This document shows, one piece after another, positions 1-45,849 of a stretch of 45,849 nucleotides of DNA. Below the pieces are notes generated by a model, which was given only the letters and a program-made list of their open reading frames with translations, did no database searches and had not been told where the DNA came from. Each line of letters starts with the position of its first letter. Position 1 is the first letter of the stretch. This DNA is from an uncultured Oscillospiraceae bacterium (GTDB taxonomy: Bacteria > Bacillota > Clostridia > Oscillospirales > Acutalibacteraceae): contig CASFLA010000078.1 in the NCBI GenBank assembly GCA_949295415.1, positions 1 to 45,849 of the forward strand, in the 5' to 3' direction. Position numbers and translations under genes: made by a program.

Positions 1-91
1 TATATCCCATGCGGTGTTCTCGCATATCCATTATAACACCTATTTTGAATTCTGCACTATATTTTTGCTGTATTGTACCTCTTTTTGACAT
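1..91 (-). CDS. IS3-family transposase OrfA-like protein, N-terminal fragment
   Basis: The frame starts with ATG at 91 behind GGAGGT and reads MSKRGTIQQKYSAEFKIGV and on to the window edge, giving 30 codons. The opening KYSAEFK is typical of the helix-turn-helix OrfA of IS3 elements, which binds the element ends and is usually joined to OrfB by frameshifting. Position directly inside the terminal repeat supports this. Too little remains to name the element or to say whether it is intact. Confidence 0.6.
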   Translation of the reverse strand, partial: MSKRGTIQQKYSAEFKIGVIMDMREHRMGY

Positions 92-137
92 AAAAATATG
101 CACCTCCAAAAGTGTCTAACTTTTGGGGTGCATATCA
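1..137 (-). mobile_element. IS3-family insertion sequence, left end (partial)
   Basis: Read on the minus strand from 137, the sequence begins TGATATGCACCCC followed by AAAAGTTAGACA, the kind of terminal inverted repeat found on IS3-family (IS150-like) elements. A ribosome binding site GGAGGT and the start of an OrfA-like reading frame follow at once, as expected inside such an element. Only this end is in the window. The outer tip lies 34 bases from the mscL stop codon, so the element inserted just behind mscL. Target-site duplication cannot be checked because the other end is missing. Confidence 0.7.
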
Positions 138-170
138 CAATTTGATGCAGGGATTTTTTGTTGTAAATAA

Positions 171-650
171 TTATTTATCAAGCTCAGAGGTGCAATGTGC
201 GCAACGGACGGCTTCAATAGCAATCTCAGATTTGCAGAAGGGGCAAATCTTGGTGGTAGGTGCAGCAGGAGCTTCCTCTGCAACCTCTTCTTTTTTCTTT
301 AAAAGGTTCACTGTTTCCTGAGCTTTCATCATAATTCTTAAAACAACAAAGATTGAGAAAGCAATGATAAGGAAATCGATTACCATCTGAAGAAAATTGC
401 CGTATTTAAGAGCAATTTCTGCCTGAGTAACTGCCTGAGTTGCTTCATCAATAACCTCGGGCTGAAGAATCAATTTCATATCAGAAAGAGCAACCTTGCC
501 TGTTGCAAGACCAACAAATGGGTTGATGATATCGGCAACCAAAGAAGAAACGATTTTGCTGAATGCGCCACCGACAACAACACCGACTGCCATATCAAGA
601 ATATTGCCTTTGCTTATAAATACCTTGAAATCTGCAAGAAACTTTTTCAT
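171..650 (-). CDS. mscL: Large-conductance mechanosensitive channel MscL with C-terminal zinc ribbon
   Basis: MscL forms a homopentameric pore in the cell membrane that opens under tension and releases solutes during hypo-osmotic shock. The 159-residue product has the MscL N-terminal amphipathic helix, a glycine-rich first membrane helix (AVGVVVGGAF, about residues 21-30) and a second helix around 88-106. The tail carries a zinc ribbon with CxxC pairs at 136/139 and 150/153, an extension seen in some clostridial MscL proteins and absent from E. coli MscL. RBS GAGAGG lies upstream. The gene is separate from hemW behind it and is followed directly by the insertion sequence. Confidence 0.95.
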   Translation of the reverse strand: MKKFLADFKVFISKGNILDMAVGVVVGGAFSKIVSSLVADIINPFVGLATGKVALSDMKLILQPEVIDEATQAVTQAEIALKYGNFLQMVIDFLIIAFSIFVVLRIMMKAQETVNLLKKKEEVAEEAPAAPTTKICPFCKSEIAIEAVRCAHCTSELDK

Positions 651-710
651 AAAACCTCTCCTTAACCTTTTTATAATAATAACACAGTGTTTTACATTAT
701 TCTACATATT

Positions 711-1826
711 TTAAAAAAAACAGTCAATTAAATCGGAAATAATTGTGTTAGAAACCAGAAAGCCTTGCTTTGTAAGGCTAAAACCGTCCTTATTCAAAGT
801 CATAAAACCGTATTCATGATATTTTTGGCATTTTGATAAGAGTGTTTTTTCAACATCAAAATCAAACTTTTTTGTCAGTTCTTTAAAAGAAACGCCATCT
901 TTGAGCCTTAACTTAAGCATTATGTATTCTTCAATAGAGCCGCCCTCTATATCAAATATAACTTCGGGGTTGTTCATATACTTCTTTAAATCCCTGGGGA
1001 AGTAAAACCGCTTACCGTTAATATATGAATGCGCGGCAGGACCAAGACCTAAATATTGCTCTTGATTCCAATATTTTAAATTATGCCTTGAGCGGTAAGG
1101 ACTAAGAGCAAAGTTTGAAATTTCATAATGCTCGAAGCCTTTGCTTTCCAGATAGTCAGACATCATAAGATACATATCTGCAGTTTTATCATCATCGGGA
1201 AGATTTAGGGTAGTAATATCGGCTCTGCCAAATTCAGTGTCCGGTTCGATTTTTAACATATAGCATGAAATATGTGTGACTCGTGCATTTATAGCAAAAT
1301 CAATCGATTTGATGAGGCTTTCATTGGTTTGGTTTGGGATACCGAGCATAATATCTGCAGAAATATTATTTATTCCTGCTCGTTTTGCATCGCTGACAGT
1401 TCTTAAAAAATCCTCTGCGGTATGCCTGCGGGATAATATTTTGAGTTCATCGCGGTTAGCTGACTGAAGACCTATAGATATGCGGTTAACACCTGCAGCT
1501 GCCATTAGTTTAAAATCTTCAAAAAGGTGCTCCGCCGGGTTAACCTCAACGGTAATTTCTGAATTTTTTAATAGGAAGGTTTGCTTTGCGACTTCAACGA
1601 TTTCGGCTATTCTTTTTCCGCCTAAAAGGGAAGGGGTTCCGCCACCGAAATATAAAGTGTCTGCAAAAAGGCAAAGCCGTGCCTTACTGTCAACCAAATG
1701 ACGGCAAAGCACAGCTTTATAATTCTCATATGTTTCCTCATTTGCTTTGAAAGAGTAAAAATCGCAGTATGCGCATTTCGACTCGCAAAAAGGAATATGG
1801 ATATAAACTCCTATAGGGTTATTCAA
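711..1826 (-). CDS. hemW: HemW, radical SAM heme chaperone (coproporphyrinogen oxidase-like)
   Basis: HemW is a radical SAM protein related to HemN. It binds heme and is thought to deliver it to client proteins rather than oxidise coproporphyrinogen. The cluster motif CESKCAYC sits at residues 14-21, preceded by the family-typical IHIPFC, and RHNLKYW plus GLGPAAHSY mark the HemN/HemW C-terminal part. I place the start at TTG 1826, which overlaps the pduL stop by 8 bases and gives 371 residues, the usual HemW length. An upstream ATG at 1901 would add 25 unrelated residues inside pduL. The overlap implies translational coupling with pduL. Confidence 0.9.
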   Translation of the reverse strand: MNNPIGVYIHIPFCESKCAYCDFYSFKANEETYENYKAVLCRHLVDSKARLCLFADTLYFGGGTPSLLGGKRIAEIVEVAKQTFLLKNSEITVEVNPAEHLFEDFKLMAAAGVNRISIGLQSANRDELKILSRRHTAEDFLRTVSDAKRAGINNISADIMLGIPNQTNESLIKSIDFAINARVTHISCYMLKIEPDTEFGRADITTLNLPDDDKTADMYLMMSDYLESKGFEHYEISNFALSPYRSRHNLKYWNQEQYLGLGPAAHSYINGKRFYFPRDLKKYMNNPEVIFDIEGGSIEEYIMLKLRLKDGVSFKELTKKFDFDVEKTLLSKCQKYHEYGFMTLNKDGFSLTKQGFLVSNTIISDLIDCFF

Positions 1827-2394
1827 CGATAATTCCCATGCAGCTTCCGGGGATAGCTGCTGCGTTAGCCTCATCGGTATCAACATGCATAGCAAGTGCA
1901 TACTTGGGGCTTACTCTGACAATGGTATCGCCGAAAATAAGGCTTCTGCCTTCAGTAGCAACCTTAACATTAACAACCTGGCAATCCTTGACGCCAAAGT
2001 TCTCAGCGTCTTCGGGGGTCATATGGATATGACGTTTTGCAACAATAACGCCTTCAGAAAGTTCAATCTCTCCGCAGGGACCAACAAGCTTGCATGCGCC
2101 CGAGCCCTTAACATCGCCTGACTCTCTGATAGGAGCCTTAACGCCGATTGAACGGGCATCGGTTGCAGAAAGCTCAACCTGTGTTTCAGGACGGCAAGGA
2201 CCTAAGATAGAAACACCTGTGAGTTCCTTTTTAGGACCGACAACGGTAACTCTTTCTTCGCAAGCGAACTGACCGGGCTGAGAAAGTTCTTTCTTAGGGG
2301 TAAGCTCATAACCTGCACCAAAAAGTGTCTCAAGTGCTTCTTTAGAAACATGAACATGACGAGCTGAAATTTCAATAATAAAATCTTTAGCCAT
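1819..2394 (-). CDS. pduL: Phosphate propanoyltransferase PduL (phosphotransacylase)
   Basis: PduL moves an acyl group between CoA and phosphate. Outside microcompartments it can replace Pta in making acetyl phosphate for ATP. The 191-residue product shows the family's zinc-binding histidines in ARHVHVS near the N-terminus and KRHIHM around 123-128, plus conserved CEERVTVVGP and LGPCRPETQVELS. It lacks an N-terminal encapsulation extension, and no microcompartment shell genes are near, so a cytoplasmic housekeeping role is likely. A spaced AAAGGAG site precedes ATG 2394. It shares an operon with hemW. Confidence 0.93.
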   Translation of the reverse strand: MAKDFIIEISARHVHVSKEALETLFGAGYELTPKKELSQPGQFACEERVTVVGPKKELTGVSILGPCRPETQVELSATDARSIGVKAPIRESGDVKGSGACKLVGPCGEIELSEGVIVAKRHIHMTPEDAENFGVKDCQVVNVKVATEGRSLIFGDTIVRVSPKYALAMHVDTDEANAAAIPGSCMGIIVE

Positions 2395-2428
2395 TTTTAA
2401 AAACTCCTTTTGAATTAACTCCGATATT

Positions 2429-2456
2429 ATTTTAACACATTAACTGTATTTTTCAA
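2429..2456 (-). promoter_or_regulatory. Probable promoter of pduL-hemW
   Basis: On the minus strand TTGAAA (2456-2451) is followed after 16 bases by TAAAAT (2434-2429), about 35 bases before the pduL start. This is a good vegetative-type match in the right place. Confidence 0.55.
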
Positions 2457-2499
2457 GAAGTTATTATAAGAATACTAAGTTTTTTATCCCAAATATTTC

Positions 2500-2528
2500 T
2501 TGACATTATTGCCTAAGGTTGTTATAAT
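2500..2528 (+). promoter_or_regulatory. Promoter of rpsF-ssb-rpsR
   Basis: TTGACA at 2500-2505 and TATAAT at 2523-2528 are separated by exactly 17 bases. This is a full consensus promoter, fitting highly expressed ribosomal protein genes. Confidence 0.9.
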
Positions 2529-2539
2529 AACTCTGCTAA

Positions 2540-2586
2540 TGGCTGAGATTATGCCAATAGCTCCTTGGCTTGATAAGAATCAAGCC
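2540..2586 (+). promoter_or_regulatory. Structured 5' leader of rpsF, possible S6:S18 autoregulatory RNA
   Basis: Between the promoter and rpsF lie two hairpins: a short one with arms 2540-2543 and 2553-2556, and a perfect 7-base-pair one with arms 2567-2573 and 2580-2586 and a six-base loop. Many bacteria carry a leader at this place to which the S6:S18 dimer binds to limit its own synthesis. Position and structure fit that role, but I did not confirm the conserved bulge and loop bases. Confidence 0.5.
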
Positions 2587-2612
2587 CAAAAGTCCATAAG
2601 GAGGTGCAAAAA

Positions 2613-2897
2613 ATGGTCAATAAAAAGTATGAAGCCATGATGGTTTTCTCTGTTTTAAACGGTGAAGAGGCTACTAACGCTCTTGTTGAGAAGTTCAAAG
2701 CTCTCGTTGCTGAAAACGGAACCATCGAAAATGTTGATGATTGGGGTAAGCGCAGACTTGCATATCCTATCAACGATGAGGTTGAGGGTTACTATATCAT
2801 TGTAAACTTTGAGAGCAACCCCGAGTTCCCGGCAGAGCTTGACCGTGTTGCAAAGATTACCGATGGTGTTCTTCGCACAATGGTTATTGCAAAGTGA
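2613..2897 (+). CDS. rpsF: 30S ribosomal protein S6
   Basis: S6 sits on the platform of the small ribosomal subunit as a dimer with S18. The 94-residue product has the S6 fold signatures KYEAMMVFSV near the start and DDWGKRRLAYPI in the middle, the conserved GKRxLAYPI segment. I use ATG 2613 because AAGGAGG at 2598-2604 lies 8 bases ahead. A longer reading from GTG 2604 would start inside that ribosome binding site. It heads the conserved rpsF-ssb-rpsR operon. Confidence 0.97.
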   Translation: MVNKKYEAMMVFSVLNGEEATNALVEKFKALVAENGTIENVDDWGKRRLAYPINDEVEGYYIIVNFESNPEFPAELDRVAKITDGVLRTMVIAK

Positions 2898-2915
2898 TTT
2901 TGGGAGGACAATGAA

Positions 2916-3344
2916 ATGAATGTTGTTGTATTGATTGGTAGGCTTACCGATAATCCCGAACTGCGTCACACTAATTCAAATATTTCTGTGACAAGATTTT
3001 CAATCGCGGTTGACCGCGGTTACAGATCCGGTGAAGAAAGACAGACAGACTTCATCAACATTGTAGCATGGAGACAGACTGCAGAGTTTATCACTACCTA
3101 TTTCAAAAAGGGTCAGCGTATCGCTATTGAGGGCTCTTTGAGAATGAACAGGTATCAGGATAAAGATGGCAATAACAGAACTTCTTATGAGGTTGTTGTT
3201 AACAATGCTCATTTTATTGAGACTAAGAGTAGCTCTAACGGAGGTTTTACTTCCGCTGCTGAACAGGCTCAGCCTGCAAGCTTCTCAAATACTGATTCCG
3301 GCGATTTTGCTGAAATCGTATCAGATGATGATTTACCGTTTTAA
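2916..3344 (+). CDS. ssb: Single-stranded DNA-binding protein
   Basis: SSB coats single-stranded DNA during replication, repair and recombination and recruits partner proteins through its tail. The 142-residue protein opens with MNVVVLIGRLTDNPELR, has the OB-fold residues (DFINIVAWRQTAEF, GQRIAIEGSLR) over about residues 1-105, a low-complexity linker, and the acidic tip DDDLPF that binds partners. GGGAGG stands ahead of ATG 2916. Its place between rpsF and rpsR is the standard Firmicute order. Confidence 0.97.
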   Translation: MNVVVLIGRLTDNPELRHTNSNISVTRFSIAVDRGYRSGEERQTDFINIVAWRQTAEFITTYFKKGQRIAIEGSLRMNRYQDKDGNNRTSYEVVVNNAHFIETKSSSNGGFTSAAEQAQPASFSNTDSGDFAEIVSDDDLPF

Positions 3345-3401
3345 TCGGATTTGAATTTTTGCTTTTTGCAAATATCAAATTACTAAAGGAGGTTGCCTTA
3401 A

Positions 3402-3641
3402 ATGGAAAAGAACGAGAGACCTATGCACAGAAAACCTCGCAAGAAGGTTTGTCACTTCTGCGTTGACCGTGCTGAGTTTATTGATTATAAGGATGTTGCA
3501 AAGCTCCGCAAGTTCGTTTCAGAGCGCGCAAAAATCCTTCCCCGCCGTGTAACCGGCACCTGCGCTGCTCATCAGCGCGAGCTTACAACTGCTATTAAGC
3601 GTGCACGCTATGTTGCACTTCTTCCTTATGTAGCAGACTAA
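3402..3641 (+). CDS. rpsR: 30S ribosomal protein S18
   Basis: S18 binds the central domain of 16S rRNA with S6. The 79-residue product has the family core [25 protein letters not shown] and ends normally. Cysteine pairs (CHFC near residue 17, and TGTCAAH) mark the zinc-binding form of S18. AAAGGAGG precedes ATG 3402. It is the last gene of the operon and is followed by a strong terminator. Confidence 0.97.
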
Positions 3642-3654
3642 TAAAGCACTTAAG

Positions 3655-3681
3655 CCACTGCTCAAAGCAGTGGTTTTTTTT
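3655..3681 (+). terminator. Rho-independent terminator after rpsR
   Basis: A perfect 7-base-pair stem (CCACTGC, 3655-3661, with GCAGTGG, 3667-3673) has a five-base loop and is followed by eight or more T residues. Confidence 0.93.
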
Positions 3682-3793
3682 ATCCCAAATCCCAGGTGAG
3701 GACATCGCTTTTTTGAAAAGCTTAAGATATTAGTAACTGCTTCAAAAGCGTTAACACAAAGCTTAGGCCTTAATGAGGAAAAGGTTTTATACT

Positions 3794-3820
3794 AAAAAAG
3801 CGGTGCTTTTCAGCACCGCT
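3794..3820 (-). terminator. Terminator of the perR-rubrerythrin operon
   Basis: The 8-base-pair stem AGCGGTGC (3799-3806) and GCACCGCT (3813-3820) is followed, on the minus strand, by a run of T residues (A residues 3794-3799 on the plus strand). It lies just after the rubrerythrin stop. Bases 3682-3793 between the two terminators hold nothing I can identify. Confidence 0.88.
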
Positions 3821-3835
3821 TTAATATTTGGGTTA

Positions 3836-4372
3836 TTAATAATTTTCTGCGTGAATCTCAAAGTAGCTCTGAGGATGTGCGCAGGTTGGGCAAATTTCGG
3901 GAGCGTTGGTTCCAACAACAATGTGTCCGCAGTTGCGGCATTCCCAAACCTTAACCTCGCTCTTTTTAAATACCTCCTGAGCCTCAACATTGTGAAGTAA
4001 TGCTCTGTATCTTTCCTCATGCTGCTTTTCAATTGCGGCAACAAGGCGGAATTTAGCGGCAAGGTCATGGAAGCCTTCCTCATCAGCGGTTTTTGCAAAG
4101 CCGTCATACATATCGGTCCACTCATAGTTTTCACCCTCGGCGGCGGCAACTAAGTTCTGAGCGGTATTACCGATGCCCTCCAGCTCTTTAAACCACATTT
4201 TAGCATGCTCTTTTTCATTGTCTGCGGTTTTAAGGAAAAGAGCGGAAATCTGCTCAAAGCCTTCCTTTTTAGCAACAGAGGAGAAGTAGGTGTATTTGTT
4301 GCGTGCCTGTGATTCGCCTGCAAAAGCGGCTAATAAATTTTGTTCGGTTTTGGTTCCTGCATATTTACTCAT
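3836..4372 (-). CDS. Rubrerythrin
   Basis: Rubrerythrin reduces hydrogen peroxide to water in the cytoplasm of anaerobes. The 178-residue protein has an N-terminal ferritin-like four-helix domain with diiron ligands (GESQARNKY near residue 19, NEKEHAKMW near 52, and EKQHEERY near 115). A C-terminal rubredoxin-like domain follows, with cysteine pairs in WECRNCG and ICPTCAH. GGAGG lies ahead of the ATG. Only 23 bases separate it from the Fur-family gene upstream, so both share one transcript under the palindromic operator at 4780-4804. Confidence 0.95.
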
Positions 4373-4395
4373 TTTTGTTCCTCCAAAAAAATAAT

Positions 4396-4767
4396 TTATT
4401 TATTTGCAACTGCTAATTTGCAGTTATTGCATAAGTGAAAAAGTTTTAAATCATAGCCTTCAATTAAAAAGCCGGTGCTTTTTTGAAATTCTTCGGTAAG
4501 ATCTTTTAGATTTGCATCGGTAATTTTACCGCAGTTTTTACATATGAGGTGGTCATGGCGGATGGTTTTATCATATCTGTCATAATTGCCTTCCATGGGT
4601 ATTTTCCTGATTAACCCTTCTAAATAGAGGGAGTGGAGGCTATTATAAACAGTTGCCATGCTCATCTTTTTTTCAGAGCTTAACAGCTTACTGTAAATTT
4701 CTTTGGCGGTAAGATGCTCTGATGCAGCGTTAATAATATCTAAAATCAATTGAGCGTTTTTTGTCAT
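4396..4767 (-). CDS. perR: Fur-family repressor, PerR-like
   Basis: PerR is a metal-dependent repressor that senses peroxide through oxidation of its Fe-binding histidines. The 123-residue product has the winged helix of the family ([19 protein letters not shown] around 55), an [12 protein letters not shown] segment and a second CNNC pair near the C-terminus, which together form the structural zinc site. I start at ATG 4767, behind AGGAGG. The longer frame to 4857 runs through the promoter. Linkage to rubrerythrin favours PerR over Fur or Zur, but exact metal specificity cannot be read. Confidence 0.85.
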
Positions 4768-4779
4768 ATCGTTGCCTCC

Positions 4780-4815
4780 TATAATTAGAATAATTCTAAT
4801 TATAACTTTTGTCAA
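4780..4815 (-). promoter_or_regulatory. Promoter with PerR-type operator
   Basis: A perfect 25-base palindrome spans 4780-4804, with TTAGAAT on each side of a single central base. This is the 7-1-7 layout of Fur, PerR and Zur boxes. On the minus strand TTGACA (4815-4810) stands 17 bases before TATTCT (4792-4787), so the operator covers the -10 region. This predicts autorepression of the perR-rubrerythrin operon. Confidence 0.85.
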
Positions 4816-4856
4816 GCGTTTTTTGAAAGTTTTTAAAATTTTTTCAAAAGGGGACA

Positions 4857-4891
4857 AAAATAAAAAGACCGAAGATGTTAACTTCGGTCTT
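4857..4891 (-). terminator. Terminator of degV
   Basis: A 10-base-pair perfect stem (4865-4874 with 4882-4891) with a seven-base loop is followed on the minus strand by TTTTTATTTTT. It separates degV from the perR promoter. Confidence 0.9.
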
Positions 4892-4929
4892 AAAAGTATT
4901 ATTCAATAGGTCTTTTACGAATCATAAGG
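4890..4929. repeat. 40-base inverted repeat, copy 1 (degV 3' end)
   Basis: These 40 bases cover the last codons of degV and the bases just behind its stop. Their reverse complement occurs, without a mismatch, at 11978-12017. Confidence 0.95.
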
Positions 4930-5762
4930 ATTCCAAGGGTTCCGGGGCCGCAATGAGAAGAAACGGTGCAGCCGGCGCGGTTTAAGATTATTTCTTTATC
5001 AGGATAAACCTCGCGAACAATCTGCTCAAGCTCTTTTTCAATTTCCTCGCAGTTGCCGGAGTTGGTAATAAAGATTCTGTTTCCGTCGAGATTATCAACA
5101 TCGGAAATTTTTTCTTTAACATAGGTTTTTAAAACATCGCTCATTTTACCGCGATATTTTTTAGAAACCGACATTTTGCCGTCCTTAACCTGAATGCAGG
5201 GGCGAAGCTTCAAAAAGTTGGCGCCCAAAGCGGCAATAGAAGAGCAACGGCCACCTTTATGGAGGTATTCCAATGTATCGACAATAAACGAAGCGTCAAC
5301 TCTATCGGTCATAGAAATGATTTCATCATAGATTTCCTTAGCGGTTTTGCCCTGATCAGCCAAATCTGCGGCATGAAGAACAAGAAGACCGATACCGGTT
5401 GAAAGATTGCGGCTATCGATAACATAAACGTCCTCAAATTTCTCTGCAGCAACTTTAGCATAGTTATTATTTGATGACATTTCGGAGCTGATAGTGAAAT
5501 AAACAGCGCCAAAACCGTTTTTAAGATTTTTTCTTATAAACTCCTCATGCTCTGCGATATTTGCTGCAGTAGTTTTTGCAAGCATACCGGTTTTAGCATA
5601 GAAAGCATAAACATCATCGGGGGTAATATCAACACCGTCAATCTTATTATCTTCGCCAAAAACGATGGTTAAAGGATTTATAATTATATTTCGCGCATCT
5701 GTAATGCTTTTAGGTAAATCACAGGTGCTATCGCTAAAAATCATAGTTTTTCTATCTGCCAT
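4899..5762 (-). CDS. degV: DegV family fatty-acid-binding protein
   Basis: DegV proteins bind long-chain fatty acids. In Firmicutes the FakB members hand them to the kinase FakA for phospholipid synthesis. The 287-residue product has the family opening IFSDSTCDLP, a central STGIGLL segment, YLHKGGRCS and the C-terminal SHCGPGTLGIL. I choose ATG 5762 because GGAGG lies just upstream; an earlier start at 5801 would precede it. It is transcribed alone, from a good promoter to its own terminator. No fakA gene is in the window, so the FakB role is inferred from the family only. Confidence 0.9.
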   Translation of the reverse strand: MADRKTMIFSDSTCDLPKSITDARNIIINPLTIVFGEDNKIDGVDITPDDVYAFYAKTGMLAKTTAANIAEHEEFIRKNLKNGFGAVYFTISSEMSSNNNYAKVAAEKFEDVYVIDSRNLSTGIGLLVLHAADLADQGKTAKEIYDEIISMTDRVDASFIVDTLEYLHKGGRCSSIAALGANFLKLRPCIQVKDGKMSVSKKYRGKMSDVLKTYVKEKISDVDNLDGNRIFITNSGNCEEIEKELEQIVREVYPDKEIILNRAGCTVSSHCGPGTLGILMIRKRPIE

Positions 5763-5791
5763 AATCTTCCTCCATGAAATCAGATAAAAAA

Positions 5792-5820
5792 ATAATACCA
5801 TAATTCTCTTCTATTTGCAA
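5792..5820 (-). promoter_or_regulatory. Promoter of degV
   Basis: On the minus strand TTGCAA (5820-5815) and TATTAT (5797-5792) are 17 bases apart, about 30 bases before the degV start. Confidence 0.65.
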
Positions 5821-5904
5821 TATTCTTTATAAAATTTAAAAAATATTCACAATTTTAACTTCACAATTTTAATTTTGCCCCTTTTATTTATGAAAATAAT
5901 CTGT

Positions 5905-5910
5905 TATAAT
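5905..5910 (+). promoter_or_regulatory. Possible -10 element of the deacetylase operon
   Basis: TATAAT stands about 65 bases ahead of the deacetylase start. No clear -35 element is seen at the right distance, so this is weak. Confidence 0.35.
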
Positions 5911-5974
5911 GTCGAAAATAATAGTATTGTAGTTCTTAAGTATTTTAAAGCTTTGGCTTTGGAGGATGAAAAAA

Positions 5975-6871
5975 TTGTCTAAAAGAGGAAATAAATTTGT
6001 TCTTTATTGTATTACTTGCATAACAGTCTGCGTTGTGCTTATTGCTTCAATGCTCGCTGCTTTGGTTATGAAAAACAAGGAAGCGGAAAATAATTCTTCC
6101 GGTATGAGCATTGTTGATACATCTTCGGTTGCCTCATCAACAGAATCTGAGGCAACACAAAGTGAGGAAGCAAGCTCTGCGGCTTCGGGTCTTATAACTG
6201 CATCTAAAGATAGTGTTACTAACGATTATACCGGTCAAAAGGTTTGCTATTTAACCTTTGATGACGGCCCCTGCAACAATACTGAAAAAATCCTCAAAAT
6301 CTTAAAGGATAACGATGTTAAAGCAACCTTCTTTGTTGTTGGAACTATGAGCACAGGCAGAATTAAGGATATTTATGATGCCGGTCACGCTATAGGCCTT
6401 CATACTAACACCCATGAAATTAACCGTGATGCCGAAGGATATATTTATAAAAGTGTGGATTCTTTTATAAATGATGTTAACGGCATAAGTGATGCAGTTT
6501 ATAAAAGGATTGGTATTCGCTCGTGTCTGACCCGTTTCGCCGGTGGTAGTATTACTGCATATCAGCGCCTTGGTAAAGAGAATTTTGAAGAAGTTAAAAG
6601 ACAGCTTAAGGCTCAGGGTTATACCTATTTCGACTGGAATATTGATAGCGGTGATACCCATAAAAAATCACCAACTAAAGAATATGTTATGAACGAGATT
6701 CGTAAAGGTCTTAAATCAAACGGCGAATATAAAAAAGAGGTCTGCATTTTGATGCACGATATTAAAAACGTAACCGTTGAGGCGCTGCCTGATATTATCA
6801 AGGAACTCAAAGAGGCAGGCTATACCTTTAAATCATTGAATTCAAATGGCGAAAATTTTGCTTTTAAATAA
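5975..6871 (+). CDS. Membrane-anchored polysaccharide deacetylase (NodB domain), PgdA-like
   Basis: This carbohydrate esterase family 4 protein probably removes acetyl groups from peptidoglycan sugars outside the cell. After one N-terminal membrane helix and a Ser/Thr-rich spacer to about residue 75, the NodB domain shows TFDDGP, the metal-binding HTNTH pair, a modified RFAGGS in place of the usual RxPxG, DWNIDSGD and LMHD. I start at TTG 5975 because GGAGG at 5961-5965 lies 9 bases ahead; ATG 5966 would touch that site. The length is then 298 residues. It precedes dut by 12 bases in one operon. The substrate is inferred. Confidence 0.87.
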   Translation: MSKRGNKFVLYCITCITVCVVLIASMLAALVMKNKEAENNSSGMSIVDTSSVASSTESEATQSEEASSAASGLITASKDSVTNDYTGQKVCYLTFDDGPCNNTEKILKILKDNDVKATFFVVGTMSTGRIKDIYDAGHAIGLHTNTHEINRDAEGYIYKSVDSFINDVNGISDAVYKRIGIRSCLTRFAGGSITAYQRLGKENFEEVKRQLKAQGYTYFDWNIDSGDTHKKSPTKEYVMNEIRKGLKSNGEYKKEVCILMHDIKNVTVEALPDIIKELKEAGYTFKSLNSNGENFAFK

Positions 6872-6883
6872 TGGAGAAAAAGT

Positions 6884-7324
6884 ATGATTTTAAAGATTAA
6901 AAAGCTTAATGAAAATGCGGTTATTCCTGCGATGGCAACTCCGGGTAGCGCAGGTATGGATTTAAGAGCTTGTATTGAATCTGACGTTATTATAAACCCC
7001 GGAGAAAGAGCACTTATTCCAACCGGCCTTGCTATTGCTTTAGAATCCAATGCTTATGTTGCTTATATTTACGCCAGAAGCGGTCTTGCTGTTAAAAGCG
7101 GAATAACACTCGCTAACTGTGTTGGCGTTATTGACAGTGATTACAGAGGCGAATTAAAGGTTGGTCTTGTTAATATTTCAGATAAGCCTTTTACTGTTTC
7201 TAACGGTGAAAGAATAGCTCAGCTTGTTATTTCGCCGGTTATTGTTCCCGAAATAGCGCTTGTTTCAGAGCTTGATGAAACCGAGCGCGCACAAGGTGGG
7301 TTTGGCTCAACGGGGATAAAATAA
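6884..7324 (+). CDS. dut: dUTP diphosphatase (dUTPase)
   Basis: dUTPase hydrolyses dUTP to dUMP and diphosphate, keeping uracil out of DNA and feeding dTMP synthesis. The 146-residue product has all five motifs of the trimeric family: AGMDLRA near residue 24, RSGLAVK near 65, GVIDSDYRGE near 82, ERIAQLV near 107 and the C-terminal RAQGGFGSTG. GGAG lies ahead of ATG 6884. Its stop shares one base with the next start, so the downstream membrane protein is translationally coupled. Confidence 0.96.
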   Translation: MILKIKKLNENAVIPAMATPGSAGMDLRACIESDVIINPGERALIPTGLAIALESNAYVAYIYARSGLAVKSGITLANCVGVIDSDYRGELKVGLVNISDKPFTVSNGERIAQLVISPVIVPEIALVSELDETERAQGGFGSTGIK

Positions 7325-7812
7325 TGGCAGAATTTTCTAAAAAGCAAAACATTATTATAAACTCAATAGCATCGGTTGTTTTTGTTGCACTTTTTGGCGT
7401 TAACATATTTTTTGCTTATTTTGATTTTAAGGATATGTTTTTTGCAGAGAGTGCGCAATTTTCCAATACCGTTATTATGCCTGTCAGAACCATTGTTTTA
7501 TCCTGTTTGTTTTTTATAATTCTGCTCGGATATTCAATTGTGGGCTACATACTTAAAAACAAATGCCTTATCGGTATCTCGTTAGGCTATAGCGTTTTAC
7601 TGTTTATGGGCATTGTTTTGTTTGTTTTATTCGTATTAGAGGTTTTTAACATTGAACTTTTGAACATAATTGCAATGTGGTATTCAGTTGCGAGTATGGC
7701 ACCGATGCTTGGATTTATATGGTTCTTCGGAATCTTTTCAATCATTCTTTTTGTTATTCATTTTATAGCGCTAATTGTTTTTTCAGTTAAGGTTTTTAAA
7801 GTTAAAAAATAA
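7324..7812 (+). CDS. Hypothetical four-helix membrane protein
   Basis: I do not recognise this 162-residue protein. It has about four hydrophobic segments (near residues 12-32, 52-75, 85-105 and 128-155), short charged ends and no visible catalytic motif. Its ATG overlaps the dut stop by one base, so it is the third gene of the deacetylase-dut operon. No function can be given. Confidence 0.7.
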   Translation: MAEFSKKQNIIINSIASVVFVALFGVNIFFAYFDFKDMFFAESAQFSNTVIMPVRTIVLSCLFFIILLGYSIVGYILKNKCLIGISLGYSVLLFMGIVLFVLFVLEVFNIELLNIIAMWYSVASMAPMLGFIWFFGIFSIILFVIHFIALIVFSVKVFKVKK

Positions 7813-7819
7813 TTCTTAT

Positions 7820-7845
7820 AATGCCCGAAGATTTCTTTGGGCATT
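7820..7845 (+). terminator. Hairpin after the dut operon, likely terminator
   Basis: An 11-base-pair stem with one G-T pair (7820-7830 with 7835-7845) and a four-base loop follows the membrane protein gene by a few bases. The T run begins only about ten bases later, so termination may be imperfect. Confidence 0.5.
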
Positions 7846-7907
7846 ACTCATGTATTTTTAAAATTTTTTCGGCATAAATATCAATAAAAAGTTTTAGGAG
7901 AATATTT

Positions 7908-8636
7908 ATGTCGGATAATAAAACTGTAGCAAAAGAATATAGACTTAACATACTTATTTTGCAGATTATAGCGGTAGCTGTAATTCTTTTTGCGGCATTG
8001 CTTATAAGGTTTTTCGGCGGTAAATTTTATAATAAGCTTAGCGTTATTTACCATGATAGGTTTGATGAGGTTACCAATGTTACCGAGGTTACTGAGCCTA
8101 AGAATCCTAAAGAAGAAATTGATGATTCTTCGAGCTCAAACGCCGAGAGCTCTGAAAGCGAAACAGAGCAAAAGGCAGAAGAGGATAATAAAGAAACCGC
8201 AGTTAAAACCGAAGCTATCAGCGTTTCTAATAGCGTTAATACTCTGGCATGGCCTGTAAACGGTAAGGTTGTTTCACCCTTTGGATATAGAAATGACCCA
8301 TTTACCAATGAATATAAAATGCATAACGGCATTGATATTGCCGCAGAATCCGGAACTGATATTTCGGCCGCTTTTAAAGGCGAGGTTTTAAAAACAGGCT
8401 ATAGTCAAACTTATGGATATTATGTTATAATATCGCATAGTCAGGCTTTAAATACACTTTATGCCCATTGCAGTAAGATTTATGCTAAAGAGGGCGATGA
8501 GGTTTTAAAAGGCGATGTTGTTGCTGCGGTCGGCTCAACAGGCCGTTCAACCGGGCCTCATCTTCATTTTGAAGTCAGAATTGCCGATAAGAAGGTCAAC
8601 CCTGTCTTGTTGCTAAGTAAGAGGGCAGAGGTATGA
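7908..8636 (+). CDS. M23 metallopeptidase, SpoIVFA-like
   Basis: The 242-residue product has one N-terminal membrane helix (about residues 15-36), an acidic Ser/Glu-rich linker to about 105, and a LytM/M23 domain outside. The zinc ligands are intact: HNGID and HLHFEV, with YAHC between. Its stop overlaps the start of an M50 site-2 protease by 4 bases. In spore formers, the SpoIVFA partner and regulator of SpoIVFB is encoded directly before spoIVFB and has a LytM-like domain, so this is its likely counterpart. It could also cleave peptidoglycan itself. RBS TAGGAG precedes the ATG. Confidence 0.75.
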   Translation: MSDNKTVAKEYRLNILILQIIAVAVILFAALLIRFFGGKFYNKLSVIYHDRFDEVTNVTEVTEPKNPKEEIDDSSSSNAESSESETEQKAEEDNKETAVKTEAISVSNSVNTLAWPVNGKVVSPFGYRNDPFTNEYKMHNGIDIAAESGTDISAAFKGEVLKTGYSQTYGYYVIISHSQALNTLYAHCSKIYAKEGDEVLKGDVVAAVGSTGRSTGPHLHFEVRIADKKVNPVLLLSKRAEV

Positions 8637-9232
8637 GCTTTAGTTTTTTAGGTGTAAGATTTTATATTTCTGTGCCCTTTACCGTTATGTTGGCGGCTTT
8701 GCTTTTTATGGACAAGTCAGGTCTTATGTCCGTTTCCTTAGCCGCTGTTGTCATTCATGAAGCAGGGCATATACTCGTTATGAAGCTTTTGAAATGCGCC
8801 CCGAGCCTCATTTCCTTCAATTTTCAAGGAATGCTGATTAGCGGCGTTAAATTCTGCTCGGCTAAAGAGAATATTTTGATTGCTCTTTCGGGGCCGATAG
8901 CCAATATTCTTTTTTCGCTGGTTTTTTATTGTCTTTATTTATTAAGCTCGTTATATTCGTTTGCGGTTTTTGCCGCAGTTTCATTTTTGGTTGGGCTTTT
9001 AAATATTTTGCCGATAAAAGGACTTGACGGCGGAACGGTTTTAAGAGAGCTTTGCTCGTTGTTCTTTTCAAAAAACGGTGGAATTATATTTTCCTTAATA
9101 TCTGTTTTTTCAGCCGTGGCAGTTCTTTTGCTCGGCATAGTAGGACTCATTAAAAATAAGGATAATCCCTCGCTCTTTCTTTTGGGGATTTACCTTTTAA
9201 TACTTAATCTTTTAAAAATTGACCGGATGTGA
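8633..9232 (+). CDS. spoIVFB: M50 site-2 protease, SpoIVFB-like
   Basis: SpoIVFB is an intramembrane zinc protease that cleaves pro-sigma-K in the mother cell. The 199-residue product is almost wholly hydrophobic, with the zinc motif HEAGH at residues 42-46 and the distal ligand segment LPIKGLDGG near 128. It lacks PDZ or CBS domains and so is a minimal family member. Translation is coupled to the M23 gene. The same pair precedes the radical SAM/DUF2344 genes in other Clostridia. The sporulation role is inferred from family and order. Confidence 0.8.
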   Translation: MSFSFLGVRFYISVPFTVMLAALLFMDKSGLMSVSLAAVVIHEAGHILVMKLLKCAPSLISFNFQGMLISGVKFCSAKENILIALSGPIANILFSLVFYCLYLLSSLYSFAVFAAVSFLVGLLNILPIKGLDGGTVLRELCSLFFSKNGGIIFSLISVFSAVAVLLLGIVGLIKNKDNPSLFLLGIYLLILNLLKIDRM

Positions 9233-9236
9233 AAAA

Positions 9237-11081
9237 ATGACAGAAGAAAAATTAGAACAACTATTACTAAAGGTGCAAAAGCCGGGCAGATATACCGGTA
9301 ATGAGCCGGGAAGCATTGTTAAGGATAAGTCTCGGGTTGATGTTCGCTTTGCTTTTTGCTTCCCCGATACCTATGAAATCGGCATGTCGCATCTTGGTAT
9401 CAAGATTCTTTATTCTCAATTTAACAGCAAGGATTATATCTGGTGTGAGCGCGTTTTTGCGCCTTGGACCGATTTTGAATCGGTTATGCGCGAGAATAAT
9501 ATCCCACTCTTTGCGCTTGAGAGCCATGACCCTGTTAAAGATTTTGATATTATAGGCTTTACCTTGCAATATGAGCTTTCATATACAAATGTTCTTAATA
9601 TGCTTGACCTTGCAGGCATTCCTTTGCTTTCAAAGGATAGAAAAGGCCTTAAAAATATTGTTGTTGCAGGCGGTCCCTGCGCCTGTAACCCTGAGCCGCT
9701 TGCCGATTTTGTTGATTTGTTCTTCTTGGGCGAGGGCGAAGAGGTTGATTTAGAACTGATCGAGCTTTATCGCGAGTGCCGTGACAACGGAACAAATAAG
9801 GAAGAATTTTTGAAACTTGCGGCCAAAATTGAGGGCGTTTATGTTCCTTCTTTGTATGATATTTCATATAACGATGACGGAACCATTAAAGAAATCACTC
9901 CAAAAGGCGATGCGCCTAAAACCATAAAGAAAAGAATTATCAAAGACCTTGATAATTGCTTTTATCCCGATACTTTCCCAACTCCTTTTATCGAAATTGT
10001 TCATGATAGGGCAGTGCAGGAGGTTTTCAGAGGCTGTATCAGAGGTTGCCGCTTTTGTCAGGCAGGGTTTATTTATAGACCCGTCAGAGAAAAATCGGCA
10101 GATGTTGTTAATAAGCAGGCGAAAGCGCTTTGCGGTAGCACAGGATATGAGGAAATATCTCTCTCCTCGCTTTCAACAAGCGATTATAGTAAGCTTGATG
10201 ATTTATTGGGTCTGATGTTCACTTGGAGTGAGAATGAGAATATAAGCGTTTCTCTGCCTTCATTAAGAGTAGATAACTTTTCCAAAGAGCTTTTGGAAAA
10301 GGTTAAAAAGGTAAAAAAATCGGGACTTACCTTCGCGCCTGAGGCGGGAACTCAACGTTTGAGAGATGTAATAAATAAGAATGTTACTGAGGACGAAATT
10401 ATGCGCACCTGCCTTACTGCTTTCCAGGGCGGATATAACTCGGTTAAACTTTATTTTATGCTCGGCCTTCCTACCGAAACTGATGACGATTTAAGAGGCA
10501 TTTTGGAATTGGGTCAGAAAATAGTAAATCTGTTCTATAATATGGAGAATAGACCTAAGGGTAAATCGGTCAATGTTTCGATTAGTGTTTCAACCTTTGT
10601 TCCAAAGCCGTTCACTCCGTTCCAATATGAGCCGCAGGATTCTTTAGATGAGGTCGAAAGAAAGCAAAAGTTGCTGATTGAAAGTCAGACCACTAAGAAA
10701 ATATCACTCAGTTGGCACGATTCTAAAACAAGCATCTTAGAGGGCGCCTTTGCAAGAGGCGACCGCAGATTTTGCAGCGTTCTTTTGGAGGCTTTTAAGC
10801 TTGGCTGTAAGTTTGACGGCTGGGGCGAATGCTTTGACTTTTTGAAATGGCAGCAAGCATTCAAAAACGCAGGCGTCGATATGAACTTCTACAACAGAAG
10901 AAAAAGGGAATACGATGAGGTTCTTCCTTGGAGTCATCTCGATTATGCCGTATCAACCGATTTTCTTATAAAAGAGAATAAGCTTGCTCACGGCGAGACA
11001 ACAACCCCTAATTGCAGAGAAAAATGCAGTAACTGTGGTGCGGCTTGCTATAAGGAGGGTGTTTGTGTTGAGAAACGTTAG
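9237..11081 (+). CDS. B12-binding-domain radical SAM protein (TIGR03960 type)
   Basis: This 614-residue protein has an N-terminal cobalamin-binding-like region with DTYEIGMSHLG, a radical SAM domain with the cluster motif CIRGCRFC (C267, C271, C274), SFAPEAGTQRL-like and YFMLGLP segments, and a cysteine-rich tail (CREKCSNCGAAC) that may bind a further metal. The reaction is unknown. Proteins of this type nearly always sit before a DUF2344 gene, as here, and often near rng, rplU and rpmA, which are not present. I use ATG 9237, four bases after the M50 stop, instead of an upstream TTG inside spoIVFB. Confidence 0.88.
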   Translation: MTEEKLEQLLLKVQKPGRYTGNEPGSIVKDKSRVDVRFAFCFPDTYEIGMSHLGIKILYSQFNSKDYIWCERVFAPWTDFESVMRENNIPLFALESHDPVKDFDIIGFTLQYELSYTNVLNMLDLAGIPLLSKDRKGLKNIVVAGGPCACNPEPLADFVDLFFLGEGEEVDLELIELYRECRDNGTNKEEFLKLAAKIEGVYVPSLYDISYNDDGTIKEITPKGDAPKTIKKRIIKDLDNCFYPDTFPTPFIEIVHDRAVQEVFRGCIRGCRFCQAGFIYRPVREKSADVVNKQAKALCGSTGYEEISLSSLSTSDYSKLDDLLGLMFTWSENENISVSLPSLRVDNFSKELLEKVKKVKKSGLTFAPEAGTQRLRDVINKNVTEDEIMRTCLTAFQGGYNSVKLYFMLGLPTETDDDLRGILELGQKIVNLFYNMENRPKGKSVNVSISVSTFVPKPFTPFQYEPQDSLDEVERKQKLLIESQTTKKISLSWHDSKTSILEGAFARGDRRFCSVLLEAFKLGCKFDGWGECFDFLKWQQAFKNAGVDMNFYNRRKREYDEVLPWSHLDYAVSTDFLIKENKLAHGETTTPNCREKCSNCGAACYKEGVCVEKR

Positions 11082-11724
11082 AATTACATATAGTAAGCAA
11101 GGCAGAATGAAGTTTATATCCCACCTTGATATGAACAGATATATGACAAGGCTTGTTAAGATTTCAAAAATCCCTGCTTGGCATACCGAAGGATTTAATA
11201 AGCATCTATATTTGACTTTTGCGCTGCCGTTATCGTTGGGAATCACTGCAGACTATGATATAATTGACCTTAAAATTACCGATGACGGTTTTAGTGATGA
11301 AATGATAGTTGACGCTTTGAATAAAAACGCGTCAGAGGGACTCGAATTTTTAAGCGCAGGACCTATTGTTATGAAAACCGCAGAGCTTTGCTATGCTCTT
11401 TATGAGTTAACTATCAAAGATAACGATGCCGAATATTTAAACGCTTTTAAAGAGTTTTCATCTGGTAAGGTTATGATAACCGAGAAGAAGGGCAAAAAGG
11501 GTAAGGTTACACTTCTTAACGTCGCCGAAAAAATAAAGAAGATTGATTGTAATATCAAGGATAACGAATTGAAAATCTCAGTCGTGCTTCCTGCAGGCAA
11601 TACTGAAAACATCAATCCAACCCTTATTCTTAATGCTTTCAAAGAGCTTGGGAACAGAGAACCTGAGGTTTTTACAGTCAACCGAAAGATGCTTTATAAC
11701 GCGTCATTAGAGGAGTTTAAATAA
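11068..11724 (+). CDS. DUF2344 (TIGR03936) family protein
   Basis: The 218-residue product begins with the family opening RITYSKQGRMKFISHLD and contains LYLTFALPLSLGI. Its function is unknown, but it is the constant partner of the radical SAM protein upstream. AAGGAGG at 11052-11058 places the start at TTG 11068 (or GTG 11065). Either overlaps the preceding gene by about 14 bases, so the pair is translationally coupled. Longer starts would lie deep in the upstream gene. Confidence 0.85.
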   Translation: MRNVRITYSKQGRMKFISHLDMNRYMTRLVKISKIPAWHTEGFNKHLYLTFALPLSLGITADYDIIDLKITDDGFSDEMIVDALNKNASEGLEFLSAGPIVMKTAELCYALYELTIKDNDAEYLNAFKEFSSGKVMITEKKGKKGKVTLLNVAEKIKKIDCNIKDNELKISVVLPAGNTENINPTLILNAFKELGNREPEVFTVNRKMLYNASLEEFK

Positions 11725-11749
11725 TTTTTCAAAAATCTTAAAAATATGG

Positions 11750-11778
11750 TTGACAATAAAGAACACGGGTGCTATAAT
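11750..11778 (+). promoter_or_regulatory. Promoter of tRNA-Leu
   Basis: TTGACA (11750-11755) and TATAAT (11773-11778) with a 17-base spacer form a full consensus promoter 33 bases before the tRNA. Confidence 0.9.
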
Positions 11779-11811
11779 AATCGAGCGCTCAAAAGTTTGG
11801 GCGCTTTAAAT

Positions 11812-11895
11812 GCGAGTGTGCTGGAATAGGCAGACAGGCACGTTTGAGGGGCGTGTGTCAATGACGTACGAGTTCAAGTCTCGTCACTCGCACCA
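11812..11895 (+). tRNA. tRNA-Leu (anticodon GAG)
   Basis: The 7-base-pair acceptor stem is GCGAGTG with CACTCGC, followed by discriminator A and an encoded CCA. The anticodon arm CACGT/GCGTG encloses the loop TTGAGGG, giving anticodon GAG for CUC and CUU codons. A long variable arm (class II) and a T arm with GTTCAAGTC follow. It stands alone between a consensus promoter and a terminator. Confidence 0.95.
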
Positions 11896-11896
11896 T

Positions 11897-11938
11897 GAAA
11901 AAAGTCACTTTTGTCTACTGACAAAGGTGACTTTTTTC
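11897..11938 (+). terminator. Terminator of tRNA-Leu
   Basis: A 19-base-pair stem with a single G-T pair (11897-11915 with 11920-11938) and a four-base loop ends in six T residues, right behind the tRNA CCA. Confidence 0.93.
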
Positions 11939-11951
11939 AATGATATCCGTC

Positions 11952-12008
11952 CTTTGCGGTCACGAAACCATTGAAACCCTTATGATTCGTAAAAGACCTA
12001 TTGAATAA
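11952..12008 (+). pseudogene. Remnant of a degV 3' end
   Basis: In one frame the bases read LCGHETIETLMIRKRPIE and stop. The intact degV on the other strand ends HCGPGTLGILMIRKRPIE. The last eight residues are identical, and so are 40 bases of DNA (11978-12017), while the part before them has drifted but kept its frame. The T-rich run at 12020-12035 resembles the degV terminator tail without its hairpin. No start or upstream part of degV is present. It is a leftover of a duplication or rearrangement between the tRNA terminator and the next operon. Confidence 0.8.
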
Positions 12009-12017
12009 TACTTTTAA
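11978..12017. repeat. 40-base inverted repeat, copy 2
   Basis: This is the exact reverse complement of 4890-4929, 7.1 kb away. It begins inside the degV-like remnant and ends nine bases after its stop. Confidence 0.95.
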
Positions 12018-12047
12018 CTGTCTTTTTTTTATTTTTCAAATATTTTA

Positions 12048-12076
12048 TTGAAAATAGGTCTGCTATATGATATTAT
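12048..12076 (+). promoter_or_regulatory. Promoter of the PQ-loop/GH28 genes
   Basis: TTGAAA (12048-12053) and TATTAT (12071-12076) are separated by 17 bases and lie about 20 bases before the PQ-loop gene. Confidence 0.65.
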
Positions 12077-12096
12077 AAAAAAAGAGGGTGAAGTAT

Positions 12097-12402
12097 TTGG
12101 CTGAAATTTTAGAGATTATAATGATTGTTAGTTTTGGCGCTTCTTGGCCGCTTAATGTTATTAAATCATATAAGGCGAGAACTGCAAAAGGTAAGAGCCT
12201 CGGGTTTTTATTGCTGATATTCTTTGGCTATATTGCAGGTATATTATCTAAGTTTCTAAACCCTCAGTATATGGCGGCTTTTGATTCTAAATGGTATGTT
12301 CTGATTTTCTATTTTATAAATATTATTATGGTTTTATTAGACATTATTTTATATTTCAGAAATAAGCGCTTAGACAATATCAATTATAAAGGTCAGGAAT
12401 GA
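12097..12402 (+). CDS. Small PQ-loop/SemiSWEET-like membrane protein
   Basis: The 101-residue product has three hydrophobic helices and the segment SWPLNVIKSYKARTAKGKSL, which resembles PQ-loop repeat proteins such as SemiSWEET sugar transporters, which work as dimers. Transport of sugar is therefore possible but not shown. I place the start at TTG 12097 because GAGGG lies 8 bases ahead; GTG 12088 overlaps that site. It precedes the GH28-like lipoprotein by four bases, so the two are one transcript. Confidence 0.6.
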   Translation: MAEILEIIMIVSFGASWPLNVIKSYKARTAKGKSLGFLLLIFFGYIAGILSKFLNPQYMAAFDSKWYVLIFYFINIIMVLLDIILYFRNKRLDNINYKGQE

Positions 12403-12406
12403 ATAA

Positions 12407-14137
12407 ATGAGAAAAACTATTTCTGTTATTCTACTGTTCTGTTTTCTTTTTCTTGGTTTAACATCATGCAAGGTAACAGATGATGTATCAATTCCCGGTA
12501 ATTCTTCCTCGTCCAGCTTTTATTATAACAATGATGCAGACAAGGATGATTATTTAGTGAGCGGAAGCTCATCGACCGGCAAGCTGCCATCAAAAGATGA
12601 CAGTTCATTTATAAGTCAGGTAACCGAGAATATTATTATCCCTGATTTACCTGAGTATCTACCGCCTGATAATGAAGTTCCTAAAATAGAAATCGAGAGT
12701 GATAATGTGGGTAAAATAAAGGCTTATGCGCCGCCGACCAAAGACAGATTTAATTATAATGATTTTGAGGTTTATGCCAATGTTGGCGATGGATGGGTTT
12801 ATGTTCCTGTTTGCTCTGCCAAGGTTGCTAATTATGATACGCTAAAATCTAAATATATTCCGTATATGTCTTCCTTTGTAAATATCGATTTTGAGGGAGA
12901 AATGATTTTAAGAATTGTTTCAATTTCTCGTGATATTGAAACGGTCGCAATAAGACCTTATTCTAAGCAAATAAAATACTCAAGAAACGGAAATACTGTT
13001 GAATTTAAGGTTACCAAGGCTTGTAACCTCTCCTTTGAAATAAACGGCGATATTTATCGCAATCTGCAGATTTATTGCAATGATTTTGAAACCCAAATAC
13101 CGAACGAAAAGGATAGCAAAGTTATATATCTTAAAGCGGGTCTTCATAATGCTGACAACTGCAAATATATTGAAATGTATGGCACAAGACCTGTGCTTTA
13201 CCTTCGTGATAACCAGGTTCTCTATTTAGAAGGTGGAGCATATCTTGAAGCTTCGGTTTCTGTTATCGGTTCAAATACTAAGATTATTGGTCGCGGAGTT
13301 ATCGACCTGCTCTTTTCTAACGCTGATGACTGTAAATTTGAATCGCTTTCCAGCAAGTATATGCATATGAATGGAATCTGTTTTACAAAGTGCAATAATG
13401 TTCTTGTTCAAGGTGTAATTATTCGCAATTCAACTTCTTATGCTGTAATGGGTAAAAGCTGTAGTAATGTTACTATCGATAATCTTAAAACCTTTGCGTG
13501 TCACACCTGGAGTGATGGAATTGATATGATGTCAAGTCATGATATAACTATCAAGAATTGCTTTATCCGTTCTTCTGATGATTCTATCGCGATATATGCA
13601 TCAAGGTGGGAGGAAAAGGGAGACTCTTATAACTGGAATGTTAAGGACACAATCCTTTGGTGTGACCACGCTCACACGGTAAATATCGGAACCCATGGAT
13701 CGCAGAATGAATTTAACCGAGATGAGATATACAATATTTATTTTGATAATATTGATATTTTAGAAGTTAATTCTCCGTATCCTGCTTATTGGGGAGCTAT
13801 AGCGATGTCGGTTGGCGATGAAAATATTATCCGAGATTGCGTATTCCAGAATATTCGAATGGATGATTATACGATGAGCAGTATGTTCTACCTAAGAGTT
13901 CAGATAAATACTTCCTATAACCCAAATCCCGGGTATCTGATTGATAATATCACCTTTAAGAACATCACCTATAATGGAGATTGCCCTAATTTATCTAGAA
14001 TCGGCGGATATAGTTCTGATAGATTGGTTAAGAATGTTGCTTTTGAAAACATTGTTATTAACGGAAAAAGAGCAAAAACTTTCTATGATGCTATGATTAC
14101 TATTGAGCCACATACAAAAAATATAACGATAAAATAA
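12407..14137 (+). CDS. GH28-like (polygalacturonase fold) lipoprotein
   Basis: This 576-residue protein is exported and lipid-anchored: the signal peptide ends in the lipobox LTSC with C21. A Ser- and Asp-rich linker and an N-terminal beta domain (to about 240) come next. A right-handed parallel beta-helix follows, with many N-x-x-x repeats. The GH28 acid residues are visible as SDGID (370, 373) and SSDDSI (391, 392), and the catalytic-loop histidine as GTHG (430). It probably hydrolyses a pectin-like or other uronic-acid or deoxy-sugar polymer at the cell surface. The substrate is not readable. Confidence 0.82.
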   Translation: MRKTISVILLFCFLFLGLTSCKVTDDVSIPGNSSSSSFYYNNDADKDDYLVSGSSSTGKLPSKDDSSFISQVTENIIIPDLPEYLPPDNEVPKIEIESDNVGKIKAYAPPTKDRFNYNDFEVYANVGDGWVYVPVCSAKVANYDTLKSKYIPYMSSFVNIDFEGEMILRIVSISRDIETVAIRPYSKQIKYSRNGNTVEFKVTKACNLSFEINGDIYRNLQIYCNDFETQIPNEKDSKVIYLKAGLHNADNCKYIEMYGTRPVLYLRDNQVLYLEGGAYLEASVSVIGSNTKIIGRGVIDLLFSNADDCKFESLSSKYMHMNGICFTKCNNVLVQGVIIRNSTSYAVMGKSCSNVTIDNLKTFACHTWSDGIDMMSSHDITIKNCFIRSSDDSIAIYASRWEEKGDSYNWNVKDTILWCDHAHTVNIGTHGSQNEFNRDEIYNIYFDNIDILEVNSPYPAYWGAIAMSVGDENIIRDCVFQNIRMDDYTMSSMFYLRVQINTSYNPNPGYLIDNITFKNITYNGDCPNLSRIGGYSSDRLVKNVAFENIVINGKRAKTFYDAMITIEPHTKNITIK

Positions 14138-14170
14138 ATAAAGCAGAGCGTTTTTAACGCTCTGCTTTAT
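14138..14170. terminator. Bidirectional terminator between convergent genes
   Basis: A perfect 13-base-pair stem (14138-14150 with 14158-14170) with a seven-base loop lies between the GH28-like gene and the oxidoreductase gene. T-rich tails on both sides let it serve either direction. Confidence 0.88.
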
Positions 14171-14171
14171 T

Positions 14172-15116
14172 TTATATATTCTTTAGTAATTTCAAAACGG
14201 TTGTAAGGCTCTCTTTAGTAACCTTATCGGGTTCGGCGTTGTTTAAAACAGCGTTAACAAAATACTTGATTTCCTCAGCATAGGCACTGCTCTTAGGTAA
14301 GCCTATATCGCCGTTTTCGCCCGCCTGCTCGTTAAACGGTTCAAAGATTTTTCCTTCATTTTCATAAACCTTAAGGGTGTTGTTTTCAAAAATCAAAACC
14401 GCTTTTTCAAATTGGAAACGGAATTTCATTGCAAAGGGGATAGGCGCTCCATACCAGGATGCCTCGGTATTTACAAAGAAGGAGTCATACTGATAAACTG
14501 CCGATAAATAATCTTGGTCAGGAAGTTTTGAGCGGTTAACAGTTTGCTTTTTAGGTGCGCCAAAAGCATAAACCAGAAAATCAAGGTCATGGATATGTAA
14601 ATCAAAGGGAACAAGACCTGAGCGCTTTTCATCAAACATCCAGTTGTCCCAACTCCATTTTGGATAACTACTCAGTCTTGACATATTACCCGAAAGCAGT
14701 TTGCCGTAGCACTTATCCTCGAAGACTTGTTTTACATACTCATATTCGCGCCAAAATCTTAATACCTGGGCAATCATAAATTTAACATTGTTTTCTTTGG
14801 CGCAAGAAAAAAGCTTTTCAATATCGCTTTCATTCAAAGAAACAGGCTTTTCGCAAAGAACATTTATGCCTTCTTCCATAGCCTTTATGGAATATTCTGC
14901 ATGAAGATAGGTGGGCAGACAGATATCAATAATATCAAGCTGCTCGTTTTTTATCATTTCTTGAAAATCAGTATATTTGTTGACATTCTGATGTTTTTCC
15001 ATTTTTTCGGGGCGAATATCGCACATCGCAACGATTTTTGCATCCCGGACAGTTTTCCAGCCCGAAATATGAGCGCCACTTATACCGCCAACTCCTAAAA
15101 TACCAACTTGCAGCAT
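14172..15116 (-). CDS. Gfo/Idh/MocA family oxidoreductase
   Basis: The 314-residue product opens with the NAD(P)-binding GILGVGGISGAH, has the family motif CEKPV near residue 92 and a DLHIHDLDF segment near 177 in the substrate domain. Such enzymes oxidise or reduce a hydroxyl group on sugars, sugar acids or inositols. Four bases separate it from the TIM-barrel gene upstream, so both form an operon facing the AraC gene. Partner and regulator suggest sugar use; the substrate is unknown. Confidence 0.88.
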   Translation of the reverse strand: MLQVGILGVGGISGAHISGWKTVRDAKIVAMCDIRPEKMEKHQNVNKYTDFQEMIKNEQLDIIDICLPTYLHAEYSIKAMEEGINVLCEKPVSLNESDIEKLFSCAKENNVKFMIAQVLRFWREYEYVKQVFEDKCYGKLLSGNMSRLSSYPKWSWDNWMFDEKRSGLVPFDLHIHDLDFLVYAFGAPKKQTVNRSKLPDQDYLSAVYQYDSFFVNTEASWYGAPIPFAMKFRFQFEKAVLIFENNTLKVYENEGKIFEPFNEQAGENGDIGLPKSSAYAEEIKYFVNAVLNNAEPDKVTKESLTTVLKLLKNI

Positions 15117-15120
15117 ATCC

Positions 15121-15954
15121 TTAGCCTCCGATTTCTTTTAATATATTTTCAAGATAACTCTTTGCAAAAATAACGTCTTCTAATTGCTTTTCGCCCGTTA
15201 TTTCACGCTCTATGGTTAAATAAGAATCATATCCAAGCTCTCTTAATTTTATAAGTAAAGCTTTAAAATCAACCTTGCCGTCGCCAAGTCTTGTTTCCTT
15301 GCCTAAATTCTTGCCGTCAGTAGGGTAGAGCCCGTCTTTCACGTGAATGTTGCGGACATACTTGCCGAAAACATCAAGCGCATCAACGGGGTTTGCTTTA
15401 CCATAAAGGATAAGGTTGGCGGTATCCAGATTAACCGCAAGATTATCGGTGCCAACCGTTTCAAAGCAGCGGAGCATTGCAACCGGCGTTTCCTGACCTG
15501 TTTCAAAAAGAAGATTTTGACCGTTGAATTTTAAATGCTCTGCAACCTCTCTAACAGCATCGCAGAAGGGAAGAAAATTAGGGTCATAAGGGTTTTCGGG
15601 GATAAAGCCCATATGAGTTGCAACATCGGTTATGCCAAGCTTTAAGGCAAAATCAGCGCCTTGTTTTAAGTCTTTAATTCTTTCTTCTCTGTATTTTTTG
15701 GGTATGAGGCCTAAGGTTGTTTGACCCTCATAAAAATTCCAGGCTTGCGGTCCGCTCCAACCACACCAGAACGCCGATACTGTAATACAGTGTTCTTTAA
15801 TTAAGTTTTTCAGTGTTTCGGCATTTTCATCGGTTCTGATTGATTTGTTCCAGGAAATTATCTGGCAGGAATCAATTCCGTGCTGTTTTATGGTTTCGAA
15901 TTTTTTTGATATTGAATCAATATCTCGAAAGTTTATACAAGTGCCGATTTTCAA
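15121..15954 (-). CDS. Sugar phosphate isomerase/epimerase-like TIM-barrel protein
   Basis: The 277-residue product belongs to the xylose-isomerase-like TIM barrel family (AP endonuclease 2 superfamily). Conserved metal-site segments are visible: ATHMGF, LLFETGQET, VNLDTANL, NIHVKDG and LTIERE. I prefer TTG 15954 as the start, with GGTGAT 6 bases ahead; GTG 15963 would overlap that site. It is first in a two-gene operon with a Gfo/Idh/MocA oxidoreductase, a frequent pairing in sugar and inositol use. The reaction is not readable. Confidence 0.83.
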   Translation of the reverse strand: MKIGTCINFRDIDSISKKFETIKQHGIDSCQIISWNKSIRTDENAETLKNLIKEHCITVSAFWCGWSGPQAWNFYEGQTTLGLIPKKYREERIKDLKQGADFALKLGITDVATHMGFIPENPYDPNFLPFCDAVREVAEHLKFNGQNLLFETGQETPVAMLRCFETVGTDNLAVNLDTANLILYGKANPVDALDVFGKYVRNIHVKDGLYPTDGKNLGKETRLGDGKVDFKALLIKLRELGYDSYLTIEREITGEKQLEDVIFAKSYLENILKEIGG

Positions 15955-16085
15955 AATAATCACCGCTTTTTATGAATAGATTTGGTTGATGTTTGCCTAA
16001 AATTATGATAACATAAAGAAAAAGCTATTTATAGGATGATTTTGAGTTAAAAATTAGATTATTTTGACATTCTGAGGGTGGTAAT

Positions 16086-16925
16086 TTGGAATATACGGCG
16101 CAAAAGGAGCTGCAGGCGGTAGTTTATAATGACAGTGCAGTTAAGTTTTTACCTTTTATAGTTAAAAAGAGCGATTCCTTATGTTTTAAAATTCATTGGC
16201 ATGAGCGTCTTGAATTTTTGTTTATAGAAAGCGGTGCTTTAAAGCTGACCTTGGGAGAATCGGTTATTACTGTTAATAAAGGTCAACTCGCAATTATAAA
16301 TCCTCGGCAGCTCCACGGCGGTTTTTCACTTGAAGACGGAGTTAAATATAAAACTGTTATGTTTGAAATAGCTTCATTTTTCAATAATGCGCCCTTAACC
16401 GAAAAAGTTTTAAAACCGATTGAAAGCGGAAAAATTCAGTTTTGTAATATAACTGAGAATGAAGAGGTTTTATTAGCGTTTAAGAATCTAATGCTAAAAG
16501 AAAACTCCAATGATGAATATTCACCGCTGTTAACCTATTCAGCCGTTTATGAGCTTATAGCTGCTCTTTGTAGAAATTGCTTAAAGGATAATATTCAACT
16601 AAGTGCGCAGGACTCAAAATACCGCGATATTATTGATTTTATCAATGAAAACTATAAAGATGACATAAGTTCAAAATCTATCAGCGCAAAATTCGGCTAT
16701 GATGAAGCATATTTCTGCAGACTTTTTAAATCGATTACAGGGTTTTCGCCAATGGAATATATTAAGATTTTGCGCCTTGAGCACGCTAAAAAGCTGATTG
16801 CGGCAGGTAACTGCACAATAAGCGAGGCGGCGCTAAGCTCAGGTTTTTCGGATTCGGGTTATTTCTCCCGATGCTTTAAAAAATATTACAAAACAACACC
16901 TAAAACAAAAAAGCCGAATGGTTAA
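16086..16925 (+). CDS. AraC family transcriptional regulator
   Basis: The 279-residue protein has an N-terminal cupin sensor domain (HWHERLEFLFIESG, near residue 38) and two C-terminal helix-turn-helix motifs (around 190-275, with AYFCRLFKSITGFSP and FSDSGYFSRCFKKYYKTTP). The start is TTG 16086 behind GAGGGTGG. It diverges from the TIM-barrel/oxidoreductase operon across about 130 bases, so it probably controls that operon and perhaps the GH28 lipoprotein. The inducer is unknown. The stop codon lies inside the terminator stem. Confidence 0.9.
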   Translation: MEYTAQKELQAVVYNDSAVKFLPFIVKKSDSLCFKIHWHERLEFLFIESGALKLTLGESVITVNKGQLAIINPRQLHGGFSLEDGVKYKTVMFEIASFFNNAPLTEKVLKPIESGKIQFCNITENEEVLLAFKNLMLKENSNDEYSPLLTYSAVYELIAALCRNCLKDNIQLSAQDSKYRDIIDFINENYKDDISSKSISAKFGYDEAYFCRLFKSITGFSPMEYIKILRLEHAKKLIAAGNCTISEAALSSGFSDSGYFSRCFKKYYKTTPKTKKPNG

Positions 16926-16940
16926 TCCTTCGGCTTTTTT
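16907..16940 (+). terminator. Terminator overlapping the end of the AraC gene
   Basis: The arms AAAAAAGCCGAA (16907-16918) and TTCGGCTTTTTT (16929-16940) pair, extended inward by two G-C pairs past a bulge. The left arm is coding sequence. The A-rich arm may also end the nnr operon that converges on it. Confidence 0.85.
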
Positions 16941-16941
16941 G

Positions 16942-18477
16942 CTATTTTAATGAATATATTTTTTTGAAAACGGCAGGCAGATGATCAATCATATCGGTTG
17001 GCGTTAGTGAAAGCACTCCCGTTTCTAAAACTGCAGTATCGCCCGCCAAAGCGTGAAGCTTAACGGCGGCAATTGCAGAATCGGCAGGGGATAAGCCCTG
17101 ACTTAAAAATGCAACAATCATTCCTGCCAACATATCTCCCGTTCCGGCGGTTGCCATACCCGGATTACCGTCAGTAACTATATACTTTTTGCCGTTTGGC
17201 AAAGCAATTATTGTGTTAGCACCTTTTAAAACAGTTATAGCACCTGTTTTCTCGGTAAGCAAAGCCGCAGAACCAATTCGGTCGCTTTGAACCTCATTAG
17301 TTGTTATATTAAGAAGCCTTGCTGCCTCTTTTGGATGAGGGGTTATTATAATATCTGATTTTGCCTCACTGATAAGAGAAGGATTTTTTGACAGTATATT
17401 CAAAGCGTCAGCATCAATAACTAAGGGAACATTGGAATTTTTCACAATGTTCTCAACAGTATATTTACTAAATGCCGAGATGCCTATTCCGCAACCGATT
17501 AAAGCACAGGTTGAATTGTTAACAGTATCAACAATTTTTGCGGTGTTTTCGAAATTCTGCGCCTTTTCATCATCGGCTTCAATTACTGTGCAGACCGCTT
17601 CATATCTAGAGGATGAAACGATGCTATAAATACTGTTGGGAATGATTGCGTTAACTATTCCTGCGCCGCTTTTTACTGCTGCATTTACTGCAATAGCTGC
17701 TGCGCCCGCATATCCTTTACTTCCTACATAAAGCGCCGCTGTTCCAAAATTTCCTTTATGACTGTCGACTTTTCTCAACGGCATCACATCTGCTACTTGT
17801 TCTTCCGATACAACGCGCATTATAGGCTGGAGTCCGTCAAACGATTGCTCGGGCATACCTATAGACGCAACGATTACCTTACCGCATAATGTGCCGGAGG
17901 GGTAGAGTAGGTGGCAGGGCTTATAAGCGGCAAAGGTTATAGTAATATCAGGAGCTACAAAAACGCCCTCGGGTTTATTGCTATCGCCCGATAAACCACT
18001 TGGAATATCAACCGAAATCTTAACGGCTTTTGAATTGTTAATTGCGGCAATTGCGGTTTTGTATATGCCAAAGACTTCTCCCATAAAGCCTATTCCGAAT
18101 ATCGCGTCAACTAAAATATCGGAATCGGAAATATGCTGAACGCATAGATTTTCATAGCTTTGAAAGTCTATCGGCTTAATGCCGTGGTTTATCATCTTTG
18201 AAGCCATTTCCTTTGCACTATGGGTTGTTGGAGCCTCAAGTGAAATAACGCGGACATTAGCCCCATCATCAAGCAACTTTCTTGCAACAACATATCCGTC
18301 ACCGCCGTTGTTGCCTTTGCCGCAAACAATAACAACCTTTTTATCCTTTAATTTATAGCGTTTTCTGATTTCTTTTGCAACGGCAGAGCCTGCGTTTTCC
18401 ATTAGCCTTAACCAGTTCATACCAAGGTCAACCGCCGCTTGCTCAGCTATTCTCATTTGGTTTGAAGTAAGAACCAT
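16942..18477 (-). CDS. nnr: Bifunctional NAD(P)HX epimerase/ADP-dependent dehydratase (NnrE-NnrD)
   Basis: This enzyme repairs hydrated NADH and NADPH: the N-terminal half interconverts the R and S forms, the C-terminal half removes water using ADP. The 511-residue length fits the fused form. Visible are GKGNNGGDGYVVAR near residue 53 and VDAIFGIGF in the epimerase part (to about 215), and DADALN, TPHPKE and NPGMATAGTGDMLAG in the kinase-like dehydratase part. It follows the DUF6106-like gene by 11 bases in one operon. Confidence 0.95.
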   Translation of the reverse strand: MVLTSNQMRIAEQAAVDLGMNWLRLMENAGSAVAKEIRKRYKLKDKKVVIVCGKGNNGGDGYVVARKLLDDGANVRVISLEAPTTHSAKEMASKMINHGIKPIDFQSYENLCVQHISDSDILVDAIFGIGFMGEVFGIYKTAIAAINNSKAVKISVDIPSGLSGDSNKPEGVFVAPDITITFAAYKPCHLLYPSGTLCGKVIVASIGMPEQSFDGLQPIMRVVSEEQVADVMPLRKVDSHKGNFGTAALYVGSKGYAGAAAIAVNAAVKSGAGIVNAIIPNSIYSIVSSSRYEAVCTVIEADDEKAQNFENTAKIVDTVNNSTCALIGCGIGISAFSKYTVENIVKNSNVPLVIDADALNILSKNPSLISEAKSDIIITPHPKEAARLLNITTNEVQSDRIGSAALLTEKTGAITVLKGANTIIALPNGKKYIVTDGNPGMATAGTGDMLAGMIVAFLSQGLSPADSAIAAVKLHALAGDTAVLETGVLSLTPTDMIDHLPAVFKKIYSLK

Positions 18478-18488
18478 TTACGTTCTCC

Positions 18489-19007
18489 TTAAAGATTATT
18501 TTTTAATAAATAGGGGAGGTATTTTCTCATTGACTCTTTAAAGTCCTCATTGGGCGCAAAAACGATAGTATAATATCCTTTTTTAGGATGCCAGATTCTC
18601 AAAGCAATGCTTTCTTCATCGGGCGTGCAAGCAAAATAAACATCCTTGCCGTCTGTTGATTTAGGCTTATGAACTGTGGGATTATATTGCGAAATATCTT
18701 CAATATCCGAGCATTTAAAGGTTGTCATTCTCTGACGGTCACGCTTGTTGATAATGCAGTCAACATCAACCTCTCCGTTGGTGTTGATATATTCATATTC
18801 GATATTAAGTTTTGAAGCAAATCTATATCCTAAATAAACTGCACCTGCAGCAATTAACATGGCTATGGTTGACAATGCAGGTCTCAAAAAAGAAAATATA
18901 ATTGCACCCAAAGCAAAAAGCACTGCAACCGAATAAATCAGTGTTTTAACTACTACTGTTTTTGCAGTTGGTTTTATTACAACTAATTGTTCCTTAAAAA
19001 TATCCAT
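18489..19007 (-). CDS. DUF6106-like membrane protein
   Basis: The 172-residue product has two adjacent membrane helices (about 20-65) and then a soluble domain with EYEYINTNGEVDVD and basic KRDRQR, a pattern I associate with the DUF6106 family of Clostridia. Function is unknown. ATG 19007 is chosen because GGAGG sits right before it; the earlier TTG 19019 would overlap that site. It is the first gene of an operon with NnrE-NnrD. Confidence 0.65.
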   Translation of the reverse strand: MDIFKEQLVVIKPTAKTVVVKTLIYSVAVLFALGAIIFSFLRPALSTIAMLIAAGAVYLGYRFASKLNIEYEYINTNGEVDVDCIINKRDRQRMTTFKCSDIEDISQYNPTVHKPKSTDGKDVYFACTPDEESIALRIWHPKKGYYTIVFAPNEDFKESMRKYLPYLLKNNL

Positions 19008-19036
19008 TTTATCCTCCAAATTTATGTAGTAAATTT

Positions 19037-19065
19037 ATTATATCATTTTAATATTTGCATTTCAA
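19037..19065 (-). promoter_or_regulatory. Promoter of the DUF6106-nnr operon
   Basis: On the minus strand TTGAAA (19065-19060) and TATAAT (19042-19037) have a 17-base spacer and lie 30 bases before the start codon. They sit just behind the rpiR stop. Confidence 0.75.
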
Positions 19066-19066
19066 T

Positions 19067-19909
19067 TCAATATTTCTTGCTTTGCAAGGCAGTTTCGGTT
19101 TCTTTAATGGCTTTAACCGCCGCCTTGTTGCTGTTCATAACTATATAAGTATATAATGCGTCAAAAATAGCGAGCTGAGCGATTCTTGAACTCATAGCAA
19201 GTATAGAATATTTTGTTTCATCAGAACGGGTGTTTAAAACAATATCACTGACACTATGAATGGGGGAGTTCCCAAAATTTGTAAGGCAAATAGTTAAAGC
19301 ACCTGCGTCCTTAGCGGTTCTTAATGCTTCAACAACATCTATAGAAGCGCCGGAGTGGGAAATACCGATTGCAACATCGCCTTTATGCAGATGTGAGGCG
19401 GCAATAGCCTGCATATGATTATCGCAATAGGCAACCGCATCGAGTCCCGCCCTTAAAAATTTATGCTGAGCGTCAACTGCAACCGAGGCCGAGTTACCAA
19501 GACCGAATATAACTATTCTCGAAGCGTTCCTTAAAGCATTAGCGGCATTCTCAAATTCAGCAGGGTCTAACACAGATTTGGTGTTTTCCAAAGCTATATG
19601 AATATCGCTTATTCTCTTTTTAAAAATCTCATAGCAGGTATCGTTCTGCTCAATACCCATAACACCGCCTGCGGCAGTGTTGGCAGACTCCTGCGCAATC
19701 TTAAGCTTTAACTCCTGATAACCTGAAAGGCCGAGCCTTCTCGAAAAGCGGACAATGGTTGCTTCGCCGCAGCCGCAGTTATCGGCCAACTGGCTAATTG
19801 ACATATTCATCATATCGGAAAAATTTCTCGTCAACCAATCGGCAATAAGCTTTTCACTATGGCCCATTTGCGAGTATTTTTCCTTAATTGAAAGTAAAAG
19901 CGACTCCAT
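19067..19909 (-). CDS. MurR/RpiR family transcriptional regulator
   Basis: The 280-residue protein has an N-terminal helix-turn-helix domain (SQLADNCGCGEATIVRFSRRLG, about 38-60) and a C-terminal SIS domain (about 120-260, with IFGLGNSASVA and GISHSGASIDV) that binds a phosphorylated sugar. I start at ATG 19909, with GAGGTG just ahead. It diverges from the ten-gene catabolic cluster, and two TGAAA-N5-TTTCA palindromes lie between them, so it is the probable regulator of that operon and of itself. The effector is likely a phosphosugar made by one of the two kinases. Confidence 0.9.
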   Translation of the reverse strand: MESLLLSIKEKYSQMGHSEKLIADWLTRNFSDMMNMSISQLADNCGCGEATIVRFSRRLGLSGYQELKLKIAQESANTAAGGVMGIEQNDTCYEIFKKRISDIHIALENTKSVLDPAEFENAANALRNASRIVIFGLGNSASVAVDAQHKFLRAGLDAVAYCDNHMQAIAASHLHKGDVAIGISHSGASIDVVEALRTAKDAGALTICLTNFGNSPIHSVSDIVLNTRSDETKYSILAMSSRIAQLAIFDALYTYIVMNSNKAAVKAIKETETALQSKKY

Positions 19910-19922
19910 ATTGCACCTCAAA

Positions 19923-19937
19923 TGAAAATTTATTTCA
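19923..19937. promoter_or_regulatory. Probable RpiR operator 1
   Basis: TGAAAATTTATTTCA is a 15-base palindrome of the form TGAAA-N5-TTTCA. It lies right downstream of the -10 box of the rpiR promoter, where bound protein would block transcription start. Confidence 0.65.
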
Positions 19938-19965
19938 TTTTAACAAAATTCATACAAAAAATCAA
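19937..19965 (-). promoter_or_regulatory. Promoter of the rpiR gene
   Basis: On the minus strand TTGATT (19965-19960) and TAAAAT (19942-19937) are 17 bases apart. The -10 box touches operator 1. Confidence 0.6.
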
Positions 19966-19972
19966 GCAAAAT

Positions 19973-19987
19973 TGAAATTTATTTTCA
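19973..19987. promoter_or_regulatory. Probable RpiR operator 2
   Basis: TGAAATTTATTTTCA repeats the operator 1 pattern exactly 50 bases further on, which puts both sites on the same face of the helix. It lies 8 bases before the -35 box of the catabolic operon. Confidence 0.65.
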
Positions 19988-19995
19988 AAATTTGC

Positions 19996-20024
19996 TTGCA
20001 AAATACAGACTGTTATGATATTAT
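19996..20024 (+). promoter_or_regulatory. Promoter of the catabolic operon
   Basis: TTGCAA (19996-20001) and TATTAT (20019-20024) have a 17-base spacer. A 7-base-pair hairpin (20042-20059) follows in the leader before the ribosome binding site CGGAG. Confidence 0.65.
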
Positions 20025-20085
20025 AAAACGGCATTAAAGCGCGAAGTTTTATAACTTCGTAAAAATATTTAACGGAGATGATTCG

Positions 20086-21516
20086 ATGGTTTGTAATGAG
20101 TTTTTGACAGACATTATTCTTACCGAATTAGAAGATGCTGTCGGCAGAGAAAACTGTTCAACAAGAGAAATTGATAAGATTACTCACGGTGTTGACTATT
20201 TCTGGCTTTCAAGAATGTGGGCTGACCGCGGTAAGCGTATGCCTGAGGCAGACTTTATTGTTTCGCCTAAGAATGCAGAGGAGACCTCTAAGGTTCTCAA
20301 AATTGCTAACTACTATAAGATTCCTGTTACCACCTGGGGTGGCGGCGGCGGAACACAGGGCGGTGCTATCCCTGTAGCTGGCGGTATTCTTCTTGATACC
20401 AAGAGAATGAACCAGATTTATGATGTTAATACCGAGTCTCTTTACATAGAGTGCGGATGCGGTGCTATTTATAAGCATATTGAGTGGGCAGCAAACGAGG
20501 TAGGCTATGCAACCATGCATTACCCTTCTTCTCTTACTTGCTCAACCGTTGGCGGCTTCTTGGCTCACCGCGGTATCGGCGTTGTTTCAACAAAATACGG
20601 TAAAATTGATGATATGGTTCTTAAAATGGAAGTTGTTCTTCCTAACGGTGATATCATTGAGACCTCTCCTGCACCTAAGCATGCAGCAGGTCCTGACCTT
20701 AACCAGATCTTCATCGGTTCTGAGGGAACCTTAGGTGTTATCACCAAGGCTCAGATCCGTATCTTCGCTCAACCTGAGGAGCGTCGCTTCCGTGCTTTCT
20801 TGTTCCAGGATATGCACGGTGCATTTGAAGCTTCTCGTGAACTTCTCCAGAAGTTCAAACCTTCTGTTATGCGTCTTTATGACGAGGCAGAAACCGCTTC
20901 TCTTATCAAGAAGATTGTTGGTGTTGAGAGAAAAGGCGCTTTTATGAACATTGCTTATGAAGGCTGCAAGGAAATGGTTGAAGTTGAAGAGAAGATTCTT
21001 CTTGATACATTTAAGAAATATGGCGCTGAGGACTTAGGCTCTGAATACGGCGAGAAGTGGTGGAAAGAGAAGATTACCTTCTTCTATCCCGGTCATATGA
21101 TGGATCTTCCGCAGATGTTCGGAACTATGGATACTATCGCTCCTTACGATAAGATTGAGAAGATTTATTGGGCAATGAAGAAAGCTATTGAGACTAACTT
21201 CCCGAACGTTAAGTTTATTGCTCACTTCTCTCACTGGTATGAGTGGGGCGCAATGGTTTACGACCGCTTCATTGTTGATAAGGAATTTGTTCCTGAAGAT
21301 CCGCATGAGGCATTGAGACTTCATCAGCAGATTTGGAATACCGGTGTTAGAACCGCTATTGCAAACGGCGGTGTTGTTAATGACCACCATGGTGTTGGTA
21401 TTAAGCTTGGCCGTCTTATGAAGGAACAGTATGGCCCTGCAATGCAGGTATTCGAAGGCATTAAGAAACAGCTCGACCCGAACGGCATTATGAACCCGTT
21501 CAAGCTCGGACTTTAA
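20086..21516 (+). CDS. FAD-linked oxidase/dehydrogenase (GlcD/AGPS-like)
   Basis: The 476-residue protein has an FAD-binding PCMH domain over about residues 55-235 (WGGGGGTQGGAIPV near 85, STVGGFLAHRGIGV, IGSEGTLGVIT near 210) and an FAD-oxidase C-terminal domain with VVNDHHGVG near 430 and DPNGIMNPFKLG at the end. Members oxidise 2-hydroxy acids or related substrates, such as glycolate and lactate, or build ether lipids in AGPS. Operon partners, an iron-sulfur protein and an ETF fusion, favour a dehydrogenase that passes electrons to ETF. The substrate is unknown. It heads the operon. Confidence 0.85.
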   Translation: MVCNEFLTDIILTELEDAVGRENCSTREIDKITHGVDYFWLSRMWADRGKRMPEADFIVSPKNAEETSKVLKIANYYKIPVTTWGGGGGTQGGAIPVAGGILLDTKRMNQIYDVNTESLYIECGCGAIYKHIEWAANEVGYATMHYPSSLTCSTVGGFLAHRGIGVVSTKYGKIDDMVLKMEVVLPNGDIIETSPAPKHAAGPDLNQIFIGSEGTLGVITKAQIRIFAQPEERRFRAFLFQDMHGAFEASRELLQKFKPSVMRLYDEAETASLIKKIVGVERKGAFMNIAYEGCKEMVEVEEKILLDTFKKYGAEDLGSEYGEKWWKEKITFFYPGHMMDLPQMFGTMDTIAPYDKIEKIYWAMKKAIETNFPNVKFIAHFSHWYEWGAMVYDRFIVDKEFVPEDPHEALRLHQQIWNTGVRTAIANGGVVNDHHGVGIKLGRLMKEQYGPAMQVFEGIKKQLDPNGIMNPFKLGL

Positions 21517-21539
21517 TCTGATAGGGAGGTAATTTAGTT

Positions 21540-22634
21540 ATGTATATGTCTGAAAAAAGCAAACAGATTGTTGACGCATGCCGTTTCTGCTGGATGTGCC
21601 GTCATATCTGCCCTGTCGGAAATGCTACCGGTCAGGAGAGAAACACTTCCCGTGCTCGTGCACTTGCTCTTTCTTTAGTTAACCGCGATGGCGCTAAGAT
21701 GACTCCTGATGTTATCGATAACATCTATGAGTGTCAGATGTGCGGTGGCTGCACTAAAGATTGTGCAACCGGTTGGGACCCCATAGTATTTACTAAAGAT
21801 GTTCGTCTTAACCTCGCATTGAATGGCGAGACCCCTGATTACATAAACGCTATCATTGATAAGGTTCTTGAGACCGGTAACGCTTACGGCGTAACTGAAC
21901 TCGACAAGGATTTAGCTGCTGCTATTGCTGCTCACGCTGCTGTAACTGACACGGTTCTTTTCCTTGGCGCTGAGGCAAGATACAATGTTCCTGCTGCTGC
22001 AGTTAATGCTATCAAGGCTCTTGAAAAAGCAAATGTTAAGTTTACTGTTTTGGCAGATGAGCCTGCTTCTGGTGCTGCTCTTGATTGGCTTATCGGCGCT
22101 GCTGATGAGACCAAGAAGCAGATGGCTGATTGCGCTGCTGCTCTTAACGGTTTTGCAACTGTTATTGCTTTTGATCCTCAGGATGCAAAGGCTTTTGTTC
22201 GTGAGTATAAAGAGTATGGCGTTGAGCTTAACGGCGTTGTAACCTATACTGCCTTTGTTGCTGCTCTTATTAAAGACGGTAAGCTTGCAGTTAAGAACAC
22301 CGGCGCTAAGGTTGTTTATCAGGATCCCTATCAGCTTGCTCGTGACCTTGAGGAAACTGATGATGCAAGAGCAATTATTTCTGCTTGTGCAGAACTTAAT
22401 GAAATGCTTTTAAACAAAAAAGATACAATGTGGGCAGGCGGCTCGATTATGGCTATCTATAATCCGCTCGTAACCGACCTTGTTGCTAAGGAGCGTTGGA
22501 CCAACGCTATCAATGTTGGCGCTGATACCATCGTTACCGCTTCTGTTTCTGAGTATGCTTCATTAAAGAAGAATGCTCCCGAAGGCAAGAAGGTTATTGC
22601 TATTGAAGAGCTTATCCTTGCTGCCGCAAAATAA
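21540..22634 (+). CDS. Double [4Fe-4S] ferredoxin-type subunit (GlcF-like, cysteine-poor C-terminus)
   Basis: The 364-residue protein has two cluster motifs near the N-terminus, CRFCWMCRHICP (C14, C17, C20, C24) and CQMCGGCTKDC (C65, C68, C71, C75). It is the electron-transfer partner of the FAD oxidase encoded 23 bases upstream, as GlcF is for GlcD. The C-terminal part looks like the CCG domain of GlcF and HdrB, but the usual HDPCHLGR segment reads QDPYQLAR with Y264, and the CCG and CPxC cysteines are missing. The fold thus seems kept without the catalytic or cluster cysteines. RBS GGGAGG precedes the ATG. Confidence 0.85.
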   Translation: MYMSEKSKQIVDACRFCWMCRHICPVGNATGQERNTSRARALALSLVNRDGAKMTPDVIDNIYECQMCGGCTKDCATGWDPIVFTKDVRLNLALNGETPDYINAIIDKVLETGNAYGVTELDKDLAAAIAAHAAVTDTVLFLGAEARYNVPAAAVNAIKALEKANVKFTVLADEPASGAALDWLIGAADETKKQMADCAAALNGFATVIAFDPQDAKAFVREYKEYGVELNGVVTYTAFVAALIKDGKLAVKNTGAKVVYQDPYQLARDLEETDDARAIISACAELNEMLLNKKDTMWAGGSIMAIYNPLVTDLVAKERWTNAINVGADTIVTASVSEYASLKKNAPEGKKVIAIEELILAAAK

Positions 22635-22647
22635 GAAGTTTTGAAAA

Positions 22648-23487
22648 ATGTTTGTTAATTTAAAGAAAATTTTAAACATGGCAGAGGAAGGCAATTATGC
22701 CATTCCTGCATTTAACGTTTATAATATGGAAACCTGTATGGGCGTTATTGCCGCTGCAGAGGAGCTTAAAGCACCTGTTATTTTACAGGTATATCCGCGC
22801 CTTTTCAAAGAAGAAGCCGGATATTATCTCTCTCCGGTAATTATTGCCGCAGCCAAAAAGGCTTCGGTGCCCGTATGCTTCCATCTTGACCATGGCCCCT
22901 CTGAACTTGAGGTAACAAGAGCCCTCCGTTACGGAGCAACAGGCATTATGCTTGATGGTTCTGCTTTACCTTTTAAAGAAAACATTGCCGCAACTCGTAG
23001 AGTTGTTGAAACCTGTGATTATCTCGGTGTTGGCGTTGAGGGTGAGCTTGGTCATGTTGGCACAGTTAACGATGATTCTATGGATGAATTCACCGTTCCG
23101 GAAGATGCCAAAGAATTTGTTGAAAAAACCGGCGTAACAGCTCTTGCTGTTTTGGTCGGAACGGCTCATGGCCGCTACAAAAAGCCGCCCAAGCTGGATA
23201 TTGAGAGAATTAAGGATATCAGAAAGGCAACTAACAATACTGCACTTGTTCTTCATGGCGGTTCGGGTGTTCCCGATGCCGAAACCAAGGCAGCAGTTGC
23301 CGCAGGTATCCGTAAAGTAAACATTGCAACAGATGTTTGCTATGCATATCTTGATTGCATCGCTGAGGATATCGTAAAGCCTGACCGCGCTATTGCAGTT
23401 GATAACTTTATGAAGAGGCCTATCGAGGCAGTTAAAGAGTTTGCATTAACTAAAATCGAGCTTGTCGGAGCTAACGGCAAGGCGTAA
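22648..23487 (+). CDS. Class II aldolase (FbaA/IolJ family)
   Basis: Zinc-dependent aldolases of this family split a ketose phosphate into dihydroxyacetone phosphate and an aldehyde. The 279-residue product shows the zinc and catalytic residues: HLDHGP near residue 78, VEGELGHVG near 131, GTAHGRY near 172, LHGGSGVP near 203 and NIATD near 225. With IolB and a PfkB kinase in the same operon, an IolJ-type role (cleaving 6-phospho-5-dehydro-2-deoxygluconate) is plausible. Tagatose- or fructose-bisphosphate activity is the alternative. It begins 13 bases after the iron-sulfur gene. Confidence 0.88.
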   Translation: MFVNLKKILNMAEEGNYAIPAFNVYNMETCMGVIAAAEELKAPVILQVYPRLFKEEAGYYLSPVIIAAAKKASVPVCFHLDHGPSELEVTRALRYGATGIMLDGSALPFKENIAATRRVVETCDYLGVGVEGELGHVGTVNDDSMDEFTVPEDAKEFVEKTGVTALAVLVGTAHGRYKKPPKLDIERIKDIRKATNNTALVLHGGSGVPDAETKAAVAAGIRKVNIATDVCYAYLDCIAEDIVKPDRAIAVDNFMKRPIEAVKEFALTKIELVGANGKA

Positions 23488-23498
23488 TCATCAATTAT

Positions 23499-23530
23499 GC
23501 ACACTGCTGCGGGAAACTGCGGCAGTGTGC
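23499..23530 (+). other. Intra-operon hairpin between aldolase and kinase genes
   Basis: A 12-base-pair stem with one G-T pair (23499-23510 with 23519-23530) and an eight-base loop lies in the 90-base gap. No T run follows directly, so it is more likely an mRNA-stability or processing element, or a weak attenuator, than a full terminator. Confidence 0.7.
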
Positions 23531-23577
23531 AGAGCATATTCTAAAGAATTTTTTTCATCTGAAAGGATGTTTAAAAA

Positions 23578-24489
23578 ATGAGTAAGGTCGTTGGAATTGG
23601 CGCTTGCGTAATGGATACTCTTATTACCATTCCGCAGTTCCCGAAAGAAGATACTAAGCTGCGCGCTGTCTCAACAAAGCTTGTTGGCGGCGGTCCTACC
23701 GCGTCGGGCATCGTTGCAGTATCAAAATTAGGAGTTTCTTCTGAATTTATCGGTGTTTTATCCGATGATTCAACCGGAAACTTCTTAAAAACAGATTTCG
23801 AAAAATATCGTGTAAAAACCGATAATATAGATTTACTGAAAGGCTACAGAGCATTCCAGTCATGCATCTGGCTTAATGCTGAAAAGGCAACAAGAACCTG
23901 CGTTTTTGATAAAGGTGATTTGCCTGCGCTTAAGCTTGATGATAAAAAGATTGAGGCTATCAAATCGGCCGAGGTTTTAATGGTTGACGGTAATGAAATG
24001 GATGCTGCAGTAGAAGCTGCTAAAATCGCCCGTGAAAACGGTGTTAAGGTGCTTTATGACTGCGGAGGCCTTTATCCTAATGTTGATAAGCTTCTGGCTT
24101 TAACCGATATTATGATTCCTTCCGAGGAGTTTTCTATTGGTCATACCGGTGAAAGTAACGCCGCAGATGCTGCTAAGAAGCTTTATGAAATGTATTCACC
24201 GGAATATGTTGTTGTTACCCGCGGAAGCAAGGGCGGCTTAATTTATGACGGCGAAAAAATTACAGAATATCCTTGCTATCCCGTTGAGGTTAAGGACTCT
24301 AATGGTGCAGGCGATATTTTCCATGGAGCATTTGCTTCGGCGGTTGTCCGCGGATTTTCTCCCTTGCAGTGCTGCCATTTCAGTAGCGCTGTTTCTGCTA
24401 TTAAGTGCACTGGAGTCGGTGCTCGTGAGAGCGTCCCCGATTTTGATACAACCATTAAATTTTTAAGAAGGAACGGTTATGAATTATAA
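23578..24489 (+). CDS. PfkB family carbohydrate kinase (possible IolC analogue)
   Basis: This 303-residue kinase phosphorylates a sugar or sugar acid with ATP. It has the ribokinase opening VVGIGACVMDTL, a GGGPTASG substrate segment near 38, VVTRGSKGG near 212 and the catalytic NGAGDIFHGA near 243 with its base D246. AAAGGA lies ahead of the ATG. Its end overlaps the IolB-type gene by 11 bases, so the two are coupled. Next to IolB and a class II aldolase, phosphorylation of 5-dehydro-2-deoxygluconate is a reasonable guess, not proven. Confidence 0.87.
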   Translation: MSKVVGIGACVMDTLITIPQFPKEDTKLRAVSTKLVGGGPTASGIVAVSKLGVSSEFIGVLSDDSTGNFLKTDFEKYRVKTDNIDLLKGYRAFQSCIWLNAEKATRTCVFDKGDLPALKLDDKKIEAIKSAEVLMVDGNEMDAAVEAAKIARENGVKVLYDCGGLYPNVDKLLALTDIMIPSEEFSIGHTGESNAADAAKKLYEMYSPEYVVVTRGSKGGLIYDGEKITEYPCYPVEVKDSNGAGDIFHGAFASAVVRGFSPLQCCHFSSAVSAIKCTGVGARESVPDFDTTIKFLRRNGYEL

Positions 24490-25273
24490 AAAATCTTATA
24501 TACCCGCAAAGGGTTACACTCCTATTTGCAAAATAGGTGAGTGCTCATTAAAGAAGTTAGAGTTCGGCATTATCGAGCTTGATGCAGGCGAGAGCCTCGG
24601 CTTCAATACCTATGATAAAGAAACCGCATTTATTATGCTTGAGGGTCATTGCAATGTTGCTTTTGAAGGAACCAAATGGGAAAATGTTGGCAACAGAATG
24701 ACTGTTTTTGAAAATAAAAAAGCTGAAAGCTTCTATATGCCTAAGGAGCAGGAGCTTACTATTGAAGCTATTGACCATATTAAGATTGCAGTTTGTGCAA
24801 CTCCCGTTGCAGAAAAAACCGAGCCTCAGCTTCTTAAAGCTGACCGTGTTCCCCTTAAGCTTCTCGGCAAGGTCCCTTATGAAAGAGAAACCAGCTTTAT
24901 TATTGATGGAACAACCAATGCTAAGGTTTTAACCATTGGCGAATGCTATGTTACTGAGGGTAACTGGGCAGGCTTCCCGCCCCATAAGCATGACGAGGAC
25001 CATATGCCCACAGAGTGCATCGCTGAGGAAATTTATTATTTCCTTTTCGACCCCAAACAGGGCTTTGCTGTTCAGTGCCTCTATACTGCTGACGGCGAGA
25101 TTGATGAAGCATACCGCGTTAAAAACGATGAGTTGGTTGAGTTCCCCGTAGGTTATCATACCACTGTTTCAACTCCCGGTTACCAGACCTATTTCCTGTG
25201 GCTTATGGCCGGTGATTATCAGGGCTTCAACAGAAGTAATGACCCTGAGCATGATTGGATTGCTAATAAGTAA
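24479..25273 (+). CDS. iolB: 5-deoxy-glucuronate isomerase family protein (IolB-like)
   Basis: IolB is a metal-dependent cupin that turns 5-deoxy-glucuronate into 5-dehydro-2-deoxygluconate in inositol breakdown. The 264-residue product aligns with IolB over its length: GNWAGFPPHKHDED near residue 160 (metal-binding His, His), EEIYYFLFDPKQGFAVQ near 184, PVGYHTTVSTPGY near 222 and a terminal NDPEHDWI. The start lies within the end of the kinase gene. No inositol dehydrogenase, IolE or IolD is nearby, so the real substrate may be another 5-deoxy or keto uronate. Confidence 0.88.
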   Translation: MNYKKSYIPAKGYTPICKIGECSLKKLEFGIIELDAGESLGFNTYDKETAFIMLEGHCNVAFEGTKWENVGNRMTVFENKKAESFYMPKEQELTIEAIDHIKIAVCATPVAEKTEPQLLKADRVPLKLLGKVPYERETSFIIDGTTNAKVLTIGECYVTEGNWAGFPPHKHDEDHMPTECIAEEIYYFLFDPKQGFAVQCLYTADGEIDEAYRVKNDELVEFPVGYHTTVSTPGYQTYFLWLMAGDYQGFNRSNDPEHDWIANK

Positions 25274-25282
25274 TTTATTTCA

Positions 25283-25310
25283 GCCGAAGGGGTATTTATG
25301 TCCCTTCGGC
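25283..25310 (+). other. Intra-operon hairpin after the IolB-like gene
   Basis: A 9-base-pair perfect stem (GCCGAAGGG 25283-25291 with CCCTTCGGC 25302-25310) lies between the IolB-like and epimerase genes. No T run follows, so it may mark an mRNA-processing or stability site within the operon. Confidence 0.65.
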
Positions 25311-25338
25311 ACTTCTGTATAGTCAAGGAGGATTAAAA

Positions 25339-26196
25339 ATGGTAGTTTTAAAGAATGAAAACGCAGTTTTGAAAATAAATGAACGCGGCGCAGAGATGAA
25401 GAGCTTTACAGTTAATAATGTAGAATATCTTTGGGTGGGCGACCCTAATTTTTGGGCGTCCAGCGCTCCGCATCTTTTCCCGATAGCAGGCGGATTAAAG
25501 GATGATAAATATATCCTTAACGGAAAGGAATATATCCTTTCCAAGCACGGCTTTGCAAAGAATATGGATTTTGCAGTTGAATCTGTAAGCGATAATAAAG
25601 CAACTTTTTTGCTTACTGCAACCGATGAAACCAAGGTTTCATTCCCTTATGATTTTGAATTCAGAGTAACCTATACCTTGTTTAATGATAAGGTTCAGGT
25701 TGACTATGATGTTAAGAACATAAATGATGATAAAATGTTCTTTTCTGTCGGCGCCCATGAGGGTTATGCTTGCCCTGAGGGAATTGAAGAATACGATATT
25801 ATTTTCAAAGAGAACGAAACGCTTAACAGTTATGTTGTTTATGGTAATCTTATCGGTAAGGATACAACTCCCGTTATTGAAAATACCAAGATTTTACCGC
25901 TTGAATATAAATACTTTGCAGTTGATGCACTTGTATTTAAAGATGTTAAGTCAGAGGAGTGCAGCCTTGTTAACAGAAAAACCGGCAGAGGAATCAAATT
26001 AGAGTATCCTAATTTCCCGTTTATGCTGCTTTGGACTAAACCCAACGCACCTTTTATCTGCATCGAGCCTTGGTTTGGCATCCCCGGAAGCCTTGATGAT
26101 GACTGCATTATTGAGAATAAAGAAGGTATTCAGTGCATAAATGCAGGCGAAACCTTCTCCTGCACAAGAGTAATTACTGCTTTGGAGGGTAAATAA
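25339..26196 (+). CDS. Aldose 1-epimerase family protein (LacX-like)
   Basis: The 285-residue product belongs to the galactose mutarotase-like fold, which interconverts anomers of free or phosphorylated aldoses. Visible family segments are NERGAEMKSF, SAPHLFPIAG near 53, HGFAKNMDF near 74, SVGAHEGYACP near 137 and CIEPWFGIPG near 235, with the likely catalytic His and Glu. AAGGAGG precedes the ATG. The next gene begins one base after its stop, so it is an integral part of the operon. Confidence 0.87.
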   Translation: MVVLKNENAVLKINERGAEMKSFTVNNVEYLWVGDPNFWASSAPHLFPIAGGLKDDKYILNGKEYILSKHGFAKNMDFAVESVSDNKATFLLTATDETKVSFPYDFEFRVTYTLFNDKVQVDYDVKNINDDKMFFSVGAHEGYACPEGIEEYDIIFKENETLNSYVVYGNLIGKDTTPVIENTKILPLEYKYFAVDALVFKDVKSEECSLVNRKTGRGIKLEYPNFPFMLLWTKPNAPFICIEPWFGIPGSLDDDCIIENKEGIQCINAGETFSCTRVITALEGK

Positions 26197-26197
26197 T

Positions 26198-26854
26198 ATG
26201 AGCTACGAGTTAATAGTAAAAAACAATCCTAATCTTAAAATTTATAAGGTTACCGATAAGGAGTTTATTCCTTACGGTAAAGTTCTCAATAATCTTTCAA
26301 TCGACGAGATTATTGAGGTTGCTAATAAAATCCCTATGCCTGCAGAGGGTTCTATGTATGTTCCCGAGCTCGAGGAGTTTATGAAGACTAAAGCCGCTAA
26401 GGAAATGCAAGAGGATTGCTATGGCGAGATGCCGACTCAGGTTGGTTATTGCTATGGTTCAAGCAACAAGCTTAACGCGGTTGAATGGCATAAGGATTCT
26501 GAAATCAATATTGCAACAACTCCGCTTGTGCTGATTTTGGGCAAGGTTCAGGATATTGTTGACAATAAGGTTGATTCATCTACCTTTAAAATTTTCTATC
26601 TTGAAAAGGGCGATGCAGTCGAAGTTTATGCAACAACCTTGCATTTTTGTCCTTGTCAGGTATTAAAGAGTGGTTTTGGCTGTGTTGTTGGTCTTCCTAA
26701 GGGCACTAACATTCCGCTCCAAAACGAGCATGAAGATAAGGTTCTTTTCCGCAAAAACAAGTGGATTTTAGCCCATGTTGAGAATGAGGGACTTATTGGT
26801 CGCGGCGTTCTCCCCGGTGTTACAGGCGAAAACTACGAAATTAGAGGAGAATAA
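26198..26854 (+). CDS. DUF4867 family protein (cupin-like)
   Basis: The 218-residue product matches DUF4867, with PAEGSMYVPELEEF near 48, MPTQVGYCYGSSNKLNAVEWH near 77 and EVYATTLHFCPCQV near 149. The family has no assigned activity. Conserved His and Glu residues (EWHKDSEIN) suggest a metal-binding cupin-type isomerase or lyase. It sits tightly between the epimerase and the FGGY kinase, so it probably acts on the sugar made or used by them. One base separates it from the next start. Confidence 0.8.
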   Translation: MSYELIVKNNPNLKIYKVTDKEFIPYGKVLNNLSIDEIIEVANKIPMPAEGSMYVPELEEFMKTKAAKEMQEDCYGEMPTQVGYCYGSSNKLNAVEWHKDSEINIATTPLVLILGKVQDIVDNKVDSSTFKIFYLEKGDAVEVYATTLHFCPCQVLKSGFGCVVGLPKGTNIPLQNEHEDKVLFRKNKWILAHVENEGLIGRGVLPGVTGENYEIRGE

Positions 26855-26855
26855 A

Positions 26856-28328
26856 ATGAAATATCTTCTCGGAATAGATTTTGGCGGCGGTGCTTCTAAG
26901 GCAACTATTATTGATACCTTGGGTAATATCGTTGCTGAGCATTCGGTTGAGTATCCGACCCTTCATCCCGATAAAGGCTACTGCGAGCAAAAACCTGAGG
27001 ATTGGTATAAGGCTCTTTGCGAGGATACAACCGAGTTGTTTAAGAAAAGTGGTATCGATGCGGCTGATATTTTAGCAGTTTCTATTGATTCGGCAACTCA
27101 TACCGCTGTTTTATGTGATAAAGACGCTAATCCCTTACGCCCTGCAATTCATTGGACCGATTCGCGCAGTAAGCCTCAGTCCGATGCTTTAAAGGCTATA
27201 GCAATGGATATGATTGTTAAAAAATGCTTCTCAAAGCCCGATACTATCTGGACTTTGCCGCAGATTATCTGGGTTAAGGAAAATGAGCCCGAGGTCTTCG
27301 CTAAAATGGGTAAGATTTTCTTTGAGAAGGATTATATCCGTTATCTTTTAACCGATGTTTACTGCACTGATTATATTGAGGCGCAGGGAAGTATGCTTTT
27401 TGATAACAATACTATGCAGTGGGATGATGAACTTTGTGCATTAGCGGGTATTGATAAAGCTATTTTACCTCCCATTGTTAAGCCTACTGATATTATCGGT
27501 TCTGTTACTGAAAAAGCAGCAGCCCAAACAGGTTTAGCGGCAGGAACTCCCGTTATTTGCGGAACAACCGATACTGTTATGGAGGTTTTTGCTTCCGGTG
27601 CAGTCCAAAAGGGTCAGATGACCGTAAAATTAGCAACTGCAGGCAGAATCTGTGTTATTACAGACCGCTCATATCCTAATGAGCATTTAATTAACTATGC
27701 CCATATTGTTGACGGTATGTGGTATCCCGGAACTGCAACTAAAGCGGCGGCATCGAGCTATCGTTGGTATAGAGATACCTTTGATGGCGACTATAAGCAG
27801 CTTGACGCTGCGGCGGCAGAAATTCCCCTTGGCTCAAACGGTGTTATGTTCCACCCATATATTAACGGAGAGCTTACTCCGTATGCAGACCCGACTCTTT
27901 GCGGTAGCTTCATCGGTCTCAGAGCTGAGCATACAAAAGCTGAGTTTACAAGAGCCGTTTTAGAGGGTGTTTCATTCTCGCTTTTGCATAGTATGGTTTC
28001 TTTAAACCAAATTGGTATCGAGCATGATGATTATGCTACACTTATTGGTGGCGGTGCTAAGGGTAAGCTTTGGGCACAGATTACTGCTGATATGTTGGGT
28101 ATTACTCTTAAAACTACCGAAAGCAGTGACTCCTCGTTTGGCTCTGCTATGCTTGCAGGCATTGCAGTTGGAGTGTTCTCTGATGCGGTTGATGCAGTTA
28201 AAAAATGCGTTAAGGTTAGGGATACTATTATTCCCAACCTTGAAAACACCGCAAAATACAAGGAACTCTTTAAGAAATATAAGGCGGTCCATGATGCTTT
28301 GGCGCCTATATATCATGGAGAATTTTAA
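26856..28328 (+). CDS. FGGY family carbohydrate kinase (xylulokinase-like)
   Basis: The 490-residue kinase phosphorylates a ketose or polyol with ATP. It has the two actin-like domains, with VSIDSATHTAVLCD, PAIHWTDSRS near 98, and GGGAKGKLWAQITADML near 393. The phosphate-binding loop reads DFGGGASK in place of the usual DxGTxSxK. I start at ATG 26856, behind GGAG and one base after the DUF4867 stop; the longer frame from 26775 lies within that gene. The substrate is unknown. Its last base is the first base of the ETF gene start, so the two are coupled. Confidence 0.88.
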   Translation: MKYLLGIDFGGGASKATIIDTLGNIVAEHSVEYPTLHPDKGYCEQKPEDWYKALCEDTTELFKKSGIDAADILAVSIDSATHTAVLCDKDANPLRPAIHWTDSRSKPQSDALKAIAMDMIVKKCFSKPDTIWTLPQIIWVKENEPEVFAKMGKIFFEKDYIRYLLTDVYCTDYIEAQGSMLFDNNTMQWDDELCALAGIDKAILPPIVKPTDIIGSVTEKAAAQTGLAAGTPVICGTTDTVMEVFASGAVQKGQMTVKLATAGRICVITDRSYPNEHLINYAHIVDGMWYPGTATKAAASSYRWYRDTFDGDYKQLDAAAAEIPLGSNGVMFHPYINGELTPYADPTLCGSFIGLRAEHTKAEFTRAVLEGVSFSLLHSMVSLNQIGIEHDDYATLIGGGAKGKLWAQITADMLGITLKTTESSDSSFGSAMLAGIAVGVFSDAVDAVKKCVKVRDTIIPNLENTAKYKELFKKYKAVHDALAPIYHGEF

Positions 28329-29707
28329 TGAAGATTTTAGTTTGTGTTAAGCAGGTTACATCGGGCGAAATAAACCCGTTTGATGCTTGTGCCTTAGAAT
28401 GTGCGCTTCGCATTCCCGATGCAGAAATCACTGTTTTAAGTATGGGCAGACCTAATGTTGAAAATCTGCTTCGTTCACTGACAAGACTCGGCAATGTTAA
28501 CGGCATTTTGCTTTCTGATACCGCTTTTGCAGGTGCGGATACTTTGGCTACGGGTTATGCTTTAAGCCTCGCGGCTAAAAAGGTTGACCCCGACCTTATT
28601 ATTTGCGGCAGACAGACTGTTGACGGTGATACCGCGCAGACAGGCTCTGTTTTGGCAAAAATGATGGGATTCCCCGTTATTACCAATGTTATGAGCATTG
28701 ATAATTTAAGCGATAATGAAATTTCTTGCACAACAAGATTGGGTGAGGAAAAGACGATACTTCCCGCAGTTATTACTGTTGAAAGAATAAACGAGCTTCG
28801 TTTTCCGAGCATTCGCTCAAAAGCAAAGGATATAACTGTATGGAATGCCGATGATATCGGTGCAGACAAGAGTTGTTGCGGCATTCTTGGCTCTCCGACT
28901 AAGGTCGTTAAGAGCTTTGAGAATGAAAGCGGCAAGAGAAGATGCAAGTTTATTGAACCGTCTGAGCTTAAAAATGTTATTGCCGAGGGTCTTAAAAAAG
29001 ATAAGGCCGCCGAACACAGGATTATATCTGAGAAAAAGCTTAAAAATGTTTGGATAATCGGAGAGGAACCGCGCGAAATGGCAGAAACTGTATCAGATGA
29101 TATAACTGTTATTGAGCGCGCTGATGCAGATACTCTTATTGCTAAAATAAAAGAAGGCCAACCCGATTTTGTCCTTTGGCCCGGCGATATCTGGGCAAGA
29201 AGAACAGCCCCGATTGTTTCTGCGGCGTTAATGACCGGACTTTGTGCCGATTGCACCGCGCTTGAAACCGATGGGGAAGAGCTTTTTATGTATCGCCCTG
29301 CTTTTAGTGGAAATATTATTGCAAAAATCAGATGCGTTACAAAGCCTTGTATGGCAACCGTTAGAACAGCCGCGGCTGAAATGAGTGATTTAATGCTCGG
29401 TTTGGGCAAAGGTGTTAAGGATATTTATCCCGAAGCCTTAAAATTTGCGGATTATTTGGGCGCAGAACCTGTTGCATCAAGAGCTTTGGTGGATACAGGG
29501 TTAGCACCTTATTCCCATCAGGTCGGAATAACGGGTAAAATTGTTAGTCCCAAGGTTTATGTTGCGGCAGGAATTTCGGGCGCAGTGCATCATATTGTAG
29601 GAATGCAACAGTCGGGAACAATTATCGCCATAAACCCCGATAAATCGGCACCGATATTCGATTATTGTGACTATGGAATTGTTGCAAAATTAGAGGATTT
29701 ATTCTAA
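28328..29707 (+). CDS. Fused electron transfer flavoprotein, EtfB-EtfA
   Basis: ETF takes electrons from flavin dehydrogenases, or works with them in electron bifurcation. This 459-residue product joins both subunits. An EtfB part (MKILVCVKQV, GADTLATGYAL, CGRQTVDGDTAQ, about residues 1-185) is followed by an EtfA part (LTGLCADCTAL near 305, RPAFSGNIIAKI, VGITGKIVSPKVYVAAGISG near 402, and APIFDYCDYGIV). The EtfA FAD site appears intact. Two separate subunits total about 590 residues, so this is a shortened fusion. Operon linkage to the FAD and iron-sulfur proteins indicates one redox module. Confidence 0.88.
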   Translation: MKILVCVKQVTSGEINPFDACALECALRIPDAEITVLSMGRPNVENLLRSLTRLGNVNGILLSDTAFAGADTLATGYALSLAAKKVDPDLIICGRQTVDGDTAQTGSVLAKMMGFPVITNVMSIDNLSDNEISCTTRLGEEKTILPAVITVERINELRFPSIRSKAKDITVWNADDIGADKSCCGILGSPTKVVKSFENESGKRRCKFIEPSELKNVIAEGLKKDKAAEHRIISEKKLKNVWIIGEEPREMAETVSDDITVIERADADTLIAKIKEGQPDFVLWPGDIWARRTAPIVSAALMTGLCADCTALETDGEELFMYRPAFSGNIIAKIRCVTKPCMATVRTAAAEMSDLMLGLGKGVKDIYPEALKFADYLGAEPVASRALVDTGLAPYSHQVGITGKIVSPKVYVAAGISGAVHHIVGMQQSGTIIAINPDKSAPIFDYCDYGIVAKLEDLF

Positions 29708-29713
29708 ATTTTA

Positions 29714-29750
29714 AAAGACTTGGAGGTTTTGGCTTCCAAGTCTTATTTTA
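29714..29750 (+). terminator. Terminator of the catabolic operon
   Basis: A 10-base-pair perfect stem (29715-29724 with 29735-29744) with a ten-base loop is followed by ATTTTAT, seven bases behind the ETF stop. Confidence 0.8.
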
Positions 29751-29773
29751 TCCCTTAAAAACTGTTAATTTAA

Positions 29774-29802
29774 TTGACTTTTCTTAATAGTTTTGGTATT
29801 AT
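29774..29802 (+). promoter_or_regulatory. Promoter of the yicC-remA-gmk operon
   Basis: TTGACT (29774-29779) and TATTAT (29797-29802) with a 17-base spacer stand 48 bases before the yicC start. Confidence 0.75.
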
Positions 29803-29849
29803 TAATAATATATATTATTTTGCTTATATTATAGTTTTAGGAGAAAATT

Positions 29850-30728
29850 ATGATTGAAAGTATGACCGGCTACGGTAGAGGAGAATTTTCAGAAAACGAG
29901 CTTACCGTAACCGTTGAAATCAAATCTGTTAACCATCGCTTTTTTGAATGCCAAATTAAAGCGCCTCGCCAGTTCTCGTTTTTAGAGGATAAGCTTAAAA
30001 GCTATATCCAATCAAGAGTAACAAGGGGTAAGCTTGATGTATTTGTGAATTATTCGTTTGATGGCGCTTCTAACGATACTGTTGAAATAAATGAGGATGC
30101 AGTTAAGGGTTACATAGAGGCTTTTAAAACAGTTTCTAAAAAATATAAAATCAAGAATGACTTAACTGTTGCAACTCTGGCTAAACAGGACGGAATCTTC
30201 TCAGTATCAAGAAAGAACATTGATGAGGAGCTTGCCGCTTCGGTTCTTTTAAAGGCTGCAGAAATTGCGGTTGATTCATTTATTGAGGCAAGAGAGGTTG
30301 AGGGCGAGAAGCTTGTTGCCGATGTTATTGTAAGAGCTGATAACATTCTTTCTATGGTCGAAAAGGTTGAAGAGCTTTCTCCAAAAACCGTCGCTGAATA
30401 TAAAGAGCGCTTGGAAAAGAAAATCCGCGAGGTCTTGGAAAACAAGGATATTGATGACCAGCGCATTGTAACGGAGGTTGCTATATTTGCCGATAAGGTT
30501 GCAGTTGATGAGGAAACCGTCAGACTCCGCACCCATATCGGTCATCTGAAGGATCTCTTGGCAAGCGGTGAGATTGTTGGCAAAAAGCTTGATTTTATTG
30601 TTCAGGAAATGAACAGAGAGGCTAATACAACAGGCTCAAAATGTCAGGATGTCAATGTTACTAAGCTAGTAGTTGATATAAAATCGGAAATCGAGAAAAT
30701 CAGAGAGCAAATTCAGAATATTGAATAA
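29850..30728 (+). CDS. yicC: YicC/YloC family endoribonuclease
   Basis: YicC proteins cut RNA and take part in mRNA and small-RNA turnover. The 292-residue product has the conserved opening [24 protein letters not shown] near 25, [10 protein letters not shown] near 60, and the C-terminal [22 protein letters not shown] with its acidic residues. TAGGAG precedes the ATG. It heads the Firmicute order yicC-remA-gmk-rpoZ-priA. Confidence 0.94.
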
Positions 30729-30745
30729 TTGATTTGGTGATAAAA

Positions 30746-31012
30746 ATGAAACTTATAAACATCGGCTTTGGAAATATGGTTTCTGCTTCAAGACTGGTTG
30801 CCATTGTAAGCCCTGAATCTGCACCCATAAAGCGTATTATTGCAGAGGCAAAGGAAAAGGGCACATTAATTGATGCAACCCATGGTAGAAGAACAAGAGC
30901 GGTTATTATTACCGATAGTGACCTCATCATTTTAACCTATCTTCAGTCAGAAACCGTTGCCGCAAGACTTGATGAGTTAGAGGCCGCAGAAAGCGAGGAA
31001 GAAAATGAGTAA
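30746..31012 (+). CDS. remA: RemA family DNA-binding regulator (DUF370)
   Basis: RemA controls matrix and osmoprotection genes in Bacillus and binds DNA as a ring-shaped oligomer. The 88-residue product has the family's [27 protein letters not shown] and [17 protein letters not shown] choose ATG 30746, with GGTGA ahead; TTG 30734 and GTG 30737 overlap that site. It overlaps gmk by 8 bases, as is usual for this gene pair. Confidence 0.93.
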
Positions 31013-31592
31013 GGGAACGCTTATTATCATCTCCGGCCCCTCGGGTTCGGGCAAGGATACCGTTATGAAAGAACTTTTTAAACTTATGCCTGAACTTAAG
31101 TTTTCGATTTCCTCTGTTTCAAGAGCAATGCGCGAGGGCGAGGTTCAGGGCGAAAAGTATAACTTTATCAGCCGCGATGAGTTCTTGAAAATGATTGAGA
31201 ATAATGATTTACTTGAATATAACGAGTATTGCGGTAATTTCTACGGAACGCCTATAAAACCCGTTAATGATTGCATCGAAAACGGGCAGGAAATATTGCT
31301 TGAGCTTGATGTTAACGGCGCTTATAATGTCCGTAAAAAATGCAACGACTGCTTCAGCATTTTTATTATGCCCCCTTCCTTTGAGGCTTTAAAAGCCAGA
31401 TTGGTTAGCCGCGGAACCGAAACAGCTGAGGCTATTGAAAAGCGCCTAAAAGCAGCTAAAGATGAAATCGAAAGAGCCGGCGAATATGATTATATCGTTG
31501 TTAATAATGTTTTATCTGAAACTGTAGCCGATATTGCTACAATTATCAAATCGGAAAGAATGAAGTCTGATCGCGTTAGTGTAACGCTTTAA
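31005..31592 (+). CDS. gmk: Guanylate kinase
   Basis: Guanylate kinase makes GDP from GMP and ATP. The 195-residue enzyme has the P-loop [11 protein letters not shown] near residue 8, a GMP-binding segment [19 protein letters not shown] near 36, NFYGTP near 77 and the lid [16 protein letters not shown] near 131. The usual TTR of the GMP loop is replaced by SRAM with RxGE kept. It is translationally coupled to remA. Confidence 0.95.
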
Positions 31593-31631
31593 AAAAATAA
31601 TTTTTTCATATAGAAAAAGGAGATAAATATT

Positions 31632-31811
31632 ATGCTTAATCCCGCAATTGGTAAACTGATTAAAAATTCTGACAGCCGTTATAAACTGGTTCTCGATGTT
31701 GCTAAAAAGGCAAGAAAAATTGCCAATGAAGCAAACGAAAACGAGGAAATCATAACCGAAAAGCCGGTAACTCTCGCAATGAACGAGATGTCTGCCGATA
31801 TTGACGATTAA
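31632..31811 (+). CDS. rpoZ: DNA-directed RNA polymerase omega subunit
   Basis: Omega helps assemble and stabilise RNA polymerase. This short gene gives 59 residues, from MLNPAIGKLIKNSDSRYKLV through VAKKARKIANE to KPVTLAMNEM, the expected omega layout (substrate of beta' folding). AAGGAGA lies ahead of ATG 31632. Its position between gmk and priA is the standard Firmicute order. Confidence 0.93.
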   Translation: MLNPAIGKLIKNSDSRYKLVLDVAKKARKIANEANENEEIITEKPVTLAMNEMSADIDD

Positions 31812-31848
31812 TTAAAACTTAACATTAAATTTTGGGGGTGTGGCTTAT

Positions 31849-34305
31849 ATGGGATGCAAAGTTGTCAGCGTTGCGGTTGATAATAATGTTTTCAAGACCG
31901 ATAAGCCATACCATTATTTTTTACCCGAGCATTTAACCGAAACCGCTAAGGCTGGTATGAGGGTTACTGTTCCGTTCGGAAAAGGTAATGTTAAGAAAAC
32001 GGGTCTTATTTTAGGCTTTGAGGAAGCCCCTTTAGGCACTAAATGCAAATTTGTTGATTCTTTGCTTGATGAAAAACCTGTTTTAACCGAAAAAATGTTG
32101 AAACTTGCCGCATTTATAAGAGAGCAAACCTTTTGCACCTATTATAATGCTATAAGAGTTTTACTTCCTCCCGGAATCAACTTTAAGATTAAGAATTCAT
32201 ATTCTTTAAGCGAATCGGCTGACCTTCTTTATGATTCTCTTTCTGATGAATTAAAAGAGATTGTCCGTCTTTTTAAAGAAACGGGTAAAGATTTAACTAA
32301 AGAGGTTGTTATATCAAGCCTTGGGCTTGCTAGTGATAATACCTTGGTTGAAAAGCTTGTTTCCAAAGGAGTTTTAATTAAAAATAGTGATGCTGTGCGC
32401 TCGGTATCAGATGCTTCACAGAAAATTGTTAAGCTCACCGATTTAGCGAATGATTTATCGCTTTTTAAGCTGACAGATAAGCAGAAAAGAGTTATTGCAA
32501 CTCTCAGTGAGATGGAATGTTGTTCGCTTAAAGAGCTCTGTTATTTTACAGGTTTTACATCTGCAGTCGTTAACGGTCTTCAGAAAAAGGGTTTAGTAAC
32601 GGTTTTTGAACAGGAATATTACAGAAATCCTTACAGTAATGTTTCTGTAAAAAACTATCAGCCTAAAAAGCTGACCGATGAACAGCAGCAAGCATTCGAA
32701 ACGCTTTATTCAGCATATACTGCGGACGCGCCCAAAACTGCTTTGCTCTGCGGTGTTACAGGGTCGGGAAAAACGCAGGTTTTTCTAAAGCTCTGCGAAG
32801 AGGTGGTTAAAAAGGGCAGAGGCGTTATTGTTATGGTGCCCGAAATAGCGCTTACTCCGCAAACTCTGAATATTTTCCATCAAAGATTTGGCTCATCGGT
32901 TGCGGTTTTTCATAGCGCTATGTCGCAGGGGCAACGCTTAGACGAATGGAAGCGAGTTAAAAATGGTGATGCTAAAATCGCCGTTGGAACCCGTTCCGCA
33001 GTATTTGCTCCCTTCGAGGATGTTGGTCTTATTATTATCGATGAGGAGCAGGAGCATACCTATAAATCCGAGATGAGTCCGCATTTTCATGCAAGAGATA
33101 TTGCAAGATTCAGGGCTGCACAGAGTAAAGGCTTGGTTGTTCTTTCTTCTGCTACACCGTCTATTGAAACCTATAGCGCGGCTTTATCGGGTAAATATTT
33201 GCTCTGTTCGCTTTCTAAAAGATACGGAAATGCTAAACTTCCTGTTTGCGAAACTGTTGATATGCGGAAGGAATTTGCGGCAGGAAACAAGGGCATTATC
33301 AGTAATCTTCTCTATGATAGACTGGATGATGCTTTAAAAAGCGGCCATCAGGCAATACTGCTTTTAAACCGCCGTGGATTTAATACTTATATTTCCTGTC
33401 CATCTTGCGGAGAGGTTTTAACCTGTGATAATTGCAGTATTTCGATGACATATCATTCTGCTAATAACCGCATTATGTGTCATTACTGTGGAAAATCAAA
33501 GAATTATTCCGATAAATGCTCTAATTGTGGTTGTGAGCAAATTAAATATACCGGCATTGGCACCCAAAAAGCCGAGGAGGAGTTAAAACAACTTTTCCCT
33601 GAGGCTAGAATTTTAAGAATGGATGCCGATAGCATAATGACCAGAACTGACTATGAAACATACCTTAAAAAGTTCTCGGACGGGAAATATGACATTATGC
33701 TTGGAACTCAAATGGTTGCTAAAGGTCTTGATTTTCCAAAGGTTACTGTAGTTGGTGTTTTAAATGCCGATACCTCGCTTCATAGCAGCGATTATCGCAG
33801 CTTTGAGAGAACATTTTCTCTGTTGGCACAGGTTGTTGGCAGGTCGGGTCGCGGTGATGATGAGGGAACTGCCGTTATTCAAACCAATAACCCTGATAAT
33901 CCAATTATTTCACTTGCTGCAACTCAGGACTATGATGCTTTCTATAAATCAGAGATACTGACGAGAAAGCTTATGGTTTATCCGCCTTATTGCGATATTG
34001 CAACGGTCTCCTTCCAAGGCGTTGACAGAAATTGGACTGAAAAAGCAGCAGGCGAATTTTTAAGCATTATAAAAAATAAGGCTTCAGGCCAATATAAAGA
34101 TTTAGTTAAAATTATTGTTTTAGGTCCTACCGTTGCGGCTGTGCCTAAGGTTAACAATAAGTATAGATATAAATTGATTATCAAATATAAAAATTCCGAA
34201 CATTTTAGAAAAATGATAAATGAGGTTTTTGATGCTTATTCATTAACTGAATATTTCAAAAAGGTTTCGGCATTCATTGATGTTAATCCGGATAGTATTA
34301 TTTGA
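31849..34305 (+). CDS. priA: Primosomal helicase PriA
   Basis: PriA restarts stalled replication forks by binding branched DNA and loading the primosome. The 818-residue product has an N-terminal DNA-binding domain, the Walker A motif GVTGSGKT (302-309), DEEQ near 398, and a zinc region with four CxxC pairs starting at C517 (CPSCG, CDNC, CHYCG, CSNCG). Helicase motifs GTQMVAKGLDFP and QVVGRSGRG follow. I start at ATG 31849, 8 bases behind GGGGGTG; the GTG nine bases earlier overlaps that site. The coaBC gene often found before priA is missing. Confidence 0.95.
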   Translation: MGCKVVSVAVDNNVFKTDKPYHYFLPEHLTETAKAGMRVTVPFGKGNVKKTGLILGFEEAPLGTKCKFVDSLLDEKPVLTEKMLKLAAFIREQTFCTYYNAIRVLLPPGINFKIKNSYSLSESADLLYDSLSDELKEIVRLFKETGKDLTKEVVISSLGLASDNTLVEKLVSKGVLIKNSDAVRSVSDASQKIVKLTDLANDLSLFKLTDKQKRVIATLSEMECCSLKELCYFTGFTSAVVNGLQKKGLVTVFEQEYYRNPYSNVSVKNYQPKKLTDEQQQAFETLYSAYTADAPKTALLCGVTGSGKTQVFLKLCEEVVKKGRGVIVMVPEIALTPQTLNIFHQRFGSSVAVFHSAMSQGQRLDEWKRVKNGDAKIAVGTRSAVFAPFEDVGLIIIDEEQEHTYKSEMSPHFHARDIARFRAAQSKGLVVLSSATPSIETYSAALSGKYLLCSLSKRYGNAKLPVCETVDMRKEFAAGNKGIISNLLYDRLDDALKSGHQAILLLNRRGFNTYISCPSCGEVLTCDNCSISMTYHSANNRIMCHYCGKSKNYSDKCSNCGCEQIKYTGIGTQKAEEELKQLFPEARILRMDADSIMTRTDYETYLKKFSDGKYDIMLGTQMVAKGLDFPKVTVVGVLNADTSLHSSDYRSFERTFSLLAQVVGRSGRGDDEGTAVIQTNNPDNPIISLAATQDYDAFYKSEILTRKLMVYPPYCDIATVSFQGVDRNWTEKAAGEFLSIIKNKASGQYKDLVKIIVLGPTVAAVPKVNNKYRYKLIIKYKNSEHFRKMINEVFDAYSLTEYFKKVSAFIDVNPDSII

Positions 34306-34319
34306 GATAGGTGATTTTT

Positions 34320-34778
34320 ATGGCATTAAGAAATATTGTAAAAGAGGGCGACCCTACTTTGCGTAAGATTTCGCGCTCTGTTTTGAACTTTGATGAAAAA
34401 TTGTGGACCTTGCTTGATGATATGGCTGAAACAATGTATAACGCTGATGGTTGCGGTCTTGCTGCACCGCAGGTTGGCATTTTACGTAGAGTGTGCATAA
34501 TAGATGTTGGCGAGGGTCTTTTGGAGCTTGTTAACCCTGTTGTTGAAGCCGAAGAGGGCGTTCAAGAAGAAACTGAGGGTTGCCTTTCTTGCCCCGGTGA
34601 ATACGGAACAACCAGAAGACCTATGAAGGTTACTGTTCGTGCGCAGGATAGAAACGGCAATGCCTTTACTGTTGAGGGCGAGGGATTAAAAGCTCGTGCT
34701 CTTTGTCACGAAATTGACCATCTTAACGGCATTCTTTATAAAGATAAGGTTATTGGCCCTAGGGGCAAGGTGAATTAA
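34320..34778 (+). CDS. def: Peptide deformylase
   Basis: This metalloenzyme removes the formyl group from new proteins. The 152-residue product has all three motifs: GCGLAAPQ (44-51), EGCLSCPG near 88 with the metal cysteine, and CHEIDHLNG near 132 with the HExxH-type zinc or iron ligands. I choose ATG 34320, behind TAGGTGA; a GTG nine bases earlier overlaps that site. The fmt gene starts in the base right after its stop, pairing the two enzymes of formyl-methionine turnover. Confidence 0.96.
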   Translation: MALRNIVKEGDPTLRKISRSVLNFDEKLWTLLDDMAETMYNADGCGLAAPQVGILRRVCIIDVGEGLLELVNPVVEAEEGVQEETEGCLSCPGEYGTTRRPMKVTVRAQDRNGNAFTVEGEGLKARALCHEIDHLNGILYKDKVIGPRGKVN

Positions 34779-35702
34779 ATGCGAATAGTTTTTATGGGAA
34801 CTCCCGATTTTGCAGTAAATTCTTTGGAGAGTTTAATAAATGCAGGTCATGAGATTGTCGGTGTTTTCACTCAGCCCGACAAACCCCAGGGAAGAAAAAT
34901 GGTTTTAACTGCGCCGCCCGTCAAGCAATTTGCTTTAGAAAATGGCTTAAAGGTTTATCAACCAACCTCGGTCAGAAATGAAGAGGCGTTTGATTTACTT
35001 AAATCTTTAGAACCTGAACTTATTGCGGTTGTTGCTTACGGTAAAATTATTCCTGAAAATATATTAAATCTGCCAAAATTCGGTTGTGTAAATGTTCATG
35101 CTTCGCTGTTGCCGAGGCATAGGGGTGCATCTCCTATACAGACTGCAATCCTTTGCGGCGACAAGGTAACAGGCGTTACAACTCAGAAAATGGATATTGG
35201 CGTTGATACAGGCGATATTCTATTAGCCGATAAGACCGATATTTTGCCAACCGATAATTTCGAAACCTTGCATGATAAATTAGCGGTTCAGGGCGCTAAG
35301 CTTTTAGTTGAAACAGTTTCAGGTCTTGAAAACGGCACAATTATCCCTCAAAAACAGTCGGAAGACGGCGTTACTCATGCTTCTATTATTACTAAGGAAA
35401 TGGGTCGGATAGATTTCAATAAGACTGCCGATGAAATTGATTGCTTAATTCGTGCGTTTACTCCTTGGCCGTCAGCCTATTTATTTATTGCCGGTAAGAG
35501 AGTTAAGGTTAAAAAAGCGGTAGTCGGCGCTAAGACAAACTCACAAGTCGGAACAGTCATTGAAACCAAAAACGGATTAACTGTTGCCTGCGGAGGTGCT
35601 ACCTCAATTGTCTTTGAGGAGCTTCAGCCTGAGGGCAAGGGTGTTATGACCGCCAAAGCCTTTTTAAATGGGTATTCTATAGAAACAGGGGAGAAGCTTT
35701 AG
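34779..35702 (+). CDS. fmt: Methionyl-tRNA formyltransferase
   Basis: Fmt formylates initiator Met-tRNA with 10-formyl-tetrahydrofolate. The 307-residue product shows MRIVFMGTPDFAV, TQPDKPQGRK near 31, VVAYGKIIP near 84, the active-site NVHASLLPRHRGASPIQ near 107, and MDIGVDTGDIL near 144. The start follows the def stop directly, and its stop overlaps the rsmB start by one base. Confidence 0.96.
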   Translation: MRIVFMGTPDFAVNSLESLINAGHEIVGVFTQPDKPQGRKMVLTAPPVKQFALENGLKVYQPTSVRNEEAFDLLKSLEPELIAVVAYGKIIPENILNLPKFGCVNVHASLLPRHRGASPIQTAILCGDKVTGVTTQKMDIGVDTGDILLADKTDILPTDNFETLHDKLAVQGAKLLVETVSGLENGTIIPQKQSEDGVTHASIITKEMGRIDFNKTADEIDCLIRAFTPWPSAYLFIAGKRVKVKKAVVGAKTNSQVGTVIETKNGLTVACGGATSIVFEELQPEGKGVMTAKAFLNGYSIETGEKL

Positions 35703-36976
35703 TGAATGCGCGTCAGGTTGCGGTTAAGGTTTTATCTGAAATAGAGCGAGATGGCAGTTATTCAAATATTGCCTCTGATGCGGCGATTGACGGTGCAAAG
35801 CTATCCCGTCAGGATTCTGCGCTTGCAAGCCTTTTAATTTATGGTGTTTTGCAACGAAAATTAACGCTTGATTATGTCTTAAAAACCTTTACGGATAAAA
35901 GCTTACATAAAATTCACCCCTTTGTTTTATCGGTTATGAGGGTTGGCGCTTATCAACTGATGTTCACTGATAAAATTCCTGCTTCTGCCGCTATAAATGA
36001 GGCGGTTAAGATTGTTAAAAGCTCTAAGCAACGCTTTGCGGCAGGTTTTTGCAATGCGGTATTGAGAAAAATTGCGGATAATAGGGAGGAACTTCTTGAA
36101 ACAATTAGTCAAAGCGATAACCCTCTGGTCAAATATTCCTGCCCAAAGGAGCTTTACTTAAGTTTAGAAAAGAATTATTCCTCTGAGTTTGCGAATGACT
36201 TTTTAAGTGAATCTCTGCTTTCGCCAAAAACCTATGCAGCAGTAAATCTTTCTAAAACCGATTATGAAACACTTTCTTCGTCGCTTGCGGAAAAAGGAAT
36301 AGTTTGCGAAAAAGATGAGGATACAAAAACTGCTTTTACAATTAAGAATGCAGGTGCTGTTGAAAATCTTTCTGAATTTAAAAACGGACTATTATTTATT
36401 CAGGATAAAGCATCGCAAATTGCAATCCAAAATCTTAGATTAGAAGAAAATATGAGGGTTTTAGATGTTTGTGCAGCTCCCGGCGGAAAAAGCTTTACTG
36501 CGGCTTCGCTTATGAAAAACAGCGGCGAGATTGTTTCTTGCGATATTTATGAAGCAAGAGTCGGTCTTATTAAAAATGGTGCTGATAGACTTGGTTTTTC
36601 AAATATAAAGCCACTTTGTAACGATGCTTCCCAATATAATAAAGCATTAGGCGAGTTTGACCGCGTTATCTGCGATGTTCCGTGCTCCGGGTTGGGTGTC
36701 ATAAGGCGCAAACCGGAGATTAAATATAAGAAAATTGCCGATTATGCCGATTTGCCCAAAATTCAGTTCGATATTTTATCTGCATCGGCTAAGTATCTTA
36801 AGCCCGAAGGTATTTTAATTTATTCTACTTGCACAGTTCGATGTGCTGAGAATGAAGATGTCGTAAGTAAGTTTTTAAGCGAGAATAAAGAGTTTGAGCT
36901 TATAAAATCTCAAACCCTTTCTCCCAAGCAAAACGGGACCGACGGATTTTTCTATTCAGTATTAAAGAGGAAATAA
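35702..36976 (+). CDS. rsmB: 16S rRNA (cytosine-967-C5)-methyltransferase RsmB
   Basis: RsmB (Sun) methylates C967 of 16S rRNA with SAM. The 424-residue product has an N-terminal NusB-like RNA-binding domain (to about 140) and a Rossmann methyltransferase domain with DVCAAPGGKSF near 255, DVPCSGLGVIRRKPE near 325 with a catalytic cysteine, and STCTVRCAENE near 378 with the second. The start is GTG, sharing one base with the fmt stop. Confidence 0.94.
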   Translation: MNARQVAVKVLSEIERDGSYSNIASDAAIDGAKLSRQDSALASLLIYGVLQRKLTLDYVLKTFTDKSLHKIHPFVLSVMRVGAYQLMFTDKIPASAAINEAVKIVKSSKQRFAAGFCNAVLRKIADNREELLETISQSDNPLVKYSCPKELYLSLEKNYSSEFANDFLSESLLSPKTYAAVNLSKTDYETLSSSLAEKGIVCEKDEDTKTAFTIKNAGAVENLSEFKNGLLFIQDKASQIAIQNLRLEENMRVLDVCAAPGGKSFTAASLMKNSGEIVSCDIYEARVGLIKNGADRLGFSNIKPLCNDASQYNKALGEFDRVICDVPCSGLGVIRRKPEIKYKKIADYADLPKIQFDILSASAKYLKPEGILIYSTCTVRCAENEDVVSKFLSENKEFELIKSQTLSPKQNGTDGFFYSVLKRK

Positions 36977-36977
36977 T

Positions 36978-38015
36978 ATGTCAAAAATTGATATAAGGTC
37001 ATTGAAGTTTGATGAGCTTCAGCAGATAGTGAAAGACCTTGGTCTTCCTGCTTTTCGCGCAGGTCAGATTTTCAAATGGTTACAGCTCGGCGTTGAAAGT
37101 TTTGACGAGATGACCGATATTCCGATAAAATTGCGCGAAAAATTACAAGAAGGTTACTATATTGTAACCGCAAAAATCAAAAAAAGACTTGAATCTTCAA
37201 TAGATGATACTGTAAAATATCTTTATGAAATGTATGATGGAGAATTAGTCGAATCGGTTTTGATGAAATACAACCATGGCTATAGTATCTGCATTTCAAC
37301 CCAAATCGGTTGCCGAATGGGTTGTAGATTTTGCGCTTCGGGCTTGCTTGGTCTTTCCCGCAATCTCTCAGCAGGAGAGATGTTAGCGCAAATAACAGCC
37401 GCTCAGCGTGACCGAGGTATCAGGATATCCAACGTTGTTCTAATGGGTATGGGAGAACCTATGGATAATCTTGATGAGGTTGTCCGCTTCTTAGAGCTTG
37501 TATCTGATGAGCGCGGCTTAAATATAGGTTTAAGGCATATTTCAGTTTCAACTTCGGGCGTTGTTCCGGGAATCTATAAGCTTAGCGAATATAATTTCCC
37601 TATAACGCTTTCAATTTCACTTCATGCGCCTAATGATAAGATTAGGTCTGAAATTATGAGGGTTAACCGAAAATGGAATATAGTCGAGCTTATTAAGGCT
37701 TGTAAGGATTATATTAAGGCTACCGGCCGCAGAATTTCTTTTGAATATGCGGTTATAAGCGGCGTTAATGATAGCGATGAGGCGGCAAAGGAATTGGCAG
37801 GCCTGCTTAAAGGAATGCTTTGCCATGTCAACCTTATTCCTGCTAATCCTGTCAAGGAAAATACTTATAAAAAGCCTGACCGCAAAAAGATTGAGCATTT
37901 TTGCAAAAAGCTTTGCGATTTAGGCCTTAATGCTACCATAAGGAGAACCTTAGGGTCGGATATTGATGCTTCCTGCGGCCAGTTAAGAAGAAAGGCAAAG
38001 GAAGAACAACTTTAA
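36978..38015 (+). CDS. rlmN: 23S rRNA (adenine-2503-C2)-methyltransferase RlmN
   Basis: RlmN is a radical SAM enzyme that methylates A2503 of 23S rRNA and some tRNAs. The 345-residue product has the cluster motif CRMGCRFC (C112, C116, C119), GMGEPMDN near 157, SISLHAPND near 212, and a second catalytic cysteine near residue 333 (SDIDASCGQLR) that carries the methyl group. This matches RlmN rather than Cfr. It starts one base after the rsmB stop. Confidence 0.95.
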   Translation: MSKIDIRSLKFDELQQIVKDLGLPAFRAGQIFKWLQLGVESFDEMTDIPIKLREKLQEGYYIVTAKIKKRLESSIDDTVKYLYEMYDGELVESVLMKYNHGYSICISTQIGCRMGCRFCASGLLGLSRNLSAGEMLAQITAAQRDRGIRISNVVLMGMGEPMDNLDEVVRFLELVSDERGLNIGLRHISVSTSGVVPGIYKLSEYNFPITLSISLHAPNDKIRSEIMRVNRKWNIVELIKACKDYIKATGRRISFEYAVISGVNDSDEAAKELAGLLKGMLCHVNLIPANPVKENTYKKPDRKKIEHFCKKLCDLGLNATIRRTLGSDIDASCGQLRRKAKEEQL

Positions 38016-38035
38016 TTGTTAGGGGGTGCAGAAAA

Positions 38036-38767
38036 ATGAATATCTTTAGCTCTACCGATAAAGGAAAGGTTCGCTCAAGCAACCAGGATGCTGTTGCCAC
38101 GGGTCTCTTTTCTGATGGCACAGTTTGGGCCATTGTTTGCGACGGTATGGGTGGTGCAAGTGGCGGTAATATTGCCAGCCGATTAGCTATTGAATATCTT
38201 TCTGCATCCTTAAAATCAGGATATAGATCAAATATGGGCGAAAGTTCAATTAAAAACTTGCTTGAAACTGCAATTTATGCAGCTAATATCCGCGTATTTG
38301 ATAAATCGAGAGAAAACAGCGAGCTTAACGGTATGGGAACAACGGTTGTTATCGCCATTGTTACTGAGAAAGAGGCGTATTTCTCTCATGTTGGTGATTC
38401 GAGGGCGTATTTGATTGATGAAAATAATATCACTCAGATAACCCGCGACCACTCGATTGTTCAGTCTATGATTGAAGAGGGTAAGATTTCGGCTGAAGAG
38501 GCAAAACATCATCCGAGAAAAAATGTTATAACAAGAGCGCTCGGTGTTGATGAATCGGTTGTTCCTGAATTTACTGTTTGCGATTTTAAGGAGAATGAAA
38601 AAATATTGCTCTGCACTGACGGTTTGTCTAACTTCGTTGATGCAAATGAGATTAAGGAAATTCTTATTAAAGACGGTAGCGGTGATTATTCAAAGCAGCT
38701 TGTTGATTTGGCTAACGATAATGGCGGCGGGGACAATATTACCGCAGTTGTTATTCAAAATAAATAA
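38036..38767 (+). CDS. prpC: PP2C-family serine/threonine phosphatase (PrpC/Stp)
   Basis: PrpC reverses the phosphorylations made by the PASTA kinase encoded next to it. The 243-residue product has the PP2C metal-binding residues: STDKGKVRSSNQDA near the start, VCDGMGGASGG near 41, THVGDSRAYL-like SHVGDSRAYL near 118, TRDHSIVQ, LCTDGLSNF near 194 and GGGDNITAVV near the end. RBS GGGGGTG precedes ATG 38036. Confidence 0.95.
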   Translation: MNIFSSTDKGKVRSSNQDAVATGLFSDGTVWAIVCDGMGGASGGNIASRLAIEYLSASLKSGYRSNMGESSIKNLLETAIYAANIRVFDKSRENSELNGMGTTVVIAIVTEKEAYFSHVGDSRAYLIDENNITQITRDHSIVQSMIEEGKISAEEAKHHPRKNVITRALGVDESVVPEFTVCDFKENEKILLCTDGLSNFVDANEIKEILIKDGSGDYSKQLVDLANDNGGGDNITAVVIQNK

Positions 38768-38817
38768 TCGGCATATGGTTTATTAGAATTATTAACTTTA
38801 AGATTGGATGTTGAACT

Positions 38818-40827
38818 ATGGATAAGTTTGTCGGAAAGCGACTTGACGGCAGGTATGAACTTCAGGAAATCATCGGTGTTGGCGGTATGGCTGTTGTTTA
38901 TAAGGCATACGACTGCATCGAGGATAGAATTGTTGCTGTTAAAATTCTCAAAGAAGAGTTTATCAGCAATGAGGAGTTTATCATTCGTTTTAAGAACGAA
39001 TCTAAGGCGATAGCCGTGCTTAATCATCCTAACATTGTTAAGGTTTATGATGTTAGCTTTGGCGATTTGATTCAGTATATTGTTATGGAATATGTTGACG
39101 GTATTACCTTAAAGCAATATATTGCAAAGCAGGGCTCATTGCGTTGGAAGGATGCAGTTTATCTTACCATTCAGGTTTTAAGAGCATTACAGCATGCTCA
39201 TGATAAGGGTATTGTTCATCGTGATGTTAAGCCGCAGAATATTATGCTTCTTTCCGATGGAACTATTAAGGTTGCCGATTTTGGTATTGCAAGATTTGCA
39301 AGAAGTGAGCATAAAACGATGACCGATAAAGCTATCGGCTCGGTTCACTATATCAGCCCCGAGCAAGCAAGAGGCGAAGCTGCTGACGAGAAAGCAGACA
39401 TCTATTCTGTTGGTGTTATGCTTTATGAAATGCTTACAGGTCGTTTACCCTTTGAGGCTGATAGTGCGGTTTCTGTTGCTATCATGCAGTTGCAGAAGGA
39501 GCCTGTTCTTCCGAGAGATATAAATGATACTATTCCTGTTGGCCTTGAGCAGATTACTATGCATGCAATGCAGAAGGATGTTTCAAAAAGATACAAGTCA
39601 GCCGCTGAGATGCTCCGCGACTTAGAGGAGTTCCGCCGTAGTCCTGATACCGTTTTTGAATATACTTATTTTGTTGATAGCGAACCTACAAAATTTATTG
39701 ATGCAGTTAATATTGCTCAGTCTGATAAAAATATAGATGATGATTTTGAAGATGAGTATGAGGAGGAGCAGGAGGAGAAATCTCCCGTTATTCCGATTCT
39801 CGCAGGCGTTGCCGTCGCATTTATAATTACTGCAATTGTTGTATTTATATTTGTTTGGCGTTCATGGGGTAAAAAGACCGAGTCTATTATCGTTCCTCAA
39901 TTTATCGGCAAAACTTACACTGAACTTTTAAATGACGCAACCTATGCCGATTATCAGTTTGAGGTTAAAAAGGCTCATGATGCAGACCATCCTGCAGGAA
40001 CAATTATTGCTCAGAGCTATCCCGAGGGAAGAAAAATCAAGAAAACACAGACCATTACTATTACTGTCAGTGAGGGCCCGGAGCTTGTAACAATTCCCGA
40101 TATAACTAACTTTGATATAAACACTGCTAAGCAGGCATTAAGAGCAAAGGGCATTGAAGCGGAACTGATTTATCAGACCGATGCTACTATTGCTTCCGGC
40201 TTTGTTATAACAACTAATCCTCCCGCAAAAAAGCAAATTCCCGTTGGTGAAAAAATTGATGTATATGTAAGCCTTGGCGCCGAAATTATATATGTTTCGT
40301 ATGATGATTTCACCGGTTATGATATTGAGGTTGCCAAGAAAAAGATTGAGGATGCAGGTCTTACAGTTGGTGAAATAACCTATCAGGATAGCACCAAGCC
40401 TAAGAATATTGTTATTGCGCAGACCCCCGATTCCTCAACTAATACTACCATTGCTAAGGGAACTGCAGTTGATTTAGTTGTCAGCACAGGCACTATCTCA
40501 TACACCTATGAGCTTGTTATAAAAGACCTGCCTAAGAACTTCCTCGAGAGCCATAAGAAAATGGTGCTCACTGTTTCGGCAAGCGGTGTTGAGCTTGATA
40601 AGACACCTACTTTTGATGCCAACATTCTTGAATCGCCTTGGTCATTCAATATAACATCTAAAAAGAGCACAACTAATGTTATTATTTCTATTAAATATAA
40701 TAGCGATAACAGTGAGATTGAAAAGGCTCTTGTTTATCGGATAGACTTCGATAAGAAGACTGCTACACTTATCGAAAACAATATTCCTGATGCTCATCTT
40801 GCACAACAGGGTGCAGGCAATGAGTAA
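38818..40827 (+). CDS. prkC: Serine/threonine protein kinase with three PASTA domains (PrkC)
   Basis: PrkC senses cell-wall fragments and phosphorylates proteins in growth control and spore germination. The 669-residue protein has a cytoplasmic kinase domain (to about 275) with GVGGMAVVYKA, the ATP lysine in VAVKIL, HRDVKPQN near 137 and DFG near 157. An acidic linker is followed by one membrane helix (about 323-350) and three PASTA repeats outside (about 359-560), then a C-terminal extension of about 100 residues. Its end overlaps rsgA by 8 bases. Confidence 0.95.
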   Translation: MDKFVGKRLDGRYELQEIIGVGGMAVVYKAYDCIEDRIVAVKILKEEFISNEEFIIRFKNESKAIAVLNHPNIVKVYDVSFGDLIQYIVMEYVDGITLKQYIAKQGSLRWKDAVYLTIQVLRALQHAHDKGIVHRDVKPQNIMLLSDGTIKVADFGIARFARSEHKTMTDKAIGSVHYISPEQARGEAADEKADIYSVGVMLYEMLTGRLPFEADSAVSVAIMQLQKEPVLPRDINDTIPVGLEQITMHAMQKDVSKRYKSAAEMLRDLEEFRRSPDTVFEYTYFVDSEPTKFIDAVNIAQSDKNIDDDFEDEYEEEQEEKSPVIPILAGVAVAFIITAIVVFIFVWRSWGKKTESIIVPQFIGKTYTELLNDATYADYQFEVKKAHDADHPAGTIIAQSYPEGRKIKKTQTITITVSEGPELVTIPDITNFDINTAKQALRAKGIEAELIYQTDATIASGFVITTNPPAKKQIPVGEKIDVYVSLGAEIIYVSYDDFTGYDIEVAKKKIEDAGLTVGEITYQDSTKPKNIVIAQTPDSSTNTTIAKGTAVDLVVSTGTISYTYELVIKDLPKNFLESHKKMVLTVSASGVELDKTPTFDANILESPWSFNITSKKSTTNVIISIKYNSDNSEIEKALVYRIDFDKKTATLIENNIPDAHLAQQGAGNE

Positions 40828-41719
40828 CGGGTCAGTTTTAAAAGGTATAATAACAAAATCCATTGCCGGCTTCTGCTATGTAGAAGTCGGCAATGCAGTA
40901 TATGAATGTAAGCCTCGCGGCGCTTTCAGAAAATCAGGAATTTCACCATTAGCAGGTGATAGGGTTGAAATAACGGTTGATGAAAACAAAAAAGGCACAG
41001 TTGAAAAAATATTCGACCGAAAAAATATGCTTATCCGTCCGCCTCTTAGTAATATTGATAAATTGTTTATTGTATCTTCTGCATGTTTGCCTTCGGTCAA
41101 CACTTTGCTTATTGACCGAATGATTGCCATTGCCGAATATTTGGATATTGAACCGATAATAGTTTTCAATAAAGCTGATATTGGTGATTTTCAGAATATT
41201 CCTGAAATATATGAGAAAATCGGGTATAAAACCTTTATTGTTTCGGCTAAGAACAACGAGGGTCTTGATAAAATTAAGCAGGAGTTGTCAGGAGTTGTTT
41301 CGGCTTTTTCGGGTAACTCGGGCGTTGGTAAATCAACCATTTTAAACGCTATTTTACCCGAGCTCTCTCTCAATGTTGGTGAGGTTAGCGAGAAGCTTGG
41401 CCGCGGTAGGCATACAACTCGCCATGTTGAGTTATATAAGGCTTTTAATGGTTATGTTGCCGATACCCCGGGTTTTTCAAGCTTGGAGCTTACCGATTTT
41501 AACATTAAAGATAAAACCAATCTTCAATATTGCTTTAAAGAGTTTGCAAAATATATCGGCTCTTGCCGTTTTTCTTCATGCGCTCATATCAGTGAACACG
41601 GTTGCCCGATTGTTGCGGCAGTAAATAACGGTTCTATAGCAAAATCAAGGCATGAAAACTATATAACCCTTTATGATGAATTGAAGAAGATAAACTCTTG
41701 GGAGATAAATAAAAAATGA
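40820..41719 (+). CDS. rsgA: Ribosome small-subunit-dependent GTPase RsgA
   Basis: RsgA helps in late maturation of the 30S subunit and has a circularly permuted GTPase domain. The 299-residue product has an N-terminal OB fold, FNKAD near 114 (G4), GNSGVGKST near 170 (G1), DTPGFSSLEL near 215 (G3) and a C-terminal zinc site with C, C, H, C (RFSSCAHISEHGCP). I choose ATG 40820; the longer frame from 40790 lies within prkC. Confidence 0.93.
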   Translation: MSNGSVLKGIITKSIAGFCYVEVGNAVYECKPRGAFRKSGISPLAGDRVEITVDENKKGTVEKIFDRKNMLIRPPLSNIDKLFIVSSACLPSVNTLLIDRMIAIAEYLDIEPIIVFNKADIGDFQNIPEIYEKIGYKTFIVSAKNNEGLDKIKQELSGVVSAFSGNSGVGKSTILNAILPELSLNVGEVSEKLGRGRHTTRHVELYKAFNGYVADTPGFSSLELTDFNIKDKTNLQYCFKEFAKYIGSCRFSSCAHISEHGCPIVAAVNNGSIAKSRHENYITLYDELKKINSWEINKK

Positions 41720-42342
41720 AACGATGCGTTATAATTGCAGGCGGAAACTGCGATTTAAAGCAGCTAAATATTGAGTCTTCGGATTTTATTATTGCGGCAG
41801 ATAGCGGCTATGACCATTGCGTGATGGCTTCTTTAGAGCCTGACCTTATAATCGGGGATTTTGATTCCTTAAAGTCGGAGCTGCCGAGCAATATAGAAAA
41901 TATTAAGCTCCCCGAAAAAAAGGACGATACAGACCTTTTGTTTGCTTTAAGAACGGGCCTTTCTAAAGGCTTTGAGAATTTTCTGATTTTAGGCGGCTAT
42001 GGTTCAAGACCTGACCAAAATTTTGCTATGCTGCAATCGCTTTATTGGCTTTTAGAGCAGGGAAAAGATATTGATGTGACCGCTAATTGCAACAATTTCT
42101 ATGTTTCTGCCATTAAAAATTCGAGCAAAATATTCAGCGTTAATAAAAATCAGTATATTTCAGTTTTTGCGCTCGAAAATTCTAAGGGCGTTACGATAAA
42201 CGGCGCAGAGTATTCACTCGATAATGCTGATCTGTCGCCGTCTTTCCCGATAGGTGTCAGTAACACAGGGTTAGATGATGAAGTGACAGTATCGGTTAAA
42301 TGTGGCACACTGCTTGTTATGGTTGTTGATAAAAATATCTGA
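41716..42342 (+). CDS. thiN: Thiamine diphosphokinase
   Basis: ThiN makes thiamine diphosphate from thiamine and ATP. The 208-residue product has the family segments IAADSGYDH near 31, PDLIIGDFDSL near 47, KKDDTDLLFAL near 73, LGGYGSRPDQNFAMLQSL near 94, and a C-terminal beta domain. Its start overlaps the rsgA stop. An rpe gene, found between rsgA and thiN in Bacillus, is absent here. Confidence 0.92.
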   Translation: MKRCVIIAGGNCDLKQLNIESSDFIIAADSGYDHCVMASLEPDLIIGDFDSLKSELPSNIENIKLPEKKDDTDLLFALRTGLSKGFENFLILGGYGSRPDQNFAMLQSLYWLLEQGKDIDVTANCNNFYVSAIKNSSKIFSVNKNQYISVFALENSKGVTINGAEYSLDNADLSPSFPIGVSNTGLDDEVTVSVKCGTLLVMVVDKNI

Positions 42343-42367
42343 TTGTAACCTTTCATTTCCGTTTGCG

Positions 42368-42373
42368 TATAAT
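42368..42373 (+). promoter_or_regulatory. Possible -10 element within an inverted repeat
   Basis: TATAAT lies between the arms of an 8-base inverted repeat (TCATTTCC 42353-42360 with GGAAATGA 42382-42389) ahead of the two small genes. The -35 region is unclear (TTGTAA at 42343 would need a 19-base spacer). It may give spoVM its own expression, or form a stem around the start site. Confidence 0.4.
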
Positions 42374-42401
42374 GTCGTAGAGGAAATGAGGCGGTAATAA
42401 T

Positions 42402-42554
42402 ATGCGTTGCAGAAGAAACGGAAACGGTAAATGCTCAATATTTATAGCTTTTGGCGTTGGCCTTATTGTTTCTTTCTTTTGTCCTTCGGGATTTATTATA
42501 GCAATGCTAGTTATTGCGCTGATCTTCCTTTGTCTTATGAGTCTGAGATTCTGA
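42402..42554 (+). CDS. Small membrane protein (50 residues)
   Basis: A short gene begins with ATG 42402, 8 bases behind GAGGCGG. It reads MRCRRNGNGKCSIFIAFGVG and continues with two hydrophobic stretches (about 12-26 and 29-45) around a CPSG turn, so it is a helical hairpin in the membrane with a basic N-terminus. I have an impression of similar small proteins in related Clostridia but no named family. Its position between thiN and spoVM suggests co-expression with the latter. Function unknown. Confidence 0.65.
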   Translation: MRCRRNGNGKCSIFIAFGVGLIVSFFCPSGFIIAMLVIALIFLCLMSLRF

Positions 42555-42571
42555 TAGAGGAGTAGATTGCT

Positions 42572-42655
42572 TTGAAAATTGTTGTAGTAAAGAGTCCTAA
42601 GTTTTTAAGAGGTATTTTAAGAATGCTCTTTAAAATTGAAAAGACTAATATGTGA
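42572..42655 (+). CDS. spoVM: Stage V sporulation protein SpoVM
   Basis: SpoVM is an amphipathic peptide that recognises the convex surface of the forespore and anchors SpoIVA, the base of the spore coat. The 27-residue product begins MKIVVVKSPKFLRGILRML. Like the 26-residue Bacillus protein (MKFYTIKLPKFLGGIVRAML) it has proline at position 9, needed for curvature sensing, and the PKFLxGIxR core. The start is TTG, 9 bases behind AGAGGAG. The order prpC-prkC-rsgA-thiN-spoVM matches Bacillus. The gene is short enough to be missed by usual gene finders. Confidence 0.92.
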   Translation: MKIVVVKSPKFLRGILRMLFKIEKTNM

Positions 42656-42661
42656 TTACAT

Positions 42662-42688
42662 AAAAAAGACGGCTTAGCCGTCTTTTTT
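42662..42688 (+). terminator. Terminator after spoVM
   Basis: A 12-base-pair perfect stem (AAAAAAGACGGC with GCCGTCTTTTTT) encloses a three-base loop. It ends the long housekeeping run and separates it from sipL. Confidence 0.93.
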
Positions 42689-42750
42689 GTTCTATATATG
42701 TTCTGTTGCTCATATTATTTTATAAAAAGAAAAATAATGGAGTGATAGGT

Positions 42751-44283
42751 GTGCCTGCAAATATAAATTATTCTGATTTGATTCAGAGAGTGATTTCTGC
42801 AGAAAGTATGCAAGAGCAAAGTATTGATATTGAGTTTTCGCTGCCCGATTATTGCCCTGAAATTGAAAAAATATTAAAGTGTTTCAGCACGGTTGCGGTT
42901 TTACAAAAGACAGTTTTTGAAAATTCTGCAGATATTGGCGGACAAATTTCCGTTTCGCTTTTATATGAAAATAGCGATAATGAAATATGCACATTTAATT
43001 ATGTCAGTCCGTTTACTAAGCATATCGATTTAAAAGGCGCTGATGAGGGAGATGACCTTACAGTTTTAGTCAGACCTGCCTACATAAATACAAAGGCTAC
43101 AGCACCGCGAAAGATTGAAATTCACGGCTCTTGCATGATGGGTATTAAAGCTTATAGAATAACTAAAACCAAGGTTATTTGCTCAATTGATGAGGATTAT
43201 ATCTGCCAGAAAAAAGCCGATATAGATTATTCAATGCCGCTTAAATTTATTGAAAAAAATATATATGTTGAGGACGATATAAACATCGGAGAAAACAGGC
43301 CTTCGATTGCAAAAATACTAAAAACTGATGTAACCCCAACAGTCAGAGAACTTAAGCAGGTTGGCAATAAGCTCATAATAAAGGGACAGATTAAGCTTGA
43401 GCTTTTATATTTACCGGCAGGCCAGAATACGCCGATTTCTTTAACAGAATCCTGCGAATTTTCTCAGGTTGCAGAAACAGATTGTGCCCTTGAAGCTGCA
43501 AAATGTATCGCTTCTGCTAAGGTTTTAACAACTGATTTCAGAACAAAAACCGCAATTGACGGCGATGCAAGAATTATAGCGTTTGAAATAAAGCTGGCGG
43601 TAACGGTAAAATGCTTTGAAAACAAAAATCTATCAGTAGTTACTGATGCTTTTGCTTGCAAATGTCCTGCCGAAATATTCACTGAGGAAGTTATGCTCCA
43701 AAAATATATTGAACCGTTGTCAGAAAACTTTGTTTTAAAGAAAAATCTAGATTTTTCTGACGGTCAGTTAACCGAAGTATATGACGTTTTCTGCGATACC
43801 AATATTGATTACCATTCAGTTGAAAATTCTACTATGACCGCCAAAGGCGTTGTAACAATATTTATTCTCGGAAGAAATGCGGAGCATGAGGCGGTATTTA
43901 TCGAAAGAAATGTTGATTTTGAGTATCAATATGACTTTGAGGGAATATCTGAAGATATTGTTTTTGAACCTGATATTAAAATTATTGCCGTTAATTTCTC
44001 GAAAGGAATGGGCAACGATGTTGATGTTGCGGTTGAACTTAATATCTGTGGAGATGTTTTTGTTAATGTTCCGATAACCGCTTTAATAGATATTAAATGC
44101 GATTTAGAAAATGCAAAATGCGATGATGAACAAATTGCCGCAGTAATATATTTTGCTTCTCAGGAGACAGTCTGGGATATAGCAAAGCGCTATGGAACAT
44201 CTGCCGACCTTATTTGTAAATTGAATGACTTAGAAAATTGTGATAGCATATGCAATAAAAAAATACTTATCCCGTTAATATAA
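42751..44283 (+). CDS. sipL: SipL, DUF3794/SPOCS and LysM spore-coat morphogenetic protein
   Basis: SipL binds SpoIVA through its LysM domain and is needed for coat encasement in Clostridioides difficile. The 510-residue product begins with the typical LPDYCPEIEKILKC segment (about residue 30-45), contains several repeats of DUF3794 beta domains, and ends with a LysM domain (ETVWDIAKRYGTSADLICKLND). I use GTG 42751, 8 bases behind TGGAG; the frame opens at 42706 but the first part is not family-like. SpoVM, another SpoIVA partner, is encoded immediately upstream. Confidence 0.9.
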   Translation: MPANINYSDLIQRVISAESMQEQSIDIEFSLPDYCPEIEKILKCFSTVAVLQKTVFENSADIGGQISVSLLYENSDNEICTFNYVSPFTKHIDLKGADEGDDLTVLVRPAYINTKATAPRKIEIHGSCMMGIKAYRITKTKVICSIDEDYICQKKADIDYSMPLKFIEKNIYVEDDINIGENRPSIAKILKTDVTPTVRELKQVGNKLIIKGQIKLELLYLPAGQNTPISLTESCEFSQVAETDCALEAAKCIASAKVLTTDFRTKTAIDGDARIIAFEIKLAVTVKCFENKNLSVVTDAFACKCPAEIFTEEVMLQKYIEPLSENFVLKKNLDFSDGQLTEVYDVFCDTNIDYHSVENSTMTAKGVVTIFILGRNAEHEAVFIERNVDFEYQYDFEGISEDIVFEPDIKIIAVNFSKGMGNDVDVAVELNICGDVFVNVPITALIDIKCDLENAKCDDEQIAAVIYFASQETVWDIAKRYGTSADLICKLNDLENCDSICNKKILIPLI

Positions 44284-44425
44284 AAAATCCCCGAAAGCGT
44301 CTGCTTTCGGGGATTTTAACTGTTCCGCCACCTGTTAAAAAGCAGTCATCAATAGCTTTCTGAATGATTTCGGTTTGCAGAATATCGGTTGTTCTTGCGC
44401 CTAAATCTCTAATATCAATTTCCAT
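44267..44425 (-). pseudogene. N-terminal fragment of a GH28 family glycosidase
   Basis: On the minus strand, ATG 44425 has AAAGGATGG ahead and reads MEIDIRDLGARTTDILQTE and then a segment ending in GGGTVKIPES, the N-terminal beta-helix cap of GH28 and pectate-lyase-like proteins. After about 40 residues the frame enters the sipL terminator stem, loses family likeness, and stops at 44267. Only a tenth of a normal enzyme is left. It lacks a signal peptide, unlike the GH28-like lipoprotein at 12407, so it is a different gene's remnant. It retains a promoter. Confidence 0.75.
44284..44317. terminator. Terminator of sipL
   Basis: A 15-base-pair perfect stem (44284-44298 with 44303-44317) and a four-base loop, with T residues in the right arm, follow the sipL stop directly. 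The same hairpin is read in the other direction by the GH28 fragment. Confidence 0.9.
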
Positions 44426-44488
44426 TTTAAAGACCATCCTTTCGGCTCGGAAAAGGGCATAATGTTGTGCTTTTTTAGCACCGAGGTC

Positions 44489-44517
44489 ATAGTATCATAG
44501 GGGTATTTTAAAGTCAA
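44489..44517 (-). promoter_or_regulatory. Promoter of the GH28 fragment
   Basis: On the minus strand TTGACT (44517-44512) and TACTAT (44494-44489) have a 17-base spacer and lead into the fragment start 64 bases on. The remnant is probably still transcribed. Confidence 0.6.
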
Positions 44518-44617
44518 TCGAATTTAGCTTAAAATACCTGTAATATTAGAATATTTTTCTGTAAATCCCAATATTTTGAACAAATCGATTTTATGGTTTA
44601 TTGGAAACGCTATACTC

Positions 44618-44646
44618 TTGCAATTTATAGTAGTATATTGTATAAT
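44618..44646 (+). promoter_or_regulatory. Promoter of the transglutaminase-like lipoprotein
   Basis: TTGCAA (44618-44623) and TATAAT (44641-44646) have a 17-base spacer, 35 bases before the start codon. Bases 44520-44610 hold nothing I can identify. Confidence 0.75.
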
Positions 44647-44680
44647 TAAATGAAATATAAAAACGGGTGGTAAGTATATT

Positions 44681-45849
44681 TTGAAAAGAGTTATTTCATT
44701 ACTGCTTTGCGTGCTTGTTATCTTTTCTTTTGTATTAACAGTCGGTTGTCAGGACAGGCAGTCAAGCGCTGATATAGTTGTATATTCAGATAAAGAGTAT
44801 CCGTCTTTAAGTAAGCATAGCGCGTTTCTCTTTGTCGATAATGAGCAAATGCTTAGAGCTGATAAGGCTTTGACTGTTAGCGACCTTACTCTTGCTTTAA
44901 ATGCTCTAAACGAAAAAGACGGAGAGTTTTCGGCTAATACCGATAATAATGTTGCTGTATCTTATGAGCAGCTTAAATCTGTTTTAAACAAAATGTTTGA
45001 TTCTGAAACTGTTTCTGCGGTTTTTGGTGGTTCTGCAACCGTTAAAAGAGTTGATTTTGCTATTGGAATGTGCACTCTTTTAGGTCGAGGGACTAATGAA
45101 AAAATCGAATATTCCCAGTTATCACTCCCTAAAGATTTAACCTTTTCTACCGAAGATTTAGCATATTTACTTGAGGCATCAATTGAACATACTGTTTCTC
45201 TTAATGGAAAGCTTTGGACTGAGGTTGATATTCCAACCGGCTTGAATGCAGGCTTTACTAATATTGACGGCTATCTTTACTATGTTAATGATAACGGATG
45301 TTTGTTAAAAAATGAGAAAAAAGGCCTATTGCAGTTTGGTGCTGACGGTAGATATACAACGGGCGATAAGGAACTTGATGCAACTGTTGCCGAGGTTTTA
45401 AATGAGATTATAACCGCTAATCCTGATGCTTCAAGAATTGAACTTTTGAGAGAAGCATTCGATTATAGCTATGAAAAGTTTTCTTACGGCAACCGCTATG
45501 CAAATGATGGAAATCATAACGTTTATGATTTAGGTCATACCGGTTGGGAAGTAAAGGACGCTAAAAATATGTTTAAATTAAAAGAGGGTAACTGCTACTG
45601 CTTTGCCGCGGTTTTCTGGGCACTGGCTCGTGGCTTGGGTTATGATGCCAGAGCCGTTGCAGGAACCTGCCTTAAAGATTTTCAGCCTCATGGTTGGGTT
45701 ATAATAAAAATGGATGGGGAAGATTATATATTTGACCCCGAATGGCAGTGGGCATATATTAACGAGCACAAAAAGTTCGATAAGGATATGTTTAAAATTT
45801 CGCTTGAAAAAGCAAAATGGTGGAACTATAGATGGGATAAAACCCAGTA
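44681..45849 (+). CDS. Transglutaminase-like lipoprotein (3' end outside the window)
   Basis: The frame starts at TTG 44681 behind GGGTGG and is open to the window end (389 residues). A signal peptide with lipobox LTVGC (C23) makes it a lipoprotein. The middle has a stretch like a cell-wall-binding repeat (GYLYYVNDNG, near 204). The C-terminal domain shows the transglutaminase triad: C in EGNCYCFAAVFWAL near 308, H in PHGWVIIK near 338, and D in IFDPEW near 352. Such proteins often act as surface cysteine proteases or crosslinkers. No substrate can be named. Confidence 0.8.
   Translation, partial: MKRVISLLLCVLVIFSFVLTVGCQDRQSSADIVVYSDKEYPSLSKHSAFLFVDNEQMLRADKALTVSDLTLALNALNEKDGEFSANTDNNVAVSYEQLKSVLNKMFDSETVSAVFGGSATVKRVDFAIGMCTLLGRGTNEKIEYSQLSLPKDLTFSTEDLAYLLEASIEHTVSLNGKLWTEVDIPTGLNAGFTNIDGYLYYVNDNGCLLKNEKKGLLQFGADGRYTTGDKELDATVAEVLNEIITANPDASRIELLREAFDYSYEKFSYGNRYANDGNHNVYDLGHTGWEVKDAKNMFKLKEGNCYCFAAVFWALARGLGYDARAVAGTCLKDFQPHGWVIIKMDGEDYIFDPEWQWAYINEHKKFDKDMFKISLEKAKWWNYRWDKTQ

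Follow-up and report, generated by a model that had tools for sequence, protein, structure and literature searches.

The window, i.e. the whole stretch of 45,849 nucleotides analysed here, encodes an iron-sulfur protein whose two N-terminal cubane motifs, both of the form CxxCxxCxxxC, are complete and whose C-terminal half lacks the cysteines that hold clusters in CCG domains. The locus thus raises the question whether this half is a CCG domain at all, whether the loss is a fixed trait of related operons, and what role such a protein can have between its neighbours, a GlcD-like flavoprotein and a fused electron transfer flavoprotein (ETF). The features are listed in Table 1.

Table 1. Operon genes in the window and sites within the iron-sulfur protein
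Feature	Position	Strand	Remark
RpiR-family regulator, divergent from operon	19067..19921	-	
GlcD-like FAD dehydrogenase, presumed electron donor	20086..21516	+	
Iron-sulfur subunit, two cubane motifs and cysteine-ligand-free CCG half	21540..22634	+	364 aa and stop
First [4Fe-4S] motif CRFCWMCRHIC, residues 14-24	21579..21611	+	four Cys kept in 103/103 family sequences
Second [4Fe-4S] motif CQMCGGCTKDC, residues 65-75	21732..21764	+	four Cys kept in 103/103
HdrB/EtfD-type double CCG fold without ligands, residues 136-364	21945..22631	+	structure and profile matches
Former first-repeat ligand site GC, now GA, residues 143-144	21966..21971	+	
Former first CCG, now PASG, residues 175-178	22062..22073	+	
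Former first CPxC, now DPQD, residues 212-215	22173..22184	+	
Former HDPCHLGR, now QDPYQLAR, residues 261-268	22320..22343	+	
Former second CCG, now WAG, residues 298-300	22431..22439	+	
Former second CPxC, now SVSEY, residues 335-339	22542..22556	+	
Class II ketose-bisphosphate aldolase	22648..23487	+	
PfkB sugar kinase	23578..24489	+	
KduI/IolB-family isomerase	24479..25273	+	above NCBIfam IolB cut-off
Aldose 1-epimerase family protein	25339..26196	+	
DUF4867 protein (SftX family)	26198..26854	+	
FGGY sugar kinase	26856..28328	+	above NCBIfam xylulokinase cut-off; start set at internal ATG
Fused ETF, beta then alpha	28328..29707	+	sequence-closest to bifurcating ETFs

Ligand sites of the iron-sulfur protein

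An earlier note on this DNA had described both N-terminal [4Fe-4S] motifs as complete, the HDPCHLGR motif as altered and the CCG and CPxC cysteines as absent, and all of this is confirmed at the positions in Table 1. That reading covered the second CCG repeat; the first repeat is stripped as well. We mapped the ligand positions by alignment with cysteine-bearing relatives and with the mycobacterial protein EtfD, and found none of the ten CCG ligand cysteines across the two repeats. The five positions of the first repeat, which correspond to EtfD cluster D1, are now A144, A176, S177, D212 and D215, and those of the second repeat (D2) are Y264, W298, A299, S335 and E338. The protein has ten cysteines in total, namely the eight of the cubane motifs, C198 and C283. 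With just these two outside the cubane motifs, a replacement cluster within the protein is ruled out.

The name "GlcF-like" given in the earlier note holds only loosely. TfrB, GlcF, GlpC and LdhH share the domain order of the window protein, and the TfrB model spans residues 10-359, but the scores of 42.4 bits for TfrB (PRK06259, cut-off 385) and 17.5 bits for GlcF (PRK11274, cut-off 333) are far below the curated NCBIfam cut-offs, and the CCG ligands of these proteins are absent here.

Fold of the C-terminal half

The C-terminal half is a true CCG/HdrB fold. That it might be unrelated to CCG domains, the finding that would overturn the earlier note, is ruled out by profile, profile-profile and structure matches. 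Scored against a profile built from 15 relatives that have the cysteines, the C-terminal half alone reaches 66.4 bits and the best of 200 shuffled sequences 3.1, so the likeness is not due to chance. Comparison with the cysteine-bearing relatives by hhalign gave an E-value of 2.9e-38 across columns 3-362. In the PDB profile search EtfD (PDB: 9ojn) was found at E 1.2e-14, and at 7.4e-65 with a wider profile, which also showed sequence likeness to HdrB and HdrC in both halves. Designed PPR/solenoid proteins, one of them placed above EtfD in the first search, matched short repeated stretches only; they were taken as repeat-sum noise and are missing among the 60 matches listed for the wider profile.

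The AlphaFold (AF2) model, built on a 34-sequence alignment, has a mean pLDDT of 92.4 and a pTM of 0.92. EtfD is its top structural match (Z 26.6, 353 residues, 2.7 Å), and it also aligns with LutA (Z 23.9; PDB: 9a6l, itself a model from crosslinks and prediction) and with HdrB (Z 20-21), while racemases follow after the CCG-fold matches at Z 7. Another match is PDB 3kwl, a Helicobacter pylori protein of unknown function (Z 21.0 across 310 residues), which, judged from the model, may be another CCG-fold protein.

The Pfam CCG model (PF02754) has no match to the window protein at E-values up to 0.1 and none in its own genome at E-values up to 0.001. In a mixed alignment of 24 members, 18 are matched by PF02754 and the window protein is outside these 18.

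Comparison with known systems

Mycobacterial EtfD, which works with an ETF (PMC13083937), combines two cubanes with a double CCG fold as the window protein does. The available text on EtfD describes a heme b membrane domain, a linear [3Fe-4S] cluster D1 and a noncubane [4Fe-4S] cluster D2; the wire runs D1-D2-D3-D4, its clusters about 8, 8 and 9 Å apart (PMC13083937). In the EtfD-ETF model given there, the flavin is about 12.5 Å from D1 and 11.6 Å from D2, and in that part of the paper the authors are undecided between the two as electron entry point (PMC13083937). The window protein, by contrast, has neither ligand set and no membrane part; it starts at the cubane half and aligns to EtfD residues 286-746 only.

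The EtfD homologues FadF of Bacillus subtilis and DgcB of Pseudomonas aeruginosa are reported to lack the D1 cysteines, and their D2 is inferred to be still in use in the portion of the paper available to us (PMC13083937), whereas the window family is without D2 ligands too. HdrB and HdrC resemble the window protein in the fold of the C-terminal half, but the ligands for the two noncubane clusters, which form the catalytic site of HdrB according to the same text (PMC13083937), are absent here. EtfD and HdrB thus bear out the statement of the earlier note that such residues carry clusters elsewhere.

The lactate dehydrogenase complex Ldh-EtfAB of Acetobacterium (PDB: 7qh2) is similar to the window operon in pairing a GlcD-type dehydrogenase with an ETF, which is of the bifurcating type in Ldh-EtfAB and nearest to that type by sequence in the window. 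It differs, as far as the accessible text goes, in having no separate CCG-fold iron-sulfur subunit, an unfused ETF and a ferredoxin domain of its own in EtfA, the removal of which abolishes confurcation (PMC9232219). That the first cluster can be lost is already published for FadF and DgcB. In the literature searched we found no description of a CCG fold lacking both.

The ligand loss is fixed in the family

Matches to the window protein at E-values up to 1e-5 were found in 9 of 148 near relatives and in 27 of 391 genomes of the class (own genome included in both cases); two of these 27 matches are at just 27% identity. A scan of named genomes gave 255 relatives; the best 80 of them were examined, and many of their titles refer to ruminant or other gut samples. 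The family set used for counting comprises 103 sequences, 30 from the genome search and 73 from the best 80 of the 255 relatives, which are distinct but not independent. It omits repeat loci (L038-L057, L139, L168-L170), identical sequences and matches covering fewer than 300 profile positions (fragments such as L030-L032 and L035-L037, and the split L151). The counts therefore describe the relatives nearest the window plus the class sample.

All eight cubane cysteines are kept in every one of the 103 sequences. Of the ten CCG cysteines, none is present in 64 sequences, one in 38 and six in a single sequence, L138. The earlier note had asked whether the loss is fixed among homologues from the same operon type: with zero or one CCG cysteine in 102 of 103 sequences, it is a fixed family trait. 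In the alignment, 34 cysteine-bearing relatives each have between 7 and 10 of these cysteines. The 102 sequences that lack the D2 set all have D215 and E338; position 212 is D in 101 and E in one, position 299 is A in 101 and G in one, and position 177 is S or T.

None of the listed matches has a stop codon inside its open frame. In pairwise comparisons with three congeners, dN/dS is about 0.14-0.17 for the C-terminal half and 0.08-0.10 for the N-terminal half (a fourth pair, L058, is a near-duplicate of L004), and from these values the C-terminal half is under purifying selection.

Genomic context

The gene belongs to a conserved Clostridia operon with the order GlcD-FeS-aldolase-PfkB-IolB-FGGY-fused ETF, which is found in many gut and rumen assemblies. 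GlcD lies directly upstream of the iron-sulfur gene in all 18 family neighbourhoods and was found in 79 of 80 further loci, the exception beginning close to the edge of its contig. A fused ETF gene occurs in 16 of the 18 neighbourhoods and in 65 of the 80 loci, and its absences in both sets are at or near sequence ends: 13 of the 15 further loci lacking it have less than 4 kb of sequence downstream, and the other two, L087 and L126, end at or soon after FGGY. Some copies of the operon have a broken or short fused ETF (L111, L130, L137). An RpiR-type neighbour cluster occurs in 32 of the 80 loci, a recognised aldose epimerase in 15 and DUF4867 in 28. For SftX, the DUF4867-family protein of sulfoglycolysis, ketose mutarotation or ring isomerisation has been proposed, an activity that, in the part of the report available, its authors did not detect (PMC11968277).

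A protein of about 480 amino acids without a Pfam match (L074:1790-3232 and relatives) is encoded near the operon in 47 of the 80 loci. It is weakly similar to the sulfoquinovose isomerase SftI (98.8 bits, cut-off 700), and no SftI-like gene lies beside the operon in the window. In L087 (13630-20757) and L126 (14276-19034), ManA-like, SIS/GKRP-like, GlcNAc-2-epimerase and NagB-like genes are positioned between IolB and FGGY or beside FGGY, the ManA likeness coming from reading the sequence. These genes hint that some of the operons may act on an amino sugar or a rare sugar. A scan of nine operon proteins recognised nothing else of the inositol pathway besides IolB, except for a weakly IolC-like PfkB. 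In the literature searched, we found no description of a GlcD-FeS-ETF sugar-catabolic operon.

A halfway form and the probable order of loss

The sequence with six CCG cysteines is L138, which comes from genome G540 of another class. It shares 46% identity with the window protein and lies in the same gene order (GlcD-FeS-FBA-PfkB-IolB-FGGY), with a GlcD partner 73% identical to that of the window. It keeps HDPC, CCG and CPSC, i.e. all five D2 cysteines, and only the last of the D1 cysteines, which is the ligand state of FadF and DgcB. At the equivalents of positions 215, 338 and 212 it has C, C and G. In G540 no fused ETF follows FGGY and the genome has an unfused ETF pair only. A flavoprotein with PF12831 after FGGY in G540 was considered as an HdrA-like substitute for the ETF and rejected; it has just FAD-oxidoreductase domains and lies among sugar-type genes.

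Since L138 keeps the five cysteines of the second cluster without the first site, the clusters were probably lost stepwise, D1 first and then D2, with L138 as the single intermediate. Further D2-keeping intermediates were sought in 398 genomes of the phylum and 97 of another class, and there was no other family-level match; three new matches from the 97, at 30-33% identity, retain HDPC as well as the two CCG and the two CPxC motifs.

L033 of genome G521, more distant at 27% identity, is likewise without any of the ten CCG cysteines. Its gene is flanked by GlcD and UPF0261 genes and preceded by a regulator called RpiR-like from its likeness to that of the window. The order regulator-GlcD-FeS-UPF0261 (L052:220-5209) makes this a sister system in which the CCG half is cysteine-free too but the downstream gene differs. 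The genome shows unfused ETF pairs only. With G521 and G540 both confined to unfused pairs, loss of the first or of both sites is not tied to ETF fusion.

With the ligand columns left out of the tree, the 24 cysteine-free representatives cluster (SH-aLRT 90), joined by L138 (99), then by L033 (96) and then by the cysteine-bearing L171 (98). This branching order suggests two independent losses of D2, one in the family and one in G521. A tree constrained to one loss is, for the iron-sulfur protein, 1.25 log units better (p-AU 0.53), so that one shared loss is not rejected; the same test on GlcD gave p-AU 0.27, and the deciding branch has a support of just 82/66 in the careful tree.

The partner flavoproteins

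The best solved structure for the GlcD-like protein is alkyl-DHAP synthase (E 1.5e-40), not glycolate oxidase, followed by D-lactate dehydrogenase and then by LctD (PDB: 7qh2_C, E 8.4e-30). Alkyl-DHAP synthase has an HHH motif; the GlcD-like protein has VNDHHGVG, present in 72 of 72 aligned sequences. The beta part of the fused ETF scores 119.5 bits with the bifurcating 4kpu_B and 44.7 bits with the canonical 1efp_B, while fold comparison does not clearly separate the two types. With 459 residues the fused ETF is shorter than the summed separate subunits of solved relatives, and no Fer4-type or ferredoxin domain was found in it at Pfam E-values up to 0.1.

We also looked at the conserved cysteines of both partners for a compensating cluster motif. 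In GlcD these are C24 (71 of 72 sequences), C123 and C152 (72 of 72 each), and in the ETF C6 and C93 (61 of 62 each), C206, C306 and C309 (62 of 62 each), with C306-A-D-C309 invariant in the fused ETF family. None of them shows recognisable cubane spacing, and such a motif was rejected. Mirror-tree analysis with 52 sequences per gene gave partial correlations with the C-terminal half of 0.50 for ETF and 0.37 for GlcD, values exceeded by two of the four controls (PfkB 0.71, FGGY 0.71, FBA 0.24, IolB 0.19).

Proposed role and alternatives

We lean, at somewhat better than even confidence, towards a shortened electron wire, in which the two cubanes of the HdrC-like half would link the GlcD-type flavoprotein to an ETF of putative bifurcating type and the HdrB-like CCG half would be a scaffold. 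The GlcD-like flavoprotein would oxidise a hydroxy-acid or sugar-type intermediate of the operon pathway, and electrons would pass from its flavin to the two cubanes and from there directly to the flavin of the fused ETF. The latter would reduce NAD+, possibly together with ferredoxin; an RnfD/NqrB-family (Rnf/Nqr) protein is present in the genome. The CCG half would serve as a structural platform holding the partners and would no longer carry electrons, D1 having presumably been lost before D2 as in FadF and DgcB. A ferredoxin-type subunit between an ETF and its dehydrogenase has a parallel in FixX, which takes this place according to the available text of PMC9232219.

The earlier note had proposed that the stripped domain serves only as a docking surface for the fused ETF. 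Such docking is possible, but the mirror-tree values single out neither ETF nor GlcD over the control genes, and G521, whose relative is also cysteine-free, shows unfused ETF pairs only. A role for the fused ETF is not general, because G540 has only its unfused pair and no fused ETF after FGGY, and "only docking" is doubtful because three former ligand positions are acids fixed in all or nearly all relatives. The pose also matters, since electron tunnelling has a limit of about 14 Å. Were the ETF seated as on EtfD, its flavin would by our estimate lie some 20 Å or more from the first cubane, too long a jump with D1 and D2 gone, D2 of EtfD being 8 Å from the first cubane. The ETF must then dock elsewhere or reach the cubanes directly, or the wire is not used in this way.

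The fixed acids are the starting point of a different explanation, that the vacated CCG cavity was repurposed and D212, D215 and E338, together with E174, D262 and R268, make up a site for a metal, substrate or effector. The half would then be a binding domain with a new function and not a passive scaffold. The conservation of the three acids in the family and their absence from L138 fit this, as do E174, D262, R268, R319 and Y339, invariant in the C-terminal half in 81 aligned sequences. E174, D262, R268 and R319 are, however, invariant or nearly so also with the cysteine-bearing relatives included and thus inherited, and the acids could merely fill the hole. Together, the 11 former ligand positions have a mean entropy of 0.79 versus 1.08 for the rest of the C-terminal half, which is not a significant difference (p 0.10); five fixed sites give p 0.00065, but they were chosen after looking. 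We regard a repurposed cavity as unlikely, and as slightly less likely again its more specific form, a neofunctionalised HdrB fold whose emptied cavity would bind a metal, substrate or regulator through D212, D215 and E338 and so gate the transfer from GlcD to ETF.

The cubanes may instead work on the ferredoxin side of a confurcating complex. The GlcD and ETF flavins would touch directly as in Ldh-EtfAB, and the cubanes would replace the ferredoxin domain of EtfA and feed ferredoxin electrons to the ETF. The relationship of the GlcD-like protein to LctD and the closeness of the ETF beta part to bifurcating ETFs speak for this arrangement, and so does the fused ETF being without a Pfam ferredoxin domain when Ldh-EtfAB, in the text available, needs one to confurcate (PMC9232219). 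Against it, six of seven examined neighbourhoods of cysteine-bearing relatives outside this operon have an adjoining GlcD-like gene, which points to a relay from GlcD, and we give the confurcating relay a low probability. Far more improbable is that the C-terminal half is a decaying remnant or reflects an error of sequencing. The loss of all motifs in the window sequence could look like decay, but this is contradicted by fixation in 102 of 103 sequences, open frames, purifying selection and a complete, confidently predicted fold.

Implications

The family, with its sister at a halfway stage, suggests that in a conserved redox operon a fold of the HdrB type can persist after the loss of both clusters. 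CCG-fold proteins without the cysteines can escape the Pfam CCG model. A family free of these ligands makes it testable which clusters electron exchange with an ETF needs, and the finding draws attention to a sugar-catabolic operon of the GlcD-FeS-ETF kind that many Clostridia assemblies from gut and rumen carry.
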